This document shows positions 1 to 64,000 of a DNA stretch of 64,000 nucleotides, in pieces. Each line of letters begins with the position of its first letter. The first letter of the stretch is position 1. Location: positions 186,001 through 250,000 of the forward strand of contig NZ_JAEQNC010000004.1 of assembly GCF_016722925.1 (NCBI RefSeq). The letters are read 5' to 3'. Below the pieces are notes generated by a model that ran no database searches, was not told the DNA's origin, and saw nothing but the letters and a program-made list of their open reading frames with translations. Position numbers and translations under genes: made by a program. This DNA comes from Phytoamicus setariae. GTDB lineage: Bacteria; Pseudomonadota; Alphaproteobacteria; Rhizobiales; Rhizobiaceae.

Positions 1-342
1 CAGACGCGCGATCTGGCCGACGCCATGCACAAGGACTGGAAAGTCGCTGAGCGCGAAACCGTCTTGCGCGTCGACGGCGGCATGGTCGCATCCGATTGGA
101 CGATGCAGGCGCTTGCCGACATTCTCGACGCCCCTGTTGACCGGCCACAGATCCTCGAGACGACGGCGCTGGGCGCCGCTTGGCTGGCGGGCTCGCGCGC
201 CGGCGTCTGGCCCGACATGAAAGGGTTTGCGGAAAGCTGGGCACTGGAGCGCACCTTCAAGCCCGAGATGGATGACAAGACGCGCGAGGCCAAGCTCAAG
301 GGCTGGCACGAGGCCGTGAAGCGGACGCTGAGCGGGAGTTAA
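1..342 (+). CDS. glpK: Glycerol kinase, C-terminal part (cut by window start)
   Basis: The frame is open from base 1, so only the last 113 residues are present; the start lies outside the window. Glycerol kinase phosphorylates glycerol with ATP to glycerol 3-phosphate in the cytoplasm. The visible part carries the FGGY-family C-terminal signature: [15 protein letters not shown] near visible residue 22, followed by [19 protein letters not shown], which belong to the ATP-binding domain. The stop is TAA at 340-342. The next gene is an unrelated toxin-antitoxin pair, so glpK ends its unit here. The family assignment is firm because these motifs are nearly invariant in GlpK. Confidence 0.93.
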
Positions 343-408
343 GGAAAGCATTGTAAGCGGCAATACGCCACGCTATTCTTCGTCAGTTGGCCGTTTGGAG
401 TGCTATCG

Positions 409-639
409 ATGCGCGTGGCAAAACTGGGAAATGATTTGGCCATCACCCTTCCCGCCGAAGTGGTGGAAAATCTCTCTCTGAAAGAGGGCGATGAGGTGGA
501 ACTGCGTGTCGCAGGCCCCAAAGCGATTGAAATTGAGCGCCGCATGAGTGCTGAGGAAGCGCTGGAGAAGATCAAGGACTTGCGGATAAAACTGCCTCCC
601 GATTGGAAATTCGATCGAGAAGAAGCCAACTCGCGGTAA
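409..639 (+). CDS. AbrB/MazE-type antitoxin
   Basis: A 76-residue protein whose first 45 residues read as a swapped-hairpin AbrB/MazE DNA-binding domain (MRVAKLGNDLAITLPAEVVE, then LKEGDEVELRV). The C-terminal half is charged, as expected for the part that binds the toxin. The ATG at 409 is preferred over an in-frame GTG at 400, because GGAG at 397-400 sits 8 bases before the ATG. The PIN-domain toxin starts 6 bases downstream, so this is a type II toxin-antitoxin operon that the antitoxin probably represses. By eye the pair is less GC-rich than its neighbours, which fits acquisition as a cassette. Confidence 0.82.
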   Translation: MRVAKLGNDLAITLPAEVVENLSLKEGDEVELRVAGPKAIEIERRMSAEEALEKIKDLRIKLPPDWKFDREEANSR

Positions 640-645
640 TTGTTT

Positions 646-1053
646 ATGGCACTTGAGTTCGTTGACACGAATATCGTCATCTATGCCTTTGCCGGCGAAG
701 CAAAATCAGCGGCAGCGCAAGCAGTTCTTTCGAGAAAATGCTACATCAGCATACAAGTGCTGAACGAGTTTGCGAATGTCGCGCGACGCAAGCTCTCGAA
801 AAGCTGGCCGGAAATCGAGCACTATCTGTCATGGATCGAAGCTGTTTGCGGAGTTGTGCATCCGATCGATCTTGAAACACATCGTCGGGGGATAGAGCTC
901 GCGGCGAAGTACCATTTTTCGGTGTTCGATGCCATGATCGTGGCCACGGCCCTTCAGGCGGGCGCAACGACGCTCTATTCGGAAGACATGCAGCATGGTC
1001 TGCTTGTCGAAGGCCGACTCCGGATATCCAATCCATTCACGTCAGCCACCTGA
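646..1053 (+). CDS. PIN-domain ribonuclease toxin (VapC-like)
   Basis: A 135-residue PIN-domain protein, the usual VapC size. The acidic metal-binding residues are visible: FVDTN at the N-terminus, the Glu in LNEFANV, the Asp in FDAMIVATAL, and YSEDM near the C-terminus. VapC-type toxins are Mg-dependent ribonucleases that cut tRNA or other RNA and are held inactive by the antitoxin encoded just upstream. The ATG at 646 is chosen over an in-frame TTG at 640 because the family begins close to the (V)DTN motif. The gene lies directly after the antitoxin with a 6-base gap. The RNA target cannot be read from the sequence. Confidence 0.85.
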   Translation: MALEFVDTNIVIYAFAGEAKSAAAQAVLSRKCYISIQVLNEFANVARRKLSKSWPEIEHYLSWIEAVCGVVHPIDLETHRRGIELAAKYHFSVFDAMIVATALQAGATTLYSEDMQHGLLVEGRLRISNPFTSAT

Positions 1054-1132
1054 CATCCCTGCCAAACTTTTTTGCTGCGGCCTGTAGGTATCGCCGGTAT
1101 GAATGCGTCCTTTGCCACAGAAGGAGCATTCG

Positions 1133-1507
1133 ATGCTGTATGCCATTCTTTGCTACAACGATGAAGACCTGGTCTGGAACTGGTCCAAGGAAGAAGAGGA
1201 CACGGCCATGGCGGGGTTGGCCGCGGTGCAGGCGCCGCTTGCCGACAAGGGCAAGCTCGGTCCTGTCGCCCGCCTGATGCCGACGTCGGCGGCGACGACC
1301 TTGAGGAAGAACGGCAAGGAGAGCTTTGTCGTCGACGGACCGTTTGCGGAAACCAAGGAACAGTTCCTCGGCTTCTACGTGGTCGATGTCGAAAATCTGG
1401 ACGAAGCCATCACGATTTCGAAAGATCTTGCCGCAGCCAATCCCGGCACCGGTTCCTATGAAATCCGGCCACTGGCCCTTTATAACCCGCCGAGGAATTT
1501 TGGATGA
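1133..1507 (+). CDS. DGPF/YCII-domain protein linked to an ECF sigma factor
   Basis: A 124-residue YCII-related protein carrying the diagnostic motif VVDGPFAETKEQFLGFY (about residues 65-81). The start at 1133 has a good ribosome site, AAGGAG at 1121-1126. The family forms small dimeric alpha/beta barrels of uncertain chemistry. It is repeatedly found next to ECF42 sigma factors, as here: its TGA overlaps the sigma ATG (ATGA at 1504-1507), so the two are translationally coupled. I infer that it acts in or is controlled by that sigma regulon; no enzymatic role is claimed. Confidence 0.85.
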   Translation: MLYAILCYNDEDLVWNWSKEEEDTAMAGLAAVQAPLADKGKLGPVARLMPTSAATTLRKNGKESFVVDGPFAETKEQFLGFYVVDVENLDEAITISKDLAAANPGTGSYEIRPLALYNPPRNFG

Positions 1508-2778
1508 CCAACGACATCGCCTGGATCGATGCTGCTCTCGTCGGCGCCCGCCCCCAGGCGATGGGCGCGCTTTTGCGCTATTTTCGCAATCTCGACCTCG
1601 CGGAGGAAGCCTTTCAGGAGGCCTGCCTGCGCGCTCTGAAGAATTGGCCCGACAAGGGGCCGCCCGGCGATCCCGTCGCGTGGCTGGTCTTCGTCGGCCG
1701 TAATGCAGGCGTCGACCAGATTCGCCGTCGTGCGAAGTTCACCGAACTGCCCGAGGAAGACCAGCTTTCGGACAAGGAAGATGCGGAGGCCAGCCTCGCC
1801 GACCGTCTGGATGGATCGCATTACCGCGACGATATCCTGCGGCTATTGTTCATCTGCTGCCATCCGGACCTGCCGGCCACCCAGCAGATCGCCGTTGCGT
1901 TACGCATCGTCTCCGGCCTGTCGGTGAAGCAGATCGCCCGCGCTTTTCTGGTCGGCGAAGCCGCGATGGAACAACGTATCACGCGCGGCAAGGCCAGGAT
2001 TGCAGCGGCCGGCATCGCCTTTGAAACCCCGGGAGCGGTCGAGCGCTCGGAACGGCTGGGGCTGGTCGCCGCCATGCTTTATCTGGTGTTTAACGAAGGC
2101 TATTCCACGGCGGCCTCCAACCCGGATTCCGCCCAACTCTGTGACGAAGCGATCCGGCTGGCCCGCCTGTTGCTGCGTCTGTTTCCTGCCGAGCCTGAAA
2201 TCATGGGGCTGCTGGCGCTGATGCTGTTGCAGCATGCCAGACGGCATGCACGCGTCGATGCAGGTGGCCAGATCGTGTTGCTCGAAAACCAGGACCGCGG
2301 CCTCTGGGAGCGTGCGTCGATCGACGAGGCCCTGGCCCTGATCGACAAGGCGTTGCGCCACCGCGCACCTGGCGCCTATCAGATCCAGGCCGCCATCGCC
2401 GCACTTCACGCGCGCGCAGTCCGCGCCGAAGATACGGATTGGAACGAGATCGCTCTGCTCTATCGCATGCTCGAACAGATGCAGCCGTCCCCTGTCGTCA
2501 CCCTCAATCGCGCCGTGGCCGTCTCCAAGACGAAGGGGCCGGCCGCAGCACTTGCCTTGATCGAACCTTTGGAAGACCAGCTCTCCAGCTATTTCTATTA
2601 TTTCGGCGTCAAGGGTGGCCTGTACAAACAGCTCGGGATGCGGCCACAGGCACGCGAAGCGTTCAACCGCGCCATCGCGCTTGCCAATTCGTCTGCCGAG
2701 GCGACGCATATCCGGCAACATCTCGACCTGCTGGACACGGAAATTGCGGCACCCGACGTGGCGCACACGGATTGCTGA
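1504..2778 (+). CDS. ECF42-type RNA polymerase sigma factor with long C-terminal extension
   Basis: A 424-residue sigma factor, much longer than ordinary ECFs of about 180. Region 2 spans roughly residues 10-90 (AEEAFQEACLRALKNWP, DPVAWLVFVGRNAGVDQIRRR). Region 4 follows at about 110-165 (LPATQQIAVALRIVSGLSVKQIARAF). The remaining 250 residues are a helical TPR-like extension (LVFNEGYSTA, LNRAVAV, EAFNRAIALA) typical of the SigJ/ECF42 group, which has no classical anti-sigma factor. It is coupled by ATGA to the DGPF-protein gene and followed by AHSA1-like and DoxX-like genes, so it probably controls this module. The signal is unknown. Confidence 0.88.
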   Translation: MTNDIAWIDAALVGARPQAMGALLRYFRNLDLAEEAFQEACLRALKNWPDKGPPGDPVAWLVFVGRNAGVDQIRRRAKFTELPEEDQLSDKEDAEASLADRLDGSHYRDDILRLLFICCHPDLPATQQIAVALRIVSGLSVKQIARAFLVGEAAMEQRITRGKARIAAAGIAFETPGAVERSERLGLVAAMLYLVFNEGYSTAASNPDSAQLCDEAIRLARLLLRLFPAEPEIMGLLALMLLQHARRHARVDAGGQIVLLENQDRGLWERASIDEALALIDKALRHRAPGAYQIQAAIAALHARAVRAEDTDWNEIALLYRMLEQMQPSPVVTLNRAVAVSKTKGPAAALALIEPLEDQLSSYFYYFGVKGGLYKQLGMRPQAREAFNRAIALANSSAEATHIRQHLDLLDTEIAAPDVAHTDC

Positions 2779-2872
2779 AAATATTTTCGCAACACTGTCG
2801 GATCGCGCCGATGTTCACCGTCCTAGGAGCATCGACCAAAACAAAGCCAAACGCACAGGAAAGGCAACCATC

Positions 2873-3349
2873 ATGACACTAGTAGCAGATACCGCCGCCG
2901 ACCACGAACTCGTGCTGGTCCGGACTTTCGACGCGCCTGCCGCCAAAATCTATGAAGCCTGGACCAATCCGGAAATCCTGAAGAAATGGTTTGCACCCCT
3001 GCCCTTCACCACGCCCGAGGCAAAGCTCGATGTCCGCGTCGGTGGCGAAAGCACCATCGTCATGCAGGACGAAGCCGGCAACAGATATCCAAATACCGGC
3101 GTCTATCTCGAACTCGTACCGAACAGGAAGATCGTCATGACCGATGCGTTCACGGCCGGCTGGCGCCCTTCCGGAAAACCTTTCATGGTCGCCGAGGTCC
3201 TGCTCGAGGAATTGCCAGGCGGCAAAACGAAATACACCGCCACTGCCCGCCACTGGACGAACGAAGACAAGCAAACGCACGAGCAAATGGGCTTTCACGA
3301 CGGCTGGGGCCAGTGCGCCGATCAGCTCGCCGCCCTGCTGGCAAAGTAA
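2873..3349 (+). CDS. AHSA1/SRPBCC-family protein
   Basis: A 158-residue SRPBCC (START-like) protein of the AHSA1 type: VRTFDAPAAKIYEAWTNPE near residue 16, then KKWFAPLPFTTPEAKLDVRVGG, and a C-terminal GFHDGWGQCADQLAALL helix. These proteins have a helix-grip fold with a hydrophobic cavity and are assumed to bind small ligands; the ligand is unknown. The ATG at 2873 is preceded by AGGAAAGG at 2857-2864. It lies 94 bases after the ECF42 sigma gene and 23 bases before a DoxX-like gene. AHSA1 and YCII proteins are common members of ECF42-linked clusters, so a shared regulon is inferred. Confidence 0.85.
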   Translation: MTLVADTAADHELVLVRTFDAPAAKIYEAWTNPEILKKWFAPLPFTTPEAKLDVRVGGESTIVMQDEAGNRYPNTGVYLELVPNRKIVMTDAFTAGWRPSGKPFMVAEVLLEELPGGKTKYTATARHWTNEDKQTHEQMGFHDGWGQCADQLAALLAK

Positions 3350-3372
3350 CCCGGTCACGCGAGGGAAATCCC

Positions 3373-3786
3373 ATGGAAACGCTGGTTCTTTCAACCGCAC
3401 CCGGTCGGGGTGCAAAGATTGCCGGTTGGGTGCTGAGTGGCCTGCTCATCGCCTTTCTGGTCTTCGATGGCGCGATCAAGCTCGTGCCGTTGCAGGTGGT
3501 TCTGGATACGATGGCGCCACTCGGCTATGCGCCCGATGTTGCGACCGCCCGCGTCTTGGGTATCCTGACGCTCGCCTGCACAATTCTCTATGCAATCCCG
3601 AGAACCTCGGTGCTGGGCGCCATATTGCTCACCGGTTACCTCGGCGGGGCGATGGCCACCCATTTCCGCATCGGCAATCCCGTGCCGACGCATACGCTGT
3701 TCGGGCTCTATCTCGGCGTCATCGCCTGGGGCGGATTGTATCTCCGCTATCCGTGGCTCAGGCGGATCATCCCGATCAAGCTCTGA
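3373..3786 (+). CDS. DoxX-like membrane protein
   Basis: A 137-residue integral membrane protein with four predicted helices: about residues 16-35, 55-75 (VLGILTLACTILYAI), 80-98 and 108-125. The pattern fits the DoxX/DoxX_2 family (FDGAIKL in helix 1, GGAMATHFRIG before helix 4). The start at 3373 has GAGGGA at 3361-3366. The gene lies 23 bases after the SRPBCC gene and is probably the last gene of the ECF42 module. Family members have been tied to redox or stress functions, but the role here is unknown. Confidence 0.78.
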   Translation: METLVLSTAPGRGAKIAGWVLSGLLIAFLVFDGAIKLVPLQVVLDTMAPLGYAPDVATARVLGILTLACTILYAIPRTSVLGAILLTGYLGGAMATHFRIGNPVPTHTLFGLYLGVIAWGGLYLRYPWLRRIIPIKL

Positions 3787-3796
3787 AATCGGGGCG

Positions 3797-4432
3797 TCAC
3801 GCAGCCCTCTTCCATCCGATGGCAAGCAACCCAGCCCCGATCATCAGCGAGCCACCCGTGCGATTGACAAAACGTTGTACGGATGGCTTGCGGATCTGCT
3901 TGCGGGCCAGCGAAGCCAGGAGCGCATAGCCCGCTGCATTCAGCGTTGCGAGCACCAGAAACGTTGCTTCGAAGATGATCAATTGCCGTGCGAGGGATCC
4001 AGCAGGGTCCAGAAACTGCGGCAGGAAGGCGACGAAGAAGATGATGCTCTTGGGGTTGAGCGCAGTGACCAGATAGGTATGGGTGAATATCCGGATCGGT
4101 TTTTCGCCCCTCTCTGCCTCGTCTTTGGCGGCGGTTTCATCCGCCCCCACCGGCGCCCGCCAGAGTTTGATGCCCAGATAGATCAGGTAGGCCGCGCCGA
4201 CCCATTTCAGAATTGTAAACACCGTCGCCGATGCGGCAAGCAGAGCCCCGAGGCCCAGCATCGAAGCGGTCATTGCGGTGAAATCGCCGAGCGTGACGCC
4301 GGCGACTGTGGCGAAAGCAACCTTGCGGCCGTGGCCAAGCGCGTAGGAGATGACGAGCAGCACCGTCGGCCCTGGTATTGCCAGAAGAACGGCAGACGCC
4401 GCACAGAATGCCAGCCAATGTTCGATCGACAT
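3797..4432 (-). CDS. LysE/RhtB-family amino acid or metabolite exporter
   Basis: A 211-residue inner-membrane exporter with about six helices and the LysE-family signature IPGPTVLLVISYALGHG near residue 20, plus GAAYLIYLGIKLWR and LVTALNPKSIIFFVAFLPQF. Such proteins export amino acids or related compounds; the substrate cannot be deduced. The ATG at 4432 has AGGAGG at 4438-4443. A second in-frame ATG at 4531 with its own AAGGA (4539-4543) would add 33 Cys-rich residues, so two starts are possible. The gene converges on the DoxX-like gene and is divergent from the luciferase-like gene. Confidence 0.88.
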   Translation of the reverse strand: MSIEHWLAFCAASAVLLAIPGPTVLLVISYALGHGRKVAFATVAGVTLGDFTAMTASMLGLGALLAASATVFTILKWVGAAYLIYLGIKLWRAPVGADETAAKDEAERGEKPIRIFTHTYLVTALNPKSIIFFVAFLPQFLDPAGSLARQLIIFEATFLVLATLNAAGYALLASLARKQIRKPSVQRFVNRTGGSLMIGAGLLAIGWKRAA

Positions 4433-4438
4433 GAAAGC

Positions 4439-4457
4439 CTCCTGCCCAAAGCAGGAG
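4439..4457 (-). promoter_or_regulatory. Hairpin masking the ribosome site of the LysE gene
   Basis: On the minus strand CTCCTGC (4457-4451), a 5-base loop and GCAGGAG (4445-4439) form a perfect 7-bp stem. It buries most of the AGGAGG that serves the ATG at 4432. In an unfolded or translated leader the site would be exposed. The structure is seen directly; its regulatory role is inferred. Confidence 0.5.
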
Positions 4458-4597
4458 CAATCCACATCCGGCCGAATATGGCAACATGCCGGTTTCGAAA
4501 AATGGCGTGAATCTGGAACGGACTGTTTCATGGTCACGTCCTTTAAAATGACATGGCAGACGCCCATCTTCGGAGAAATTCAATCCGGAGCATATTC

Positions 4598-5638
4598 ATG
4601 GAACTCGGACTTTATACATTTGCGGACGTCAATCCCGAACCGGCGCCCGGCCAGCGTGGCCCTGAAGGCGCCCAGCGTATCAAGAACCTGCTTGAGGAAA
4701 TCGAACTCGCCGATCAGGTCGGTCTCGACGTTTTCGGTTTGGGCGAGCATCACCGGCAGGATTATGCCGCTTCGGCGCCTGCCGTGATTTTGGCTGCCGC
4801 CGCGGCGAGGACGAAGAAGATTCGCCTGACCAGTGCGGTGACGGTATTGAGTTCGGATGATCCCGTGCGGGTCTATCAGCAGTATGCGACACTGGACCTG
4901 ATTTCCAATGGGCGTGCCGAAATCATGGCCGGGCGAGGCTCCTTCATAGAATCCTTCCCGCTGTTTGGATACGATCTCGGCGACTACGACCAACTGTTCA
5001 CGGAAAAGCTCGATCTTCTCATGGCGATCCGCGATGAGGAAAAAGTTACGTGGTCGGGCGAAACGCGCGCGCCTATCAATGGTCGCGGCGTCTATCCGCG
5101 CGCCCTTCAGAACCCGTTGCCGCTCTGGGTCGCCGTGGGTGGTACGCCGCAATCGGTCGCCCGCGCGGGTTACCTGGGACTGCCGTTCGCGCTCGCCATC
5201 ATCGGCGGCGAACCGGCCCGTTTTGCGCCGCTGTTCGACCTCTACCGGCAGGCGGCCGAAAAGGGCGGGCATGACCCGGCCACGCTCAAGAGCTCCATAA
5301 ACGTGCATGGCTTCGTGGCGGATACGACACAGGCGGCCGCCGATCAGTTTTACGGACCATCGACTGAGGTGATGAACCGCATCGGCCGCGAACGAGGCTG
5401 GGGGCCCTCAAGCCGGGCACAATATGATCGTTCGACCGGTCCGGAGGGCGCACTGTTCATCGGTGATCCCGAGACGCTCGCCCGCAAGATCATTGCCCAC
5501 CACAAGATCTTCAGGAACGACCGATTCCTATTGCAGATGGCAATCGGCCTGATGCCCCATGACCAGATCATGCGCGGCATCGAGCTCTACGGCACCAAGG
5601 TCGCGCCGATCGTACGCGATGCATTGGGATCGAAATAG
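4598..5638 (+). CDS. Luciferase-like (LLM class) FMN-dependent oxidoreductase
   Basis: A 346-residue protein of the bacterial luciferase superfamily. It has the N-terminal strand [11 protein letters not shown], the motif [17 protein letters not shown] near residue 48, the helix-strand [14 protein letters not shown] near 108, and a C-terminal [21 protein letters not shown]. These enzymes use reduced flavin, usually FMNH2 with oxygen, in the cytoplasm; the substrate is not predictable. The start at 4598 has CCGGAG 7 bases upstream. It is divergent from the LysE exporter and 73 bases before a methionine aminopeptidase gene. Confidence 0.88.
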
Positions 5639-5711
5639 GTTCTTCTCAGGGCTGCATTGACCCCCGCGCCCGGGGGGAGATAGAAGGCGGCATCGAAGAT
5701 AATGGTGGACC

Positions 5712-6461
5712 ATGGTTGTTTCCAACGACACGGAGCTGGTCAAGCTCAAGGAAATCGGGCGCATTTGCGCTGTGACAGTGCAAAAGATGGCGGCCGCCAT
5801 GGAGCCCGGCATGACCACCGCCGAGCTCGACGCGATCGGTCGCAAGCTGCTTGAAGATTCCGGCGCGCAATCGGCGCCGGAAACCTGCTACAATTTTCCT
5901 GGCGCAACCTGTATCAGCGTCAACGAAGAGGTCGCGCACGGCATACCCGGATCGCGCGTCATCAAGCCGGGAGACCTCGTCAACATTGATGTCTCCGCCG
6001 TCAAGGACGGCTATTTCAGCGACACCGGCGCATCTTTCGCTCTGCCGCCGGCCCAGTCGAAGGTTGAAAAGCTCTGCCGCGACGGCAAGCGGGCATTGTG
6101 GGTGGGGCTCAATCAGGTCAAGGTCGGCCAGCCCTATGCGCGTATTGGCGACGCCATCGGCGCCTTTGCCGCCAAGAACCGCTATACCCTGATCCAGAAC
6201 CTGGCGAGCCATGGCGTCGGCCGCTCGCTGCACGAGGAACCGAAGGAACTGGCCACCTGGCCAGACAGAAGCGAACGGCGGACCATCCAGGAAGGCCAGG
6301 TCTTTACCGTCGAGCCATTTTTGTCACTCGGCGCCGAATGGGCTGAAAGCAGTGACGACCCGTGGACGCTGCTCAGCGAAAACCGCGCGCTTACCGTCCA
6401 GTACGAGCATACCGTCGTCGCCACACGCAGCGGGCCACTGGTGCTGACCCTCGCGGAGTAA
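5712..6461 (+). CDS. map: Type I methionine aminopeptidase
   Basis: A 249-residue M24 metallopeptidase that removes N-terminal methionine from nascent proteins. All five metal ligands of type I enzymes are recognisable: Asp in NIDVSAV, Asp in FSDTGAS, His in SLHEEP, Glu in FTVEPF and Glu in QYEHTVV. The substrate-site histidine is in LASHGVG, where the usual YCGHGIG differs, so this may be a second, specialised Map beside a canonical copy elsewhere. The ATG at 5712 is used; its ribosome site is weak. The gene ends at 6461, nine bases before the stress promoter of the next gene. Confidence 0.9.
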   Translation: MVVSNDTELVKLKEIGRICAVTVQKMAAAMEPGMTTAELDAIGRKLLEDSGAQSAPETCYNFPGATCISVNEEVAHGIPGSRVIKPGDLVNIDVSAVKDGYFSDTGASFALPPAQSKVEKLCRDGKRALWVGLNQVKVGQPYARIGDAIGAFAAKNRYTLIQNLASHGVGRSLHEEPKELATWPDRSERRTIQEGQVFTVEPFLSLGAEWAESSDDPWTLLSENRALTVQYEHTVVATRSGPLVLTLAE

Positions 6462-6469
6462 TATAATCA

Positions 6470-6494
6470 GGAACCATCACTTGGCTAAAGCGTT
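6470..6494 (+). promoter_or_regulatory. EcfG (general stress response) promoter
   Basis: GGAAC at 6470-6474, a 16-base spacer, and CGTT at 6491-6494 match the alphaproteobacterial EcfG/SigT consensus GGAAC-N16/17-CGTT exactly. It faces the general-stress-type gene starting at 6569, leaving a leader of about 65 bases. Confidence 0.75.
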
Positions 6495-6568
6495 CAACGC
6501 CAGGAATGTTCAGATTGGACGATCCGACGAATGACGTTCGTCGGCATCCCGGACGAGGGAGTGTTCCG

Positions 6569-7177
6569 ATGAAAATCTTGACAGGCCTCTTCGACACTTA
6601 CGCGCAAGCCGGTGAAGCGGTGACGGCGCTCAAGGCGTCAGGCATCGCCGAAGATGATATGTCGCTGATCTCCCGCGACCCGGATCACGTCAGTGTCGAT
6701 TCCGAAGAGCATGTTGGTGTCGGCTCCGGCATCGGACTGGTCGCAGGCGGTGCCGGCGGCCTGCTCGCGGGTCTGGGCATGATCACCATTCCCGGCATAG
6801 GCCCCGTCGTGGCAGTCGGCTGGCTCACCTCGACGCTAGCAGGTGCTGCCGCCGGCATGCTGGTCGGTGGCGCCACCGGCAGCCTGATTGATGCATTGAC
6901 CAGTTCCGATATTGGCGAGGATGACGCGCATGTGCTTGCCGAAAGCGTTCGTCGTGGCGGCACGCTCGTTACCGTGTGTGTGCACGACGACCGGGTAATC
7001 GAGGCACAAGGCATTATTGATCGCTTTGGCAGCGTCGATCTCGGTGAGCGACGCCGGGTTTTCCGCGAAGAAGGCTGGGATGAATTCGACGGCGACCTGC
7101 CGCCCTATGCCCACACCGAAACTGCGGCTCCCGAGGAATATCTCGAAGAACAGCGCCGCCAACACAGTATCTCGTGA
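6569..7177 (+). CDS. General-stress-type protein with glycine-rich membrane segment
   Basis: A 202-residue protein. Its N-terminal alpha/beta part (MKILTGLFDTYAQAGEAVTA) resembles the YflT/general stress protein 17M domain. A long Gly/Ala-rich hydrophobic stretch (about residues 52-108, with GIGLVAGGAGGLLAGLGM and LAGAAAGMLVGGATGS) looks like two glycine-zipper helices, and a second alpha/beta half ends in an acidic tail. The start at 6569 has GAGGGAG at 6555-6561. The EcfG-type promoter at 6470-6494 directly upstream supports induction in the general stress response. Molecular function is unknown; an inner-membrane location is inferred. Confidence 0.75.
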   Translation: MKILTGLFDTYAQAGEAVTALKASGIAEDDMSLISRDPDHVSVDSEEHVGVGSGIGLVAGGAGGLLAGLGMITIPGIGPVVAVGWLTSTLAGAAAGMLVGGATGSLIDALTSSDIGEDDAHVLAESVRRGGTLVTVCVHDDRVIEAQGIIDRFGSVDLGERRRVFREEGWDEFDGDLPPYAHTETAAPEEYLEEQRRQHSIS

Positions 7178-7376
7178 ACCATCCTGCCTTCTATACGGAC
7201 CGAGCCGGGCGGTAACCCGGCTCTCGCCGCGACGACATGAACAATCGCTTACACCAGCATTACATCTCGGTCATGTTGGCCCATGGCCATTGCGGCCAAC
7301 ACACATCTAAATTACGGTCCCGCTCAAAAATAACTGCTTCGCAAGCAAATGCGGAGCCAAGCGGAGACTGCGCAGC

Positions 7377-8645
7377 GTGTTCACGTCCTTCTTCCCGAGG
7401 CCCAAGCCATTCTTCATTTCTGTCGCGGCCTGGTCGCTGATCTGCATTCTTGCCTGGTATTTTGGTGCGAGCAGTTTGGGCGCCTTGATCGGACTGCCTC
7501 CATTGGCAGAAGGACAGGAACTCGTTATTGGCATCTCTCGCTTCTGGTCGGCGCCATTCCTGTGGTTTTACATCTACTTCTTCGCCTGCGTCGCATTTTT
7601 TGGGGTATCTTGGGCGACAATTGCCCCGCATCCTTGGCAGCGATGGTCCGTATGGGGCTCGGCGCTGGTCGTCTTCAACACCTATCTTCTGGTGCAGGCT
7701 TCGGTGGCCGTCAACGCCTGGTACGGCCCGTTTTACGACCTCATCCAGACCGCGCTTGACAAGAAGCGGGTCGTCACCGCTTCAGAGTTCTACTGGCAAT
7801 GCGTTATTTTCTTCGGCATCGCCTCCGTCGCTATCACGCTGATGGTCTTCAATTCCTTTTTCGTGAACCACTATGTCTTCCGGTGGCGCACCGCGATGAA
7901 CGATTTCTATGTCGTGCACTGGCAGAAGCTTCGTGTAATCGAAGGCGCCTCGCAGCGTGTACAAGACGACACGATGCGTTTTGCGCGGACCATGGAAGAT
8001 CTCGGCGTCAGCCTTGTTGGCTCGATCATGACGCTGATCGCCTTCCTTCCGGTATTGTTCAACTACTCCACCAAAATCACGGAACTGCCGTTCATCGGCG
8101 AAGTGCCGCATGCGCTAGTCTGGGCCGCGATCATCTGGTCACTGTTCGGTACAGTTTTCCTCGCTCTGGTGGGCATCAAGCTTCCGGGGCTGGAGTTTCG
8201 CAACCAGCGCGTCGAAGCTGCCTTCCGCAAGGAACTGGTGCACGGTGAAGACGACGCCGACCGCGCCAACCCGATTACGGTCCGTGAACTTTTCCAGAAT
8301 GTGCGGCGCAATTACTTCCGCCTATATTTCAACTACCTGTATTTCAACGTTGCGCGCTATCTCTACCTGCAGACTGACAACATTTTCGGCATCTTCGTAC
8401 TTATCCCGTCGATCGTCGCGGCCAAGATCTCGCTCGGCCTGCTGAACCAAGTTCTCAACGTCTTCGATCAGGTGCGTTCGTCGTTCCAATACCTCGTCAA
8501 CTCCTGGCCGACGATCGTCGAACTGATATCGATCTACAAGCGCCTGCGGGCGTTCGAAGCGTCGATCTACAACGAACCTCTGCCGACAATCGACCAGGAA
8601 TTCATTGAGGCACCTGACGTCGATGCCGAGCCGCAGCCGAGTTAA
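7377..8645 (+). CDS. bacA: BacA/SbmA-type peptide transporter
   Basis: A 422-residue inner-membrane protein of the SbmA/BacA family, which takes up proline-rich and other antimicrobial peptides using the proton gradient. In rhizobia BacA protects against host NCR peptides and affects very-long-chain fatty acids of lipid A. The N-terminus ([20 protein letters not shown]), the [17 protein letters not shown] loop near residue 112 and the C-terminal [19 protein letters not shown] are characteristic. About seven membrane segments are visible and there is no ATPase domain. The start is GTG at 7377 with GCGGAG about 10 bases upstream. The gene is followed by a terminator at 8667-8692. Confidence 0.9.
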
Positions 8646-8664
8646 CCTGAACTCACCCGATAGA

Positions 8665-9642
8665 TCAAAAGGCGGTTCCGGCCGCCTTTTTCTTTGCCAT
8701 ATCCAACGCCTGCGCATAGTTCACGCAGGCCACGTCAGGCTTGCTGCATGTCTCGGTGAGGAACGTGTCGAGCGCGTTCCAATAGGCGCCGCCGTTCATT
8801 TCGACGAAGTGGAAGCCGAGCTGCAAGGGAATGCGCTCGCCATCATATTGCTTTTCGAATGCGTTGCGGAACATCGCCAGTGTGCGAGCCTCGAATTCCT
8901 TCGATCGTCCCGGCGAGTTCAACCCGCCGGAATGTCGAACGAAGAGATTGTAATCCATGCCGATGACCAGCCGGCCACCCGGTCCCTCGGGAACGCGCGG
9001 CAAGGCAAACCGCATCAACCCGTCGTCGTTGACGGCACTTGCCGGGCCTTTGGACACAAGGCTGGCGTCATAGGCAAAACCATGCGCCTTCAGCGCCGGC
9101 ACGAGGCTCGATCCGGTCGATAGATAGGGGACGCGAAACCCCTTGATGTCGTTGCGGACAAAATCGTCCCACTCGGCGGGCTGTCGGTCGCCTGCACCAT
9201 TGGCCTTCCACGCAGCCAGCAGCGTCCGGTCGAAATCGCCAAATTCCTGCGCCCAGTCGGCCGCCGTCCAGTCCTTGCCGTCGAAATGACCGCAGGCATG
9301 CGAGCCGATTTCATGGCCGGCAAGATGCGCTTTCCAGAGGTGATCGAGGCGGGTGCGCACTTCTTGCTCGCTCTGCGCAAAGCCGGTGTTCGAACGGCCG
9401 CGCTTCTGGTGCGGCGCCTGATAGGTCTTGCGCGCCGACTGGCTCATCACGAAGGTGCAGGAGAGAAAATAGGTGAACTTCGCCCCGGTCTTTTCGGACA
9501 GTTTTAGCGATCGTTCCCACAGTTTGTTGTCGTGCGCCCCGTCGAAGGAAATGATCACCAATTGCTTCGGCTTCTCCAGCGCTTGCGCCGAAGTCGCCAC
9601 AGAGGCGAGGAGTGCCAGGGAGAGGGAAAAATGTAGGCGCAT
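8665..9642 (-). CDS. Secreted polysaccharide deacetylase family protein
   Basis: A 325-residue protein with a signal peptide ending near ATSAQA (residues 1-21) and a NodB-like deacetylase fold. The catalytic/metal Asp is in IISFDGAHDN, and the metal-binding histidines fit HEIGSHACGHFDG. It resembles polysaccharide or peptidoglycan deacetylases acting in the periplasm; the substrate is unknown. The ATG at 9642 gives a classical signal peptide. An upstream ATG at 9675 would add 11 residues, and neither has a clear ribosome site. An open frame continues further upstream but is antisense to the alpha-glucosidase gene and is not part of the protein. Confidence 0.82.
   Translation of the reverse strand: MRLHFSLSLALLASVATSAQALEKPKQLVIISFDGAHDNKLWERSLKLSEKTGAKFTYFLSCTFVMSQSARKTYQAPHQKRGRSNTGFAQSEQEVRTRLDHLWKAHLAGHEIGSHACGHFDGKDWTAADWAQEFGDFDRTLLAAWKANGAGDRQPAEWDDFVRNDIKGFRVPYLSTGSSLVPALKAHGFAYDASLVSKGPASAVNDDGLMRFALPRVPEGPGGRLVIGMDYNLFVRHSGGLNSPGRSKEFEARTLAMFRNAFEKQYDGERIPLQLGFHFVEMNGGAYWNALDTFLTETCSKPDVACVNYAQALDMAKKKAAGTAF
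8667..8692 (+). terminator. Intrinsic terminator after bacA
   Basis: The stem AAAGGCGG/CCGCCTTT (GGCGG at 8671-8675, CCGCC at 8682-8686) is followed by TTTTT on the plus strand. It lies inside the 3' end of the convergent deacetylase gene and encodes its last residues. The A-run on the left also gives T's on the minus strand, so it may work both ways. Confidence 0.75.
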
Positions 9643-9707
9643 GCGGAAAACCAGTCTGAATGAGTATGTCGCCATACACAGCGCAAATAAGGGGATTTGA
9701 TGTTTTC

Positions 9708-11360
9708 TCAGACACTTGCGCCGAAAGCTTCGCGTCCTTCCAGGCTGACCGTCCGCCCTTGAAGCCTGGGCGCAAAACCGGGCAAAACCAGCGTCTGCCG
9801 CACGGCAATGTCGGTAGGCAGCGTAAACTCCACCGCTTCGCGCGTGAGGTTGAAAACGAACAACAGCGTCTCGTCGCCGCTCGAACGGGTGAAGGCCAGC
9901 AGATCCTGGTTGGTGCTGATAAACCTGAAATCGCCTTCGACCATCGCGGCATGCGCTTTGCGAAAGACAAGCGTCTTGCGATAATGGTTGAGCACGGAGC
10001 CAACCGCGTCCTGCTGCATATCCACGGCGAGTGCGGCGTGTTCGACGGGCACCGGCAACCACGGCTTGGCGGTGGAAAAGCCGGCATTGGCTTTGTCCGA
10101 TTGCCACACCATCGGCGTGCGGCATCCATCGCGGCCCTTGAATGACGGCCAGAAGCGGATGCCATAGGGATCGACCAGATCCTCGAACGCGAGATCGGCC
10201 TCGGTCAGGCCCAGCTCTTCGCCCTGGTAGAGGCAGATCGAGCCGCGCAGGCATGCAATCAATGTCAGCGCGATCTTGGCCACACGCGCAGGATCGTCGC
10301 CCGGCTGGGCAAAGCGGCTGACATGGCGCGTGACATCGTGGTTGGAGAATGCCCAGCAGATCCACCCGTCAGCGGCGCGCGTCTCCACCGCTTCCACGCA
10401 TCGGCGGATATGGGTGGCGGTGAATTCCGGCGACAGCAGGTCGAAGGTGTAGCACATGTTGAGCTTGTCGCCGCCGGACGTGTAGGCAGCGACAGTGGCG
10501 AGCGATCGGTAGCCATCGCCGACTTCGCCCACCGATGCGCGGCCGTCATACTGGTCGAGCAGGGCGCGGAAGCGTTTCAGGAAGGCGATATTCTCAGGCT
10601 GGGTCTTGTCATAGAGGTGGTTCTGGAACCCGTAGGGATTGACGTCAGGTGCATCGGCGCTCGTCGCCCCCTCGATCTTCTCGAGCGGCGGATTGTTGCG
10701 CAGCTGTTTGTCGTGAAAATAGAAATTGACCGTGTCGAGACGGAAGCCATCGACGCCGCGTTCCAGCCAGAATTTCACCGTGTCGAGCAGCGCGTCCTGC
10801 ACATGCGGGTTATGGAAATTGAGATCGGGCTGCGACGTGAGGAAATTGTGCATGTAGTACTGCCGGCGAACTCCGTCCCACTCCCAGGCCGGCCCGCCGA
10901 AGATCGACAGCCAGTTGTTCGGGGCGGTGCCATCCGGCTTCGGATCGGCCCAGACATACCAGTCGGCTTTTGCGTTATCGCGGCTGGCGCGGCTCTCCTT
11001 GAACCATGGATGCTGGTCCGAGGTGTGCGAAATCACTTGGTCGATCATCACCTTCAGGCCCCGCCGGTGCGCCTCTGCCACCAGCGCGTCGAAATCGGCA
11101 AGCGTGCCGAACATCGGATCGACATCGCAGTAATCGGAGACGTCATAGCCCATGTCGGCCATCGGCGACTTGAAGAACGGTGACAGCCAAATCGCATCGA
11201 CACCGAGCGAGGCGACATAGCCAAGCCTGCCGGTGATTCCCTTGAGATCGCCGCTGCCGCTGCCAGTCGAATCCTGAAATGAACGCGGATAGATCTGATA
11301 GATCACCGCGCCCCGCCACCAATCTTTGTCGGAAGTCGTTGTCAGGGCGGCGGATGTCAT
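9708..11360 (-). CDS. GH13 alpha-glucosidase (AglA-like)
   Basis: A 550-residue cytoplasmic GH13 enzyme that hydrolyses alpha-glucosides such as sucrose, maltose or trehalose. The four GH13 regions are visible: MIDQVISHTSDQH, DGFRLDTVNF with the nucleophile Asp, the acid/base Glu in SVGEVGDGY, and FSNHDVTRH. The N-terminus WWRGAVIYQIYPRSFQD is standard. The start at 11360 has CGGAGA upstream. It closely resembles AglA of rhizobial aglEFGAK operons, but no agl transporter genes flank it here. The 65-base gap to the deacetylase gene downstream makes co-transcription possible. Confidence 0.92.
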   Translation of the reverse strand: MTSAALTTTSDKDWWRGAVIYQIYPRSFQDSTGSGSGDLKGITGRLGYVASLGVDAIWLSPFFKSPMADMGYDVSDYCDVDPMFGTLADFDALVAEAHRRGLKVMIDQVISHTSDQHPWFKESRASRDNAKADWYVWADPKPDGTAPNNWLSIFGGPAWEWDGVRRQYYMHNFLTSQPDLNFHNPHVQDALLDTVKFWLERGVDGFRLDTVNFYFHDKQLRNNPPLEKIEGATSADAPDVNPYGFQNHLYDKTQPENIAFLKRFRALLDQYDGRASVGEVGDGYRSLATVAAYTSGGDKLNMCYTFDLLSPEFTATHIRRCVEAVETRAADGWICWAFSNHDVTRHVSRFAQPGDDPARVAKIALTLIACLRGSICLYQGEELGLTEADLAFEDLVDPYGIRFWPSFKGRDGCRTPMVWQSDKANAGFSTAKPWLPVPVEHAALAVDMQQDAVGSVLNHYRKTLVFRKAHAAMVEGDFRFISTNQDLLAFTRSSGDETLLFVFNLTREAVEFTLPTDIAVRQTLVLPGFAPRLQGRTVSLEGREAFGASV

Positions 11361-11449
11361 GAACGGTCTCCGGGAAAATGTGGACGTCCATGCTTATCGG
11401 CAACCGCTGATTCCGTAAACCGGGCCCGGCGAATTGCGGCCAGAACCGA

Positions 11450-11478
11450 CCGTCACACGGCTGTAACAAAATCGTTAG
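11450..11478 (+). promoter_or_regulatory. Pho-box-like direct repeats (PhoB site)
   Basis: CCGTCAC (11450-11456) and CTGTAAC (11461-11467) are direct 7-bp repeats with an 11-bp period, and a weaker third copy TCGTTAG is at 11472-11478. This matches the PhoB pattern CTGTCAT-N4-CTGTCAT. It lies 42-70 bases before the glycosyltransferase start. Activation at low phosphate is an inference. Confidence 0.5.
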
Positions 11479-11519
11479 AAAAGCCTCCGACGGATGATTA
11501 TCCGGAATCGGACGGACAC

Positions 11520-12551
11520 ATGGCCAAGATCACTGTTGTAACGGATGCCTGGCACCCTCAAGTGAACGGCGTCGTCCGTTCGCTGGACAGCACAATCGAC
11601 GAAATGCGGCGGCTGGGCCACGAAATCATGCTGGTGACGCCGGACAAATTTCGCAACGTGCCCCTGCCCTCTTATCCCGAGATCCGCATCGCGTTGACCC
11701 GCTACAGCACGGTTGCGAAAGCCATCGACAGGTTCCAGCCGTCCTTCGTGCACATCGCCACCGAAGGTCCGCTTGGCTACTACACCCGCAAATGGTGCCT
11801 GAAGAACGGCATGCCGTTCTCCACCAGCTATCACACGCGGTTTCCGGAATATGTCTCCGCCCGTATCCCGCTGCCGAAGAGCCTGCTCTACGGCTTTGTC
11901 CGCCGTTTCCACAATGCCGGAAATCTGTGCATGGTCGCCACCCAGAGCCTCGAATCCGAGCTCTCCGCGCGCGGCTTCCGCAATCTTCGCCGCTGGACGC
12001 GCGGTATCGACCACAGCCTCTATCAGCCGCAACCGCTTCTCGACAAACCTTTCGGTCTGCCGCGCCCGATCTTCATGCAGGTCGGCCGGGTGGCCGTCGA
12101 AAAGAACATCCCTGCCTTCCTAGAACTGGATCTGCCGGGCTCGAAAGTGGTGGTCGGCGACGGCCCCGACCGCGAGAAGCTGGAAAAGGCGCATCCGGAC
12201 GTATTGTTCACCGGCTCCAAATTCGGCCAGGAACTTGCCGATCACTACGCACAGGCCGACGTCTTCGTGTTTCCGTCGAAGACCGATACGTTCGGAAATG
12301 TCATCCTTGAGGCGCTTGCCTGCGGCGTGCCGGTCGCGGCCTATCCGGTCACGGGCCCCGCAGACATCCTTGGCGATCATCCGGAAGCGGGCGCACTCGA
12401 CAGCGATCTCCGCACGGCGTGCCTTAAAGCGCTCGCATGCAGTCGCAGCGGCGCGCGCGCCTTGGCCGAAACCTACACATGGGAAGCGGCCACGCGCCAG
12501 TTCCTCGGCAATGTCATGCAGGCGAATGGCATAACAATGGCGGCTGAATAG
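11520..12551 (+). CDS. GT4 glycosyltransferase, probably for membrane glycolipids
   Basis: A 343-residue GT-B glycosyltransferase of family 4. The N-domain begins TVVTDAWHPQVNGVVRSL, a pattern of enzymes that glycosylate lipids. The C-domain has MQVGRVAVEKNI, VVVGDGPDREKLE and the donor-binding motif KTDTFGNVILEALACGVPV. Similar rhizobial enzymes make glycosyl- or glucuronosyl-diacylglycerols that replace phospholipids when phosphate is scarce. The Pho-box-like repeats upstream agree with that role. Acceptor and donor sugar cannot be fixed from sequence. The 3' end, including the TAG stop, forms a perfect hairpin (12536-12559). Confidence 0.85.
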   Translation: MAKITVVTDAWHPQVNGVVRSLDSTIDEMRRLGHEIMLVTPDKFRNVPLPSYPEIRIALTRYSTVAKAIDRFQPSFVHIATEGPLGYYTRKWCLKNGMPFSTSYHTRFPEYVSARIPLPKSLLYGFVRRFHNAGNLCMVATQSLESELSARGFRNLRRWTRGIDHSLYQPQPLLDKPFGLPRPIFMQVGRVAVEKNIPAFLELDLPGSKVVVGDGPDREKLEKAHPDVLFTGSKFGQELADHYAQADVFVFPSKTDTFGNVILEALACGVPVAAYPVTGPADILGDHPEAGALDSDLRTACLKALACSRSGARALAETYTWEAATRQFLGNVMQANGITMAAE

Positions 12552-12562
12552 CCGCCATTCAA
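12536..12562 (+). terminator. Hairpin over the GT4 stop codon, weak terminator candidate
   Basis: AATGGCGGCT (12536-12545), loop GAAT, AGCCGCCATT (12550-12559) is a perfect 10-bp stem that contains the stop codon. Only a short CAAATTT follows, so termination would be weak. It sits between the convergent GT4 and der genes. Confidence 0.5.
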
Positions 12563-12601
12563 ATTTCATCCGCAATCAAAAGCGCTAAGCGGTGATCTAG
12601 G

Positions 12602-14068
12602 CTATTGCCGTGGCTTCTTCGTGCCCGCCTGTCGCCTTGACGCCATGGTCTCTTTGTTCTTCTTGCCCTCGAACGGATTGACCGTGCCGCGATAAGAAAT
12701 ACGGATCGGCACGCCCGTCAGACCGAAATCGTCGCGAAGACCATTGATCAGATAGCGCGTATAGCTCTCGGCAAGCGCCTCGGGACGCGAGCAGCTGATG
12801 ATGAAACCCGGCGGACGAGCCTTGATCTGGGTCATGTACTTGAGCTTGATGCGACGACCGGAGACAGCCGGTGGCGGGTGTCCCTGGGTCTGGAAATCCA
12901 GCCAGCGGTTGAGCTTCGCTGTCGAGACACGCTTGTTCCAGATCTTGTCGGTTTCCTCAACCGCAGCCATCAGCCTGTCTAGGCCCTCGCCCGTCTCTCC
13001 CGAGACAGTCACAGCGCGCACGCCGCGAATCTGCGGTAGCAGGCGGTCCGTCTTCTCGCGCAGGTCAGCGAGCAGCTTCTGGCGGTCCTCGATCAGGTCC
13101 CATTTGTTGAAGGCGAGCACGACAGCACGACCTTCGCGAACCGCGAAATCGACGATGTGCAGATCCTGTTTTTCGAAAGGAATCGTCGCATCGAAAACGA
13201 CGATGACCGTCTCGGCGAACCGTACCGCGCGCAACGCATCGGCAACCGAAAGCTTTTCGAGCTTTTCCGTGACCTTGGCGCGACGGCGCATGCCGGCGGT
13301 GTCGAACATCTTGATCTGGCGGCCGCGCCATTCCCACTCCACCGAGATGGAGTCGCGGGTAATGCCGGCTTCGGGACCGGTCAGCAGACGATCCTCGCCG
13401 AGGAAGCGGTTGATCAGCGTGGATTTTCCGGCGTTCGGACGTCCGACGATGGCAATCCGAAGCGGCTTGGTATTGTCGTAGACGGGTTCGAAATCCTCGT
13501 CTTCCTCACCCTCGGCCGGCATAGGCAGATCGACGTTGGTTTCAGCGACGTCCTCTTCCTCGAACGCCTTGTCCTCGCCGATGGCTTCCACGATCGCGTC
13601 GCGCAGATCGAGCATACCCTCGCCATGCTCGGCCGAAATCGGGCATGGTTCGCCGAGTCCCAGCGTGTAGGCATCGTAGAAGCCGGCATCCGAACCCTTT
13701 GCTTCGGCCTTGTTGGCAACCAGCACGACAGGCTTGCCGCGGCGACGCAGCATTTCGGCCAGCGTCTTGTCGAGCGGCGTCAGTCCGTATTTGGCGTCGA
13801 CGAGAAACAGCGACAAATCGGCGTCATCGATCGCCGCCTCCGTCTGGGCGCGCATGCGCCCCTGCAAACTTTCCTCGCCCGCCTCTTCCAGGCCGGCGGT
13901 GTCGATGATGCGGAATCTCAAATCCACCAGCCGCGCATCGCCCGGGCGGCGATCGCGCGTGACGCCGGGCTGGTCATCGACCAGCGCCAGCTTCTTACCG
14001 ACAAGACGGTTAAACAGCGTCGATTTGCCAACATTCGGTCGCCCGACAATTGCAACGGTGAAAGTCAT
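12602..14068 (-). CDS. der: Ribosome-associated GTPase Der (EngA)
   Basis: A 488-residue double GTPase needed for maturation of the 50S ribosomal subunit. G-domain 1 has [17 protein letters not shown] at residue 5, DTAGLEE and NKAE. G-domain 2 has [17 protein letters not shown] at about 207, [11 protein letters not shown] and NKWD. The C-terminal KH-like domain follows ([15 protein letters not shown]). An acidic linker of about 30 residues separates the G-domains. The length matches the family. The start at 14068 has TGGAG nearby. It lies 37 bases downstream of a TPR-protein gene on the same strand, the order commonly seen in Rhizobiales. Confidence 0.97.
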
Positions 14069-14105
14069 TCAATGCTCCAGTGCAAGAATCGGTCGCGGTC
14101 CGAAC

Positions 14106-14783
14106 TCAGGACAGCTTGCCGCTAGCAACGATAAGGCCGAGCATCGTGCGGGCACGGCTCGTCGCGCCGCTCGGCGCGTCGGAATCGTCGACAATCAATT
14201 GAAACCAGTCGCGCGCCTTGGCGAGGTCGCCAGCCTTGTAGGCGGCAAGACCGAGAGTTTCCCGGGCGCTGTGGCGCATCGCGCTGGACGGTACCGCCAG
14301 TTCCTCGACTTCGGTTGCGACCTGATCGTAGGTGCCGGCGTCAACCAGCAACCATGCCGCCCTCAAGCGGGCCGCATTGCGGATCGCCACCGGTATCGAC
14401 TGATCCTTGCCGATGGCGGAGAAATCCGAGACCGCAGCTGCGGCATCGCCCTTTTCCGCCTTCAGCGTTGCAAGGCGCATCCGCGCCAGCACAGGATAAG
14501 CGCCGAAGCCGTCCTTGGTCAGGGCTTCGAGATCCTTGGCCGCGTCATCAGCGCGATTTTCCTGTGCGTCCTTGATCGCGGTCAGGTAACGGTCACCGGA
14601 AGCGGATGACTGCTTCGTCTCCCACCACTGATAGATGCCTGAGCCTGCAACACCGACAACGATCAGAACGGCGGTTCCAATAATGAACGGCGCGAAGCGT
14701 CGCCAGATGGAGCGCATCTGTTCGGAGCGCAGTTCTTCATTCACCTCGCGAATGAAACTGTCATTGTCGTTCATCATCGTCAT
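14106..14783 (-). CDS. YfgM-like TPR membrane protein
   Basis: A 225-residue protein with an N-terminal cytoplasmic segment, one membrane helix at about residues 31-52 (FIIGTAVLIVVGVAGSGIYQ) and a periplasmic TPR-like helical domain (AVSDFSAIGKD, LGLAAYKAGDLAKARDWFQL). This architecture is that of YfgM/TPR_21 proteins, which associate with the Sec translocon and periplasmic chaperones in E. coli. It is immediately upstream of der, as in many proteobacteria. The start at 14783 (MTMMNDND) could also be a few codons later. Confidence 0.85.
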   Translation of the reverse strand: MTMMNDNDSFIREVNEELRSEQMRSIWRRFAPFIIGTAVLIVVGVAGSGIYQWWETKQSSASGDRYLTAIKDAQENRADDAAKDLEALTKDGFGAYPVLARMRLATLKAEKGDAAAAVSDFSAIGKDQSIPVAIRNAARLRAAWLLVDAGTYDQVATEVEELAVPSSAMRHSARETLGLAAYKAGDLAKARDWFQLIVDDSDAPSGATSRARTMLGLIVASGKLS

Positions 14784-14868
14784 ATCGTGGTCCGTGGTGG
14801 CGCATTCGATCTCGAATTGCCGCTTCTAAACGATTTTGCCGCAGATGTAAGGGGGGCGCGCCAGAATC

Positions 14869-15453
14869 TCACATCGGCAATGCCGGCACGCCAATTAGCA
14901 ACGGATGCAGCTTGGCGGCGAACACACCGTAAAGGACCACGCCGATTGCGACCGCAGCGACATCCCAGGTCCAGGATTTATAGACGCGCGGCGCAACTTC
15001 GCCCCGCTGCACCCGCTTCTTGTAGGAGATCCTGAGAATGACCCCCCAAGCCAGGAAAGCGGCAAACAGGATCACCTGCACGACTTCACCATTGGCGAAA
15101 AGGTGCGCCAGTGCCCAGATCTTGATTGCCAGTACCGGAGGATTCTTCGTCCAGGTCGCAATATAGCCCGAGGGCAGAAAGCCGGAAACCAGCACGATCG
15201 ATGCCAGCAACATCAGCAGCAACGTCAGATGGGCCATGAATGGGGGCGGCGTGTACAGGATATCCGTCTCCATGCGCGCCTGTCCAAATCCGTAGATCAG
15301 CAGACAGAGTGTCGCGATGGCGGCCACGGAAAAGACTGCACGAAAGCCGATCTTGCCGAGCGAGCCGATCAACCCATCACGGATGCCGGGAAAGAGACGT
15401 ATCAAATGCAAGCCGAGAAAAAGGATCAACCCGATAAGGAAAAGTGCCATCAT
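14869..15453 (-). CDS. NnrU-family membrane protein
   Basis: A 194-residue integral membrane protein with about six helices starting MMALFLIGLILFLGLHLIRL, the typical NnrU N-terminus, with the interior motif WALAHLFANGEVVQVILFAAF. NnrU was named from nitrite/nitric-oxide reductase clusters and is related to isoprenoid-enzyme (phytoene/zeta-carotene isomerase-like) membrane proteins. No denitrification gene is nearby, so its role here is open. Two adjacent ATGs (15453, 15450) could start it. It is 85 bases from the TPR gene and probably a separate transcript. Confidence 0.85.
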   Translation of the reverse strand: MMALFLIGLILFLGLHLIRLFPGIRDGLIGSLGKIGFRAVFSVAAIATLCLLIYGFGQARMETDILYTPPPFMAHLTLLLMLLASIVLVSGFLPSGYIATWTKNPPVLAIKIWALAHLFANGEVVQVILFAAFLAWGVILRISYKKRVQRGEVAPRVYKSWTWDVAAVAIGVVLYGVFAAKLHPLLIGVPALPM

Positions 15454-15570
15454 GAAATCCTGACGATAGACGCTGCGATCCGCCAGCTTTATGCGCTGCC
15501 AACCGGAATTGCCAGTTGCAAAAGTGCGGCCGATTGCTGCGCGTCACCGGTCTGGAGGCAGATGGATGGT

Positions 15571-18500
15571 CTACGGCGTCGCCTTACCGGTCTTCAATTG
15601 GATTCGCGGTCCCAGCCACTGGATCATTTTTTCCTCCAGGCGGTCAGGCGTCATCGGCTTGGCGAGGCAGTCGTCCATGCCCGCCTTCATGCAATGTTCC
15701 CGCTCGAATTCCTGCCGATTGGTGATCACGCCAATAATCGGCGTATGGCCGCCGGTGACCGCCTCGCTGGCGCGGATATGCATGGTTGCATCCAACCCGC
15801 CCAGCACAGGCATGGACGTATCCATGAAAATCAATGACGGCGCTGCTGCCTGCCAGGCCTCCAGTGCCTCTTTGCCATTGCCAACGATCCGGTGGTCGAT
15901 TGCCAGCCCGTCCAGTATTTGCCGGAAGAATATCTGGTTGACCTCATTGTCTTCGGCCACGAGGATGTAGGGCCGTGGGACGGTTGCCTCCGGCTGCATC
16001 ACGGAAGGCCCATCCACAGGCTCACCCTGCGACACAACCTCTCCACCAGGCGCAGGCAAGCGCTGGATGGACTGAGGCCTTATCGACACGATCGACGAGT
16101 TGTTCGCTTTGTTGGTTCGTTGCCGGGCGGCACGGATAACATCGATCAGCGTCTGGCGCAGCAGAGGGGTCCGTACCGGCTTCATCAGATGGGCCTGCGC
16201 ATGGATATCCGCCTTCAGCTCTTCGTCTTCGCCGATATCGCGCGCCGTCAGAAATACAATCGCGAGATTTTCGCACCCCGGCTTTGCGCGGATCGCCTGG
16301 GCAAACTCGGTTCCACTCATGTCAGCCATATGGCAGTCGATGACGACAGCATCGACGCTAAGCCCGTTGTCAACAGCAACTTCAAGAATCGACATCGCAG
16401 TTGCCGCATCGGCAGCGCCCACGCAATCGAAACCCCATTCCTCGACATTTTCGAGAAGATGATCGCGGACGACCTCGTGATCGTCGACAATTAGCACGCG
16501 GGCACCCGACACGTTCTTGGGCAACGAACGCGAACGGCTGGCTTCCGCCGCCACCTGAACCGGCAGGCTGAAGGTAAAAGTCGAGCCTCTGCCTTCTGTG
16601 CTGTGCACCGATATCGCCCCGCCCAGAATCGTGGCAAGCCGCTGCGCAATGGCCAGCCCCAGGCCCGTTCCATCAGGACGGTTCGAGGAAATCTCCACTT
16701 GGGAGAAGCGTTCGAAAATCGAACCGAGCTTGTCGGCGGGAATGCCGATGCCCGTGTCTTCGATGGTAATACTCAGAAGATGCTGGCCGGGACCGCCGTC
16801 GACTGCCTCAATCGATGCGGAGACATGACCGCGTTCGGTGAATTTCACGGCATTGCTGACGAGATTATGGACGATCTGCCTGAAACGACCGGCGTCGCCC
16901 ATTATGGCCGCCGGAATGCAATCCGAACGCTTGACGATCAGTTCGACATCCTTCTCCGCAGCCTTGAAGGCAAACAACGATGCCACATCTTCCATTGCCT
17001 CGGCGGGATCGAAGGATGTGTATTTCAGCTGCATGTGCCCGGATTCGAGCTTGGAGAAATCGAGAATGTCGTTGATGACCGTCATCAACGTATGGCCCGA
17101 CTTGACGATGATATCGATGAAAGCCTTCTGACGCGTATCAAGCGGCGATTTCGACAGCAGTTCGGCCATTCCGAGAATGCCGTTCATAGGGGTACGGATC
17201 TCGAGGCTCATATTTGCCAGGAATTCCGACTTGGCCCGGTCAGCAGCCTCCGCCTTGGCGACAAGGCGCTTCAGCTCTGCCTCGCGGCGGATGACCGAAG
17301 TCTCATCGCTGCACATGACGACGCTCTGGCCGTTGTCGCCCGCACGCATTTCGAGATGGATCCAGCGCTCCTCGTTGAGCGGAAACACATAGGAAACGTG
17401 CTTGCCCGCAGCGAGCGCACCGGCAAACCGCTCCAGGCCTTCCCTGACGACAGCCTCATCCGACTGCGGATTCTGGATCGCCGTTGCACGAAACACATCT
17501 TCCCAGCGCCCGCCGCTAGACAAAAGTTCCTCGGGAACGTTCAGGAGCTTTGCCAGGCTATTGTTGACGAAAGCGATCCTGCCGCCCTCGATCACCATCA
17601 GTCCTTCCGGCATCGTTTCGGTGGCATTGCGCGCCAGGCTGTAGGCTCGGGCAGCGGCCTCATGCGCCTGAGTGACCTCATAGTCGCGTTGCCGGAGCTC
17701 AGTCAGATCGACGTTGCAGAGCAGGAAGTTGCCTCCGGAGAGCGGAATGCCGGAATAGAAGACAACCTTGCCGCTCTTGAGCACTGTTTCACGCGGCCGA
17801 ATGCGCCCCGAGCGGATTTCATTGATCCGCATGGCGCAATACTCTTCGACCGAAGCCGTTGCCTCCGGCCGGTGGTCATTCCGGAAATGCGAGCACAGCA
17901 GATCCTCGAACGGCCGGCCGACCATGTCGCCGGCCTGATCGGCATTTTCCTTGCCCCAGATTTTTTTCTTGTAGGCTTCGTTCATCAACTGGATGTTCAG
18001 ATCGCGGTCGAGAACCAGCAACCCCACATCGACGCTGGATATGATGTTCTCGAAGTCCTGCCGGACCGCCTCAGCACGCTCGTTGGCTTCCTGCAGCAGA
18101 AGTTCGCGCTGCCGGATCGTCGAAATGTCGACGATTGTACCCACCAGGAATGGCGTACCCTTGCCGGTAACCATCCGCCCGGTCTTGACGATGGTGCTGA
18201 CCGTGCGGCCGTGCGCGACCTGCAGTTCTTCCTCGCGCTCGTATTCGCTGCCGTTGACTAGCGTATCCTGGTTGATTTCGCGTATGCTGGCAGCTTCGCT
18301 GCCCAGCAGCTCGAATTCGTCAGTACCGATCAGATTGTCACAACTGCGGCCAAAGAGGTCCGAATATGCCTGATTGACGAAAGCCAGCCGTTGGTCGGGA
18401 CCGCGCACGAAGGCGGCGACCGGCAGTCGATTCAGCAATTCCCGATACAGACTGACTTCCTCGACGTGACGCTCGAGAAGCGTTTCACGATTCTTCATCT

Positions 18501-19335
18501 CGGTTACATCGAGACGAAGACCGATAATGCTGCCATCGGCTTGCTTGCGGTTGATGGTGTGCAGCCAGGAGCCATTGGCAAGCTGGGTGTAGTCCGAGCT
18601 GCGCTCCCGTTCATAGCCGGCGAGCTTTGCGTCGATGCGCCGCTCGCGAATATCGGGGGCCATGGAATATTCGTCGGGAAAGCGCCGCGCCAGGCTGTCA
18701 TAGGCCGCGGCCAGCCCGTCGCGGAGGTGCATGCCGATATACAGATCATCAATCAGGCCCTTGTAGTAGGTCCTCAGGCGCTCATTGAAATAGACGAGCT
18801 TCCGCTCCTTGTTCCAGACGCAGAGGCCGACATCGAGCTCATCGAGCAGTTCATCTATCTGCTGCCTGTCGAGCGCCACCGCAGGGACGGCAGCGATCTC
18901 ATGTGCCTTTGTGTCGTCGTGCTGGGTGGCTGTGGAAACCGCTTTTGCGGGGTTCTCCACTGGCCGCGATGCATCTTGAGGGTGAAAGACGCTGTAGAGA
19001 AAGGTCTGCCCATCGCCCAGAACGAACTTTTCCATTTCGATGCGGAAGCGACCTTTGCCGAACGGATCAGCGAATTGCGAAGCCTGTTCGTCACCGAAAA
19101 CCAGGCACGCGCGCTCCTTGTCCTCGATATCCAGCAGCGCTTCGATGTCCTCACGCTCGCTGCGGCCCGTGCCGATGAGATCGGACGGCGAAACATTGAA
19201 CAGCTTGGAAAAAGCGTCATTGACGGCGACATAAACCAACTCGCTGTTCTTGATGAAAGCAGGTTCGGCGAGCTCGAGTATCCGGTCGCAAATCTTGTCG
19301 AGCAATGGGTCGCGGTAATAGATCAAAACTCTCAT
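15571..19335 (-). CDS. Large PAS hybrid sensor kinase with a Leu in place of the H-box His
   Basis: A 1254-residue soluble protein with no membrane helices. About five PAS domains fill residues 10-690 (examples VYVAVNDAFSKLFNV, LVYFNERLRTYY, LAFVNQAYSDLFG, IQLMNEAYKKK, IAFVNNSLAKLL). A HisKA-like dimerisation region follows at about 695-765. Then comes an HATPase domain with N box HNLVSNAVKF, G1 EDTGIGIP and G2 GTGLGLA. Two receivers follow (Asp in VIDCHMAD near 998; Asp in FMDTSMP near 1170). The H-box reads MSLEIRTPMNG: residue 711, codon CTC at 17203-17205, is Leu where the phospho-accepting His belongs. The ATG at 19335 is chosen by homology; its ribosome site is weak. Confidence 0.88.
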   Translation of the reverse strand: MRVLIYYRDPLLDKICDRILELAEPAFIKNSELVYVAVNDAFSKLFNVSPSDLIGTGRSEREDIEALLDIEDKERACLVFGDEQASQFADPFGKGRFRIEMEKFVLGDGQTFLYSVFHPQDASRPVENPAKAVSTATQHDDTKAHEIAAVPAVALDRQQIDELLDELDVGLCVWNKERKLVYFNERLRTYYKGLIDDLYIGMHLRDGLAAAYDSLARRFPDEYSMAPDIRERRIDAKLAGYERERSSDYTQLANGSWLHTINRKQADGSIIGLRLDVTEMKNRETLLERHVEEVSLYRELLNRLPVAAFVRGPDQRLAFVNQAYSDLFGRSCDNLIGTDEFELLGSEAASIREINQDTLVNGSEYEREEELQVAHGRTVSTIVKTGRMVTGKGTPFLVGTIVDISTIRQRELLLQEANERAEAVRQDFENIISSVDVGLLVLDRDLNIQLMNEAYKKKIWGKENADQAGDMVGRPFEDLLCSHFRNDHRPEATASVEEYCAMRINEIRSGRIRPRETVLKSGKVVFYSGIPLSGGNFLLCNVDLTELRQRDYEVTQAHEAAARAYSLARNATETMPEGLMVIEGGRIAFVNNSLAKLLNVPEELLSSGGRWEDVFRATAIQNPQSDEAVVREGLERFAGALAAGKHVSYVFPLNEERWIHLEMRAGDNGQSVVMCSDETSVIRREAELKRLVAKAEAADRAKSEFLANMSLEIRTPMNGILGMAELLSKSPLDTRQKAFIDIIVKSGHTLMTVINDILDFSKLESGHMQLKYTSFDPAEAMEDVASLFAFKAAEKDVELIVKRSDCIPAAIMGDAGRFRQIVHNLVSNAVKFTERGHVSASIEAVDGGPGQHLLSITIEDTGIGIPADKLGSIFERFSQVEISSNRPDGTGLGLAIAQRLATILGGAISVHSTEGRGSTFTFSLPVQVAAEASRSRSLPKNVSGARVLIVDDHEVVRDHLLENVEEWGFDCVGAADAATAMSILEVAVDNGLSVDAVVIDCHMADMSGTEFAQAIRAKPGCENLAIVFLTARDIGEDEELKADIHAQAHLMKPVRTPLLRQTLIDVIRAARQRTNKANNSSIVSIRPQSIQRLPAPGGEVVSQGEPVDGPSVMQPEATVPRPYILVAEDNEVNQIFFRQILDGLAIDHRIVGNGKEALEAWQAAAPSLIFMDTSMPVLGGLDATMHIRASEAVTGGHTPIIGVITNRQEFEREHCMKAGMDDCLAKPMTPDRLEEKMIQWLGPRIQLKTGKATP

Positions 19336-19406
19336 CCGCAAGTTTCGGGGCTGCGCAGAACTCACCCAATACCATTTGGGCGTTAAACATTTGGTTAACC
19401 ATGAAG

Positions 19407-19422
19407 GCAGGCCCCGGCCTGC
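19407..19422. other. Short GC-rich palindrome in divergent promoter region
   Basis: GCAGGCC-CC-GGCCTGC is a perfect 7-bp inverted repeat between the hybrid kinase and mttB-like starts. Nearby TTAA copies (19383-19399) are spaced by 8, not the 7 of a CtrA box. Function unknown; it could be an operator or a transcript hairpin. Confidence 0.35.
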
Positions 19423-19563
19423 GGAAGTGGTTGACGCAGCCGGAACATGCAATTGCCCGTCCGCGCCAATGATTCTTCGTTACATGTCGCTTTTACCGAG
19501 GCTGGACAGGGGGTTTGTTGGCATTATTATGTATATGCAAATAGAATCTTGAGCAGGCGGAAC

Positions 19564-21150
19564 ATGAGCGCAGAAGGCACCCTCGCAAGCACCATCCATG
19601 AAGAAGCTACGGGCGAAGCGGGGCGGCGCCGGCGCCCCGGCGGACGCGGTGGTGACCGCACTCGCAAGAGCCATGGCCCTTCCTACCTCAACCTCACCAA
19701 CACCCGCCCCAAGACCGAACTCCTGTCCGCCGACCAGATCGAAGCAATCCACAATGCATCGCTGACCGTGCTCGAGGAAATCGGCATGGATATCATGCTG
19801 CCGGAAGCCCGCGAGATCATGAAGGCACACGGTGCCCGGGTTACTCCCGGCAGCGAACGCGTGCGCTTCGATCGCGGGCTGATCATGGATATGATCGCCA
19901 CGGTCCCGAAAGAATTTACACTATATTCCCGCAATCCGCTGCGCAACGTGCAGATGGGCGGCAACAATCTGGTCTTTGCCCAGGTCGCATCTGCACCCTT
20001 CGTGTCTGATCTCGACGGCGGTCGCCGCACCGGCAACCAGAAGGACTACCGCAACTTGCTGAAGCTTGCGCAGTCCTACGACATCATTCACACGACCGGC
20101 GGTTATCCGGTCGAGCCGGTCGATATCCATGCCTCTGTCCGCCATCTCGACTGCATCTCCGACCTAATCAAGCTGACAGACAAACCGTTCCACGCCTACT
20201 CGCTCGGCAAGCAGCGAAATACCGACGCGATCGAAATGGCTCGTATCGGACGCGGCATCAGCATGGAGCAGATGGAGCGCGAACCCTCGCTCTTCACCAT
20301 CATCAACTCGTCCTCGCCCCTGCGCTTGGACGGACCGATGCTGCAGGGTATCATCGAGATGTCCGCAACCAATCAGCCCGTCATCATTACGCCCTTCACC
20401 CTCGCGGGCGCGATGGCCCCGGTGACGGTGGCCGGTGCGCTTGTCCAGCAAAACGCCGAGGCGCTGTGCGGCATCGCGTTCACCCAGATGGTGCGTCGTG
20501 GTGCCCCAGCCGGCTACGGCGGCTTCACCTCGAATGTCGACATGAAGACCGGCGCGCCGGCCTTCGGCACCCCGGAATACATGAAGGCGGTGATCGCCGG
20601 TGGCCAGCTCGCCCGTCGTTACGGCTTCCCGTATCGTACATCCAACACCAATGCCGCCAATACCGTCGATGCGCAGGCGGCCTACGAGTCCGTCTTCTCT
20701 CTCTGGAGCGTGATCGAAGGCGGTGGCAATTTCATCATGCATTCGGCCGGCTGGACCGAAGGTGGACTGACCGCATCCTACGAAAAGTTCATCCTCGACG
20801 TCGATCTCTTGCAGATGATCGCCGAATTCCTACGCCCGCTCGATGTCTCAGACGAGGCGCTGGCGCTCGATGCCATCCGCGACGTTGGTCCCGGAGGCCA
20901 TTTCTTCGGCACGGCGCATACGCTCGCGCGCTACGAAAACGCCTTCTACTCGCCGATCATCTCGGACTGGCGCAACAACGAAAGCTGGGTTGAGGCAGGC
21001 AGCCCGACTGCCTTCGACAAGGCAAGCAAAGTCGCAAAGTCCGTGCTTGCCTCCTACGAGCGCCCACCGATCGATCCGGCTGTCGAGGAAGAACTCGACG
21101 CCTTCGTCGCCAAGCGCAAGGAAGAAGGCGGGGTAGCGACGGATTTCTGA
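19564..21150 (+). CDS. MttB-superfamily corrinoid methyltransferase (non-pyrrolysine)
   Basis: A 528-residue member of the trimethylamine methyltransferase superfamily, a TIM-barrel enzyme that moves methyl groups from quaternary or tertiary amines to a corrinoid protein. Family features include AIHNASLTVLEEIGMDI, RVRFDRGLIMDMIATVP, and the central INSSSPLRLDGPM and NQPVIITPFTLAGAMAPVT. The gene has no in-frame amber codon, so it is a non-pyrrolysine type like the glycine-betaine enzyme MtgB. The start at 19564 follows AGGCGGAA. Residues 15-40 are a basic Arg/Gly-rich extension before the barrel. No corrinoid protein or reactivase gene is in the window. The substrate is unknown. Confidence 0.85.
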   Translation: MSAEGTLASTIHEEATGEAGRRRRPGGRGGDRTRKSHGPSYLNLTNTRPKTELLSADQIEAIHNASLTVLEEIGMDIMLPEAREIMKAHGARVTPGSERVRFDRGLIMDMIATVPKEFTLYSRNPLRNVQMGGNNLVFAQVASAPFVSDLDGGRRTGNQKDYRNLLKLAQSYDIIHTTGGYPVEPVDIHASVRHLDCISDLIKLTDKPFHAYSLGKQRNTDAIEMARIGRGISMEQMEREPSLFTIINSSSPLRLDGPMLQGIIEMSATNQPVIITPFTLAGAMAPVTVAGALVQQNAEALCGIAFTQMVRRGAPAGYGGFTSNVDMKTGAPAFGTPEYMKAVIAGGQLARRYGFPYRTSNTNAANTVDAQAAYESVFSLWSVIEGGGNFIMHSAGWTEGGLTASYEKFILDVDLLQMIAEFLRPLDVSDEALALDAIRDVGPGGHFFGTAHTLARYENAFYSPIISDWRNNESWVEAGSPTAFDKASKVAKSVLASYERPPIDPAVEEELDAFVAKRKEEGGVATDF

Positions 21151-21175
21151 TGAAGAATTTGATTGTTCATTTAAC

Positions 21176-21199
21176 AGGGCGCCGTTGGCGCCCTTTTTC
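21176..21199 (+). terminator. Intrinsic terminator after the mttB-like gene
   Basis: AGGGCGCC (21176-21183), loop GTT, GGCGCCCT (21187-21194) form a perfect 8-bp stem followed by a run of T. It lies 26 bases after the stop of the methyltransferase and separates it from the LuxR gene. Confidence 0.88.
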
Positions 21200-21300
21200 T
21201 GATGTATACTGCATATATCAACGGTATTTTCACACATTTCCGAAACAATTCCAAAACGTTAGAAATATATATTAAATCTCAATAGTACGGCAGCATTGGA

Positions 21301-22392
21301 ATGGCTTCGGAAACAAATTTCATCGACCTGATATACGAATCTGCTTTTATCCCCACCAACTGGGAACATGTGCTGGACCAGATGGCGCAAGCTGTGAATG
21401 GACACGGAACCGCGCTCTTCAATGTCAGCACGGCGGCCACGCGTTCGATTGCATCCGCGTCCCTCGAAGACCTGTCGACCAAGATGCTGAAGGAAGGCTG
21501 GGCAACCCGCAACACGCGCGCGCAAAGATTGCTATCAATCGAGCAGCATGGCTTCATCAATGAGGCAGACTATTTCTCCGACGAGGACTACGAGACCCAC
21601 CCGATCTTCACCGAAGTCATGAAGCCGCTGGGCTACGGCTTCGGCACATCGACATTCATAAGTGCGCCTTGCGGCGACAAGATCATCTTCGCCGTAGAGA
21701 AGAAGAAAAGCAAAGGCCCGGTCGACACCGCCTCGATCGCCTATCTGGACCGTCTGCGCCCGCATCTTGCCCGGGCAGCGATGATGTCCAGCCGCCTTGA
21801 ATTCGAACGCATAAACGCCGCAGTCGAGGCCCTTCACCTCACGGGATTGCCGTCCGCAGTTCTTGGCTTCAACGGCCGGGTGTTGGCAAGCAACAGGCTT
21901 CTGGAGAACTTCATACCGCAGATCGTAATTGCGGCGCACGATCAGTTGCGCTTCGCCCATGCACCGGCCAACGATCTGCTCTCCGTGGCAATCGCACGCT
22001 TCCAACTGGCCGATGGCGCCACATTCAGCCGCTCTTTTCCACTGCCGCAACTGGACGATGCGCCGCCGGCCGTCGTCCATCTGGTTCAGGTTTCGGGCAA
22101 CGCACGCGACATATTCACCAGCGCAGCCTTCTTCCTGGTGGTCACCCCCATCGACAGAACGAAAGTGCCTGACACCGAAACGATCCAGGGCTTGTTCGAC
22201 TTGTCGCCGGCTGAAGCCCGCGTTGCCCGGCGGCTCGCGGCGGGGAGCAATGTGGCCGCAACAGCAACCCAGCTTTCGATCAGCGACGAGACCGTCCGCA
22301 GCCATGTGAAATCGATCTTGTCGAAATCTGGTATGCAGCGCCAAGCCGATTTCATCGCGGCGATCGCCAGCATTCGCCCGATGGGAGGATAG
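21301..22392 (+). CDS. LuxR-family transcription regulator
   Basis: A 363-residue regulator with a C-terminal LuxR helix-turn-helix at about residues 298-350 (FDLSPAEARVARRLAAGSN, then QLSISDETVRSHVKSILSKSG). The N-terminal 280 residues form a PAS/GAF-like sensor region without an autoinducer-domain signature that I recognise. The gene follows the mttB-like gene behind a terminator and has its own AT-rich upstream region. It probably controls the methyltransferase gene or itself: the motif TATATGCA occurs upstream of both genes (19532-19539 and, inverted, 21210-21217). The ligand is unknown. Confidence 0.85.
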   Translation: MASETNFIDLIYESAFIPTNWEHVLDQMAQAVNGHGTALFNVSTAATRSIASASLEDLSTKMLKEGWATRNTRAQRLLSIEQHGFINEADYFSDEDYETHPIFTEVMKPLGYGFGTSTFISAPCGDKIIFAVEKKKSKGPVDTASIAYLDRLRPHLARAAMMSSRLEFERINAAVEALHLTGLPSAVLGFNGRVLASNRLLENFIPQIVIAAHDQLRFAHAPANDLLSVAIARFQLADGATFSRSFPLPQLDDAPPAVVHLVQVSGNARDIFTSAAFFLVVTPIDRTKVPDTETIQGLFDLSPAEARVARRLAAGSNVAATATQLSISDETVRSHVKSILSKSGMQRQADFIAAIASIRPMGG

Positions 22393-22685
22393 CGCGCCTC
22401 GCGTTTCGGAGACGCGCAAGCCATTTAACGCGAACCGAAATCGAACAAGTGCATGCATTTCCACCAGTTCTGGCGAAGACATTTGCTTCCACGCCTTGGG
22501 AAACGCCTGCTTTTGCCAGCCAACGGGAGATGGCTGATGCTCGCCTATCGAAGCAGGCAAGACGCCTCCCCAAACCACAAGCGCCATGCCCTGGCATTAA
22601 TTGCCGGGGTATGGCGCTTGGCAACGATGCTTCCATAGGGGTACGGCGGCCTGGCTCGGGCGGCCCCTTCCCCCCCCTGCATGTT
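22393..22685. other. Intergenic stretch with a long hairpin, no gene seen
   Basis: These 293 bases lie between the convergent LuxR and cytochrome genes. I see no convincing coding frame. Its one clear structure is the inverted repeat at 22578-22620. Confidence 0.6.
22578..22620. repeat. Long near-perfect inverted repeat (hairpin)
   Basis: CAAGCGCCAT (22578-22587) pairs perfectly with ATGGCGCTTG (22611-22620). The inner arms CCCTGGCA and TGCCGGGG pair with one G-U, around the loop TTAAT. The whole is a stem of about 19 bp. No clear T-run follows on either strand. Confidence 0.7.
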
Positions 22686-23249
22686 TCAGTTGTTCCTCTT
22701 GCGGCCGGTGATCATCGCCCGCACCAGATTTTCGCGATGCTCAAAACAGGCAAAGACAACGCCGGCAATATGCAGCACGATCAGGCCAATCGTCAGATAA
22801 ACTGCGGTCTTGTGAACGTTCTCAACCCATTCGACGCCCCAATAGGCATCCGTCGTCATCATGTACCCCGTTGTGGCGATGGTCGAAATCATCGCCAGCA
22901 ACACCAGGACCATCATGCCGCCAGCGGGATTGTGGCCGAGATAACGCCTTGCGCGCATCCTCAGGCTGTCACTTAGAAAGCGGATCACGGTGACCGGGTG
23001 ATATATGAAGTCTGAGAAGCGGGCGTGGCGGCTGCCCACCAGTCCCCAGAGCACCCGAAAAGCCAGCAGGGACGCGATCGCATATCCCGAATAGATATGC
23101 GCCGCTTTCCATTCATCTCCGGTCAGAAATGAAAACGAGAATAGTCCAACCAGAGACCAGTGGAAAATCCGCACGAACGGATCCCAGACCTTCACGGTGG
23201 GGAGCGCCGAAGCGGCGTCCCCCGTTTCGACATCCTCGGCGGCGACCAT
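22686..23249 (-). CDS. Cytochrome b561-type membrane protein
   Basis: A 187-residue four-helix membrane cytochrome of the prokaryotic cytochrome b561 / Ni-Fe hydrogenase b-subunit type. It starts KVWDPFVRIFHWSLVGLF with a heme-ligand His in helix 1, followed by His in AAHIYSGYAIASLLAFRVLWG, and later histidines in NVHKTAVYLTIGLIVLH. It carries electrons between quinones and periplasmic partners. Its ATG overlaps the stop of the upstream PepSY gene (TAATG at 23247-23251), so the two are translated together. The PepSY protein is the likely periplasmic partner. Confidence 0.88.
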   Translation of the reverse strand: MVAAEDVETGDAASALPTVKVWDPFVRIFHWSLVGLFSFSFLTGDEWKAAHIYSGYAIASLLAFRVLWGLVGSRHARFSDFIYHPVTVIRFLSDSLRMRARRYLGHNPAGGMMVLVLLAMISTIATTGYMMTTDAYWGVEWVENVHKTAVYLTIGLIVLHIAGVVFACFEHRENLVRAMITGRKRNN

Positions 23250-23527
23250 TATTCGCCTGCCTCGTTTCCAACGGCTTCGCCGGTCTGCGGATTGAAGAGT
23301 GTTTCGACCTTGGCGCCCTTTGAATCGATGGCATAGACCTCGTAGCAGCCTCCTTCGACCTTGATCTTGCGCACATCATAGCCCATGCCCTTGGCCTTTT
23401 CCTTCAGCGCGTCCTCGCTCATCCACTTGTCCTTGGGGACATTGCCACAATCATGCGTGTCTTCGGCGCGAGCCAGTCCTGCAAAGGCTGTGGTGAGAAC
23501 GACGGCAGCAAGAATGATCTTCCGCAT
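23249..23527 (-). CDS. Secreted PepSY-domain protein
   Basis: A 92-residue protein with a signal peptide (RKIILAAVVLTTAFAGLARA) and a single PepSY domain: WMSEDALKEKAKGMGYDVRK, then GGCYEVYAIDSKGAKVETLFNP. Two cysteines in the mature part (DCGN and GGCY) could form a disulfide. The ATG at 23527 has AAGGAG upstream. The gene is coupled to the cytochrome b561 gene and is divergent from a second PepSY gene that leads a two-component operon. PepSY domains often modulate peptidases or bind partners in the periplasm; the role here is not known. Confidence 0.85.
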   Translation of the reverse strand: MRKIILAAVVLTTAFAGLARAEDTHDCGNVPKDKWMSEDALKEKAKGMGYDVRKIKVEGGCYEVYAIDSKGAKVETLFNPQTGEAVGNEAGE

Positions 23528-23599
23528 ATGAAATGCTCCTTGGTGTGAACCGGCGGGCTTGATCACCCGAACCGTTACCGGCACCATAGAAACAGGTAG

Positions 23600-23626
23600 C
23601 TGACGTTCACCTGACGCCCGCTGTCA
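23600..23626. promoter_or_regulatory. Direct hexamer repeats, probable response-regulator site
   Basis: CTGACG (23600-23605) and CTGACG (23611-23616) repeat with an 11-bp period, followed by an imperfect CTGTCA (23621-23626). OmpR/PhoB regulators bind such tandem repeats. The site is in the divergent promoter of the two PepSY operons. AGCTGAC/GTCAGCT (23598-23604, 23623-23629) also makes an inverted repeat. Confidence 0.5.
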
Positions 23627-23661
23627 GCTTTTCGTCATCTTCAACCAATTATCCTGTCAAG

Positions 23662-24033
23662 ATGCATACTTCCATGTCGACGCTCGCAAGACTTGCTGCC
23701 GTGGCCACCTGCCTCTGGCCGCTGGCCGGTTCGTGCGTTGCGATCGCCGACGACGATGATCGCAACACCTCGCCAGCCGACGATCATAGCCAGGAAGAAC
23801 CCGATCCCTATGATCAGATCCGCAAATCCGTGAGGGACGGCAAGCTGCTGCCGCTTGCGACAATCAAGGCGGATGTACAGCGCCGCTGGGCAGGCGAAAT
23901 CGTGAACGTGTCGATTGGTCGTGAAAAAAGCCTGATCGTCTATGAGTTTCGTATCCTGAGCCCGAACGGCCGGCTGATCGAGATAGAGATCAATGCCGCC
24001 AATGGCGCCGTGCTTGAAGTCGAGAACGAATGA
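23662..24033 (+). CDS. Exported PepSY-domain protein leading a two-component operon
   Basis: A 123-residue protein with an N-terminal signal peptide (ending near GSCVAIA), an acidic linker rich in Asp/Glu, and a C-terminal PepSY domain (ATIKADVQRRWAGEIVNVS, then IEINAANGAVLEVENE). It overlaps the response regulator gene by ATGA (24030-24033). PepSY proteins encoded with a sensor kinase are thought to act as periplasmic inputs or modulators of it; that is inference here. The ATG at 23662 is used; 23674 is an alternative and neither has a clear ribosome site. Confidence 0.78.
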   Translation: MHTSMSTLARLAAVATCLWPLAGSCVAIADDDDRNTSPADDHSQEEPDPYDQIRKSVRDGKLLPLATIKADVQRRWAGEIVNVSIGREKSLIVYEFRILSPNGRLIEIEINAANGAVLEVENE

Positions 24034-24701
24034 TGCGCATCCTTCTGATCGAAGACGACCCCATGATCGCGCGTGACGTCTGCGCCTACCTCATCAAGTC
24101 GGGCTACATTGTAACGCATGAAAGAAACGGCGAGGACGGCTGGTTCGCCGGTGACACCGAGGATTTCGCGGCCGTCATACTCGATCTCGGCCTGCCGGGC
24201 ATGGATGGTCTCACGGTGCTCAAACGCTGGCGCGCAGCAGGACGCGAGATGCCCGTGATCATTCTGACTGCCCGAGGCAATTGGGAGGAGCGCGTCGAGG
24301 GCATCGACACAGGTGCTGACGACTACCTGCCCAAACCGTTCAAGATGCAGGAATTGCTCGCCCGCCTGAGGGCTGTGTTGCGGCGCTACGCAGGCCAGGC
24401 AAATCCGGTCCTTTCCAGCGGTCCCGTCAGCATCGACACGAAGCGCAAGGCGGTCAGCGTCGATGGCCTGCCGGTCGAACTGACGCAACTGGAATATCGT
24501 TGCGTCATGGCGCTTATGCTGAACAAGTCCCGACCGGTTTCTCAGCTGGAATTGACCGAACAGCTTTATGCTCAAGACTTCGAGCGCGAGAGCAACTCCG
24601 TCGAGGTGTTGATCGGGCGGCTGCGCAAGAAGCTGGGCAAGGACGTCATTCTCACGCGACGCGGCTTCGGCTACCAGATTGCGTCGGACGTTGGCCAATG
24701 A
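24030..24701 (+). CDS. OmpR-family response regulator
   Basis: A 223-residue regulator. The receiver domain (1-120) has the acidic pair in LLIEDDPMIA, the phospho-accepting Asp in AVILDLGLPGMDG near residue 51, the Thr in ILTARG and the Lys in LPKPFK. The C-terminal winged helix (about 130-220) has SVEVLIGRLRKKLG and LTRRGFGYQIA. Overlaps with the genes before and after (ATGA at both ends) show a tight three-gene operon. It probably binds the CTGACG direct repeats upstream of the operon, which would make it self-regulating and a controller of the divergent cytochrome/PepSY pair. Confidence 0.93.
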   Translation: MMRILLIEDDPMIARDVCAYLIKSGYIVTHERNGEDGWFAGDTEDFAAVILDLGLPGMDGLTVLKRWRAAGREMPVIILTARGNWEERVEGIDTGADDYLPKPFKMQELLARLRAVLRRYAGQANPVLSSGPVSIDTKRKAVSVDGLPVELTQLEYRCVMALMLNKSRPVSQLELTEQLYAQDFERESNSVEVLIGRLRKKLGKDVILTRRGFGYQIASDVGQ

Positions 24702-26053
24702 TTTCAATCCGAACGCGCTTCATCATCGTTTCGCTGATCAGCGTCACCGTCGCGCTTTCGCTCGCCTCATGGTTTCTGGTGGCGCTTTTCGCTGACAATG
24801 TCGAAAAGCGCATCGACACGGAATTGACGGGCCACATAAACCGTTTAGCAGGTTCGCTGGAATTCAAGTCCGACGGCACCTTGCAAAGACCCGAAAGCCC
24901 CGCGGACAATCGCTTTTATCAGGCCTATAGCGGTCTTTACTGGCAGATTGACGATCCCGCGCGCGGCACGGACCTGCGCTCTCCGTCGCTCTTCGATTAT
25001 GCGCTTCCCCTTCCGGCCGACGAACATTCTCCTGGCACTGTTCATCGCTACCACCTCAAGGGGCCGGAAGGCAGCGATGTTATCGTCCAGGAACGCGCCC
25101 TGATCGTAGCCGCCCCCGGTGGGGGCCGCACGATCAGGATTGCCGTGGCCGTCGATGCATCGGTGCTGAACGACGCAAAGGACAGCTTTGCCAGGGCAAT
25201 CATCCCCTATGTGGCGGCGCTTGCCGTTTTCCTGGTGGCCATGTCGGTCGTGCAACTGATGATCGGCCTGCGGCCGCTTTCGGCTATAGCCGGTGATCTC
25301 AATGACGTGCGCGAGCGGCGCAGCCAGACACTGAAGGCCCCCTACCCCGCCGAGCTTTCGGGTCTGGTCAGCCAGTTGAACCATCTGCTGGTGGCGCAGG
25401 CAAATGCGATCGAGAAGGCCAGAGCGCGCGCCAGCGATCTTGCTCATGGCCTCAAGACACCGCTGACCGTGCTCTCCAACAATGCGCTGACATTGCACGA
25501 CAAGGGCGAAACGGAAATGGCAGCTGAACTCGACCAGCTGGCCGAATCCATGCTCGCCCATGTAAATCACGAGCTGGCGCGGGCGCGGATTGCCCACAGC
25601 CCTGAACAGCGCAGGTCTGACGCGCCCGTGGGGAAGATCATCGATGATCTCGTTCGCACGCTCAAGCGCACGGAAGACGGCGAAAAGCTCGACTGGAAGA
25701 CCGTTGTTCCGCGGGATCTGACGCTGCCGATCGACCCGCAGGATTTCCGCGACCTGATCGGCAACCTTCTGGAAAATGCCGCCAAGTGGGCCCGCACATG
25801 TGTCAGTGTGACGGCAACCTCCCGGCCGCAGGGATGGACGATCACCATTGTCGACGACGGGCCGGGGGTGGCGGAAGACAAGCTGAGCCAGTTGACAACA
25901 CGAGGCCTGCGGCTGGATCATCAAAAGCCGGGCAGCGGCCTCGGTCTGGCGATCACCCAGGAAATCGCCTCGGTGTATGGGTTGGAGCTTCAGCTGGAAA
26001 ACAGCGGCGACAGCGGCTTGTGCGTAACCATTGCCGGCCCGGGCATTGCCTAG
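24698..26053 (+). CDS. Sensor histidine kinase
   Basis: A 451-residue membrane kinase resembling PhoQ in layout. It has a helix at about residues 8-30 (FIIVSLISVTVALSLASWFL), a periplasmic sensor of about 135 residues, and a second helix at about 167-187 (IIPYVAALAVFLVAMSVVQL). HAMP-like and HisKA regions follow with H-box LAHGLKTPLTVLSN. The HATPase has the N box NLLENAAKWA, DDGPGVAEDK and GSGLGLAITQE. It is coupled by ATGA to its response regulator. The periplasmic PepSY protein encoded first in the operon is a likely accessory. The signal is unknown. Confidence 0.92.
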   Translation: MISIRTRFIIVSLISVTVALSLASWFLVALFADNVEKRIDTELTGHINRLAGSLEFKSDGTLQRPESPADNRFYQAYSGLYWQIDDPARGTDLRSPSLFDYALPLPADEHSPGTVHRYHLKGPEGSDVIVQERALIVAAPGGGRTIRIAVAVDASVLNDAKDSFARAIIPYVAALAVFLVAMSVVQLMIGLRPLSAIAGDLNDVRERRSQTLKAPYPAELSGLVSQLNHLLVAQANAIEKARARASDLAHGLKTPLTVLSNNALTLHDKGETEMAAELDQLAESMLAHVNHELARARIAHSPEQRRSDAPVGKIIDDLVRTLKRTEDGEKLDWKTVVPRDLTLPIDPQDFRDLIGNLLENAAKWARTCVSVTATSRPQGWTITIVDDGPGVAEDKLSQLTTRGLRLDHQKPGSGLGLAITQEIASVYGLELQLENSGDSGLCVTIAGPGIA

Positions 26054-26394
26054 CAGTCTGGTCCCGCCCTATTACGGGTGCGATCGATGCTTGCTTCGGC
26101 ATCCCCTTTCGCACTTGCGAAACAAAGCACTTGACTTTCTCATGCGAATGAACGAAATGAGCACCAGCTTTCCCTCAAGGGCGCCGCGTGAGCTGCCCGT
26201 GCGACAAAGGTCGCGATACAAGAGGTCGGGCGCCGTAACTTGATACCTTCCCCCGGGAAGGTCGAATGCGCCGGAAAGTATATTTCCAGAAACTTACAAG
26301 TTCCCAGATCACGCGGGGTTCTTGGGCCAGACGAACCGGAAAGCAATGATGCTTTTCCGGCTGCCCCGTTTGGCACCCCGAAAGGTTATTAGAA
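26054..26394 (+). promoter_or_regulatory. Long structured leader region of the DEAD-box helicase gene
   Basis: These 341 bases contain no convincing gene. Two hairpins stand out. CCTTCCC-CC-GGGAAGG is at 26246-26261. CCGGAAAAGCA-ATGA-TGCTTTTCCGG at 26336-26361 is a perfect 11-bp stem ending 34 bases before the start codon. RNA-helicase genes often carry long regulated leaders, for example for cold induction; that role is inferred here. No promoter could be assigned with confidence. Confidence 0.45.
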
Positions 26395-28161
26395 TTGACC
26401 AGCTTTGATACGCTTGGGCTCTCCCAGTATCTATTGTCCACACTCGGCGCCAGCGGCTTCGAAACCGCCACCCCCATTCAGGGCAAGGCGATCCCCGTCC
26501 TGCTCGAAGGCCGCGACATTATCGGCCTCGCACAAACCGGCACCGGCAAAACCTTGGCATTCGGCCTGCCGCTCGTGCAGATGCTGATCAAGGAAGGCGC
26601 AAGGCCCGATCCGAAAGCGGTACGCGCCCTGATCCTCGCTCCGACCCGCGAACTGGTCAACCAGATCGCCGAGAGCCTGAAAGTCTTCACCAAGAAGTCG
26701 CCACTGAAGATCACCACCGTCGTTGGCGGTGCATCGATCAACAAGCAGAGCCAGATCCTGGAAAAGGGCATCGACATTCTCGTCGCCACCCCGGGCCGCC
26801 TGCTCGACCTTTGCGAGCGCCGCGCACTGACGCTGACGGCAACCCGTTATCTCGTGCTCGACGAAGCCGACCAGATGCTTGATCTCGGTTTCATCCACGA
26901 CCTGCGCAAGATCGTCAAGCTGGTGCCGAAGCGCCGCCAGACGCTGTTGTTCTCCGCCACCATGCCGCAGGCAATCGCCGAACTGGCCGACGGCTATCTC
27001 GACAATCCGGTCGAAGTCTCCGTCAACCCACCGGGCAAGGCTGCCGACAAGGTCGAGCAGCGCGTCCACTTCGTCGAAGGCCGCGATCACAAGACCGTGC
27101 TCCTCAAGGAACAGCTTCGCATCAATACCGAAGGCCTTTCGCTGGTTTTCTCCAAGACCAAGCATGGCGCCGAGAAGCTGATGAAGCATCTCGACCACTC
27201 CGGTTTCAAGGTTGCCTCGATCCACGGCAACAAGAGCCAGGGCCAGCGCGACCGCGCGTTGAAATCCTTCCGCGATGGCGAGATCGACATTCTCGTTGCC
27301 ACCGACGTCGCCGCCCGTGGCATCGACGTCCCCGGCGTCAGCCATGTCTACAACTTCGACCTGCCGCAGGTTGCCGAAGCCTATGTCCACCGCATCGGCC
27401 GCACCGCGCGAGCCGGCCGCGAAGGCGTGGCGATCGCGTTTTGCGGTCCCGAAGACGTCAAGCTGCTTTACGACATCGAAAAGCTGATGGGCATCTCGAT
27501 CCCGGTCGCATCCGGCGAGCGCCCCGACTGGCAGGGCAAGAAGAAGAAAGTCGGTGGTGGCGAAGGCCATCGCGGCCAGCGCGAAACCAGCCGCGGCCCG
27601 CGTGAGGAACGTGCAAAGCGCGAACAGTATGCCGACAAGCGCGCACGCGAAATGTCGAGCTTCGCCGAAGTCGAGGAACTCAGCGGCGGCGAATTCAAGC
27701 CGGTTCGCACCGAAAACCATGGCGAGCGCCGTGACGACAGCCGTCGTGCGCCCCGTGCCGGCGAACAGCGTCGCGAGCGACCCGCCCATGGCGATCGTCC
27801 GCATCGTGGCGAACGCCCGGCTCAGGGTGAACGCCCTGCCCGCGCCGAGCAGCCGCATCGTGGCGAGCGCGCCGCGAACGGCGAACGCCGTGACAACCGC
27901 AACCATGGCGAAGGCGCGGCCAAGCCCCATGGCCAGAACCGTCATTCTCCAGTGCGCCATGCCGGCTTTGCCGACGACCGCAACCTGATCGCAGGCGATG
28001 TCTCCGGTGACGCACGTCCGGCCCGCAAGCCGCAAGGCCAGCCCGGCGCCAAGCCGCAGGCAGCTGCCAGCAAGAAGCAGTGGCACGGCGGTAACCGTGG
28101 TGGCAACGGTGGCAATGGTGGCCAGCGCCGCAAGGCCACTGGCGGCAACCGCGAGGGCTGA
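26395..28161 (+). CDS. DEAD-box ATP-dependent RNA helicase (RhlE-like)
   Basis: A 588-residue RNA helicase. It has the Q motif region GFETATPIQGKAIP, motif I AQTGTGKT, Ia PTRELVNQ, motif II VLDEAD, III FSATMP, then domain 2 with VATDVAARGIDVPG and HRIGRTARAG. From about residue 375 a basic low-complexity tail rich in Arg, Gly, Glu and His repeats short units like GERPAxGERPAR and ends in a Gly/Asn-rich run; such tails bind RNA. It acts in ribosome assembly and RNA decay at low temperature. The start is TTG at 26395 with AAAGG upstream. A strong terminator follows at 28220-28254. Confidence 0.93.
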   Translation: MTSFDTLGLSQYLLSTLGASGFETATPIQGKAIPVLLEGRDIIGLAQTGTGKTLAFGLPLVQMLIKEGARPDPKAVRALILAPTRELVNQIAESLKVFTKKSPLKITTVVGGASINKQSQILEKGIDILVATPGRLLDLCERRALTLTATRYLVLDEADQMLDLGFIHDLRKIVKLVPKRRQTLLFSATMPQAIAELADGYLDNPVEVSVNPPGKAADKVEQRVHFVEGRDHKTVLLKEQLRINTEGLSLVFSKTKHGAEKLMKHLDHSGFKVASIHGNKSQGQRDRALKSFRDGEIDILVATDVAARGIDVPGVSHVYNFDLPQVAEAYVHRIGRTARAGREGVAIAFCGPEDVKLLYDIEKLMGISIPVASGERPDWQGKKKKVGGGEGHRGQRETSRGPREERAKREQYADKRAREMSSFAEVEELSGGEFKPVRTENHGERRDDSRRAPRAGEQRRERPAHGDRPHRGERPAQGERPARAEQPHRGERAANGERRDNRNHGEGAAKPHGQNRHSPVRHAGFADDRNLIAGDVSGDARPARKPQGQPGAKPQAAASKKQWHGGNRGGNGGNGGQRRKATGGNREG

Positions 28162-28219
28162 TAACCCACAACAAGAACACGAGCTCAGTCCCGTAGGATT
28201 GAGCTCGGATGGCGAATTT

Positions 28220-28254
28220 AAGCCGTCCGCGGATAGTTCTGCGGGCGGCTTTTT
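28220..28254 (+). terminator. Intrinsic terminator after the helicase gene
   Basis: AAGCCGTCCGC (28220-28230), a 10-base loop and GCGGGCGGCTT (28241-28251) pair over 11 bp with one G-U, followed by TTTT. Confidence 0.88.
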
Positions 28255-28300
28255 GCTACCCCTGTTTCCTGCTTTTGCATGAGCCATGGAGACGGACTGA

Positions 28301-28666
28301 ATGAACCTGATCTCGCACATCGAAATACCGGTCGCGAACCTGGAGAGAGCCACGAGTTTCTATGCCACGGTCTTCGGCATTGCATTCGGGAACATCGTCA
28401 ATCTCCATGGAAGCAGGATGGCGCACTTTCCCTTCGAGGAAGGAAAAGACGGCGCCAGCGGCGCCCTCGCAGAAGGCGAAGCGTATGTGCCAACGGTAAA
28501 CGGGGCGATCGTCTATTTCAGCGTCGCAGATATCGATGCCGTCATCAAAAGGGCCGTTGGCCACGGAAGCGAAGTTCTCTTCCCGAAGACCGCAATCGGC
28601 AAGCAGGCCTTTGTTGCCGAAATCAAAGACAGCGAAGGCAACCGTATCGCGCTTCAGACTTTGTGA
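28301..28666 (+). CDS. VOC-family (glyoxalase-like) protein
   Basis: A 121-residue vicinal-oxygen-chelate protein with paired beta-alpha-beta-beta-beta modules: HIEIPVANLERATSFYATVFG at the start, YFSVADIDAVIKRAVGHG in the middle and AEIKDSEGNRIALQTL at the end. A His near residue 6 and a Glu near the end could be metal ligands. The family covers glyoxalases, dioxygenases and resistance proteins, so no reaction is assigned. The ATG at 28301 is preceded by GGAGACGG. It stands alone after the helicase terminator. Confidence 0.85.
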   Translation: MNLISHIEIPVANLERATSFYATVFGIAFGNIVNLHGSRMAHFPFEEGKDGASGALAEGEAYVPTVNGAIVYFSVADIDAVIKRAVGHGSEVLFPKTAIGKQAFVAEIKDSEGNRIALQTL

Positions 28667-28769
28667 GACCCACGGCTGATAGGAATATTAGCTCCTGTTT
28701 CCGAACTCTTCATAAAGTTGCAGCAATATACCAACCCAGTGAATCGTAGCTCACCGACTCCGGGGCAGA

Positions 28770-29708
28770 ATGTTGTTTTCACACGAGCAATTGCAGTCCA
28801 TCCTTTCGACTTTGCCCGACCCGGCGTTCATCCTGACAAGAAGCGGCCGCTATGCGGCGTTGTTCGGCGGCACGGACGATCGCTATTATCATGATGGTAA
28901 CAGCCTCGTCGGGCAAACGATGTTCGACGTTCTCCATTACGAGAAAGCCAACTGGTTCGCCCAACAGATCAGCCGCGCCCTGGATTCTAAAGCGCTGCAT
29001 ATCGTCGAATACACCCTGAGCGGCAGCGACGTGAAAGGGTTGGAGAACTCAGGGCCTCACCTGCCCATCTGGTTTGAGGGCCGCATCCAGGCACTGGGGT
29101 TTCAGGTCGATGGCGAAGATGCCGTCGTCTGGGTTGCAAGCAACATTACCGAGAAAAATGCAATCGAGATGCGCCTGCGCGAACAAAGCGAGACGGATGC
29201 CCTCACGGGACTGTTCAATCGCCGAAAACTGCTGGAAGCTCTACAAAGCCGTTACGAGCTGTTTTTCCACCAACAGGCGCCGACGACGGCGATGATGTTC
29301 GATGTCGACAATTTCAAGCAGATCAACGATGAACTCGGCCATCTGAAGGGGGACGAAGTGTTGAGCGAGATCGGCTGCGTTTGCCGCAACGAACTCGGTA
29401 CCAACAACATTCTCGCGCGTCTCGGTGGCGACGAGTTCGTGGTTCTTATGCCCGGCACGACCTGCGACGAAGCGGAAAAAATAGCGAACCTGCTACGTCT
29501 CCGCATCATCATGGACATTGAGGACAAACTGAAAATCGGCACGACGATCAGCGGAGGCCTGAGCGAATTCTGGCCCTCTGACACCTCATGCGAAGACGTC
29601 CTGAAGCGTGCTGACGACGGCCTCTATCAGTCCAAGCGCGATGGACGAAACCGGATTAGTACAATCCGCCCAGGGTTTCAGTTGTCGAAAAGCGCAGTCG
29701 GCATGTAA
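28770..29708 (+). CDS. PAS-GGDEF diguanylate cyclase
   Basis: A 312-residue cytoplasmic protein with an N-terminal PAS domain (about 10-125; LSTLPDPAFILTRSGRYAALFGG and WVASNITEKNAIE) and a GGDEF domain (about 140-300). The active-site loop is intact (ARLGGDEFVVLMPG), along with DALTGLFNRR and FDVDNFKQIND. It should make cyclic di-GMP from two GTP. The RxxD inhibitory I-site expected five residues before GGDEF is absent (GTNN there), so product inhibition by that route is unlikely. The ATG at 28770 has a weak GGGG upstream. No EAL domain or partner is adjacent. Confidence 0.9.
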   Translation: MLFSHEQLQSILSTLPDPAFILTRSGRYAALFGGTDDRYYHDGNSLVGQTMFDVLHYEKANWFAQQISRALDSKALHIVEYTLSGSDVKGLENSGPHLPIWFEGRIQALGFQVDGEDAVVWVASNITEKNAIEMRLREQSETDALTGLFNRRKLLEALQSRYELFFHQQAPTTAMMFDVDNFKQINDELGHLKGDEVLSEIGCVCRNELGTNNILARLGGDEFVVLMPGTTCDEAEKIANLLRLRIIMDIEDKLKIGTTISGGLSEFWPSDTSCEDVLKRADDGLYQSKRDGRNRISTIRPGFQLSKSAVGM

Positions 29709-29867
29709 GCGGAACGCCCAGTCCGGCCCCTGGCTGCAGGCCAGATGGCGGAAATAATCCAGTGTAACTCCGATTGCCAGTCATGCTCACGGACTGGCGC
29801 CGTCGCGCCAGGCCACAGCACCAGTCGTGCTGACGGGCGTGAACATCATTGACGGCGTCCTCGATAG
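29709..29867. other. Intergenic gap between convergent genes
   Basis: These 159 bases separate the cyclase gene from mntH. I see no gene and no hairpin with a T-run in them. Confidence 0.5.
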
Positions 29868-31208
29868 CTATCCCAACGCCAGATCGTAGAGCAGCTTGAT
29901 GTTGAGCCCGGCGATGAACACCGCAATGAAATAGGCCAGCGCACTTAGCCAGCGCGGGGAGACAAGTTCGCCCATCTTGGCTTTGCTGGCGGTGAACATA
30001 ACCAGCGGGAAGACTGCAAACGAAAGCTGCAGTGACAGCACCACCTGCGACAGGATCAGCAGCTTGCCGGTACCGCTCTCGCCATACCAGATGGTGACGA
30101 TCGCGGCCGGGACGATGGCAATGGCGCGCGTCACAAGGCGGCGCATCCACGGCGGAATTCGAAGCTGCAGAAACCCCTCCATGACGATCTGTCCGGCGAG
30201 CGTTGCCGTCACAGTGGAATTGATGCCGCATGCCAGAAGCGAGATGCCGAACAGGATGGGGGCGACCGCGAAGCCAAGCAACGGCGCCAACAGTTGTTGC
30301 GCTTCGCCAAGCTCAGCGACCTCGGTGCGGCCGGTCGTGTGAAAGGCGGCTGCGGCCAGGATCAAGATCGAGGCGTTGATTAACAGGGCGAACATCAGCG
30401 CCACGGTCGAGTCGATGGTCGCATAGGTCAGCGCGCTTTTCTTGTCTTCGACCGTGTCGCCGAAATCGCGTGTCAGCACGATGCCGGAATGCAGGTAGAG
30501 ATTGTGCGGCATGACGGTCGCACCGAGAATACCAAGCGCCAGATAGAGCATTTCGGGGTTCTTCAGGATCTCGGTGGTCGGCGCAAAGCCGCGGATGACG
30601 TCTCCCCAAACAGGGTCGGCCATGAAGATCTGCATCCCGAAGCAGACGGCGATCACGCCGAGCATTGCGATGACGAAGGCCTCGACCCAGCGAAATCCGA
30701 GTTTCTGCAGATAGAGGATCAGGAACACGTCGAGCGCAGTGATGACCACGCCGATCTCGAGCGGGATGCCGAATATCAGATTGAGGCCGATGGCCGTGCC
30801 GATCACCTCGGCAATATCGGTGGCGATGATGGCCAGTTCCGCCAGCGCCCACAGCATATAGGACACCGGTCTGGGGAATGCGTCACGGCAGGCTTGCGCC
30901 AGATCCCGCCCCGAGGCGATGGCCAGGCGGGCGGTAAGCGACTGCAGGATGATGGCGATAATATTGGAAATCAGCGCCACCGTGAGCAGCGTGTAACCGA
31001 ATTTGGAACCACCGGCGAGCGATGTAGCCCAGTTGCCGGGGTCCATGTACCCGACCGCAACCATATAGCCGGGGCCAACGAACGCAGCCATTTTCCTGAA
31101 CTTTGAGGCATTCCTCGCGACGGAAATGGAGCGATGCACATCCGAAAGTGACGCCTCCCCGCGTTCCGCCCGCCATCCGCCTGCCTGCCATTTTACATTT
31201 GCGTCCAT
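29868..31208 (-). CDS. mntH: Nramp-family manganese transporter
   Basis: A 446-residue inner-membrane proton-coupled divalent-metal importer with about eleven helices. The metal-binding signatures are present: MDPGN in helix 1 ([21 protein letters not shown], near residue 48) and [10 protein letters not shown] in helix 6. Mn(II) is the usual substrate of bacterial MntH, and Fe(II) is possible. The perfect Fur/Mur-like palindrome at 31226-31244 lies just upstream of the start, supporting metal-dependent repression as seen for mntH and sitABCD of other Rhizobiales. The ATG at 31208 is used; the first 35 residues are hydrophilic. Confidence 0.93.
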
Positions 31209-31225
31209 TGATGTCAGCTTTTGCT

Positions 31226-31244
31226 ATTGAGAATTATTCTCAAT
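31226..31244 (-). promoter_or_regulatory. Fur/Mur-type operator of mntH
   Basis: ATTGAGAAT-T-ATTCTCAAT is a perfect 9-1-9 inverted repeat. Its core TGAGAAT-T-ATTCTCA matches the 7-1-7 Fur pattern TGATAAT-n-ATTATCA. It starts 18 bases upstream of the mntH ATG, where a bound repressor would block transcription. Mur, the manganese-responsive Fur homologue, is the likely binder in Rhizobiales. Confidence 0.72.
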
Positions 31245-31433
31245 GTAACAGCAAATCGATGGCTGGCAATAGAACCAGAGCAATAAATTTTGTCGTTGTT
31301 TCTGCGTGCCGGAACACGTGCCCGTTGTGCGCATGACATGCAGACAGAGTTGCAAAACTGTGGCACAACTGCTCAGACGGCTGCCTGCCGCACATCAAAC
31401 TCATGCGAAATCGCCTTAACTGAACGGTTTTCT

Positions 31434-32888
31434 GTGATCGACCTCCTCAAGACCTACTGGCCACATATCCTTGCCGGCGTCTCGCTGATTACCGGCGGCA
31501 TCGCCGCAGCCCATGCCGCCATGACCAAGGAAGACGTTCGTGCCGCCACCGGCTGGGTCGGCGTCATCATCTTGTCGCCCATATTGGGGGCACTGATATA
31601 TCTGGTTGCCGGCATCAATCGCATCCGCCACGCCGCACTCGCCACCCGGCGCGGTGCCCGTCGCAGCCTTCTGAGCGAAGCCGATACCCATGTGCTGGGC
31701 CGGGAAGATATTGCCGAACTGTTTGGTCGACAATTCATGGCGCTCAACCGCCTGGGCGATACCATCACCCGGTTCTTCATGACCACCGGCAATTCGATCG
31801 AACTGCTCGCGACCGGCGATGCCGCCTACGCGGAAATCTGCAGGGCGATCGATGAAGCTGAACAAAGCATAGTCGTCGAGAGCTATATTTTCGACCGCGA
31901 CAGGATCGGTTTGCGGGTTGCCGACCGGCTGATCGCCGCCTTCAAGCGCGGCGTGGATGTACGGGTACTGATCGACGCGGTGGGTGCACGTTATTCGACG
32001 CCAAGCATCATCGGTCATTTCGAAGAGGCTGGCGTGCCCGTGGATGCCTTCAACGGCAATGTCATCAAGGGCCTGCGTCTGCCCTACGCCAACCTGCGCA
32101 CTCACCGGAAGATCATCGTCATCGACGGCAAGGTCGGATTTACCGGCGGCATGAACATTCGTGAGGGCTTTGCGGGTGAATTTGCCGGAAGCAATTTCAG
32201 CCGCGACACGCATTTCAAACTGACCGGTCCTGTCGTCCGCGACCTGCAAACCGTGGCGCTCGAGGACTGGCATTTCGCTTCGGGTGAAAAGCCGGACTTT
32301 CCCTCCCCGAACGGTATCAACCCCTCGGAGCCGACAAGCCCGCGCTATATCCGGGTCGTCTCGTCCGGGCCGGATGCAGGCTTGGAAACCAACCACAAAA
32401 TGCTGCTCGGCGCTTTCTCCATCGCCCGCTCCACCGTTCGCATCATGTCTCCCTACTTCCTGCCGGATCGCGAGTTGATCAGCGCCATGGTCACTGCCGC
32501 GCGCCGGGGTGTCGAGATTGACATCCTGATCCCGCAGGACAACAATCTCAAGCTTGTCGATCGCGCCATGTCCGCCCAGTTCGACCAGCTCCTGAGATAT
32601 GGGTGCCGCATCTGGCGGGTTGGCGGTACGTTCAACCATTCCAAGCTGCTGACGATCGATGGCACATGGTCCTATGTCGGCACCAGCAATCTCGACCCGC
32701 GTTCATTACGTTTGAACTTCGAAGTGGACCTTGAAATACTGGATTGGGAATTCGCCGCCGAGATCGAACGGCTTGCCGACGAGGCAATGCGGAAAGCCAC
32801 GGAAGTCACCCTCGACAGTTGGCGCGCACGGCCATTTGCCCTCCGGCTGCTCGAAAAACTGGTCTGGCTTGGATCGCCCTACTTGTGA
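31434..32888 (+). CDS. cls: Cardiolipin synthase (phospholipase D family)
   Basis: A 484-residue membrane enzyme with two N-terminal helices (DLLKTYWPHILAGVSLITGG; GWVGVIILSPILGALIYLV) and two PLD motifs: LRTHRKIIVIDGKVGFTGG and FNHSKLLTIDGTWSYVGTSN. It condenses two phosphatidylglycerols, or uses other phospholipid donors, to form cardiolipin. The GTG at 31434 gives the family length. The frame is open upstream to 31290 with an ATG at 31338, but those residues do not look like the family. It is divergent from mntH and 50 bases before an EEP-family gene. Confidence 0.9.
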   Translation: MIDLLKTYWPHILAGVSLITGGIAAAHAAMTKEDVRAATGWVGVIILSPILGALIYLVAGINRIRHAALATRRGARRSLLSEADTHVLGREDIAELFGRQFMALNRLGDTITRFFMTTGNSIELLATGDAAYAEICRAIDEAEQSIVVESYIFDRDRIGLRVADRLIAAFKRGVDVRVLIDAVGARYSTPSIIGHFEEAGVPVDAFNGNVIKGLRLPYANLRTHRKIIVIDGKVGFTGGMNIREGFAGEFAGSNFSRDTHFKLTGPVVRDLQTVALEDWHFASGEKPDFPSPNGINPSEPTSPRYIRVVSSGPDAGLETNHKMLLGAFSIARSTVRIMSPYFLPDRELISAMVTAARRGVEIDILIPQDNNLKLVDRAMSAQFDQLLRYGCRIWRVGGTFNHSKLLTIDGTWSYVGTSNLDPRSLRLNFEVDLEILDWEFAAEIERLADEAMRKATEVTLDSWRARPFALRLLEKLVWLGSPYL

Positions 32889-32938
32889 AACCGGCAAAGA
32901 GACATACGTAAAGACCGAGAAACCAGGGACATCAGCAG

Positions 32939-33733
32939 TTGATACTGTCGGCAATTAGAAACATGCGTTCGCGACCAAACGCAGCCCCCATCGCCAAGGA
33001 ACGCGCGAGCGGTGAGCTGGTGGTCGCGTCCTACAACATTCACAAATGCGTGGGGACAGACGGAAAACGAGACCCCGACAGAATCTTGCAGGTCATCCGG
33101 GAAATGAGCCCGGACATCATAGCGCTGCAGGAAGTCGATACCCGCTTCGGCGAGCGCAAGGGGCTGCTGAACCTTCAGCGCATCGACCATGATTGCGGGC
33201 TGGTGCCGGTGCCGCTGAGCCGCGCGTCCGCCGCCCACGGCTGGCACGGCAATATCGTTCTGGTTCGCAAGGACATGGTGAGTGCAGTGCATGAGTTTCG
33301 CCTGCCGGGACTGGAGCCGAGGGGCGCGTTGCTGGCAGACATCGATTTCGACGACGGGCCGGGCGTTCGCATCATCGCGGCGCATCTTGGTCTATTGCGC
33401 CGCTCGCGCCGGCAACAGGCCGACAGACTCCTCGACATCATGAGGCGACATACCGCAAAGCCGACGTTGCTGCTCGGGGATTTCAACGAATGGCGGCTCG
33501 GCGCGCAATCCTCGCTATCGACCTTCCGCACCGCCTTCGGAAGCCTGCCGGCGGCCGTTGCGAGTTTTCCCTCGCGTCTGCCCTTCCTGGCGCTCGATCG
33601 TATCATCGCCGATCGCGAGGGCCTTATCGATGCGGTCAGTGTCCACGATTCGCCGCTTTCGCGCGTCGCCTCGGACCATCTGCCGATCAAGACGACCCTG
33701 CGTTATCAAGATGCGGTGCTTGGCGCGGCCTGA
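32939..33733 (+). CDS. Endonuclease/exonuclease/phosphatase family protein
   Basis: A 264-residue EEP-superfamily hydrolase. Conserved residues are visible in order: VASYNIHKCVG, the metal Glu in IIALQEVDTR, HLGLLRRSRRQQ, LLLGDFNEWR and the catalytic SDHLPI. Members cut nucleic acids or phosphoesters; because this gene follows cls by 50 bases, a phospholipid-related or sphingomyelinase-like role is possible but unproven. The start may be TTG at 32939, with AGGGA upstream, or ATG at 32963. Its last 28 bases overlap the convergent EamA gene. Confidence 0.87.
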   Translation: MILSAIRNMRSRPNAAPIAKERASGELVVASYNIHKCVGTDGKRDPDRILQVIREMSPDIIALQEVDTRFGERKGLLNLQRIDHDCGLVPVPLSRASAAHGWHGNIVLVRKDMVSAVHEFRLPGLEPRGALLADIDFDDGPGVRIIAAHLGLLRRSRRQQADRLLDIMRRHTAKPTLLLGDFNEWRLGAQSSLSTFRTAFGSLPAAVASFPSRLPFLALDRIIADREGLIDAVSVHDSPLSRVASDHLPIKTTLRYQDAVLGAA

Positions 33734-34641
33734 AGCGTTTTGGGCTTGCGACCCGCAAGCCACACGCCCGCGACCACGATGACTGTGCCCGCAATCATCC
33801 AGAAACCGAGCGGCTCGCCGAGGAAGATGTAGGACTCTATGGCCACGGTCGGCGGCATCAGGTAGATCAGCGATGCCGCGCGCGAAACCTGCCCCCTGCG
33901 GATCATGTAAAGCAGCAGCGCCACAGCGCCCATCGACAGCGCAAACACCGACCAGGCCATGACCAGCATCAATTGCAGGCTGAAATCGAACTTCGGTTCC
34001 TCGGTCACGAAGGTGAGCGCGAAAACCACCGAGAAGGCGCCGATATACTGATAAACGGCGGTGGTGCGCATGTCGCCGCCATGGATGAAACGCTTCTGAT
34101 AGAGCGTTCCGAGGACGGCGCCTGACATCGCGACGATGTTCACGGCGATCGGAAATGCACGCTCGGCGAACACGGCTGCGTCGACGCCTTCGAAACTTGG
34201 AACAAGTGCCGTAAGTATCCCCAGGAAGCCGAGAACCAGACCCATCAGCTGAGTGCCGGACAGCTTCTCGCCGACCAGCCATGGTGCAAGAGCCCCAGTC
34301 ATGAGCGGTTGAAGCGCGGCAATGACGCCGGAGACCGAAGCCGGTACGCCATTGAAAATCGCCCACCACACCCCACCGAGATAGGCGCCATGCAGCAACA
34401 GTCCCGAGACGAAGCCATGGGCGATGAACTTCGGATCCTTCGGCCAGCGGGCGCCACTCGCGACACTGAAGATAGCGAATGCAACGGCAGCAAGCGCAAA
34501 GCGGACGGATAGAAATACCTCAGCCGACGCATGCCCTATACCGTAGACCGGCGAAATCCAGCCGGACGACCATAGGAGAACGAACAGCACCGGCGCGAAG
34601 CGCTCGAGTTTCAAAACAATGCTCCGGGGATATGTCTGCAA
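33706..34641 (-). CDS. EamA/DMT-family transporter
   Basis: A 311-residue membrane protein with ten predicted helices in two EamA repeats (first ending near LVPSFEG, second beginning near AVNIVAMSGAVLGTLYQKRF). It starts with the typical LFVLLWSSGWISPVYG. Drug/metabolite transporters export amino acids, nucleotides or other small molecules; the substrate is unknown. It converges on the EEP gene with a 28-base overlap and stands upstream of nothing on its strand, so it is probably a single-gene transcript. Confidence 0.87.
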   Translation of the reverse strand: MQTYPRSIVLKLERFAPVLFVLLWSSGWISPVYGIGHASAEVFLSVRFALAAVAFAIFSVASGARWPKDPKFIAHGFVSGLLLHGAYLGGVWWAIFNGVPASVSGVIAALQPLMTGALAPWLVGEKLSGTQLMGLVLGFLGILTALVPSFEGVDAAVFAERAFPIAVNIVAMSGAVLGTLYQKRFIHGGDMRTTAVYQYIGAFSVVFALTFVTEEPKFDFSLQLMLVMAWSVFALSMGAVALLLYMIRRGQVSRAASLIYLMPPTVAIESYIFLGEPLGFWMIAGTVIVVAGVWLAGRKPKTLQAAPSTAS

Positions 34642-34722
34642 AGCAAACGGATCAACAGCCTTCGCGATAGCTCAACCCGCGCACGGCAACAAGCCGAAAA
34701 ACCGACGATCAACTGGTTCAGG

Positions 34723-35385
34723 TCAGAACCCGATCAATGGCTGCAGCATCCGCGCCAGCCAGCCATGCGGACGCATGGAGCCTTCGATGACCGTAAGGCA
34801 GATACATTCGCCTTCCGGCCCCGCTATGGGTTGATGGTCGGATTGCTCATCTTCCTCCGCGATATCACCAGGCAGATAGGTTCCGCCTTCGTCGTGGAAG
34901 GACCCTTTGAGGATTAGCGTCAGCTCCGTCCCCTTGTGCCCATGCATGGGAAGCGCTTGTCCGGCGCGAACCCTGAGCAGCACGACCTTGAAGTCGGGAT
35001 CCTCGGGGACTTCGACTTTGGCAAACCTTATGCCCGGGGCGATACATCGCCAATTGCCGATCTGTCGCGCGGCCAGCGGTGTGGGCAGTGTCACGCCCAT
35101 ATCAAGGCTTGCATGATCATTTCCATGGGGGGCCGTATCGGGGACGGCTTGTTCATCAGGAATGTCCAGGCGCATCAGCATGCGCTCGAACAGATCCTCG
35201 TGGAGTTCAGCAAGCGGCTGCTCCTCCAGGAGGTTGCCACCCAGACTTTCGAACATCGAAAGCCGCTCTTCGCTCTGCGCGGACATCGCCACATGGCTTG
35301 CCACTACCAGCGACGGCGCAGGGCTCAGTTTTCCCGCCGCATAGGCAAGCAATAAATCATCACTGGCTTGGTTGTTCGTCGCCAT
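34723..35385 (-). CDS. chrR: ChrR-type anti-sigma factor with Ser replacing the zinc cysteines
   Basis: A 220-residue cytoplasmic anti-sigma factor. The N-terminal domain (DDLLLAYAAGKLSPAPSLV) is the sigma-binding ZAS fold. As I recall, in Rhodobacter ChrR zinc is held by His6, His31, Cys35 and Cys38; here the positions are Gln6, His31, Ser35 and Ser38 (HVAMSAQS). The C-terminal cupin keeps its metal ligands: His148 and His150 (MHGH), Glu154, and His184 (DHQP). The gene overlaps the sigma gene by one base (TGATG), showing coupling. ChrR releases RpoE in response to singlet oxygen or organic peroxides in relatives. Confidence 0.87.
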   Translation of the reverse strand: MATNNQASDDLLLAYAAGKLSPAPSLVVASHVAMSAQSEERLSMFESLGGNLLEEQPLAELHEDLFERMLMRLDIPDEQAVPDTAPHGNDHASLDMGVTLPTPLAARQIGNWRCIAPGIRFAKVEVPEDPDFKVVLLRVRAGQALPMHGHKGTELTLILKGSFHDEGGTYLPGDIAEEDEQSDHQPIAGPEGECICLTVIEGSMRPHGWLARMLQPLIGF

Positions 35386-35963
35386 CACTCGTTTTCCATT
35401 ATCTGGCGCAACCTGTGCAGGGCGAGCCGTACCCGCGACTTCACAGTTCCGAGGGGAATGCCAAGCAAACGGGCGATCTCTGCTTGCGGGTTGTCGCCGA
35501 AATACGACATCCTGATCACCGCTGCCTGTTCCACTGGCAAGCGGCCGAGTGCCTCGCGAATGGCAGCCTCGTTCTGCCGTATGATGATTACGTCCTCGGC
35601 CGATGGATCCGGATCCGGCTCGTCGTTCTCCTCCTCCACCGGTCGCGACACCATGCGGGCGGTACGGCGGCGGCGGTCTATACCGGAGTTGCGGGCTATC
35701 GTGAAGATCCATGTCGAGACGCCAGCCTTGCCGGGGTCAAAGCTTTCGGCCTTGCGCCACAGGTTGAGCATCGTCTCCTGGATCAGGTCTTCACATTCGA
35801 TGTCATTGAATCCCTGCTTGACAAGGAACGACTTCAGACGCGGCGCATAGAACCGGAACAACGACGCAAAGGCCTGTTTATCGCGGCGCTCCGCCACCAG
35901 CAGCAGCAAGGAAGCCAACTCTTCCGGCGGAGGCAAGTGTCCCCTGTCCCCGAGTGTCACCAT
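35385..35963 (-). CDS. rpoE: RpoE-type ECF sigma factor (ECF11-like) partnered with ChrR
   Basis: A 192-residue ECF sigma factor. Region 2 has DKQAFASLFRFYAPRLKSFL, EDLIQETMLNLWRKAESFDP and STWIFTIARNSGIDRRRR. Region 4 has LPVEQAAVIRMSYFGDNPQAEIARLL and GTVKSRVRLALHRLRQ. The ATG at 35963 is preferred (AAGG about 9 bases upstream). ATG 36023 and GTG 36041 are also in frame but coincide with the predicted transcription start. It is coupled to chrR. A promoter of the RpoE type directly upstream suggests that it activates its own operon, as in Rhodobacter. Confidence 0.9.
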   Translation of the reverse strand: MVTLGDRGHLPPPEELASLLLLVAERRDKQAFASLFRFYAPRLKSFLVKQGFNDIECEDLIQETMLNLWRKAESFDPGKAGVSTWIFTIARNSGIDRRRRTARMVSRPVEEENDEPDPDPSAEDVIIIRQNEAAIREALGRLPVEQAAVIRMSYFGDNPQAEIARLLGIPLGTVKSRVRLALHRLRQIMENE

Positions 35964-36021
35964 ATGGGCTGCCTTGCCCTGCCGGGCGGCCGCATGCTGG
36001 TAAGCTCGCCGTTCGCCATTC

Positions 36022-36057
36022 ATGCCCCGTATACGCTTCACCGGCCAAGGCGGATCA
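36022..36057 (-). promoter_or_regulatory. Predicted RpoE-dependent autoregulatory promoter
   Basis: Reading leftward, TGATCC (36057-36052), an 18-base spacer and TATACG (36033-36028) match the TGATCC/TA-type pattern of RpoE (ECF11) promoters in alphaproteobacteria. Transcription would start near 36021, about 58 bases before the ATG at 35963. Confidence 0.5.
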
Positions 36058-36131
36058 ACACCATGTGCTACGCGGTATAGTAGAATGGCTGCCGGTGAAA
36101 TGCCATCCCGTCATTCCACCGTCGAAGACGG

Positions 36132-36716
36132 TCAAAACGTCAAGAAGTATCGGCAAAGGCCCTTCAGGAGAATGGCGAACCGCGGCTGCGATGCACCCGC
36201 TGCGATTTCAAGCGCTGCCCGATCGAATGCGGCCGAGAGCAATTGCGCTCGCGCCTCAAGTTCGGCGTCAACAGCCCTTCCGGAAGCAGCAGCAAGCCCC
36301 GTAACAAGCGTCCCTGCCGGATTTTCCCAGTCGATGAGATCGATTTTTTCCCGTCCCAGTACGGCCGGGCCGTCGATCAGCAGCAGTCGCGTCCGCCCAG
36401 GCACTTTCATCGCATCGAGATAGGCGTCCGCACCCACCCCCAGCGCCTCGGCCGGATCGGCAATATCAGCGGTTGCCGCATCGATCACCCTCGCGACCTC
36501 CACCGCCTCCTGTCGGACAACTGCTTCGAACAGCGCCGCCTTGTCGACAAAGTGATGATAGAGCGCGCCGCGCGTCACCCCCGCCTGCGCCACGATATCC
36601 GGCGTAGCGGTGTCGGCATAGCCGAATTCTACGAACAGGACTCGCCCCGTTTTCAGCAGTGCCTCGCGGGTCGCGTGGCTTCTATCGGAATTGCTCCGCC
36701 TGGATTTCTCTTGCAT
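36132..36716 (-). CDS. TetR-family repressor
   Basis: A 194-residue TetR regulator with the N-terminal helix-turn-helix at about residues 28-60 (FGYADTATPDIVAQAGVTRGALYHHFVDKAALF) and a variable C-terminal ligand domain. It is divergent from a VOC-family gene. Two copies of the palindrome ACATACAGnCTGTATGT lie between them, the nearer one touching its start codon, so it almost certainly represses both genes. There is no ribosome site before the ATG at 36716, so the mRNA may be leaderless or a later start may be used. Confidence 0.9.
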   Translation of the reverse strand: MQEKSRRSNSDRSHATREALLKTGRVLFVEFGYADTATPDIVAQAGVTRGALYHHFVDKAALFEAVVRQEAVEVARVIDAATADIADPAEALGVGADAYLDAMKVPGRTRLLLIDGPAVLGREKIDLIDWENPAGTLVTGLAAASGRAVDAELEARAQLLSAAFDRAALEIAAGASQPRFAILLKGLCRYFLTF

Positions 36717-36733
36717 ACATACAGCCTGTATGT
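36717..36733. promoter_or_regulatory. TetR operator copy 1
   Basis: ACATACAG-C-CTGTATGT is a perfect 8-1-8 palindrome that abuts the TetR start codon. Its centre is 29 bp from that of copy 2. Confidence 0.82.
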
Positions 36734-36745
36734 TAATTGAAAACT

Positions 36746-36762
36746 ACATACAGACTGTATGT
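36746..36762. promoter_or_regulatory. TetR operator copy 2
   Basis: ACATACAG-A-CTGTATGT is identical to copy 1 except for the central base. It is just upstream of the VOC ribosome site (AAGGAGG), so it would cover that promoter. Confidence 0.82.
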
Positions 36763-36785
36763 CTTTTTCGACAAGGAGGAAAGTC

Positions 36786-37211
36786 ATGAAAGCAACGAGC
36801 TACTACCCTGTTCTTCTCGTCAATGACGTGACGGCATCCGCGCGCTTCTACGAAACCCATTTCGGATTTCGCAGCCTGTTCAGCAGCGACTGGTATGTTC
36901 ACTTGCAATCAGCAACGGACGAAACCGTCAATCTCGCTTTCGTCGCCGTCGATCACGACACGGTTCCAGAGCAAGGCCGCAGGCCAGCCAGCGGGATCAT
37001 CCTCAACTTCGAGGTCGAGGATACGGACAGAATCTATGCCGCCGTGCAGGAGGCCGGGATGCCGATACTGCGCAGCCTCCGTGACGAAGCATTCGGCCAG
37101 CGACACTTCATCACCGCCGATCCGAACGGCGTAATGATCGACGTCATCAAACCAATCCCACCTTCGGCGGAATTTGCCGGGCAATATTCGGAGACAGCAC
37201 TTCCCATCTGA
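36786..37211 (+). CDS. VOC-family protein controlled by a divergent TetR
   Basis: A 141-residue glyoxalase/bleomycin-resistance-superfamily protein: [22 protein letters not shown] at the start, the centre [19 protein letters not shown], and [14 protein letters not shown] near the end. Such proteins may bind a toxic compound or act as a metal-dependent isomerase or dioxygenase; no specific substrate is visible. The ATG at 36786 has AAGGAGG upstream. The two TetR operators in the 69-base divergent region suggest induction by the compound the repressor senses. Confidence 0.87.
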
Positions 37212-37440
37212 CAAAAGTTGCGGACGACCTGATCCGGTCGACGCATAGTATTTGTGCAAGCGCATAACTCACGGGCATCTCAGGCGGCATAATGGAAACG
37301 CCCCCTCGCCTGGATGTCCGTTTTCACGCCGCATTCTCTGCAATTCCTCCGCGAAAAATCATTTCGTCAAACTGTGCATGGTTCTTGCATTGCACCTGAC
37401 ATTGGTTTCAAATGACCGCACAATAATGGGGAACTGAGAA

Positions 37441-38850
37441 TTGGCGTTTGACGAAATGATCAACGCGGATGGCAGTCCGCGGGAACCCTACCGCAAGTAT
37501 TACGAGTGGTTCAAGGAGCAGGACCCGGCGTATCTCTCAGCAAAAGCGCGGGATGCGGACGATATATTCCAGAAGACGGGTATTACATTCGCAGTCTATG
37601 GCCATGAAGACGCCACGGAAAAGCTGATCCCCTTCGATCTCATTCCACGTATCATCTCCGGATCGGAATGGCGCAAGCTTGCACAAGGCATCGAACAGCG
37701 AGTGTTGGCGCTCAACGCATTCCTTGAAGATATCTACCATAAGCAGGAGATCATCCGCGCCGGGCGCATCCCGCGCGAACTGATCGACAGGAATTCCGCC
37801 TTCCTGCCGCAGATGATCGGTATGAAACCGCCGGGCGGCGTCTATACCCATATCATCGGCACCGACATCGTCCGCACCGGCGAAGACCAATTTTACGTCT
37901 TGGAAGACAACGCCCGAACGCCGTCCGGCGTCTCCTACATGCTGGAAGACCGCGAAACGATGATGCAGATGTTTCCGGAACTCTTCCATCGCATCCGCGT
38001 GCGGCCGGTCGAAAACTATCCGACGCGGCTACGCCAGAGCCTCGACTATCTGGCGCCTCCCGGCTGCAAGGGCAAGCCGCGTGTCGCCGTCATGACACCC
38101 GGCATCTTCAACTCCGCCTTTTTCGAACACGCCTTTCTGGCCGACCAGATGGGTGCCGAACTGGTGGAAGGTTCGGACCTGCGCGTCATCAACGGCAAGG
38201 TCTGCATGCGCACCACGCTTGGCTACGAGCCGATCGACGTGCTCTACCGCCGCGTCGACGACGACTTTCTCGACCCCCTGTCGTTCCGGCCCGATTCCGC
38301 CCTCGGCGTCGCGGGCATCATGGACGTCTACCGCGCCGGCAACATCACCATCGCCAATGCCCCGGGAACCGGCATTTCCGACGACAAGGCGATCTATTCC
38401 TACATGCCCGAAATCGTCGAATTCTACACCGGCCGCAAGGCACTGCTCGAAAATGTGCCGACATGGCGTTGTTCCGAACCGCAGAGCTGCAAGTATGTCC
38501 TCGACAATCTGGCCGATCTGGTGGTCAAGGAAGTGCATGGTTCGGGCGGCTACGGCATGCTCGTCGGTCCGACGGCCACGAGGAAGGAAATCACCGAGTT
38601 CGCTGAAAAACTCAAGGCCAAGCCCGCCAACTACATCGCCCAGCCGACGCTGGCGCTATCGACCGTTCCGATCATGGTCAAGAAGGGCATCGCGCCGCGC
38701 CATGTCGACCTGCGCCCCTATGTGCTGGTGTCCGACAAGGTACACATCATTCCGGGCGGACTTACCCGCGTGGCGCTGAAGGAGGGCTCGCTGGTCGTCA
38801 ACTCCAGCCAGGGGGGCGGCACCAAGGACACCTGGGTGCTGGAGGACTGA
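37441..38850 (+). CDS. Circularly permuted ATP-grasp protein (COG2308-like)
   Basis: A 469-residue protein of the circularly permuted ATP-grasp type (DUF404/DUF407). Recognisable stretches are YVLEDNARTPSGVSYMLEDRE near residue 155, AVMTPGIFNSAFFEHAFLADQ near 220, LVVKEVHGSGGYGMLVGP with the ATP-binding Lys and Gly loop near 360, and RHVDLRPYVLVSDKVHIIPGG. Family members are predicted amide-bond ligases acting on peptides, but the product is unknown. The start is TTG at 37441 with GGGGAA before it. It leads a tight operon with an alpha-E protein (2-base gap) and a transglutaminase-like protein. Confidence 0.9.
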   Translation: MAFDEMINADGSPREPYRKYYEWFKEQDPAYLSAKARDADDIFQKTGITFAVYGHEDATEKLIPFDLIPRIISGSEWRKLAQGIEQRVLALNAFLEDIYHKQEIIRAGRIPRELIDRNSAFLPQMIGMKPPGGVYTHIIGTDIVRTGEDQFYVLEDNARTPSGVSYMLEDRETMMQMFPELFHRIRVRPVENYPTRLRQSLDYLAPPGCKGKPRVAVMTPGIFNSAFFEHAFLADQMGAELVEGSDLRVINGKVCMRTTLGYEPIDVLYRRVDDDFLDPLSFRPDSALGVAGIMDVYRAGNITIANAPGTGISDDKAIYSYMPEIVEFYTGRKALLENVPTWRCSEPQSCKYVLDNLADLVVKEVHGSGGYGMLVGPTATRKEITEFAEKLKAKPANYIAQPTLALSTVPIMVKKGIAPRHVDLRPYVLVSDKVHIIPGGLTRVALKEGSLVVNSSQGGGTKDTWVLED

Positions 38851-38852
38851 TC

Positions 38853-39794
38853 ATGCTCGGAAGAACAGCCAACGGACTATTCTGGATGTCGCGCTACCTG
38901 GAGCGCGCCGAAAACATCGCCCGCCTCATCGACGCAGGCTTCCGCATGTCGCTGACCCGTTCGGTGGCCACGGACGAAGACTGGGATGGCGTGCTGCAAA
39001 GCGCCGGCGTGCGCGAACTCTATGCAGAGAAGTGTTCCACGGTCACCGCCGCCGACGCGATGGACTTCCTGCTCCGGGACAAATCCAACCCATCTTCGGT
39101 GCTTAATTGCATCGAGTTCGGCCGCAACAATGCCCGCATGGTGCGTACGGCGCTGACCCGCGAAAGCTGGGAGACGATCAACGAAAGCTGGCTGCAGATC
39201 AAGAACCTGCTTGCCAAGAACATCACCCAGACGAACCTGACCGACTGCATCGAAGCGATCAAGCGCCGCTGCGCCCTGATGCGTGGAGCGTTTTCCGGCA
39301 CCCAGTTGCGCGACGAACTCTACAATTTCGCCATGCTGGGCTCTTTCGTCGAGCGGGCCGACAACACCGCACGCATTCTCGACGTGAAGTACTACGTACT
39401 GCTGCCGTCGCTTCTCCACGTCGGCTCGACGCTCGACAATTTCCATTGGCAATCGATCCTGCGGTCAGTGTCGGCGCTGCGCTCCTACCTCTGGGTTTAC
39501 GACGCGGAATACAAACCCGCCAACATCGCCCACTTCCTGATCCTCAACCGGCGCATGCCCCGTTCGCTCGCGTTTTGCTATGAGACGATCAACAGCAACC
39601 TCGCCCACCTCGCGCGTGACTACGGCGCCCAGATCGCGGCCCACGATACTGCTGCGCGCACGCGCAACATGCTGCTGACCACCTCCATTGACGCGGTGAT
39701 GCAGAACGGACTGCACGAGTTCCTCGAAGATTTCATACTGGCCAACGACAAGCTGGCCAGCGAAATCACCGAGGGCTACCGGTTCTACAAGTGA
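38853..39794 (+). CDS. Alpha-E domain protein (COG2307/DUF403-like)
   Basis: A 313-residue mostly helical protein of the alpha-E family. It starts with the signature LGRTANGLFWMSRYLERAEN and ends with FLEDFILANDKLASEITEGY; SFVERADNTARILDVKYYVLL lies in the middle. The biochemical role is not established; in genome-context studies it always travels with the permuted ATP-grasp enzyme and is thought to form part of the same peptide-modifying system. It starts 2 bases after the ATP-grasp stop and ends 9 bases before the transglutaminase gene. Confidence 0.9.
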   Translation: MLGRTANGLFWMSRYLERAENIARLIDAGFRMSLTRSVATDEDWDGVLQSAGVRELYAEKCSTVTAADAMDFLLRDKSNPSSVLNCIEFGRNNARMVRTALTRESWETINESWLQIKNLLAKNITQTNLTDCIEAIKRRCALMRGAFSGTQLRDELYNFAMLGSFVERADNTARILDVKYYVLLPSLLHVGSTLDNFHWQSILRSVSALRSYLWVYDAEYKPANIAHFLILNRRMPRSLAFCYETINSNLAHLARDYGAQIAAHDTAARTRNMLLTTSIDAVMQNGLHEFLEDFILANDKLASEITEGYRFYK

Positions 39795-39803
39795 GTTGAC
39801 ACG

Positions 39804-40592
39804 ATGCTCCTGAAAATCAGCCATATGACCGAGTATACCTACGAGGAACCGGTGGAGTTCGCGCTTCAACGGCTGCGCCTGACGCCGAAGGATTGCCCCG
39901 GCCAGAAGGTTCTCAGCTGGCAGTCGCTGGTCAGTGGCGCTGGTCACGAAGCCGCTTATGACGACCATTTCGGCAATCGCGTCGAGCTGGTCAGCATAAC
40001 AGACGGCGAAAAAACCATCCGCATCATGGCATCCGGCGAAGTCGAGACCGAGGAGCGCAATGGTGTCTTCGGCCCGCATCAGGGCTATGTGCCGCTCTGG
40101 CTGTTTCGCCGCGAAACGCCGCTCACCAAGCCGGGCCAGTCGATCCGCGAACTGGCCGGAACGGTTCAAGGTGATGGCGAGCTTTCCAGGATGCACGCGC
40201 TGATGGCGACCATCAACGATGCCGTGAAATACACCAAGGGCGTTACCAGCTCGGGCACGACGGCCGAGGCCGCGCTGGAACTGGGCGCGGGCGTCTGCCA
40301 GGACCACGCCCATATCTTCGTTTCAGCCGCCCGGCTGATGGGGCTGCCGGCCCGCTACGTTTCCGGCTACATGTTCGATACCAGCGAGGCCGCCGCCAGC
40401 CATGCATGGGCCGAAGCGCATGTTACCGGGCTGGGTTGGGTCGGCTTCGACCCCGCCAATCGCGTCTGCCCCGACGAGCGTTACGTCCGCGTAGCCACGG
40501 GCCTGGACTACAGCGATGCGGCGCCGGTCTCGGGCATGCGCATCGGCACGGCCCCAGAGATGATCCTCGTCAGCGTCAGTGTGGAGCAGTAA
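39804..40592 (+). CDS. Transglutaminase-like cysteine protease family protein
   Basis: A 262-residue protein with an N-terminal beta domain (KISHMTEYTYEEPVEFALQR) and a transglutaminase-like core. The catalytic triad is visible: Cys in GAGVCQDHAH near residue 171, His in SHAWAEA near 200, and Asp in GFDPANRV near 215. It could cleave or form isopeptide bonds. It has no signal peptide, so it should act in the cytoplasm with the ATP-grasp and alpha-E proteins of its operon. The frequent fourth partner, an Anbu proteasome-like peptidase, does not follow here; the 3' end overlaps a convergent MFS gene by 17 bases. Confidence 0.9.
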   Translation: MLLKISHMTEYTYEEPVEFALQRLRLTPKDCPGQKVLSWQSLVSGAGHEAAYDDHFGNRVELVSITDGEKTIRIMASGEVETEERNGVFGPHQGYVPLWLFRRETPLTKPGQSIRELAGTVQGDGELSRMHALMATINDAVKYTKGVTSSGTTAEAALELGAGVCQDHAHIFVSAARLMGLPARYVSGYMFDTSEAAASHAWAEAHVTGLGWVGFDPANRVCPDERYVRVATGLDYSDAAPVSGMRIGTAPEMILVSVSVEQ

Positions 40593-42030
40593 GGTCCAAG
40601 CCGGGTTTTTCCCTTGTCTTGACCGGCTGAATGCTTACAGCGGCAAAAAGTGCGCTGATGGCAGCGAGAACAGCTGCACTGACCATCACCAGCCGAAATC
40701 CGGTCGTCACGACTGCAGGCTCGATATTGGCGAGGTCGGCGCCCCCGAAGGCCAGCCCGATGGCAGCCACCGCCAGCAGACCGCCACCGCGCGCAGCAAC
40801 ATTGTTGATGCCCGACGCCGTGCCGCTCTGTTCGTGCGGAACCGAAGCGAATACGGTCGAAGTCAACGGCGGTATGCAAATCGCCATTCCGGTTCCCGCC
40901 AGCACGAGGCCGGCAAATGGACCAGCCCAATAGTCGGCATTGTCGCCGATGAGCGCCAGCAGGGCAAAGCCAAGGGCGGCGATAGCCGGCCCGGCAATCA
41001 GCGGCAGGCGCGTTCCGAACCGATCCGAAAGTTCACCGGCCCATCGGGACCCAAGCCCGATGATGACGGCAAAAGGCAACAGCGCCATGCCAGTTGCCGA
41101 GGCGCTGTAGCCATGCACCCTGATCAGCATGAACGGCAGGATGAACAGCGATGCGCTCAGCCCCGCATAGAGCACCACCGTGATCGCGTTGGCGCCGGCA
41201 AAGTTCCGGTCTCGAAACAGCCCCAACGGCATCATGGGAGCCGGTGATTTCGCCTCCACGACGAGAAACAGGACCGCAGCGGGAACCGACAGCGCGACGG
41301 CGATGGTTCCAACCAATCGCATGCCATCTCCGAGGGCGACGAGGCCGTAGCTGAGCAGCGAGAGGAAGATGACCGCGAGAGCCGAGCCTGCCCAGTCGAG
41401 CGGAGCGGCCGCCCGTTTGCCATCGACGGGAAGCTTGAGGGCCAGAAGCAATGTCACTGCGGCAATCGGCGGATTGATGAAGAAGATCGACCGCCAGCCT
41501 GTCGTGTCCACCAACCATCCGCCGAGCGGTGGCCCGATGGCCGCCATGATGGCCGCCGCCGCCGCCCAGGTCCCGATGGCCTTGCCGCGTGTTTTCTCGC
41601 TATAGGCAGTACCGATGATCGCAAGGCTTGCCGGGACCAAAAGTGCCGCACCGATGCCCTGCAAAAGCCGGCCCGCGATCAACTCTGCCGCCGTCGAAGC
41701 GATGCCGCAGCCAGCTGACGCGATCGCGAAGACGATAACGCCGAGGATGAAGATGTTGCGCCGGCCGTACCGGTCGCCCAGCGAGCCACCGATCAGGATC
41801 AGGCTCGACAGCATCAGCATGTAGCCGTTGACCACCCATTGCATCGTGGAGATCGTGGCATCCAGCGAGGACTGCATCGCCGGTAGTGCCACGTTGACAA
41901 CCGAGCCATCGATGAAGCTCAGGCTGGACCCCAGGATGGTGACCGGCAACACCCAACGGGTTTGCGCCGGGGCATCATCGCCCGGCGCATCCGGCACAGG
42001 TCTTTCCGACATTGATCCGGAACCGTCCAT
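40576..42030 (-). CDS. MFS drug efflux transporter, DHA2 (14-helix) family
   Basis: A 484-residue major-facilitator protein with about fourteen helices. It has the DHA2 motifs FIDGSVVNVALPAMQ in helix 1, GGSLGDRYGRRN (motif A) after helix 2, GRLLQGIGAALLVPASLAII in helix 4 and GPPLGGWLVDTTGWRSIFFIN (motif C) in helix 5. Such proteins expel drugs or toxic compounds using the proton gradient. The start at 42030 could instead be seven codons later. It is a single gene converging on the transglutaminase operon, with no adjacent regulator. Confidence 0.9.
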   Translation of the reverse strand: MDGSGSMSERPVPDAPGDDAPAQTRWVLPVTILGSSLSFIDGSVVNVALPAMQSSLDATISTMQWVVNGYMLMLSSLILIGGSLGDRYGRRNIFILGVIVFAIASAGCGIASTAAELIAGRLLQGIGAALLVPASLAIIGTAYSEKTRGKAIGTWAAAAAIMAAIGPPLGGWLVDTTGWRSIFFINPPIAAVTLLLALKLPVDGKRAAAPLDWAGSALAVIFLSLLSYGLVALGDGMRLVGTIAVALSVPAAVLFLVVEAKSPAPMMPLGLFRDRNFAGANAITVVLYAGLSASLFILPFMLIRVHGYSASATGMALLPFAVIIGLGSRWAGELSDRFGTRLPLIAGPAIAALGFALLALIGDNADYWAGPFAGLVLAGTGMAICIPPLTSTVFASVPHEQSGTASGINNVAARGGGLLAVAAIGLAFGGADLANIEPAVVTTGFRLVMVSAAVLAAISALFAAVSIQPVKTREKPGLDLTAPH

Positions 42031-42084
42031 GAAGTCCCCTCTGCATCGGCCAATCGCGCATGCGATCTCGGCTGACGGCTGCCG

Positions 42085-44391
42085 TTACGGCGCTGATGCC
42101 TCCACGACAGCGAGAGCCGCCATGTTGACCACGCCGCGCGACGTCACCGACGGCGACAGGATATGGGCCGGCAATGCCGAGCCGAGCAGGATCGGGCCGA
42201 CATGCAGCGAATCCGTCATCGTCTTGACCAGGCCAAGCGAAATGTTGGCGGCATCGATGTTCGGGAACACCAGCAGGTTGGCCTCGCCGGTCAATGTCGA
42301 ATCCGGCATCACGCGCTTGCGCAGAAGTTCCGAAATGGCGGAATCGCCATGCATCTCGCCGTCAGCTTCCAGGTCGGGGGCCTGTTCCTTGACCATGCAC
42401 ATCGCGCTCCGCATCTTCTCCGCGCTGTCGGAATCTCGGCTACCGAAATTGGAATGCGAGACAAGTGCTGCCCGCGGCGTAATGCCGAAGCGACGGATCG
42501 CAGAGGCTGCCATGATCGTCATTTCGGCGATTTCCTCGGAAGTCGGCACCATCTTCACATAGGTATCGGTGAAGAATGTCGCGCCGCGCTGCGAGATCAG
42601 CAGGCTCAGCGCGGAAAGTTCCAGAACCCCTTCCCGCTTGCCGATGATCTGCGAAACATCGCGCAGATGCTTGGCAAATCGGCCTTCGACGCCGCAGATC
42701 AGCGCATCCGCATCGCCACGCCGCACGGCTATCGCACCGATGACGGTGGAGTTGGTGCGAACGACGGTGCGGGCGGCTTCCGGGATGACACCCTTACGGC
42801 CAACGAGGGAGAAGTATTCGTCGACATAATCCTTGTATCGCGGATCGTCCTGCGGGTTGACCAGTTCGAAATCCACGCCCGGCCGAATGCGTAGACCGTA
42901 GCGCTGCAGACGCGTTTCGATGATCGACGGGCGACCGATCAGGATCGGCCTGGCGATTTCCTCTTCGAGCAGCACCTGGGCGGCGCGCAGCACGCGTTCG
43001 TCCTCGCCTTCGGCAAAGATCACCCGCTTCTTCTGCGCCACCTTGGCGGCAGCGAAAATCGGCTTCATGATGAAGCCGGAGCGGAACACGAACCGGTTGA
43101 GCTGGTCGAGATAAGCCTCGAAATCCTCGATCGGCCGGGCTGCTACACCGGTTTCGGCGGCGGCCTTGGCCACAGCCGGTGCAATGCGCAGGATCAGCCG
43201 CTGGTCGAACGGCGATGGAATAAGATAGTCAGGCCCAAAAATCGGCGTTTCGCCGCCGATTGCCTTGGCCGCGACTTCGTTGACCTCCTCGCGCGCCAGA
43301 CCGGCAATCGCTTTTACCGCCGCCATTTTCATGGCTTCGTTGATGGTCCGGGCACCGCAATCGAGCGCGCCACGGAAGATGTAGGGGAAGCAGAGAACGT
43401 TGTTGACCTGGTTGGGATAGTCCGACCGCCCCGTGCAGATCATCGCGTCTGGGCGAATGGCCCGCGCCTCTTCCGGCATGATTTCCGGCTTGGGATTGGC
43501 GAGCGCCATGATCAGCGGCTTTTCCGCCATCTGCACCAGAAGCTCGGGCTTCAGGACGCCTGCTGCCGAAAGGCCTAGGAAGACATCCGCGCCGCCGATG
43601 GAATCGGCAAGCACCCGGTTGGCGCTGTCCTGCGCATAGACGTCTTTCCATGGGTCCATGAGCACCTCGCGGCCCTTGTAGACCAGGCCTTCAAGGTCAT
43701 GCACCCAGATGTTTTCGCGTTTCGCGCCGAGAACGACCAGCAGGTTGAGACAGGCAAGCGCCGCCGCCCCCGCACCCGAGGCGACAATCTTGACCTCGCC
43801 GATCTTTTTGCCGGCAAGCGCGAGCCCGTTGAGGATTGCTGCGGCGACGATGATCGCGGTGCCGTGCTGGTCGTCGTGGAAGACGGGGATGTTCATCTTG
43901 TCACGCAGCTGACGCTCGACCTCAAAGCATTCCGGCGCCTTGATGTCTTCGAGATTGATGCCTCCGAAGGTCGGCTCCAGTGCCGAGATGACCTTGACCA
44001 TGTCGTCGATGCCGGGCGCGTCGATTTCGATATCGAAGACGTCTACGCCGGCGAATTTCTTGAACAGGACGGCCTTGCCTTCCATGACGGGCTTAGAGGC
44101 CAGCGGACCGATGTTTCCAAGGCCGAGCACAGCCGTGCCGTTTGAAACGACCGCCACCAGATTGGCGCGCGACGTGTAGGCGGCGGCCAATTCCGGGTTG
44201 TCTTTTATGGCAAGACAGGGGGCGGCCACGCCGGGCGAATAGGCAAGTGCGAGGTCGCGCTGGTTGCCGAGCGGCTTGATGGCCTGGATTTCCAGTTTGC
44301 CCGGTCGGGGATAGCGATGGAAGAAAAGCGCCTGTTCGTCCAGTTCTCCACTTGCCGGCACTGCGCCGCCCTTGCCCTTGTCATCAGCCAT
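42085..44391 (-). CDS. maeB: Malic enzyme fused to a phosphotransacetylase-like domain
   Basis: A 768-residue fusion. The N-terminal malic enzyme (about 15-430) has [16 protein letters not shown], the nucleotide-binding GLGNIG region, [13 protein letters not shown] and [14 protein letters not shown]. The C-terminal half (about 440-760) resembles phosphate acetyltransferase but has a regulatory role in studied homologues. It decarboxylates malate to pyruvate; in rhizobia the NAD (Dme) and NADP (Tme) forms share this layout and feed C4-dicarboxylates into the TCA cycle. Which cofactor is used here I cannot tell. The start at 44391 has AAGGGA upstream. Confidence 0.93.
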
Positions 44392-44634
44392 CGTACGATT
44401 CCCTTTTTATAAGCCACAGACATTTAGCGGATTCTCGTGTCAAATCCAGTTCAATGAGCTGCTGATTAACCTGGGTTCAGTTAATACAGCCAAACTTGCA
44501 ATGCTGACGGCTATTTCAAACGCTCAAAGTCGCTGGGTTGCAAAGCAGGTGTGCCATCCGCGCCGACAGCTTGACTTCACCTTGACGATGCGCAATTCCG
44601 GAGACATCGCGCCAATCCAGTTGGATCCGAAGCC

Positions 44635-45180
44635 ATGTCGACACGTCCGCATTCCTCGTCCTGGGCCTATGTCGTGATGGGCGTCTCCGGCTGCGGCAAG
44701 ACTTCGGTGGGAAAGGCGATTGCCGCCCATCTCAACCTGCCATTTGTGGAAGGCGACCAGCTTCATCCGCAAGCCAACGTCGAGAAGATGTCGCAGGGCA
44801 TCCCGTTGACCGATGATGACCGATTTCCATGGCTGGACAAGATCGGAAATGGACTTGCGACGGCACTTGCAGGCGGAAACGGTGTCGTCGTGTCATGCTC
44901 GGCTCTACGCAAGATCTACCGCGACCGGCTGCGCGCCTTTTCCGGAGAACGTCTGGTCTTCATCTTTCTCAACGGCTCGGAGGAGCTTCTCGCGGGCCGG
45001 ATGGCTGCGCGCAAAGGCCATTTCATGCCCGTTTCGCTGCTCCGCAGTCAGTTTGCCACTCTGGAGGATCCATCCACCGAACCGCATGTTATCAGCATCG
45101 ACATCAGCGGACCAACCAGCGAGGTCGTGGATATGGCAATTGCCGCCATCGACCGGCACCGGCAGGGCCACCAGCCCTAA
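44635..45180 (+). CDS. gntK: Gluconokinase
   Basis: A 181-residue GntK-type shikimate-kinase-fold enzyme that phosphorylates gluconate to 6-phosphogluconate. It shows Walker A GVSGCGKTSVG near residue 16, the substrate loop EGDQLHPQANVEKMSQGIPL, DRFPWL, SCSALRKIYRDRLR and the lid ARKGHFMPVSLLRSQFATLE. It stands alone between maeB (divergent, 243-base gap) and a binding-protein gene. No gluconate transporter or GntR regulator is adjacent. The start at 44635 is the first Met of a short hydrophilic N-terminus. Confidence 0.93.
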   Translation: MSTRPHSSSWAYVVMGVSGCGKTSVGKAIAAHLNLPFVEGDQLHPQANVEKMSQGIPLTDDDRFPWLDKIGNGLATALAGGNGVVVSCSALRKIYRDRLRAFSGERLVFIFLNGSEELLAGRMAARKGHFMPVSLLRSQFATLEDPSTEPHVISIDISGPTSEVVDMAIAAIDRHRQGHQP

Positions 45181-45364
45181 GCCCTATTTACTTCGATCCG
45201 ATCCCAACGACCAGAACGCGCTTTTCGGCAGTTGACTCGTGCAATTGGATTGAGGCATCCTAATATCAGACATCGATCAGGAATTGCATTCTAAGCAGGC
45301 ATTTCAAACGGCATTCGCGTTCAAGGACTGACATCTGGGATGGCAGGGACGCTGGGAGGGCACG

Positions 45365-46327
45365 TTGAATATTGCGTCAAGATCGTTCGGAACGGCTTTT
45401 GCCGTTGCTTTGTCAGTGGCTTCAGTCGCACCCGCCATGGCTGCGGATCTGGTGATCGCAATGCCCAACTGGCCATCCGGCCAGGCAACGGCGAATATTC
45501 TCAAGCTCGCCATCGAAAACGAATTCGGCCTAAGCGCAGAAGTCCGTGAACTGGGTGCGCTTAACGCTTTCAACAAGCTGGAATCAGGCGAAGTTGCCAT
45601 TCACCCCGAGGCATGGCGGCCGAATTTCGATACCATCATCGACAAGTTCGTCACGAAGAACAAGACCGTCGTGCTGACCAAGCACTCGGTTGCTGCCTGG
45701 CAGGGCTTCTGTGCAACGCCGGCGGCTGCGAATGCCGACGGTATCAAGGCAATCGAAGATCTGAACGACCCCGCAAAGACCAAGGCTCTGGACACCGACG
45801 GCGACGGCCGTGGGGAAATCTGGATCGGTTCCCCCACCTGGCTTTCGACCGGCATCGAAAAGGTAAGGGCAAACAGCTACGGCTATGCCAAGAGCATTGC
45901 CCTCATCGAGACCGAAGAAGAAGTGGCGATGGCCGCCGTGGATGCCGCAATCGCCACCGATCGCCCCATGGTATTCTGGTGCTACGCGCCGCACCACGTT
46001 TTCAAGCTGCACGATGTTGTCAGGCTGACCGAACCGCCCCATGACGGATCCAAATGGAAAATAGTGGCACCCAGCGATCCGATGTGGATCAGCAAGTCGA
46101 CGGCCCTGGGAGCCTGGGACGCGGCCCGCTTCCACATCGCCTACGGCGCGGCTTTTGCGAAGGATCACCCGGATATCGCCAGATTTCTCGAGAAGGTCGA
46201 TCTCTCCACCGATGAGGTGGCCAATATGAGCTACGCCCTCGAAGTGGAACGGCAGTCGCCGGCCGACTACGCGAAGAAGTGGGTCGAGGCAGAAAAAGCC
46301 CGTATCGATGGGTGGGCAAAACCATGA
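45365..46327 (+). CDS. Glycine betaine/proline-type ABC substrate-binding protein (orphan)
   Basis: A 320-residue periplasmic protein with a signal peptide ending at PAMAADL and the OpuAC fold (VIAMPNWPSGQATANILKLA, VRELGALNAFNKLESGEVAI, then FWCYAPHHVFKLHDVVRL). Aromatic and acidic residues in these motifs suggest a quaternary-amine or similar ligand. The start is TTG at 45365 with GGGAGG 5-10 bases upstream. No permease or ATPase gene is nearby, so it must pair with a transporter elsewhere. Its stop overlaps the start of an L,D-transpeptidase gene (ATGA at 46324-46327), an unusual coupling. Confidence 0.87.
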   Translation: MNIASRSFGTAFAVALSVASVAPAMAADLVIAMPNWPSGQATANILKLAIENEFGLSAEVRELGALNAFNKLESGEVAIHPEAWRPNFDTIIDKFVTKNKTVVLTKHSVAAWQGFCATPAAANADGIKAIEDLNDPAKTKALDTDGDGRGEIWIGSPTWLSTGIEKVRANSYGYAKSIALIETEEEVAMAAVDAAIATDRPMVFWCYAPHHVFKLHDVVRLTEPPHDGSKWKIVAPSDPMWISKSTALGAWDAARFHIAYGAAFAKDHPDIARFLEKVDLSTDEVANMSYALEVERQSPADYAKKWVEAEKARIDGWAKP

Positions 46328-47025
46328 CGAACCGCTTCCTCGCACTCAAGCGTCGCAATTTCCTGGGCTTGGCACTCGGCGCGACTACGCTCTTGGCCCC
46401 GCTGCCCGCCCTTCCGGCAACGGAAGCAATGGCCAAGACGCAGATCTGGGATCCAAAAGCGCGCAAATGGGTCAACTACGACTCAAAGAAGGCGCGGCAA
46501 TACTATATGCGCAACAAGATGCAGGCGCCCGAAGCGTTCCGCAAACAGGTCGTCACCTTCCGCACGGCCGAAAAGCCGGGCACGATCATCATCGACGGCA
46601 ATCAACACTATCTCTACCTCGTTCAGCCTGACAGGCAGGCCATCCGCTATGGCATTGGCGTGGGACGCGACGGTTTCGGTTGGGCTGGCATTGTGCGCGT
46701 GGGTCGGATGTCCGAGCAATGGCCGACATGGACGCCTCCAGCCGAAATGGTGGCACGCGACGAAAAGGCGCGTAAATGGGCGAACGGCATGCCGGGAGGT
46801 CCGGACAATCCACTCGGGGCCTTTGCGCTCTATCTCTATGAAGGCGACCGGGACACGATCTACCGCATCCACGGCACACCGGAACCCTGGACCATCGGCC
46901 TCGACGTTTCCTCAGGCTGCATCCGCATGCGCAACGAGGACATCATCGATCTGCATTCGCGCGTCCAAGTGGGTGCGAAGGTGATCGTACTGATGCAGGG
47001 GGCGGCTCTTTACAAGGGCGTCTGA
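46324..47025 (+). CDS. L,D-transpeptidase (YkuD family)
   Basis: A 233-residue secreted enzyme. A Tat-like N-terminus (KRRNFLGLALGATTLLAPLP) is followed by a YkuD catalytic domain with the motif IHGTPEPWTIGLDVSSGCIRM; the Cys in SSGC is the nucleophile and HGT holds the catalytic His. These enzymes cross-link peptidoglycan peptides 3-3 or attach outer-membrane proteins to the wall, a reaction abundant in Rhizobiales. The ATG at 46324 overlaps the stop of the binding-protein gene, so both are translated from one mRNA. Confidence 0.92.
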   Translation: MTNRFLALKRRNFLGLALGATTLLAPLPALPATEAMAKTQIWDPKARKWVNYDSKKARQYYMRNKMQAPEAFRKQVVTFRTAEKPGTIIIDGNQHYLYLVQPDRQAIRYGIGVGRDGFGWAGIVRVGRMSEQWPTWTPPAEMVARDEKARKWANGMPGGPDNPLGAFALYLYEGDRDTIYRIHGTPEPWTIGLDVSSGCIRMRNEDIIDLHSRVQVGAKVIVLMQGAALYKGV

Positions 47026-47067
47026 TTCAACCGGCGCTAGCAGGGCATTTGAAATTTACTTAGGGGG

Positions 47068-47388
47068 ATGGACGTGTTCAATACTTGCTCGAATGCTCTC
47101 AAGTTGATCCTGACCGCGGCCTGCCTTGTGCCGATTGCGGCATGCCAGAGTGCACCACCGCCTGACAAAATGGCCCGGACCGAGATGCAGACCGCGCCGG
47201 CGGACCTGCAATTGCTGTGCGCCAATGCTGCCGCAGCCCCTTCCGGAGTGGATGCTTCGAAAATCTTGCCGGTCAGTTCCAGCCGCACGGATGCTGAAAA
47301 CTATTCCGTCCAGCTCGACGCCGCCGGCAAGAAATTCGCCTGTGTGGTCGACGTCAATGGCTCCGTCAAGTCGGTTGTTCCGGCCTAG
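47068..47388 (+). CDS. Small lipoprotein of unknown function
   Basis: A 106-residue protein with an N-terminal hydrophobic signal (LKLILTAACLVPIAAC) whose end fits a lipobox (IAAC, Cys near residue 26), so it is probably an outer-membrane or periplasmic lipoprotein. The mature part has one further Cys pair candidate (LLCANAA, FACVVDVNG). I do not recognise a family. The ATG at 47068 touches the purine run AGGGGG; the GTG at 47074, six bases after that run, may be the real start. It is 42 bases after the L,D-transpeptidase gene and may belong to its transcript. Confidence 0.65.
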   Translation: MDVFNTCSNALKLILTAACLVPIAACQSAPPPDKMARTEMQTAPADLQLLCANAAAAPSGVDASKILPVSSSRTDAENYSVQLDAAGKKFACVVDVNGSVKSVVPA

Positions 47389-47501
47389 GCGGCTGGCGAC
47401 AGGCGACTCATTTTAGAAGCCACTAAGAATTGTGTCGGATTGCGATCGGTCATGACCCCTGCGAGGTTTTCAAACCGGTGCTTTCGTGCCAAACAATCCT
47501 G

Positions 47502-48170
47502 ATGAAGGACATGATTCCGAAGAAGGCTGGCGACGGCATCACACGGCGTAATCTGCCGGCCGAAGAACGCAGGCGCGAGTTGCTCAATGCAGCGCTTGAT
47601 CTGTTCTCCCAAAAGGGTCAAAGCATCACGGTTCAGGAACTGGCCGACCGGGTCAATGTTACCCAACCGCTGGTGCATAGGTATTTTCCCGCCAAAGCGG
47701 ACCTGATCGCCGCGATCCGCGACACCCTGCACAACGCACATTGGGATCCGCAATGGCAGGAAATCCTCACAGAGGGTAACCGTGATCTGGGCGAACGCAT
47801 CAAGGCTTTCTATGCTGCCTATCTCCCGCATGTCTACAACGATCGCTGGTATCGCGGCTTCTGGTATGCAACGTTGGAAGATCCGAGCTTCGCGCAGGCT
47901 TATGTCGACCATGTTCACGACGAGCTGCTGGTGTCGATCGCCAACGAAGCAAGGCGCGCCTTCGGATTTGCGTCGATCGAGGATGTCCCGGTTTTCGAGC
48001 GCGAAATGGAACTGATCTGGGGCCTGCACTCCACGGTCATTTTCGTCGGCATCCGGCTCTACGTCTATCACACGCCGGTATCCAACGACCTGGCCGCCAT
48101 CATCGGTGATCAGGTGCGCGCTTATCTGGCGGTGGCCCCGATCGTCCTTTCGGAATTGATGCCGAGCTAG
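47502..48170 (+). CDS. TetR-family regulator
   Basis: A 222-residue TetR protein with the helix-turn-helix at about residues 35-65 (GQSITVQELADRVNVTQPLVHRYFPAKADLI) and a tryptophan-rich ligand domain (RWYRGFWYATLEDPSF). The start at 47502 is inferred from family length; 47511 is possible and the ribosome site is weak. It converges on a GNAT gene with three bases between stops. No operator is evident and the target genes are unknown. Confidence 0.87.
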   Translation: MKDMIPKKAGDGITRRNLPAEERRRELLNAALDLFSQKGQSITVQELADRVNVTQPLVHRYFPAKADLIAAIRDTLHNAHWDPQWQEILTEGNRDLGERIKAFYAAYLPHVYNDRWYRGFWYATLEDPSFAQAYVDHVHDELLVSIANEARRAFGFASIEDVPVFEREMELIWGLHSTVIFVGIRLYVYHTPVSNDLAAIIGDQVRAYLAVAPIVLSELMPS

Positions 48171-48173
48171 ATC

Positions 48174-48671
48174 CTAGCTCGCGGCAAACCCTGCATGAAA
48201 AGTCACAACCCCGTGGGGTTCCACGCCGCCAAATGGCAATGCCTGGAAGTATTCAGGCGGAACATCCGCCAGCACGAGCCCGGCTTGGGCTTTGAAGCCG
48301 AACCTGCCGTAGTACATGGGGTCGCCGAGCACCACGCATCCACGTGCGCCTATTGTCTTCAGCCTCTGCAGCCCCTCGTGCACCAGCGCTGCCCCGATGC
48401 CCTTGCCCTGCTCGCCGGGCAGGACAGAGAGTGGACCAAGGCCGAACCAACCCATATCCCTGCCGTCGATTTCAACCGGGGAAAAACCGATGTGTCCAAC
48501 AACCTCCCCAGCCTTGTCAGCCACAAGGGAGATCACCAGAACCCCGGCCTCGCGCAGCGCATCGACAATCGCCGCCTCGGTGTGGCTGCTGTGCGGGGCA
48601 TACTGAAACGCCGACGTTACGAGCTTGCCTATCGGGCCGGCGTCCAAGGGGGCTTCATCTCGAATAAGCAT
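48174..48671 (-). CDS. GNAT-family N-acetyltransferase
   Basis: A 165-residue acetyltransferase of the YhbS type. The acetyl-CoA loop is LPGEQGKGIGAALVHEGLQRL near residue 83, preceded by the strand GEVVGHIGFSPVEIDGRDMGWFGLGPLSV and followed by GCVVLGDPMYYGRFGFKA. The substrate (protein N-terminus, amine or small molecule) cannot be told. It is convergent with the TetR gene and 107 bases downstream of the EamA gene on the same strand, so it may be co-transcribed or separate. Confidence 0.9.
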   Translation of the reverse strand: MLIRDEAPLDAGPIGKLVTSAFQYAPHSSHTEAAIVDALREAGVLVISLVADKAGEVVGHIGFSPVEIDGRDMGWFGLGPLSVLPGEQGKGIGAALVHEGLQRLKTIGARGCVVLGDPMYYGRFGFKAQAGLVLADVPPEYFQALPFGGVEPHGVVTFHAGFAAS

Positions 48672-48778
48672 GTATCATCCTGCAATGCGTTCGGCGCCAT
48701 CTAGAAGGATTGCCCGACCACGCGCAACAGCCACGTCGCAAACTTGGCCTTTACGCGCCAGTCAGACTGTGCACCCGT

Positions 48779-49669
48779 TCAATGGACGCTCGCAGGTGGA
48801 TCCAGCCGTTTCATGAATCGCTCGCCGAGCACGATGATTGCGCCGGCCGCAAAGATCAGCCCGGCTCCGAAGAAAACATTGTCCTGCGGCACATCTCCCC
48901 AGATCGCAAATCCGAGCATGAATGCCCAGATCAGCGAGGTGTATTCGAACGGCGCGAGGATCGAAACCGGTGCCCGGCGCATGCTTTCGAAGAACGCAAA
49001 TTGCGCGATGCCCGCGAGCAGGCCCGTCCCAGCCATCAGGCCGAGTTCCGTCGCCGAGACTGGTGTCCAGAGGAAGAGGCAGGCAATGCCGGTGACGACG
49101 ATGAAGAAGCCGCTCGAAACCATCATTTGCACGATGGTTTTTTCGTGCATTGCCGTTTTGCGAAGCAGCACGGTCGATACCGCCCACAACACGGCGGCCA
49201 GCAGCGCCAGACCGACAGGAAGCGACAGCGTCATGCCGTTGCCGATTGGGTTACAGGCGATCACCACCCCGATGAAGCCGAAAATCACTGCCACCCACCG
49301 GATGGCCGGCACGCGCTCCTTGAGGATCGGCACTGCGAGCAGCGTGATGATGACTGGCGATGCATAGTAGACCGTCGTCAGTTCCGCCAAACCAAGATCG
49401 CGCGCAGCCGAATAGAAGGCGAGCCAGGCGCCGAGCAGAAGCAGGTTGCGAAAGAACAGCGGCAACAGCACCGGCGAGGTGACCGCGGCAACGACGACCG
49501 GCTTTCGCCCGATAGCCAGACATATGCAGAAGATCACCACACTGCGGATGAACAGGATCTGGAAGACCGGAAGTCCGACCACAAGCAGCTTGACGGCCGC
49601 ATCCTGCAATGAAAACAGGAAATAGGAAAATGACGTCAGAATGACGCCTGACAGCACGGTCTTGTTCAT
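48779..49669 (-). CDS. EamA/DMT-family transporter
   Basis: A 296-residue ten-helix membrane protein with two EamA halves (GVILTSFSYFLFSLQDAAVK at the start; IVQMMVSSGFFIVVTGIACLF at the beginning of the second half; MRRAPVSILAPFEYTSLIWA near the end). The motif RRAPVS-x-LAPFEYT is common in this family of metabolite exporters. The ATG at 49669 has CGGAG close upstream; the frame is open further upstream, but without family similarity. Substrate unknown. Confidence 0.88.
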   Translation of the reverse strand: MNKTVLSGVILTSFSYFLFSLQDAAVKLLVVGLPVFQILFIRSVVIFCICLAIGRKPVVVAAVTSPVLLPLFFRNLLLLGAWLAFYSAARDLGLAELTTVYYASPVIITLLAVPILKERVPAIRWVAVIFGFIGVVIACNPIGNGMTLSLPVGLALLAAVLWAVSTVLLRKTAMHEKTIVQMMVSSGFFIVVTGIACLFLWTPVSATELGLMAGTGLLAGIAQFAFFESMRRAPVSILAPFEYTSLIWAFMLGFAIWGDVPQDNVFFGAGLIFAAGAIIVLGERFMKRLDPPASVH

Positions 49670-49867
49670 GGGGGCTCCGGACGCACGCACCCTGCCATCG
49701 CGAAAACGCCGACTCAGTTGCAGGATCGCATCCTTGATACCTGCCCAGCCGTGTTGGTGTAAGCGTTCGGCCCACAAATAATTCGCCGCCAAGGCCCCAC
49801 CCAGAGCACCCCTAAAGCGTGTGCGCCAGAGTTTTTGAGCCGGCAGTTGTTGGCCTGGATTAGGCCA

Positions 49868-51928
49868 TCAACCGGACATGTTGGGAAATTCACCAGCCGA
49901 AGCCGCGCTCCGCAGCAGCGCGCATGGTTCTTCCGAAAGCCCGCGTGTCGACATACTTTCGAGCTTTGCAACGATATCAGCGAGGCCCCTCGCCTGCGCA
50001 TAATGCATAAGGCCGCCTCGCCATCTGGGAAAACCGTAACCGTGAATCTCGACGAGATCGATGTCGGAGGGTCGCAAGGCGACCTTGTCTGCGAGGATTT
50101 TTGCGCCCTCGTTGACCATCGGCAGCACGATGCAATCGACGATATCGTCATCGTCCAGAACCTGCCGCAGCCGATCGCCCGCCTCTTCGCCGATGATCCG
50201 CTCCACCGTTTCCGAATGCAGCGGCGTCCTTTCGCCTTTCACATAATCGTACCAGCCACCGCCGCTTTTCTGGCCGAAGCGTTCCATCGCGCAAAGCCGG
50301 TCGGCAACCGGCGCGAATGGCGTTTCGCCCCGGTCCCGGGCCGCGCGCCGCTGGAAGGCGGCGATGTCCAGCCCACCCAGATCCTGCGCCTCGAACGGCC
50401 CCATCGGCATTCCAAAGGCCCGCATGGCGGCATCCACGGCATGTGGCGCGATGCCCGACAGCAGCAGCTGTTCGGCCTGCGCCCGGGTCACCTTGAGAAT
50501 GCGGTTGCCAATGAAGCCGTCGCAGATACCCGCGCGCACCGGAATCTTGCCGAGCTTGCGGGCAAGCGCAAAGCCGGTTGCCAGAACATCCGGCGCAGTG
50601 TGCCCGGTCGGCACGATCTCGAGCAATTTCATCACATTCGCCGGGCTGAAAAAATGCAGACCCAGGAAACGCTCCGGCCCCTCCATTCCGGCGGCGATGC
50701 TGGCGGGATCAAGATAGGACGTATTGGTCGCGAGCATGGCATCGGGACGACACACCGCGGCTAGCTTGTTAAAGACCTCGCGCTTGACCTCGAGATCCTC
50801 GAACACCGCTTCGATAACCAGGTCGGTATCGGCAAGCGCATTGTAGTCTTCGGTGCCGTGCACGCCCTTGACCCGCTCCACGACCTCCTCGGCACTGAGG
50901 CGTCCCCGCTTGACCGAACCGCCATAAATCGCAGCCACGTTGCCGAGGCCGCGTTCCACCGCTGCAGCGTCTCGCTCGACCAGTCGCACCTCAAACCCCG
51001 CGTCCCTAAGCGCGACCGCGATGCCCGCGCCCATGGTACCGCCACCGACGACTGCCGCCGAACCTATGTCTCGAGCCGGAACGCCGGAAATTTCCGGTGG
51101 GCGGGATGCAGCGCGCTCGGCGAAGAAAACATGCCTGAGCGCTGCCGCCTGTGGCGAGGCGCGTAGCGCAAGAAAGGTTTCCCGCTCGAATGCCATGGCA
51201 GCTTCGAAATCGGCCTCGCTTGCCTTTCGCAGGCATGCGAGCGCCCTGAGCGGTGCCTCCTCGCGACGGGCGCGCGCAGCAACTGCTTTCTCGGCCTTAA
51301 TCCAGAAGTCCCCCTCAGGCTGCGCGGCGGGGCGCTCGCTGAGCGGCAAAGGCAGGGGGTTTTCCAGCGCCTGCCTTGCAAATTCCACCGCTCCCGCGCG
51401 CAGGTCGCCATCGATGATCGTGTCGATCAGTCCGGCCTCAAGTGCGTCGGTGGCGGCAAAAGACGAGCCGGTTGTCACCAGTTCCACTGCCGTTTCCATC
51501 GTGGTCAGACGCGGCAGCCGCACGGTGCCGCCTGCACCTGGCACCAGACCAAGGCGCACTTCGGGCATCCCGACACTGGCCGACGCGTCCGAAACCCGAA
51601 ACAGGCAGGCCATCGCCACTTCGAAACCACCGCCGAGCGCACTGCCATGGATGGCTGCGACCCATGGCTTTTTCGATCTTTCGATGCGCGCGACGACATC
51701 AGGCAAATACGGCGGCTGCGGCGGCTTGCCGAACTCGTTGACATCGGCGCCCGCGATGAAAGTCCGGCCTGTGCAGGTCAGGACAACCGCCACGATCGAC
51801 TCGTCGGCCTCCAACTCTTCAGCCGCATCCCATAGCGTCTGGCGCAAGGCCTGCGACAACGCGTTCACAGGCGGGTTGTCGATGGTTACGACGGCAATGC
51901 CGTCGTCACGGGTAATGGTGGCAACCAT
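49868..51928 (-). CDS. Bifunctional enoyl-CoA hydratase/3-hydroxyacyl-CoA dehydrogenase
   Basis: A 686-residue fusion like FadJ/FadB. The N-terminal crotonase domain (1-190) has GRTFIAGADVNEF, HGSALGGGFEVAMAC and MPEVRLGLVPGAGGT, with the two catalytic Glu. The dehydrogenase (about 290-580) has the NAD loop VVGGGTMGAGIA, NTSYLDPASIA, GLHFFSPANVMKLLEIV and DGFIGNRI; a C-terminal helical domain follows. It is the last gene of the paaN-liv operon, 4 bases after livF. It could do the PaaF and PaaH steps of phenylacetate breakdown in one protein; general beta-oxidation is the alternative. Confidence 0.9.
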   Translation of the reverse strand: MVATITRDDGIAVVTIDNPPVNALSQALRQTLWDAAEELEADESIVAVVLTCTGRTFIAGADVNEFGKPPQPPYLPDVVARIERSKKPWVAAIHGSALGGGFEVAMACLFRVSDASASVGMPEVRLGLVPGAGGTVRLPRLTTMETAVELVTTGSSFAATDALEAGLIDTIIDGDLRAGAVEFARQALENPLPLPLSERPAAQPEGDFWIKAEKAVAARARREEAPLRALACLRKASEADFEAAMAFERETFLALRASPQAAALRHVFFAERAASRPPEISGVPARDIGSAAVVGGGTMGAGIAVALRDAGFEVRLVERDAAAVERGLGNVAAIYGGSVKRGRLSAEEVVERVKGVHGTEDYNALADTDLVIEAVFEDLEVKREVFNKLAAVCRPDAMLATNTSYLDPASIAAGMEGPERFLGLHFFSPANVMKLLEIVPTGHTAPDVLATGFALARKLGKIPVRAGICDGFIGNRILKVTRAQAEQLLLSGIAPHAVDAAMRAFGMPMGPFEAQDLGGLDIAAFQRRAARDRGETPFAPVADRLCAMERFGQKSGGGWYDYVKGERTPLHSETVERIIGEEAGDRLRQVLDDDDIVDCIVLPMVNEGAKILADKVALRPSDIDLVEIHGYGFPRWRGGLMHYAQARGLADIVAKLESMSTRGLSEEPCALLRSAASAGEFPNMSG

Positions 51929-51932
51929 GGAA

Positions 51933-52640
51933 TCAAATCCCCAGATAGGCCTGACGGATACGTTCGTCTGCGATCAACTCGGCGGCCGGCCCCGACATCG
52001 TGATGCGCCCGGTTTCCATGACATAACCACGATCTGCTATAGAAAGCGCGCCGAAGGCATTTTGTTCCACGAGCAGCACCGTGACATCGTGGGCGCGCAA
52101 TCCTTTCACCACATCGAAGATCTGCGCGACAAGGATCGGTGCGAGCCCCATGCTTGGCTCGTCGAGTAGCAGACAGGAAGGACGCCCCATCAGGGCGCGC
52201 GCGATGGCCAGCATCTGCTGCTGGCCGCCCGACAGGCCACCTGCAGCCTGGTCCCTCTTCTGCTTGAGGATCGGGAACATGACGAACGCATCTTCCATGT
52301 CGCGCTCCACCTTCTCGTCTGCGAAAAGGTAGGCGCCGAGACGCAGGTTTTCCTCGACAGTCAGATTGGTGAAGATCTGTCGACCCTCGGGCGATTGCGC
52401 CAGCCCACGCTTGAGCCGGCGATAGGCGGGAACTGCCGTCAATGCTTCGCCACGAAAGACGATCGAGCCGGCTGATACCGGCTGGATCCCCGACAGGCAC
52501 TTGAGCAGAGTGGTCTTGCCAGCACCATTGGCGCCGACGACGGTCACGATCTCGCCGGCACTGACCGAAAGTTCGATGCCGTGCAGAACCTCGATACGCC
52601 CGTAACTCGAACGCAGCCCCTCAACCGACAGCATCGGCAT
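51933..52640 (-). CDS. livF: Branched-chain-amino-acid-type ABC transporter ATPase LivF
   Basis: A 235-residue ATPase: Walker A VGANGAGKTTLLKCLSG, signature GGLSGGQQQMLAIARALM, Walker B LLLDEPSMGLAP. It powers import with LivG through LivHM. It overlaps the end of livG by 20 bases and sits 4 bases before the hydratase/dehydrogenase gene. Liv-type systems inside paa clusters may carry aromatic acids rather than amino acids; the substrate here is inferred from context only. ATG 52640 or 52634 can start it. Confidence 0.93.
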   Translation of the reverse strand: MPMLSVEGLRSSYGRIEVLHGIELSVSAGEIVTVVGANGAGKTTLLKCLSGIQPVSAGSIVFRGEALTAVPAYRRLKRGLAQSPEGRQIFTNLTVEENLRLGAYLFADEKVERDMEDAFVMFPILKQKRDQAAGGLSGGQQQMLAIARALMGRPSCLLLDEPSMGLAPILVAQIFDVVKGLRAHDVTVLLVEQNAFGALSIADRGYVMETGRITMSGPAAELIADERIRQAYLGI

Positions 52641-53406
52641 CCTCCTTGGCCTGCGCGCCGAGATAGGCCTCGATCACGCGCGGATCGCGCGACACGACAG
52701 CCGGCTCGCCCTCGGCAATTTTCTCGCCGTGATCCAGCACGACGATATGATTGGAAATGCGCATGACCATCTTCATGTCGTGCTCCACGAGCAGTATGGA
52801 CACACCCTCCGCCGCAACCTCGGCGATAAGATGGTCGATCTCTTCGGTTTCCACAGCATTGCAACCCGCCGCCGGCTCGTCGAGCAACAGCACACGCGGC
52901 TTGAGCGCCAGCGCCCGTGCAATCTCGAGCCGTTTGAGCGCGCCGTAGGAAAGCGAACTCGCCTCCTGTTCGGCGGCCTTTGCAAGCCCGACGCGTTCCA
53001 GCAACAGTCGAGCGCTGGTTTCCGATTGCCGGCTACGCGCCCGAGATCCGGGCAGGCAGAACAGATCCGCCAGCACGGAACCTTTTTCATGAAGATGGTG
53101 GCCGGCGACTGCGTTTTCGAGAACGCTCATCGACTGGAAGATCTGCAGGTTTTGAAACGTGCGCGACAGGCCGCGCCGCGCCAGAAGATGCGGTCCCATG
53201 CCGGTCACATCTTCGCCCTCGATCAGGACTCGTCCCCGTTTTGGAAGATAGACGCCCGAGATCATGTTGAAGAGCGTGGTCTTGCCGGCGCCGTTCGGGC
53301 CGATGACGGAGACGATTTCGCCGGGCTTGAGCGAGAAGCTGACATCATTGACCGCGCGCACGCCGCCAAAGTCGATTCCGAGCCCTTCCACCTGAAGAAG
53401 TGTCAT
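52621..53406 (-). CDS. livG: Branched-chain-amino-acid-type ABC transporter ATPase LivG
   Basis: A 261-residue ATPase with Walker A IGPNGAGKTTLFNMISG, signature LSYGALKRLEIARALA, Walker B LLLDEPAAGCNAVE, and the C-terminal YLGAQA tail of LivG. The signature has LSYGALKR where LivG usually has LPYGQQRR, a conservative variant. It overlaps livM by 4 bases (ATGA at 53403-53406) and livF by 20, so the transporter genes are tightly coupled. Confidence 0.93.
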   Translation of the reverse strand: MTLLQVEGLGIDFGGVRAVNDVSFSLKPGEIVSVIGPNGAGKTTLFNMISGVYLPKRGRVLIEGEDVTGMGPHLLARRGLSRTFQNLQIFQSMSVLENAVAGHHLHEKGSVLADLFCLPGSRARSRQSETSARLLLERVGLAKAAEQEASSLSYGALKRLEIARALALKPRVLLLDEPAAGCNAVETEEIDHLIAEVAAEGVSILLVEHDMKMVMRISNHIVVLDHGEKIAEGEPAVVSRDPRVIEAYLGAQAKEDADAVG

Positions 53407-54359
53407 TCTCCCCTCCCTCCGATACGGCGCATGATGCTCGGCAGCAGGCCGCGCGGCATGAAGATCATCACCAGCATCATCACCAGCCCGAGCATCACCT
53501 GCTCGTATTCCTGAAACACCGTCAGCACCTGCGGCAAAGTCGTCAGGATCGCCGCGCCGAGGATTGCGCCCGGAACGGACGCAGCTCCGCCAAGAACGGC
53601 CATCGTCACCATCTCGATCGAATGCATGAAACCCGCCACGTCAGGGGTGATGAACTTGTTCTGCAGCGCAAGCAGCGAACCTGAGACAGAGGCATAGACG
53701 GCAGAGATCACGAAGGCCTGCAACTTGAGGCGTGCGACATCGACACCAACGGTCCGTGCGGCGATTTCCGAGCTGTGGAGCGCGCGCAAGGCCCGTCCGG
53801 TGGGGCTGTTGTAGAGATTGAGCGCCAGCCAGGCGCCGACAACAAGCACGAAACCAGAAAACGCATACCAGAACGCGGTATTGCTTAGATTGAGCCCGAT
53901 GTCCTTGAGCAGGCCACGCAGACCCAGGTCTTCGACCGCCATGCCGTCTGGACCGCCGGTCAGCCAGGCTTCGTTGGAGAGAACCATGGATACGAGCACG
54001 CCGAGACCAAGACTTGCCACCGCAAGATAGTAGCCTCGCAGCCGCAGGATCGGCCGGCCGACAAGCCACGCGAGCGCACCGGAGATGATTGCACCGAGCA
54101 CGGCCGCCAGGCCCGGATGCAGGCCGAGATGCGCCGGTGCGAGCGCACAGGCGTAAGCGCCGATCCCGGCAAAACCGGCATGGCCCAGGCTGATCTGTCC
54201 GGCATAGCCGATCAGGATGACGAGGCCTGTGACCGCAACGCCGTTGACGAAGATCAGCGAGCCGACGCGGAAGTAATAGGAGGATGGAAAGAATATGGGC
54301 GCGAGCGCGATGAGCGCGGCCAGCCCCAGCAGGATTATGGTCTTTGCCGAGAGCTTCAT
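53403..54359 (-). CDS. livM: ABC transporter permease LivM
   Basis: A 318-residue permease with about nine helices, including the LivM pattern LIGYAGQISLGHAGFAGIGAYACA near residue 47, LRGYYLAVASLGLGVL near 107, and the EAA-like loop NSPTGRALRALHSSEIAARTVGVDVARLKLQAF before LALQNKFITPDVAGF. It forms the membrane channel with LivH. It begins 2 bases after the livH stop and overlaps livG. Confidence 0.93.
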   Translation of the reverse strand: MKLSAKTIILLGLAALIALAPIFFPSSYYFRVGSLIFVNGVAVTGLVILIGYAGQISLGHAGFAGIGAYACALAPAHLGLHPGLAAVLGAIISGALAWLVGRPILRLRGYYLAVASLGLGVLVSMVLSNEAWLTGGPDGMAVEDLGLRGLLKDIGLNLSNTAFWYAFSGFVLVVGAWLALNLYNSPTGRALRALHSSEIAARTVGVDVARLKLQAFVISAVYASVSGSLLALQNKFITPDVAGFMHSIEMVTMAVLGGAASVPGAILGAAILTTLPQVLTVFQEYEQVMLGLVMMLVMIFMPRGLLPSIMRRIGGRGE

Positions 54360-54361
54360 GA

Positions 54362-55234
54362 TTACACCCGATCCGTGGACTTGGCGCCGAAAAGGCCCTG
54401 CGGCATGGCAAACAGCACGCCGAGGATCACCACGAATGCGGCCGCATCCTTGTATTGCGAGCTGATGTAGCCGGCGGTCATGGCTTCCAGGATGCCGAGC
54501 AGCAGGCCGCCGACAAACGCACCCTTGGGGTTGCCCATGCCGCCGAGCATCGCGGCGGCAAAGCCCTTGAGAGCCAGTGAAATACCGATGTCATAGCTCG
54601 TCAATGTGATCGGCGTGACCAATACGCCCGCCAGCGCACCGATGGCTGCAGAAAGCGCGAAGGAGAGCGTCATCACATATCCGGTGTTGATGCCGACCAG
54701 TTGCGCGGCGATCCGGTTGTTGGCGGTCGCAAGCACGGCGCGGCCGGTGAGCGTCTTGGTAAAGAACAGCCACAATCCGAAGAAAACCGCGAGCGCGCCC
54801 GCGATCACCCAGAGACTCTGAGGCAAGATGGTCGCGCCGATAATCTCGATGGGGTTATCGCCCGAGAAAGATGGTAGACGGTGAAGCTGCTTGTCGAACG
54901 CAATCTGGCTTACACCGCGAATGAAGATCGAGGCGCCGATGGTGATGATGATCAGCGACACGACCGGCGCACCGCGCGCCGGCTCGATGGCCAGCTTGTT
55001 GAGTGCAACGCCGACAGCGGCGGTGGCGATGATGGCCAGCAGTGCGGCAAGCGGCAGCGGCAGCCCGGCGTCAAAGGCGAACACCGTGATCATGCCGCCG
55101 AGCATGACGAACTCGCCCTGGGCAAAATTCACGACATCGGAAGCGTTGTAGATGATGGTGAAGCCGAGCGCGACGAGTGCGTAGACCGCCCCCACCGTGA
55201 TCCCGGACAACAGGAATTGCATTAGCTCTGACAT
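54362..55234 (-). CDS. livH: ABC transporter permease LivH
   Basis: A 290-residue permease with about eight helices: QFLLSGITVGAVYALVALGF at the start, NASDVVNFAQGEFVMLGGMI, the EAA-like TGRAVLATANNRIAAQLVGINTG (split across the loop), and GMGNPKGAFVGGLLLGILEA. It pairs with LivM. The hairpin at 55269-55293 sits just upstream, between livK and this gene, and may lower expression of livHMGF relative to livK. Confidence 0.93.
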   Translation of the reverse strand: MSELMQFLLSGITVGAVYALVALGFTIIYNASDVVNFAQGEFVMLGGMITVFAFDAGLPLPLAALLAIIATAAVGVALNKLAIEPARGAPVVSLIIITIGASIFIRGVSQIAFDKQLHRLPSFSGDNPIEIIGATILPQSLWVIAGALAVFFGLWLFFTKTLTGRAVLATANNRIAAQLVGINTGYVMTLSFALSAAIGALAGVLVTPITLTSYDIGISLALKGFAAAMLGGMGNPKGAFVGGLLLGILEAMTAGYISSQYKDAAAFVVILGVLFAMPQGLFGAKSTDRV

Positions 55235-55268
55235 CGATGCCTCCCTTGGGCTGCAGGCGCGTGTTCGG

Positions 55269-55305
55269 CCCGTGCACCGGTCAGATGCACGGGACCAGAC
55301 TGGTC
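55269..55305 (-). promoter_or_regulatory. Intercistronic hairpins between livK and livH
   Basis: CCCGTGCA (55269-55276) pairs perfectly with TGCACGGG (55286-55293), and GACCAG-A-CTGGTC (55293-55305) adds a second palindrome. Without a T-run it is more likely an mRNA-processing or stability element than a terminator; that role is inferred from other ABC operons. Confidence 0.5.
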
Positions 55306-55309
55306 GCAG

Positions 55310-56458
55310 TTATTCGACGATCTTCCACTTGCCGTCGCGGATTTCGAGCATCCGGAAAGCAGTGAGATCGAGGCCAAGGTGATCCTCGGGGGACATCGTG
55401 ACGGTGCCGGTCGTGCCCACGAGCTTGGAGGTGGATTCGATGGCGTCGCGGATAGCGGCGGGATCGGCCTTTCCTGCGCGGTTCAGCGCGTCGACGAGGA
55501 TGCGGAAGGCGTCATGTCCATAGCCGCCGAATGTGGAAACCGGCTTTCCGGTCGCCTTTTCATAAGCTTCCTTGTAGGCCACGACGACAGAACGCTGCGG
55601 GTCGCTGTCCGGCAGCAGACTGGCGACGAGCAGTGCGGTGCCCGGCAGGCGAATGCCCTCGGCGGCGGCGGGACCGGCCAGCTCGATGAAGCTGTCGGAA
55701 GCCACACCGTGCGACTGGTAAAGTGGAAGCTTGATGGCGAGCTGAGCATAGTTGCGCGTCACGATGGCCGGACCCTGGCCGAAGCCGGGATTGAGGATTG
55801 CCTGGATGGCCGCGTTGCCCTTGATGTTGGTCAGCTGCGGCGTCATGTCGGCATCGGTCGGGCCATAGGTCTCATCGGCCAGGACTTCGATGCCATAGTC
55901 GCCGACGATTTTCAGGCACTGCTTGTGCATCGAGGCGCCAAAGCCATCGGAACCCGAGATCATGCCGATCTTGGTATAGCCTTGCTTCTTCATGTCTTCG
56001 AAGATCTTGGCGCAGGCCATGCGATCGGTATGCGGCGTCTTGAAGGTAAAGGGCTTGACCGGGTCGATGATTTCGATCGCTCCCGCCAGCGAAATGAACG
56101 GGATTTCCGCATCTTCGACGACCGGAATGATCGCCATCGAAGTGCCTGTAGTGGTGCCGCCGATCACGGCCACAACCTCATCGTCCTCAATGAGGCGGGT
56201 CGCAAACGTGCGCGCCTTGTTGGGATCGCCACCGTCGTCATAGACGATCAGCTCGATCTTTTCGCCGAGCACGCCGCCCTTGGCGTTCAGTTCATCGACC
56301 AGCATCTTCAACGTCTTTGCCTCGGGGTCTCCGAGGAAGGATGCCGGTCCGGTTTCGGAAAGCGTTGCGCCGATCTTGATATCGGCGAACGCCGGCGCGG
56401 CAAATCCAAGCATGACGGCCAGCGAGCCGGCTAGCGCAGTCGAGAAAGTCAGTTTCAT
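55310..56458 (-). CDS. livK: Liv-type ABC transporter substrate-binding protein
   Basis: A 382-residue periplasmic binding protein with a signal peptide (ending PAFADI) and the type I fold of LivJ/LivK: IKIGATLSETGPASFLGDPE, VDELNAKGGVLGEKIELIVYDD, VVAVIGGTTTGTSMAIIPVVE, IGMISGSDGFGAS, and YGHDAFRILVDAL near the end. The ATG at 56458 has GGGAGGAG upstream. It follows paaN by 38 bases. Binding of phenylacetate or a related aromatic acid is suggested by context; a leucine-type amino acid is the default for the family. Confidence 0.92.
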   Translation of the reverse strand: MKLTFSTALAGSLAVMLGFAAPAFADIKIGATLSETGPASFLGDPEAKTLKMLVDELNAKGGVLGEKIELIVYDDGGDPNKARTFATRLIEDDEVVAVIGGTTTGTSMAIIPVVEDAEIPFISLAGAIEIIDPVKPFTFKTPHTDRMACAKIFEDMKKQGYTKIGMISGSDGFGASMHKQCLKIVGDYGIEVLADETYGPTDADMTPQLTNIKGNAAIQAILNPGFGQGPAIVTRNYAQLAIKLPLYQSHGVASDSFIELAGPAAAEGIRLPGTALLVASLLPDSDPQRSVVVAYKEAYEKATGKPVSTFGGYGHDAFRILVDALNRAGKADPAAIRDAIESTSKLVGTTGTVTMSPEDHLGLDLTAFRMLEIRDGKWKIVE

Positions 56459-56496
56459 GTCGTCTCCTCCCAGAGAATAAAGGATTGGGTTGGTTA

Positions 56497-58155
56497 TTAA
56501 GTCTTGGGTTGGCGCCACATCGCCACGCGGAAACGATTGGCGACGAAGGCCGCATCGGTCAGGCTGGCATTGCCGGAGGGGTTGCCGCCGGTGACATGGA
56601 AATCGCTGAAAGCCGCACTTTGATTAACGAAGATACCGCCGGTCAGGTTCACGGATAGGTTGACTCCGGCGAACGCGAAGTCACCGGCAGCAGCCTCGAT
56701 CCGCGCCCTGTCCGTCTCATAGAGAGCAGCCGTGATCGCGCCCTTGCTTCTTGCCAGATCGGCCGCGCGGCGAATGCCGTCGTCTGCGCTGCCGACGGCG
56801 ATGACGAAAGCGATGGGACCAAAGCGCTCCTCTTCATGCGCATCGGTGTCGTCGGCATCGACGGCGAGAACCAGCGGCGTTGCCGTGCGTGCGCCCGGCG
56901 CGCCCGCGATCGGCGCGGAGTCACGGACGACACGGCCAAGCCCACGTGCCGCCTCGACGCGGGCGAGCGTTGCCGGATTGGCAATCGCACCGCAAACGCC
57001 CGCCGCCCGCGCCGGATCCGAAAGCAGACTGTCGATCGCGCTGGCAATGCCTCCTGCGACCTCATCATAGCTTTTCAGACCCTGTTCTGTGACGATGCCG
57101 CCGCGTGGAACAAATATGTTCTGCGGAGCCGTACACATCTGGCCGCTATAGAGCGACAGCGAGAATGCGATATTGTTGCACATGCCGGCAAAGTCGTTCG
57201 TCGAGGAAATGACGATCGAATTGGCCCCCGCCTCCTCGGTATAGACCTGCGCACCTGCCGCATTGGCACGCGTCCATTCGCCGAAGGCATTCGAGCCGGT
57301 ATAGTCGATGATGGAGACCGCCGGATGGGTCACGAGATCGCGGGTGATCTCCGCACCCGTGGTATCGGCAGCGAGCAGCACGACATCGGCTGGAAGACCC
57401 TGTTCCGCGAGAACTTCGCGCGCCACGGCAACCGTGATCGCCAACGGCAGGATCGCGCCCGGATGCGGCTTGACGATAACGGTATTGCCAGTGGCGAGGC
57501 TGGCAAACAGCCCGGGATAGCTGTTCCATGTCGGGAATGTCTGGCATCCGATCACCAGCCCGATGCCACGCGGCACAATCCGCCAGCGCTTTTCCAGCAC
57601 GATAGGCTCGGCCTTGCCTTGCGGCTTGGTCCAGACCGCCTGCGAAGGCGTGCGTGTCATTTCCATCCAGGCATAGGCGACCGCCTCAAGACCGCGATCC
57701 TGCGCATGCGGTCCACCCGCCTGAAACGCCATGGCGAAGGCCTGCCCGGTCGTGTGCATGACGGCATTGGCCATCTCGAAGCTGGCGCGATTGAGCCGCG
57801 CGAGGATTTCCAGACAGATACCGACACGCTGCTCAGGCGGGGCGGACGCCCATGCCTGTGCGGCTGCCTGCGAGGCAGAGATAAGCGTTTCGACGCGGGC
57901 TGCCGGATAGGTGATTCCAAGGGCGGGACCAAAGGGCGAAACTTCCGCGCCGACGCGACTTTCTTCGGGGTGAGCCGGCAGCGAAAATGATTTGCCGAGC
58001 TTGGCATTGTACGCCGCCAAGCCGTCATCCTTGGCCGTTTCGCCGTAAATCTTGCCGCTTGGAACTTCAGGATAGGCAGACCAGTAGCCACGTTCGGCCG
58101 CGGCCTTCTGTGCCGCTTCCAGAGTCTGGCGGTGCCGTTCGAACAGATTGTTCAC
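56497..58155 (-). CDS. paaN: Phenylacetate degradation protein PaaN (aldehyde dehydrogenase family)
   Basis: A 552-residue protein of the PaaN branch of the aldehyde dehydrogenase superfamily, at the usual PaaN length. Recognisable stretches are GYWSAYPEVPSGKIYGETA near residue 20, PRGIGLVIGCQTFPTWNSYPG near 195, DYTGSNAFGEW near 290 and the nucleophile region YSGQMCTAPQN near 340. The start is GTG at 58155 with GGAGG upstream. It leads the leftward paaN-livKHMGF operon, divergent from paaG. The exact reaction of PaaN is less well defined than that of PaaZ. Confidence 0.9.
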   Translation of the reverse strand: MNNLFERHRQTLEAAQKAAAERGYWSAYPEVPSGKIYGETAKDDGLAAYNAKLGKSFSLPAHPEESRVGAEVSPFGPALGITYPAARVETLISASQAAAQAWASAPPEQRVGICLEILARLNRASFEMANAVMHTTGQAFAMAFQAGGPHAQDRGLEAVAYAWMEMTRTPSQAVWTKPQGKAEPIVLEKRWRIVPRGIGLVIGCQTFPTWNSYPGLFASLATGNTVIVKPHPGAILPLAITVAVAREVLAEQGLPADVVLLAADTTGAEITRDLVTHPAVSIIDYTGSNAFGEWTRANAAGAQVYTEEAGANSIVISSTNDFAGMCNNIAFSLSLYSGQMCTAPQNIFVPRGGIVTEQGLKSYDEVAGGIASAIDSLLSDPARAAGVCGAIANPATLARVEAARGLGRVVRDSAPIAGAPGARTATPLVLAVDADDTDAHEEERFGPIAFVIAVGSADDGIRRAADLARSKGAITAALYETDRARIEAAAGDFAFAGVNLSVNLTGGIFVNQSAAFSDFHVTGGNPSGNASLTDAAFVANRFRVAMWRQPKT

Positions 58156-58193
58156 CCGAAGTTTCCTCCCTCGCTTTTCTTTATAATTGACTG

Positions 58194-58203
58194 ACCGGCC
58201 GGT
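58194..58203. promoter_or_regulatory. Palindrome in the divergent paaN/paaG promoter
   Basis: ACCGGCCGGT is a perfect 10-bp palindrome, with weaker symmetry outside it (TTGACTG on the left, TTTATGCAA on the right). It lies between paaN and paaG, where the operon's TetR regulator would be expected to bind. The link to that regulator is inferred. Confidence 0.5.
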
Positions 58204-58262
58204 TTATGCAACAACTTTTTTCAGGAAGCTGCGGAAAAGGCCCCCGCGGCACGGGAGAAAAC

Positions 58263-59054
58263 ATGTCCGATTCCGATACAATCCTGTCGTCACTGGCAGA
58301 TGGCGTGCTGCGCCTGACGCTCAATCGCCCCGACAAGCTCAATTCCTTCAACGAGGAAATGCATCTGGCGCTTCGGGCCGGTTTCGAGCGCGCCCACAAC
58401 GACCCTGAAGTGCGCACCGTGCTGCTGACCGGCGCCGGTCGCGGCTTCTGCGCCGGGCAGGACCTGAGCGACCGCGATCCGCGCAAAGGCGTCAAACTCG
58501 ACCTCGGCCACACCATCGAAACCTTCTACAATCCCTTGCTTCGGCTGATCCGCAGCCTGGAAAAGCCCGTCATTTGCGCTGTCAACGGCGTGGCGGCCGG
58601 TGCAGGCGCAAACATCGCCTTTGCCTGCGACATTACGCTCGCCGCACGTTCGGCGCGCTTCATCCAGGCATTTTCGAAGATCGGCCTGGTTCCGGATTCA
58701 GGTGGCACATGGAGTCTTCCGCGTCTGATAGGCGAAGCGCGCGCCAAGGCGCTGGCGCTGACCGCCGAGCCGCTCGGCGCCGAGAAGGCAGCTGACTGGG
58801 GCCTGATCTGGAAGGCCGTCGACGACGCCACCCTCATGGATGAGGCAAACGCGCTTGCAGTGCAGCTGGCAGCCGGCCCGACCAAGGGGTTGGGCCTGAC
58901 CAAGCGCGCCATCCAGGCTGCGGCCAGCAACACGTTCGACGAGCAGCTCGATCTCGAACGCGACCTGCAGCGCGAGGCCGGCGCGAGCGCCGACTATGCC
59001 GAAGGCGTCGTTGCCTTCTTCGAAAAGCGCAAGCCGGAGTTCACTGGACGATGA
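58263..59054 (+). CDS. paaG: Ring-epoxide-CoA isomerase PaaG
   Basis: A 263-residue crotonase-family enzyme that converts 1,2-epoxyphenylacetyl-CoA to the oxepin-CoA. It has the crotonase oxyanion loops GRGFCAGQDLSDRDP near residue 63 and NGVAAGAGANIAFACD near 108. PDSGGTWSLPRLIG holds Asp in place of the hydratase Glu, as in PaaG isomerases. The ATG at 58263 has GGGAGAAA upstream. It opens the rightward paaG-paaI-paaK-tetR operon and overlaps paaI by ATGA. Confidence 0.93.
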   Translation: MSDSDTILSSLADGVLRLTLNRPDKLNSFNEEMHLALRAGFERAHNDPEVRTVLLTGAGRGFCAGQDLSDRDPRKGVKLDLGHTIETFYNPLLRLIRSLEKPVICAVNGVAAGAGANIAFACDITLAARSARFIQAFSKIGLVPDSGGTWSLPRLIGEARAKALALTAEPLGAEKAADWGLIWKAVDDATLMDEANALAVQLAAGPTKGLGLTKRAIQAAASNTFDEQLDLERDLQREAGASADYAEGVVAFFEKRKPEFTGR

Positions 59055-59497
59055 ATGCTGCCAGCAAACTTTCGCCGCAGGCGCTTGCTGAAGCCTGCGC
59101 CAAAGCCATGTGGGACGAGGACAACGCCTCCGAGCACCTCGGCATGAAAATCGAGACCGTCGGCCCCGGTTCGGCGACGCTGACGATGACGGTGAGCGCC
59201 ATCATGACCAACGGCCACAAGACCTGCCACGGCGGCTATATCTTCACGCTGGCAGATTCCGCCTTTGCCTTCGCCTGCAACAGCTACAATCAGCATGCCG
59301 TCGCACAGCATTGCTCGGTTACGTATATCGCACCGGCTTTCGAGGGCGATCTCCTCACGGCCAGGGCGCACGAAGTATCGCGACGCGGTCGCGGCGGCAT
59401 ATACGACATCGAGATCACCAATCAGAAAGGCGAGCAGATCGCCGAATTCCGCGGCCATTCGCGGACCGTCAAGGGCACGCATCTGCCGGAAGGCTGA
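59051..59497 (+). CDS. paaI: Phenylacetyl-CoA-type thioesterase PaaI
   Basis: A 148-residue hotdog-fold thioesterase. The active-site helix is NGHKTCHGGYIFTLADSAFAFACNS, with the catalytic Asp in ADSA, followed by CSVTYIAPAFEGDLLTARA. It hydrolyses ring-hydroxylated phenylacetyl-CoA esters to free CoA when the pathway stalls. It is translationally coupled to paaG and 41 bases before paaK. Confidence 0.93.
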   Translation: MNAASKLSPQALAEACAKAMWDEDNASEHLGMKIETVGPGSATLTMTVSAIMTNGHKTCHGGYIFTLADSAFAFACNSYNQHAVAQHCSVTYIAPAFEGDLLTARAHEVSRRGRGGIYDIEITNQKGEQIAEFRGHSRTVKGTHLPEG

Positions 59498-59538
59498 TCG
59501 CAGTCCAATACTACGTGGAATTCTCGGAGGAGAAATAG

Positions 59539-60849
59539 ATGGAAGACCTCTCACCCCGCCCCGGCGACCTGGAGCCGATCGAAACCGCCTCGCGCGACGA
59601 GATATCAGCTCTTCAGCTCAACCGCATGAAGTGGTCGCTGACCCACGCTTATGAAAACTCGGCGTTCTACCGGGCGCGTTTCGATGAGGCGGGCGTTCAT
59701 CCATCCGATCTGAAGTCGCTGTCCGACCTGGCGAAGTTTCCCTTCACCACCAAGAAGGATCTGCGCGACACTTATCCTTTCGGAATGTTCGCCGTTCCAC
59801 GCGAAAAGCTTTCACGCATCCATGCCTCCTCGGGCACGACCGGCAAGCCGACTGTCGTCGGCTATACCGCCAAGGATATCGACACCTGGGCGACAGTGGT
59901 TGCCCGCTCTATCCGCGCCTCGGGCGGACGCGCCGGTGACGTAGCGCACATTGCCTACGGCTACGGCCTGTTCACCGGCGGTTTGGGCGCCCACTACGGC
60001 GCCGAGAAGCTCGGCTGCACGGTTGTCCCCATCTCCGGCGGCATGACCGAGCGTCAGGTCACTTTGATGCAGGATTTCAAGCCGCGCATCATCATGGTCA
60101 CCCCGTCCTACATGCTGTCCATCCTCGACGAATTCCGCCGGCAAGGTATCGATCCGCGCGAAAGCTCGCTGGCCGTCGGTATCTTCGGCGCCGAGCCCTG
60201 GACCAATGCGATGCGCCAGGAGATCGAGCAGTCCTTCGACATGCATGCGGTCGACATCTACGGCCTCTCCGAAGTCATGGGTCCGGGCGTCGCCAACGAA
60301 TGCGTGGAAACGAAGGATGGCCTGCATGTCTGGGAGGATCACTTCTATCCGGAAATCATCGATCCCGTGACCGGCGAAGTGCTGCCGGACGGCGAAATGG
60401 GCGAACTGGTTTTCACGACGCTGACCAAGGAAGGCCTGCCGATCATCCGCTATCGTACGCGCGACCTCACCCGCCTCCTGCCGGGCACGGCCCGCTCGAT
60501 GCGGCGGATGGAAAAGATCACCGGCCGTTCCGACGACATGATGATCCTGCGTGGCGTCAATGTCTTCCCGACCCAGATCGAAGAGCAGATTCTCAAGTGT
60601 CGCGGACTTGCCCCGCACTTCCAGATCGAGCTCAGCCGCTCGGGCCGCATGGACAACATGACGGTGCATGTGGAATGCACCATCGAAGCCGCTGAAGAAG
60701 CGATGCGCGCCCACTCGGCCAAGGAATTGGCACATCACATCAAGAGTATCGTCGGCGTCAGCACGAAAATCACCGTGCACGCACCCGGCGAAGTCGCCCG
60801 CTCCGAAGGCAAGGCGAAGCGCGTGGTCGATAACCGGCCCAAAGAATGA
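59539..60849 (+). CDS. paaK: Phenylacetate-CoA ligase PaaK
   Basis: A 436-residue AMP-forming ligase that activates phenylacetate to phenylacetyl-CoA, the entry step of the pathway. The ATP loop is IHASSGTTGKPTVVGYT near residue 93, followed by DVAHIAYGYGLFTGGLGAHYG, IYGLSEVMGPGVANEC near 235, and the C-terminal domain with TGRSDDMMILRGVNVFPTQIE. The ATG at 59539 has CGGAGGAG. It ends the catabolic part of the rightward operon. Confidence 0.96.
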   Translation: MEDLSPRPGDLEPIETASRDEISALQLNRMKWSLTHAYENSAFYRARFDEAGVHPSDLKSLSDLAKFPFTTKKDLRDTYPFGMFAVPREKLSRIHASSGTTGKPTVVGYTAKDIDTWATVVARSIRASGGRAGDVAHIAYGYGLFTGGLGAHYGAEKLGCTVVPISGGMTERQVTLMQDFKPRIIMVTPSYMLSILDEFRRQGIDPRESSLAVGIFGAEPWTNAMRQEIEQSFDMHAVDIYGLSEVMGPGVANECVETKDGLHVWEDHFYPEIIDPVTGEVLPDGEMGELVFTTLTKEGLPIIRYRTRDLTRLLPGTARSMRRMEKITGRSDDMMILRGVNVFPTQIEEQILKCRGLAPHFQIELSRSGRMDNMTVHVECTIEAAEEAMRAHSAKELAHHIKSIVGVSTKITVHAPGEVARSEGKAKRVVDNRPKE

Positions 60850-60960
60850 GGACAACCGCCCGGCGCAGTGGCGAAAATGCACCGACTCCGTTTATAGGAG
60901 GAACATCAGCCTCCTCGATCCGGGCGGATGCGACCGGCAAAGAAACTCGACAGGGACAGC

Positions 60961-61557
60961 ATGGCACGTACCCGCGCAAGCGATTTTGAGGAAAAGCAAC
61001 GCAGCATCTTGAGCAGCGCTGCCGCGGTCTTTGCTGAAATGGGCATGGAGAAGGCGTCCATGGCCTTGATCGCAACCCACAGCAATGTTTCCAAGGCGCT
61101 GCTCTATCACTACTACCCCGGCAAGGACGCGTTGATCTTCGACATCATCCGGACCCATCTTGCCGAACTGGAAGCCGCCGTGGAAGCCGCGGACCAGCCC
61201 GAGGTCGCACCGCAGGATCGCCTGCGGCGGCTGGTACGCACGGTAATCGAATGCTATCGCGGCGCCGACAACGAGCATAAGGTGCAGCTCAATGGCACGA
61301 CAGCGCTTTCAGAGGAGCAGCTGACGGAATTGCGTGCGATCGAACGACGGATCGTCAAGCGTTTCTCAGGCATCATCAACGACATCAATCCGGAACTCGA
61401 TCGCGACCGGCCGTTGCTGATGCCGGTGACCATGTCTTTGTTCGGCATGATGAACTGGGTCTATATGTGGTTTCGCCCGAACGGGCCGATCACACGCGAG
61501 GAATATGCCGATATTGCCACGACCCTGATCCTCGAAGGTGTCCGCGCGGTTCGCTGA
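60961..61557 (+). CDS. TetR-family regulator, probable paa repressor
   Basis: A 198-residue TetR protein with the helix-turn-helix at about residues 28-60 (MEKASMALIATHSNVSKALLYHYYPGKDALI) and a helical ligand domain. The ATG at 60961 has AGGGAC upstream. It follows paaK by 111 bases and is convergent with paaY. TetR proteins called PaaR repress paa genes and respond to phenylacetyl-CoA in other proteobacteria, so the same role is inferred here, acting on the paaN/paaG region. Confidence 0.87.
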   Translation: MARTRASDFEEKQRSILSSAAAVFAEMGMEKASMALIATHSNVSKALLYHYYPGKDALIFDIIRTHLAELEAAVEAADQPEVAPQDRLRRLVRTVIECYRGADNEHKVQLNGTTALSEEQLTELRAIERRIVKRFSGIINDINPELDRDRPLLMPVTMSLFGMMNWVYMWFRPNGPITREEYADIATTLILEGVRAVR

Positions 61558-61568
61558 CCACGTCTGGT

Positions 61569-62183
61569 TCAATCCCCGAACTTCACCCGCTCGAGGATGA
61601 GCGGATCGTATTCCGGTGCCTTGATCCGCCGGCGTCCGGGCTCGGGCGCGGCTAAGGGATCAACCGGCAGAAGCTTGTCGCGAGCCTCCAGCGCCAGCCG
61701 CTGGTAGACGGCGGTACCTCGGCGCTTCCAGTCGATTTCCTTTTCCGTGAGTTCGCGCACCACCCGCGCCGGCGCGCCGACGACGAGGCTGTTGGGCGGA
61801 ATTTCCGCGCCCGCCTTGACGAAGGCCATGGCAGCCACGATGGAGTTCTCGCCAATCACCGCCTCGTCCATGACGACCGCATTCATGCCGACCATGGCGT
61901 TGCGACCGATCCGGCACCCATGCAGCACGGCTCCATGACCGATATGGCCTTCTTCCTCGATCAGCACGTCCAAATCCGGAAAGCTATGGACCACGCAGGT
62001 TTCCTGCACGTTTGAACCCCGTTCCATCACGATACGGCCGAAATCGCCGCGCAGCACTGCACCGGGACCGACATAACAGGCCGGCCCGATGATGACATCG
62101 CCGATGACCACCGCGGCGGGGTGCACGAAGGCTGCGGGATCGATGACCGGCACAACGCCGTCATAGGAATAAACCTGCGCCAT
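61569..62183 (-). CDS. paaY: PaaY hexapeptide-repeat thioesterase/carbonic-anhydrase-like protein
   Basis: A 204-residue left-handed beta-helix protein of the gamma-carbonic-anhydrase family. It has hexapeptide repeats from VVIGDVIIGPACYVGPGAVL to GRNAMVGMNAVVMDEAVIG, the metal His residues near GHIGHGAVLHGC, and the PaaY-specific C-terminus. PaaY hydrolyses hydroxylated CoA esters formed when the ring opening fails. The ATG at 62183 is used; it lies 4 bases after the stop of the upstream thioesterase gene. Confidence 0.92.
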   Translation of the reverse strand: MAQVYSYDGVVPVIDPAAFVHPAAVVIGDVIIGPACYVGPGAVLRGDFGRIVMERGSNVQETCVVHSFPDLDVLIEEEGHIGHGAVLHGCRIGRNAMVGMNAVVMDEAVIGENSIVAAMAFVKAGAEIPPNSLVVGAPARVVRELTEKEIDWKRRGTAVYQRLALEARDKLLPVDPLAAPEPGRRRIKAPEYDPLILERVKFGD

Positions 62184-62187
62184 GGTC

Positions 62188-62703
62188 TCAGGTCCCCTCA
62201 TATTCAGCGTCACGCCCGGTTTCAGCGACTGCTTCGAGCCGGTTGGCAAACTCTCGCCGCAACGTCCGACGCAGTTCGGCGGCGCGGTGGCGGCGCTGAT
62301 CCAGCATGGTCTCCGGCTGCCACTTCGGCACAGCCACCGGATGACCAGCGCTATCGACAGCCACCATGGTAAAGTAGCACGAATTCGTATGCCGCCGATT
62401 GCCCGAACGGATCTCCTCCGCCTCGACCCGGATGCCGACCTCCATCGAGGTACGACCGGCATAGTTGATCGAGGCGCGAAATGTCACCAGTTCCCCGACG
62501 TTGATAGGTTCCTTGAAGATCACCTGGTCAACCGACAGAGTGACGGCATATTGCTTGGAGTACCGGGATGCACAGGAAAATGCGACGCGATCGAGCAGGT
62601 TCAACAAGGCGCCACCATGCACCTTGCCGCTGAAATTCGCCATGTCTGGCGTCATCAGCACCGTCATTTCAAGACGGCGGGCGTCCTGCTCGGTCGATAC
62701 CAT
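62188..62703 (-). CDS. Acyl-CoA thioesterase (BACH/YciA-like)
   Basis: A 171-residue hotdog-fold acyl-CoA thioesterase: MTPDMANFSGKVHGGALLNLLD with the catalytic Asp, SVDQVIFKEPINVGELVTFRA, and a basic C-terminal tail (RRHRAAELRRTLRREF). It hydrolyses acyl-CoAs of uncertain chain type. It sits 3 bases after paaZ and 4 bases before paaY on the same strand, so it belongs to the paaZ operon. It is the third thioesterase in the region after PaaI and PaaY. Confidence 0.87.
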   Translation of the reverse strand: MVSTEQDARRLEMTVLMTPDMANFSGKVHGGALLNLLDRVAFSCASRYSKQYAVTLSVDQVIFKEPINVGELVTFRASINYAGRTSMEVGIRVEAEEIRSGNRRHTNSCYFTMVAVDSAGHPVAVPKWQPETMLDQRRHRAAELRRTLRREFANRLEAVAETGRDAEYEGT

Positions 62704-62706
62704 CGC

Positions 62707-64000
62707 TTACCCCCAGGTCTTGGCCACCATCGTCAGAACGTCATATTGGGCAACCGTGGCGCCGGTCTGGTTGGTGACGCGGCAATCCCACCGAACTTCA
62801 CCGTGCTCGGCTTCTATTCGCGGATTGATGTCCTTGCAGGTCAGCCGGACCTGCAACGTATCGCCAGGATTGACGGGTGTAAGGAAGCGTAGATTGTCGA
62901 CACCGTAATTGGCAAGTACCGGACCGGGCGCGGGATCGACAAAAAGGCCGGCCGCAAACGAGACGATCAGGTAGCCGTGCGCCACACGCCCGTCGAAGAA
63001 CGGATTGGCGCGCGCCGCTTCCTCGTCCATGTGGGCATAGAACGTATCGCCGGTAAAATTGGCGAAATGCGCGATGTCATCGAGCGTCACCGTACGTGTC
63101 GCCGTGACCAGCTGGTCGCCGATCTTCAGTTCGGCGAGCGACTTGCGGAACGGATGCCGGCCATCCGAATAGGTGGCCGCGCCCTCCGTCCAGCGACCGG
63201 TCACAGCCGTCAGCAGGGTCGGAGCGCCCTGGATGGCCGTGCGCTGCATATAGTGCTTGACGCCCCGCATGCCGCCGAGTTCTTCGCCACCGCCTGCCCT
63301 GCCCGGGCCGCCATGCACGAGACCAGGCAATGGCGAGCCGTGACCGGTCGAGGTCTTGGCACTCTGACGGTTGCCGATCATCACGCGGCCGTGGAACGGC
63401 GCGAGACCAAGCACGGTCTCCCGTGCAAAATCGGGATCGTTAGTGAACACGGACGACACCAGACTACCCTTGCCGCGGCGGGCAAGTTCAACAGCGTCGT
63501 CCACCGTGTCGTAGGGCATCACCGTGCTGACCGGCCCGAAAGCCTCGACGTCGTGAACAGCCTGCGCCGAACCCGGATTGTCGCAATAGAGAAGCACGGG
63601 GTTGAGGAAGGCGCCGGCAGCAGCATCGCCGGAGACGATTTGCGGCTGGTCCGGATTGCCGGCGACGATTTCGGCTTCCGCGGCGAGATCGCGAATGCGT
63701 GCACGCACCTCGTCACGCTGGGCAAGGCTTGCGAGCGGACCCATGCGGACATTCTCGTCGGCGGGATTGCCGAGCACGGTTTTTCCGAGCCTATCGCCGA
63801 GCGCCTTGATGACCGCGTCACTGAACGCACGCGGAACGAAGACACGACGGATGGCGGTGCATTTCTGCCCTGCCTTGACGGTCATTTCGCGCGCGACTTC
63901 CTTGACGAAGAGATCGAACTCCTCAGTGCCCGGCGCAGCGTCGAGGCCGAGGATGGACGCATTGAGACTATCAGCCTCCATGCTGAAACGAACGGAGTTC
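62707..64000 (-). CDS. paaZ: PaaZ bifunctional oxepin-CoA hydrolase/semialdehyde dehydrogenase (cut by window end)
   Basis: The frame is open to base 64000; 430 C-terminal residues are visible of about 680 in the family. The aldehyde dehydrogenase part has the nucleophile Cys in GQKCTAIRR and YDTVDDAVELARRG. The MaoC-like (R)-hydratase domain has NFTGDTFYAHMDEE with catalytic Asp and His, and GRVAHGYLIVSFAAGLF. It opens the oxepin-CoA ring and oxidises the resulting aldehyde. It precedes a thioesterase and paaY with gaps of 3-4 bases, forming a leftward operon. Confidence 0.94.
   Translation of the reverse strand, partial: NSVRFSMEADSLNASILGLDAAPGTEEFDLFVKEVAREMTVKAGQKCTAIRRVFVPRAFSDAVIKALGDRLGKTVLGNPADENVRMGPLASLAQRDEVRARIRDLAAEAEIVAGNPDQPQIVSGDAAAGAFLNPVLLYCDNPGSAQAVHDVEAFGPVSTVMPYDTVDDAVELARRGKGSLVSSVFTNDPDFARETVLGLAPFHGRVMIGNRQSAKTSTGHGSPLPGLVHGGPGRAGGGEELGGMRGVKHYMQRTAIQGAPTLLTAVTGRWTEGAATYSDGRHPFRKSLAELKIGDQLVTATRTVTLDDIAHFANFTGDTFYAHMDEEAARANPFFDGRVAHGYLIVSFAAGLFVDPAPGPVLANYGVDNLRFLTPVNPGDTLQVRLTCKDINPRIEAEHGEVRWDCRVTNQTGATVAQYDVLTMVAKTWG

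Follow-up and report, generated by a model that had tools for sequence, protein, structure and literature searches.

A PAS-rich hybrid histidine kinase homologue with leucine at the phosphoacceptor position, a candidate pseudo-histidine kinase, and its relatives within one genus of the Rhizobiaceae

Results and Discussion

Organization of the locus

The window analysed here is a stretch of 64,000 nucleotides from Phytoamicus setariae, whose genome comprises 5.6 Mb in 37 contigs. The gene of interest encodes a PAS-rich hybrid histidine kinase homologue. The features of the gene and of its divergent neighbour are as follows, in coordinates of the window.

15571..19335, minus strand: PAS-rich hybrid histidine kinase homologue (open frame, Pfam)
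17266..19335, minus strand: sensory half at the N-terminus with several PAS domains, residues 1-690 (Pfam)
17011..17265, minus strand: DHp (HisKA), residues 691-775, with E712 and T715 (ExxT) kept (Pfam, alignment)
17203..17205, minus strand: Leu711 codon CTC replacing the phosphoacceptor His of the H-box (sequence, orthologue alignment)
17122..17124, minus strand: Ala738 codon (alignment)
16546..17010, minus strand: HATPase_c (CA), residues 776-930, with N, G1, F and G2 boxes kept (Pfam, alignment)
16840..16866, minus strand: N box NLVSNAVKF, residues 824-832 (alignment)
16738..16761, minus strand: G1 box EDTGIGIP, residues 859-866 (alignment)
16648..16719, minus strand: F box, shortened ATP lid and G2 box (alignment)
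16111..16518, minus strand: REC1, with D951, D952, D1000, T1030 and K1052 present (alignment)
15616..15978, minus strand: REC2, with E1128, D1129, D1172 and K1226 present (Pfam, alignment)
15724..15726, minus strand: Ile1204 codon replacing the switch Thr of REC2 (alignment)
19564..21150, plus strand: MttB-like gene, trimethylamine methyltransferase family, frame open from 19447 (TIGR02369)

The reading frame of the kinase homologue is intact. It encodes 1,254 aa counted from the ATG at 19335, terminates with the stop at 15571 and remains open upstream to a TTG at 19452. Pfam profiles match several PAS domains, HisKA (E 4.4e-19, 68.7 bits), HATPase_c (98.3 bits) and two receiver stretches, which gives the domain order PAS-HisKA-HATPase-REC-REC. 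The minus-strand codon 17205-17203 is CTC and encodes Leu711 within FLANMSLEIRTPMNG; the surrounding H-box coding sequence reads ATG AGC CTC GAG ATC CGT ACC. The codon, its coordinates and the residue number given in the initial annotation are thus correct. So are its statements that the classical phosphoacceptor is missing, that the N, G1 and G2 boxes are present and that each receiver has its aspartate (D1000 and D1172). An active hybrid kinase of the HisKA type carries a phosphoacceptor histidine together with the N, G1, F and G2 boxes; all four boxes are found in the Leu711 protein, and the histidine is not. A kinase homologue lacking this histidine, or another function that the kinase requires, is by definition a pseudo-histidine kinase, and the HisKA match of the protein is otherwise significant.

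The product of the divergently transcribed MttB-like gene scores 315 bits against TIGR02369, below the cut-off of 525. This gene adjoins the kinase gene in all nine genus members, its copies being 82-88% identical to that of the window, and it also stands beside the kinase in 6 of 18 neighbourhoods examined outside the genus. It was not detected in the stretches around the six copies from a second genus, g15, which is discussed below. On the other side of the kinase, a minus-strand gene at 14869-15453, which we take to be NnrU-like, separates the kinase from the following gene, both in the window and in L134, L135, L136 and L137; it was not detected in L130-L133.

Distribution of the histidine loss

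Searching the genus gave a single strong orthologue (E up to 1e-200) per genome in all nine genomes, the window's included. One of these genomes (G006) is that of Rhizobium sp. TH2, 6,000 bases of it being 100% identical to plasmid NZ_CP062232.1. Residue 711 is not histidine in six of the nine members: it is Leu in the window's protein (CTC) and in L006 (CTG), Ile in L010 (ATC) and Val in L011, L012 and L013 (GTG in all three). The L006 protein shares 60% identity with that of the window. The histidine is kept in the other three members, L007, L008 and L009, all with the codon CAC. For comparison, 79 loci outside the genus were considered (L014-L041, L118-L129 minus the duplicate L128, and L316-L355), among which named and unnamed entries may overlap in species. 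This set leaves out 48 weaker matches, which mostly cover the C-terminal half only and often belong to proteins of about 800 residues. Among the matches listed by a scan of genome contigs, identity reached at most 41%, and apparently none belongs to the genus. Histidine occupies the site in 78 of the 79 loci and arginine in the remaining one (L345). The initial annotation had regarded orthologues with histidine at this position as evidence against its reading. Such orthologues do exist, both outside the genus and within it, but their distribution shows a lineage-specific loss and not an error.

Residues changed together with the histidine

Across all 88 loci (the nine genus members and the 79 outside loci), E712, T715, N824, N828, D860, G862, G864, F874, G889, G891 and G893 are invariant. 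Other positions follow the state of residue 711. All six His-less members have Ala at residue 738, where the three His-bearing ones have Thr; outside the genus 73 of 79 loci have Thr and two have Ala. Compared with the His-bearing genus members, the ATP lid is shortened in the six His-less members, by one residue and in L010 by two. The extra lid residue is present in 77 of the 79 outside loci. Neither the shortened lid nor the REC2 replacement described next had been noted in the initial annotation. The N-box Lys is replaced by Gln in the three Val-type proteins (L011, L012 and L013).

The switch Thr of REC2, residue 1204, is replaced in the six His-less members by I, I, S, V, A and A, and it is kept in the three His-bearing members and in all 78 readable outside loci. 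Since the loss of Thr1204 is confined to the His-less members, the phosphodonor and the receiver switch changed together. D1172 and K1226 of REC2 are retained in the window's protein. A pseudo-receiver has been defined as a receiver missing any of five conserved residues (PMC12632262), and by this definition the REC2 with Ile1204 is a pseudo-receiver. All five residues are present in REC1 of the window's protein. The REC1 acidic residues are changed in L006 and L010, and the REC1 Thr is replaced by Ala in the Val trio and by Ser in L010; REC1 residues vary in the outside loci too. These observations weaken the suggestion of the initial annotation that the protein serves as a phosphate sink through its two receivers: both aspartates remain, as it had stated, but the REC2 switch Thr has gone in all six His-less genus members.

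A frame change occurs in the same REC1-REC2 linker in the His-bearing L009 and in the His-less L013. With completeness ratings of 84% and 86% for the two genomes, both breaks may be assembly errors.

Number of losses and history of the kinase half

The species tree was built from rpoB, rpoC, gyrA, gyrB, der and valS of 19 genomes, that of L008 being only 22% filled. In it the His-bearing trio falls into one group with L006 and the species of the window (96/99), and a clade of the His-less members is rejected (p-AU 0.02); a three-gene tree under a mixture model rejects this clade likewise (p-AU 0.016). The tree of the N-terminal residues 1-700 matches the species tree (99/97, 96/96) and also rejects a His-less clade (p-AU 0.03). 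A single His-less ancestor is contradicted by these three results. The placement of the His-bearing species inside the genus by the species tree and by the sensory half favours two or three separate, parallel losses of the histidine, accompanied by convergent change, over a single loss.

The kinase half of the protein disagrees. Trees of residues 700-930 and 700-1254 join the Leu and Val types (97/94 and 100/100, respectively) and reject the species groupings (p-AU 0.005-0.009), that of the window's protein and L006 with the His-bearing trio at 0.006-0.009. Support for all six His-less proteins together is only 64/37 and 79/73 in these trees. In the full-length protein tree the six are united (98/96), and the species grouping is rejected (p-AU 0.006). 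Single residues divide in the same manner. Five derived residues are common to the Leu and Val types, with the His-bearing trio at the outgroup state, and every one of them falls in the kinase and receiver half; the five that favour the species grouping are all found in the N-terminal half. The kinase-half trees, the full-length tree and the shared derived residues would all be explained by one ancestral loss followed by a return of the histidine, through reversion or recombination, or by an exchange of kinase halves within the genus. The core of the His-bearing TH2 protein is, moreover, about as close to outside genera (up to 63% identity) as to one His-less sister (59%). A return of the histidine would, however, have had to bring back Thr738, Thr1204 and the lid residue along with His711. 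Four residues of the DHp-CA region are common to the whole genus, with its His-bearing members, and occur in none of the eight species taken as outgroups; no genus-only residues of this kind were found in REC1 or REC2 against the same outgroups. A search of 394 genomes of the family (E up to 1e-190) found no close donor of the TH2 core. The absence of a donor and the genus-specific DHp-CA residues argue against recombination of a His-bearing core from another genus in particular. We regard a single loss with later return or exchange as the less probable history, though a serious alternative to repeated loss; the choice concerns the history of the gene only.

Kinase chemistry may have been lost by other routes in g15. 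Five of its loci (L337, L340, L342, L344 and L345) have lost the F box and the normal G2 box and carry Ser for the REC1 Asp and Arg for the REC1 Lys, their REC2 residues being intact. Their H-box has His in four cases and Arg in L345. The sixth g15 locus, L322, looks normal. The five loci align over their full length at 33-34% identity. Should they be orthologues, kinase chemistry would have disappeared from the family along more than one path, theirs being RetS-like. It is conceivable, at somewhat less than even odds, that the same kinase was made a His-less pseudokinase two or three times, that each of these conversions brought an aliphatic residue to the site together with T738A and the loss of the REC2 Thr, that g15 lost its chemistry through other boxes and REC1 residues, and that the real job of the family is non-catalytic. 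If this repeated conversion is true, the kinase chemistry of the family would have been repeatedly expendable.

Proposed mode of action

We propose that the protein is a pseudo-histidine kinase, a His-less descendant of a hybrid kinase that would bind ATP and control partner proteins much as DivL or RetS does, and we assign this reading a probability of roughly 0.6. A normal hybrid sensor kinase ancestor would have lost its phosphoacceptor histidine and with it the ability to start a His-Asp relay by itself. The dimerising helix pair of the DHp, the ATP-binding CA domain, the PAS sensors and the receivers would have been retained. Most likely, signals received by the PAS domains, together with ATP, would determine the conformation of the DHp-CA core, and the core could then act on other two-component proteins either through direct binding or as an ExxT-type phosphatase of a partner receiver. 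With the ExxT motif and the ATP boxes conserved alongside the dimer core, such partner control is the best-supported reading. The initial annotation had listed an ATP-binding PAS sensor, a phosphatase and a pseudokinase partner among its options, and an ATP-binding pseudokinase or phosphatase partner is what we prefer; the absence of kinase activity, the ATP binding, the partner binding and the phosphatase activity are what we infer from the sequence. Phosphatase activity as a general role of pseudo-histidine kinases is argued against in PMC12632262. Judging from the residues concerned, ATP binding may be weakened by the short lid of the six His-less members and by the exchange of the N-box Lys for Gln in the Val trio.

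An AlphaFold model of the core, made with the sequence of the window's protein and 27 aligned relatives, has a mean pLDDT of 84.6, with a poorly predicted lid. The top Foldseek matches to this model are GacS (7z8n) and RetS (6dk7, 6dk8), and the best 18 matches also contain ShkA and DivL (4q20) among other histidine kinases.

The strongest rival in function is a reaction in trans: paired with another kinase in a heterodimer, the protein would use its intact CA domain to phosphorylate that kinase's histidine. Such a reaction is known from CheA4, which phosphorylates CheA3, and the kept and constrained DHp and N, G1, F and G2 boxes would suit it. A suitable partner would be a His-bearing HisKA protein with a dead CA domain. 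At a threshold of E up to 0.01 the genome gave 29 matches to HisKA, of which 28 exceed the Pfam cut-off; this survey covers the HisKA profile, as distinct from HisKA_3 and other DHp families. The H-box site is His in 27 of the 29, Tyr in a DivL-like protein and Leu in the protein studied here. A simple regular-expression search of the 27 His-bearing proteins found the N, G1 and G2 boxes in 25 (the N match of L312 being doubtful), and L295 and L307 each miss one box, which may be an artefact of the expression. No obvious partner with a dead CA domain was thus found by this search. The short lid also argues against efficient phosphoryl transfer, and we consider phosphorylation in trans unlikely.

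Two members of this survey deserve mention in their own right. The DivL-like protein L296 (G000:C3, about 140.5-141.3 kb), with Tyr at the H-box (SYELRSPL), is a useful internal control. A weaker HisKA match in the window at 25430-25579, plus strand, reads AHGLKTPL and has Gly where Glu or Asp usually follows the histidine.

Another possibility is that the gene is relaxed and decaying, its kinase function lost and its sequence drifting towards a pseudogene. The His-less lineages have long branches in the full-length tree, which indicates a phase of fast change, and the REC1 and REC2 replacements described above, as well as the frame change of L013, could be read as signs of decay. The dN/dS values indicate otherwise. 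Within the Val trio they are 0.00-0.03 for the DHp and 0.03-0.07 for the CA domain, against 0.12-0.25 for the PAS stretches, 0.11-0.22 for the first 120 residues and 0.13-0.16 for REC1. The corresponding values of the His-bearing trio are 0.03-0.05 (DHp) and 0.10-0.16 (CA). The His-less core of the Val trio is held at least as tightly as the core of the working kinase, and a DHp value of at most 0.03 shows that this core is under strong selection. These strongest figures belong to the Val trio and not to the window's own lineage; the comparison of the window's protein with L006 gives 0.08 (DHp) and 0.15 (CA) at dS above 1, which is within the range of the His-bearing pairs compared (DHp 0.03-0.09, CA 0.10-0.17). 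Full-length open frames are present in five of the six His-less genomes, and the catalytic-box residues are retained in all six. The sixth is the 86% complete genome of L013, and the His-bearing L009 has the same kind of break. The low values of the Val trio, the open frames and the invariant boxes point to maintenance by selection and make decay improbable.

That another histidine, His767 at the end of the DHp, has taken over as phosphoacceptor is more doubtful still. Within the genus the His-less members show the pattern HHQHHH at this residue and the His-bearing ones QQQ, and Gln is found in 68 of the 79 outside loci. His767 is, however, missing from the Ile lineage and present in three outside loci, and from general DHp geometry it presumably sits at the hinge between DHp and CA, well away from the usual acceptor. 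T738A and Q767H are possible compensating changes. The initial annotation had also allowed for a sequencing error or a recent mutation, on the ground that CTC is one base off CAC. An error of sequencing or assembly, or a point mutation of very recent date in the window's strain, is ruled out for practical purposes by the independent CTG of L006, by Ile or Val in four further members and by the linked changes at residues 738, 885 (lid) and 1204. 

Most of the sister species also lack the histidine, and the remainder of the core is highly conserved; the Leu711 protein has thus probably become a lasting non-kinase signalling protein.

Comparison with known systems

DivL, known from Caulobacter and further alphaproteobacteria (PMC4211667), and RetS (PMC5992135) are described in these sources as kinase-like cores that can work without autokinase activity. 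The Leu711 protein resembles DivL, as presented in PMC4211667, in its PAS-rich architecture with a HisKA DHp-CA core, in the replaced H-box residue and in the other boxes kept. DivL orthologues also differ at the H-box site, which is Tyr and in one case Ala in the orthologues shown there. Unlike the present protein with its two receivers, DivL as drawn in that source ends at the DHp-CA core and has no receivers. The replacement also differs, being Leu and not Tyr, and a separate protein of the Tyr type, L296, exists in the same genome. Compared with DivL, the replacement described here is aliphatic and confined, among the loci examined, to part of one genus.

With RetS of Pseudomonas aeruginosa the protein shares a hybrid organization with two receivers; RetS does not autophosphorylate and works on another kinase, according to the account in PMC5992135. 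RetS is also among the nearest structures, and the ExxT part of the phosphatase motif is kept here. The lesions are different: following the same account, the H-box of RetS is preserved and its HATPase domain is degenerate, whereas here the histidine is lost and the HATPase boxes are kept. REC2 of RetS is likewise given there as a phosphate acceptor, whereas the REC2 switch Thr is lost here. The ChrS pseudokinase variant of Corynebacterium glutamicum (PMC9491836) is similar in that a kinase-dead sensor shapes signalling via a partner kinase; as reported there, it arose by a laboratory-evolved frameshift that truncates the CA domain and not by natural loss of the histidine.

HisKA domains without the histidine number 722 of 76,471 (0.9%) in the count of PMC12632262. 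They share the defining loss with the present protein, and the available part of that source deals with their frequency rather than with lineage history or constraint. The pseudo-histidine kinases that we found in the literature are few and mostly single cases, and none of the titles returned by the literature searches, those on pseudokinases in general included, deals with this kinase family. Pseudo-histidine kinases are a known kind of protein, and what is new is the apparently repeated and constrained conversion of a kinase within one genus. Since His-bearing and His-less close relatives occur at the same locus, the gains and losses that follow when a sensor kinase gives up its catalysis can be compared directly, and so can the purpose for which the ATP-binding core persists, be it allostery, phosphatase action or partner binding. 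The changes linked to the histidine loss, in the lid, at residue 738 and at the REC2 Thr, provide defined residues for testing.
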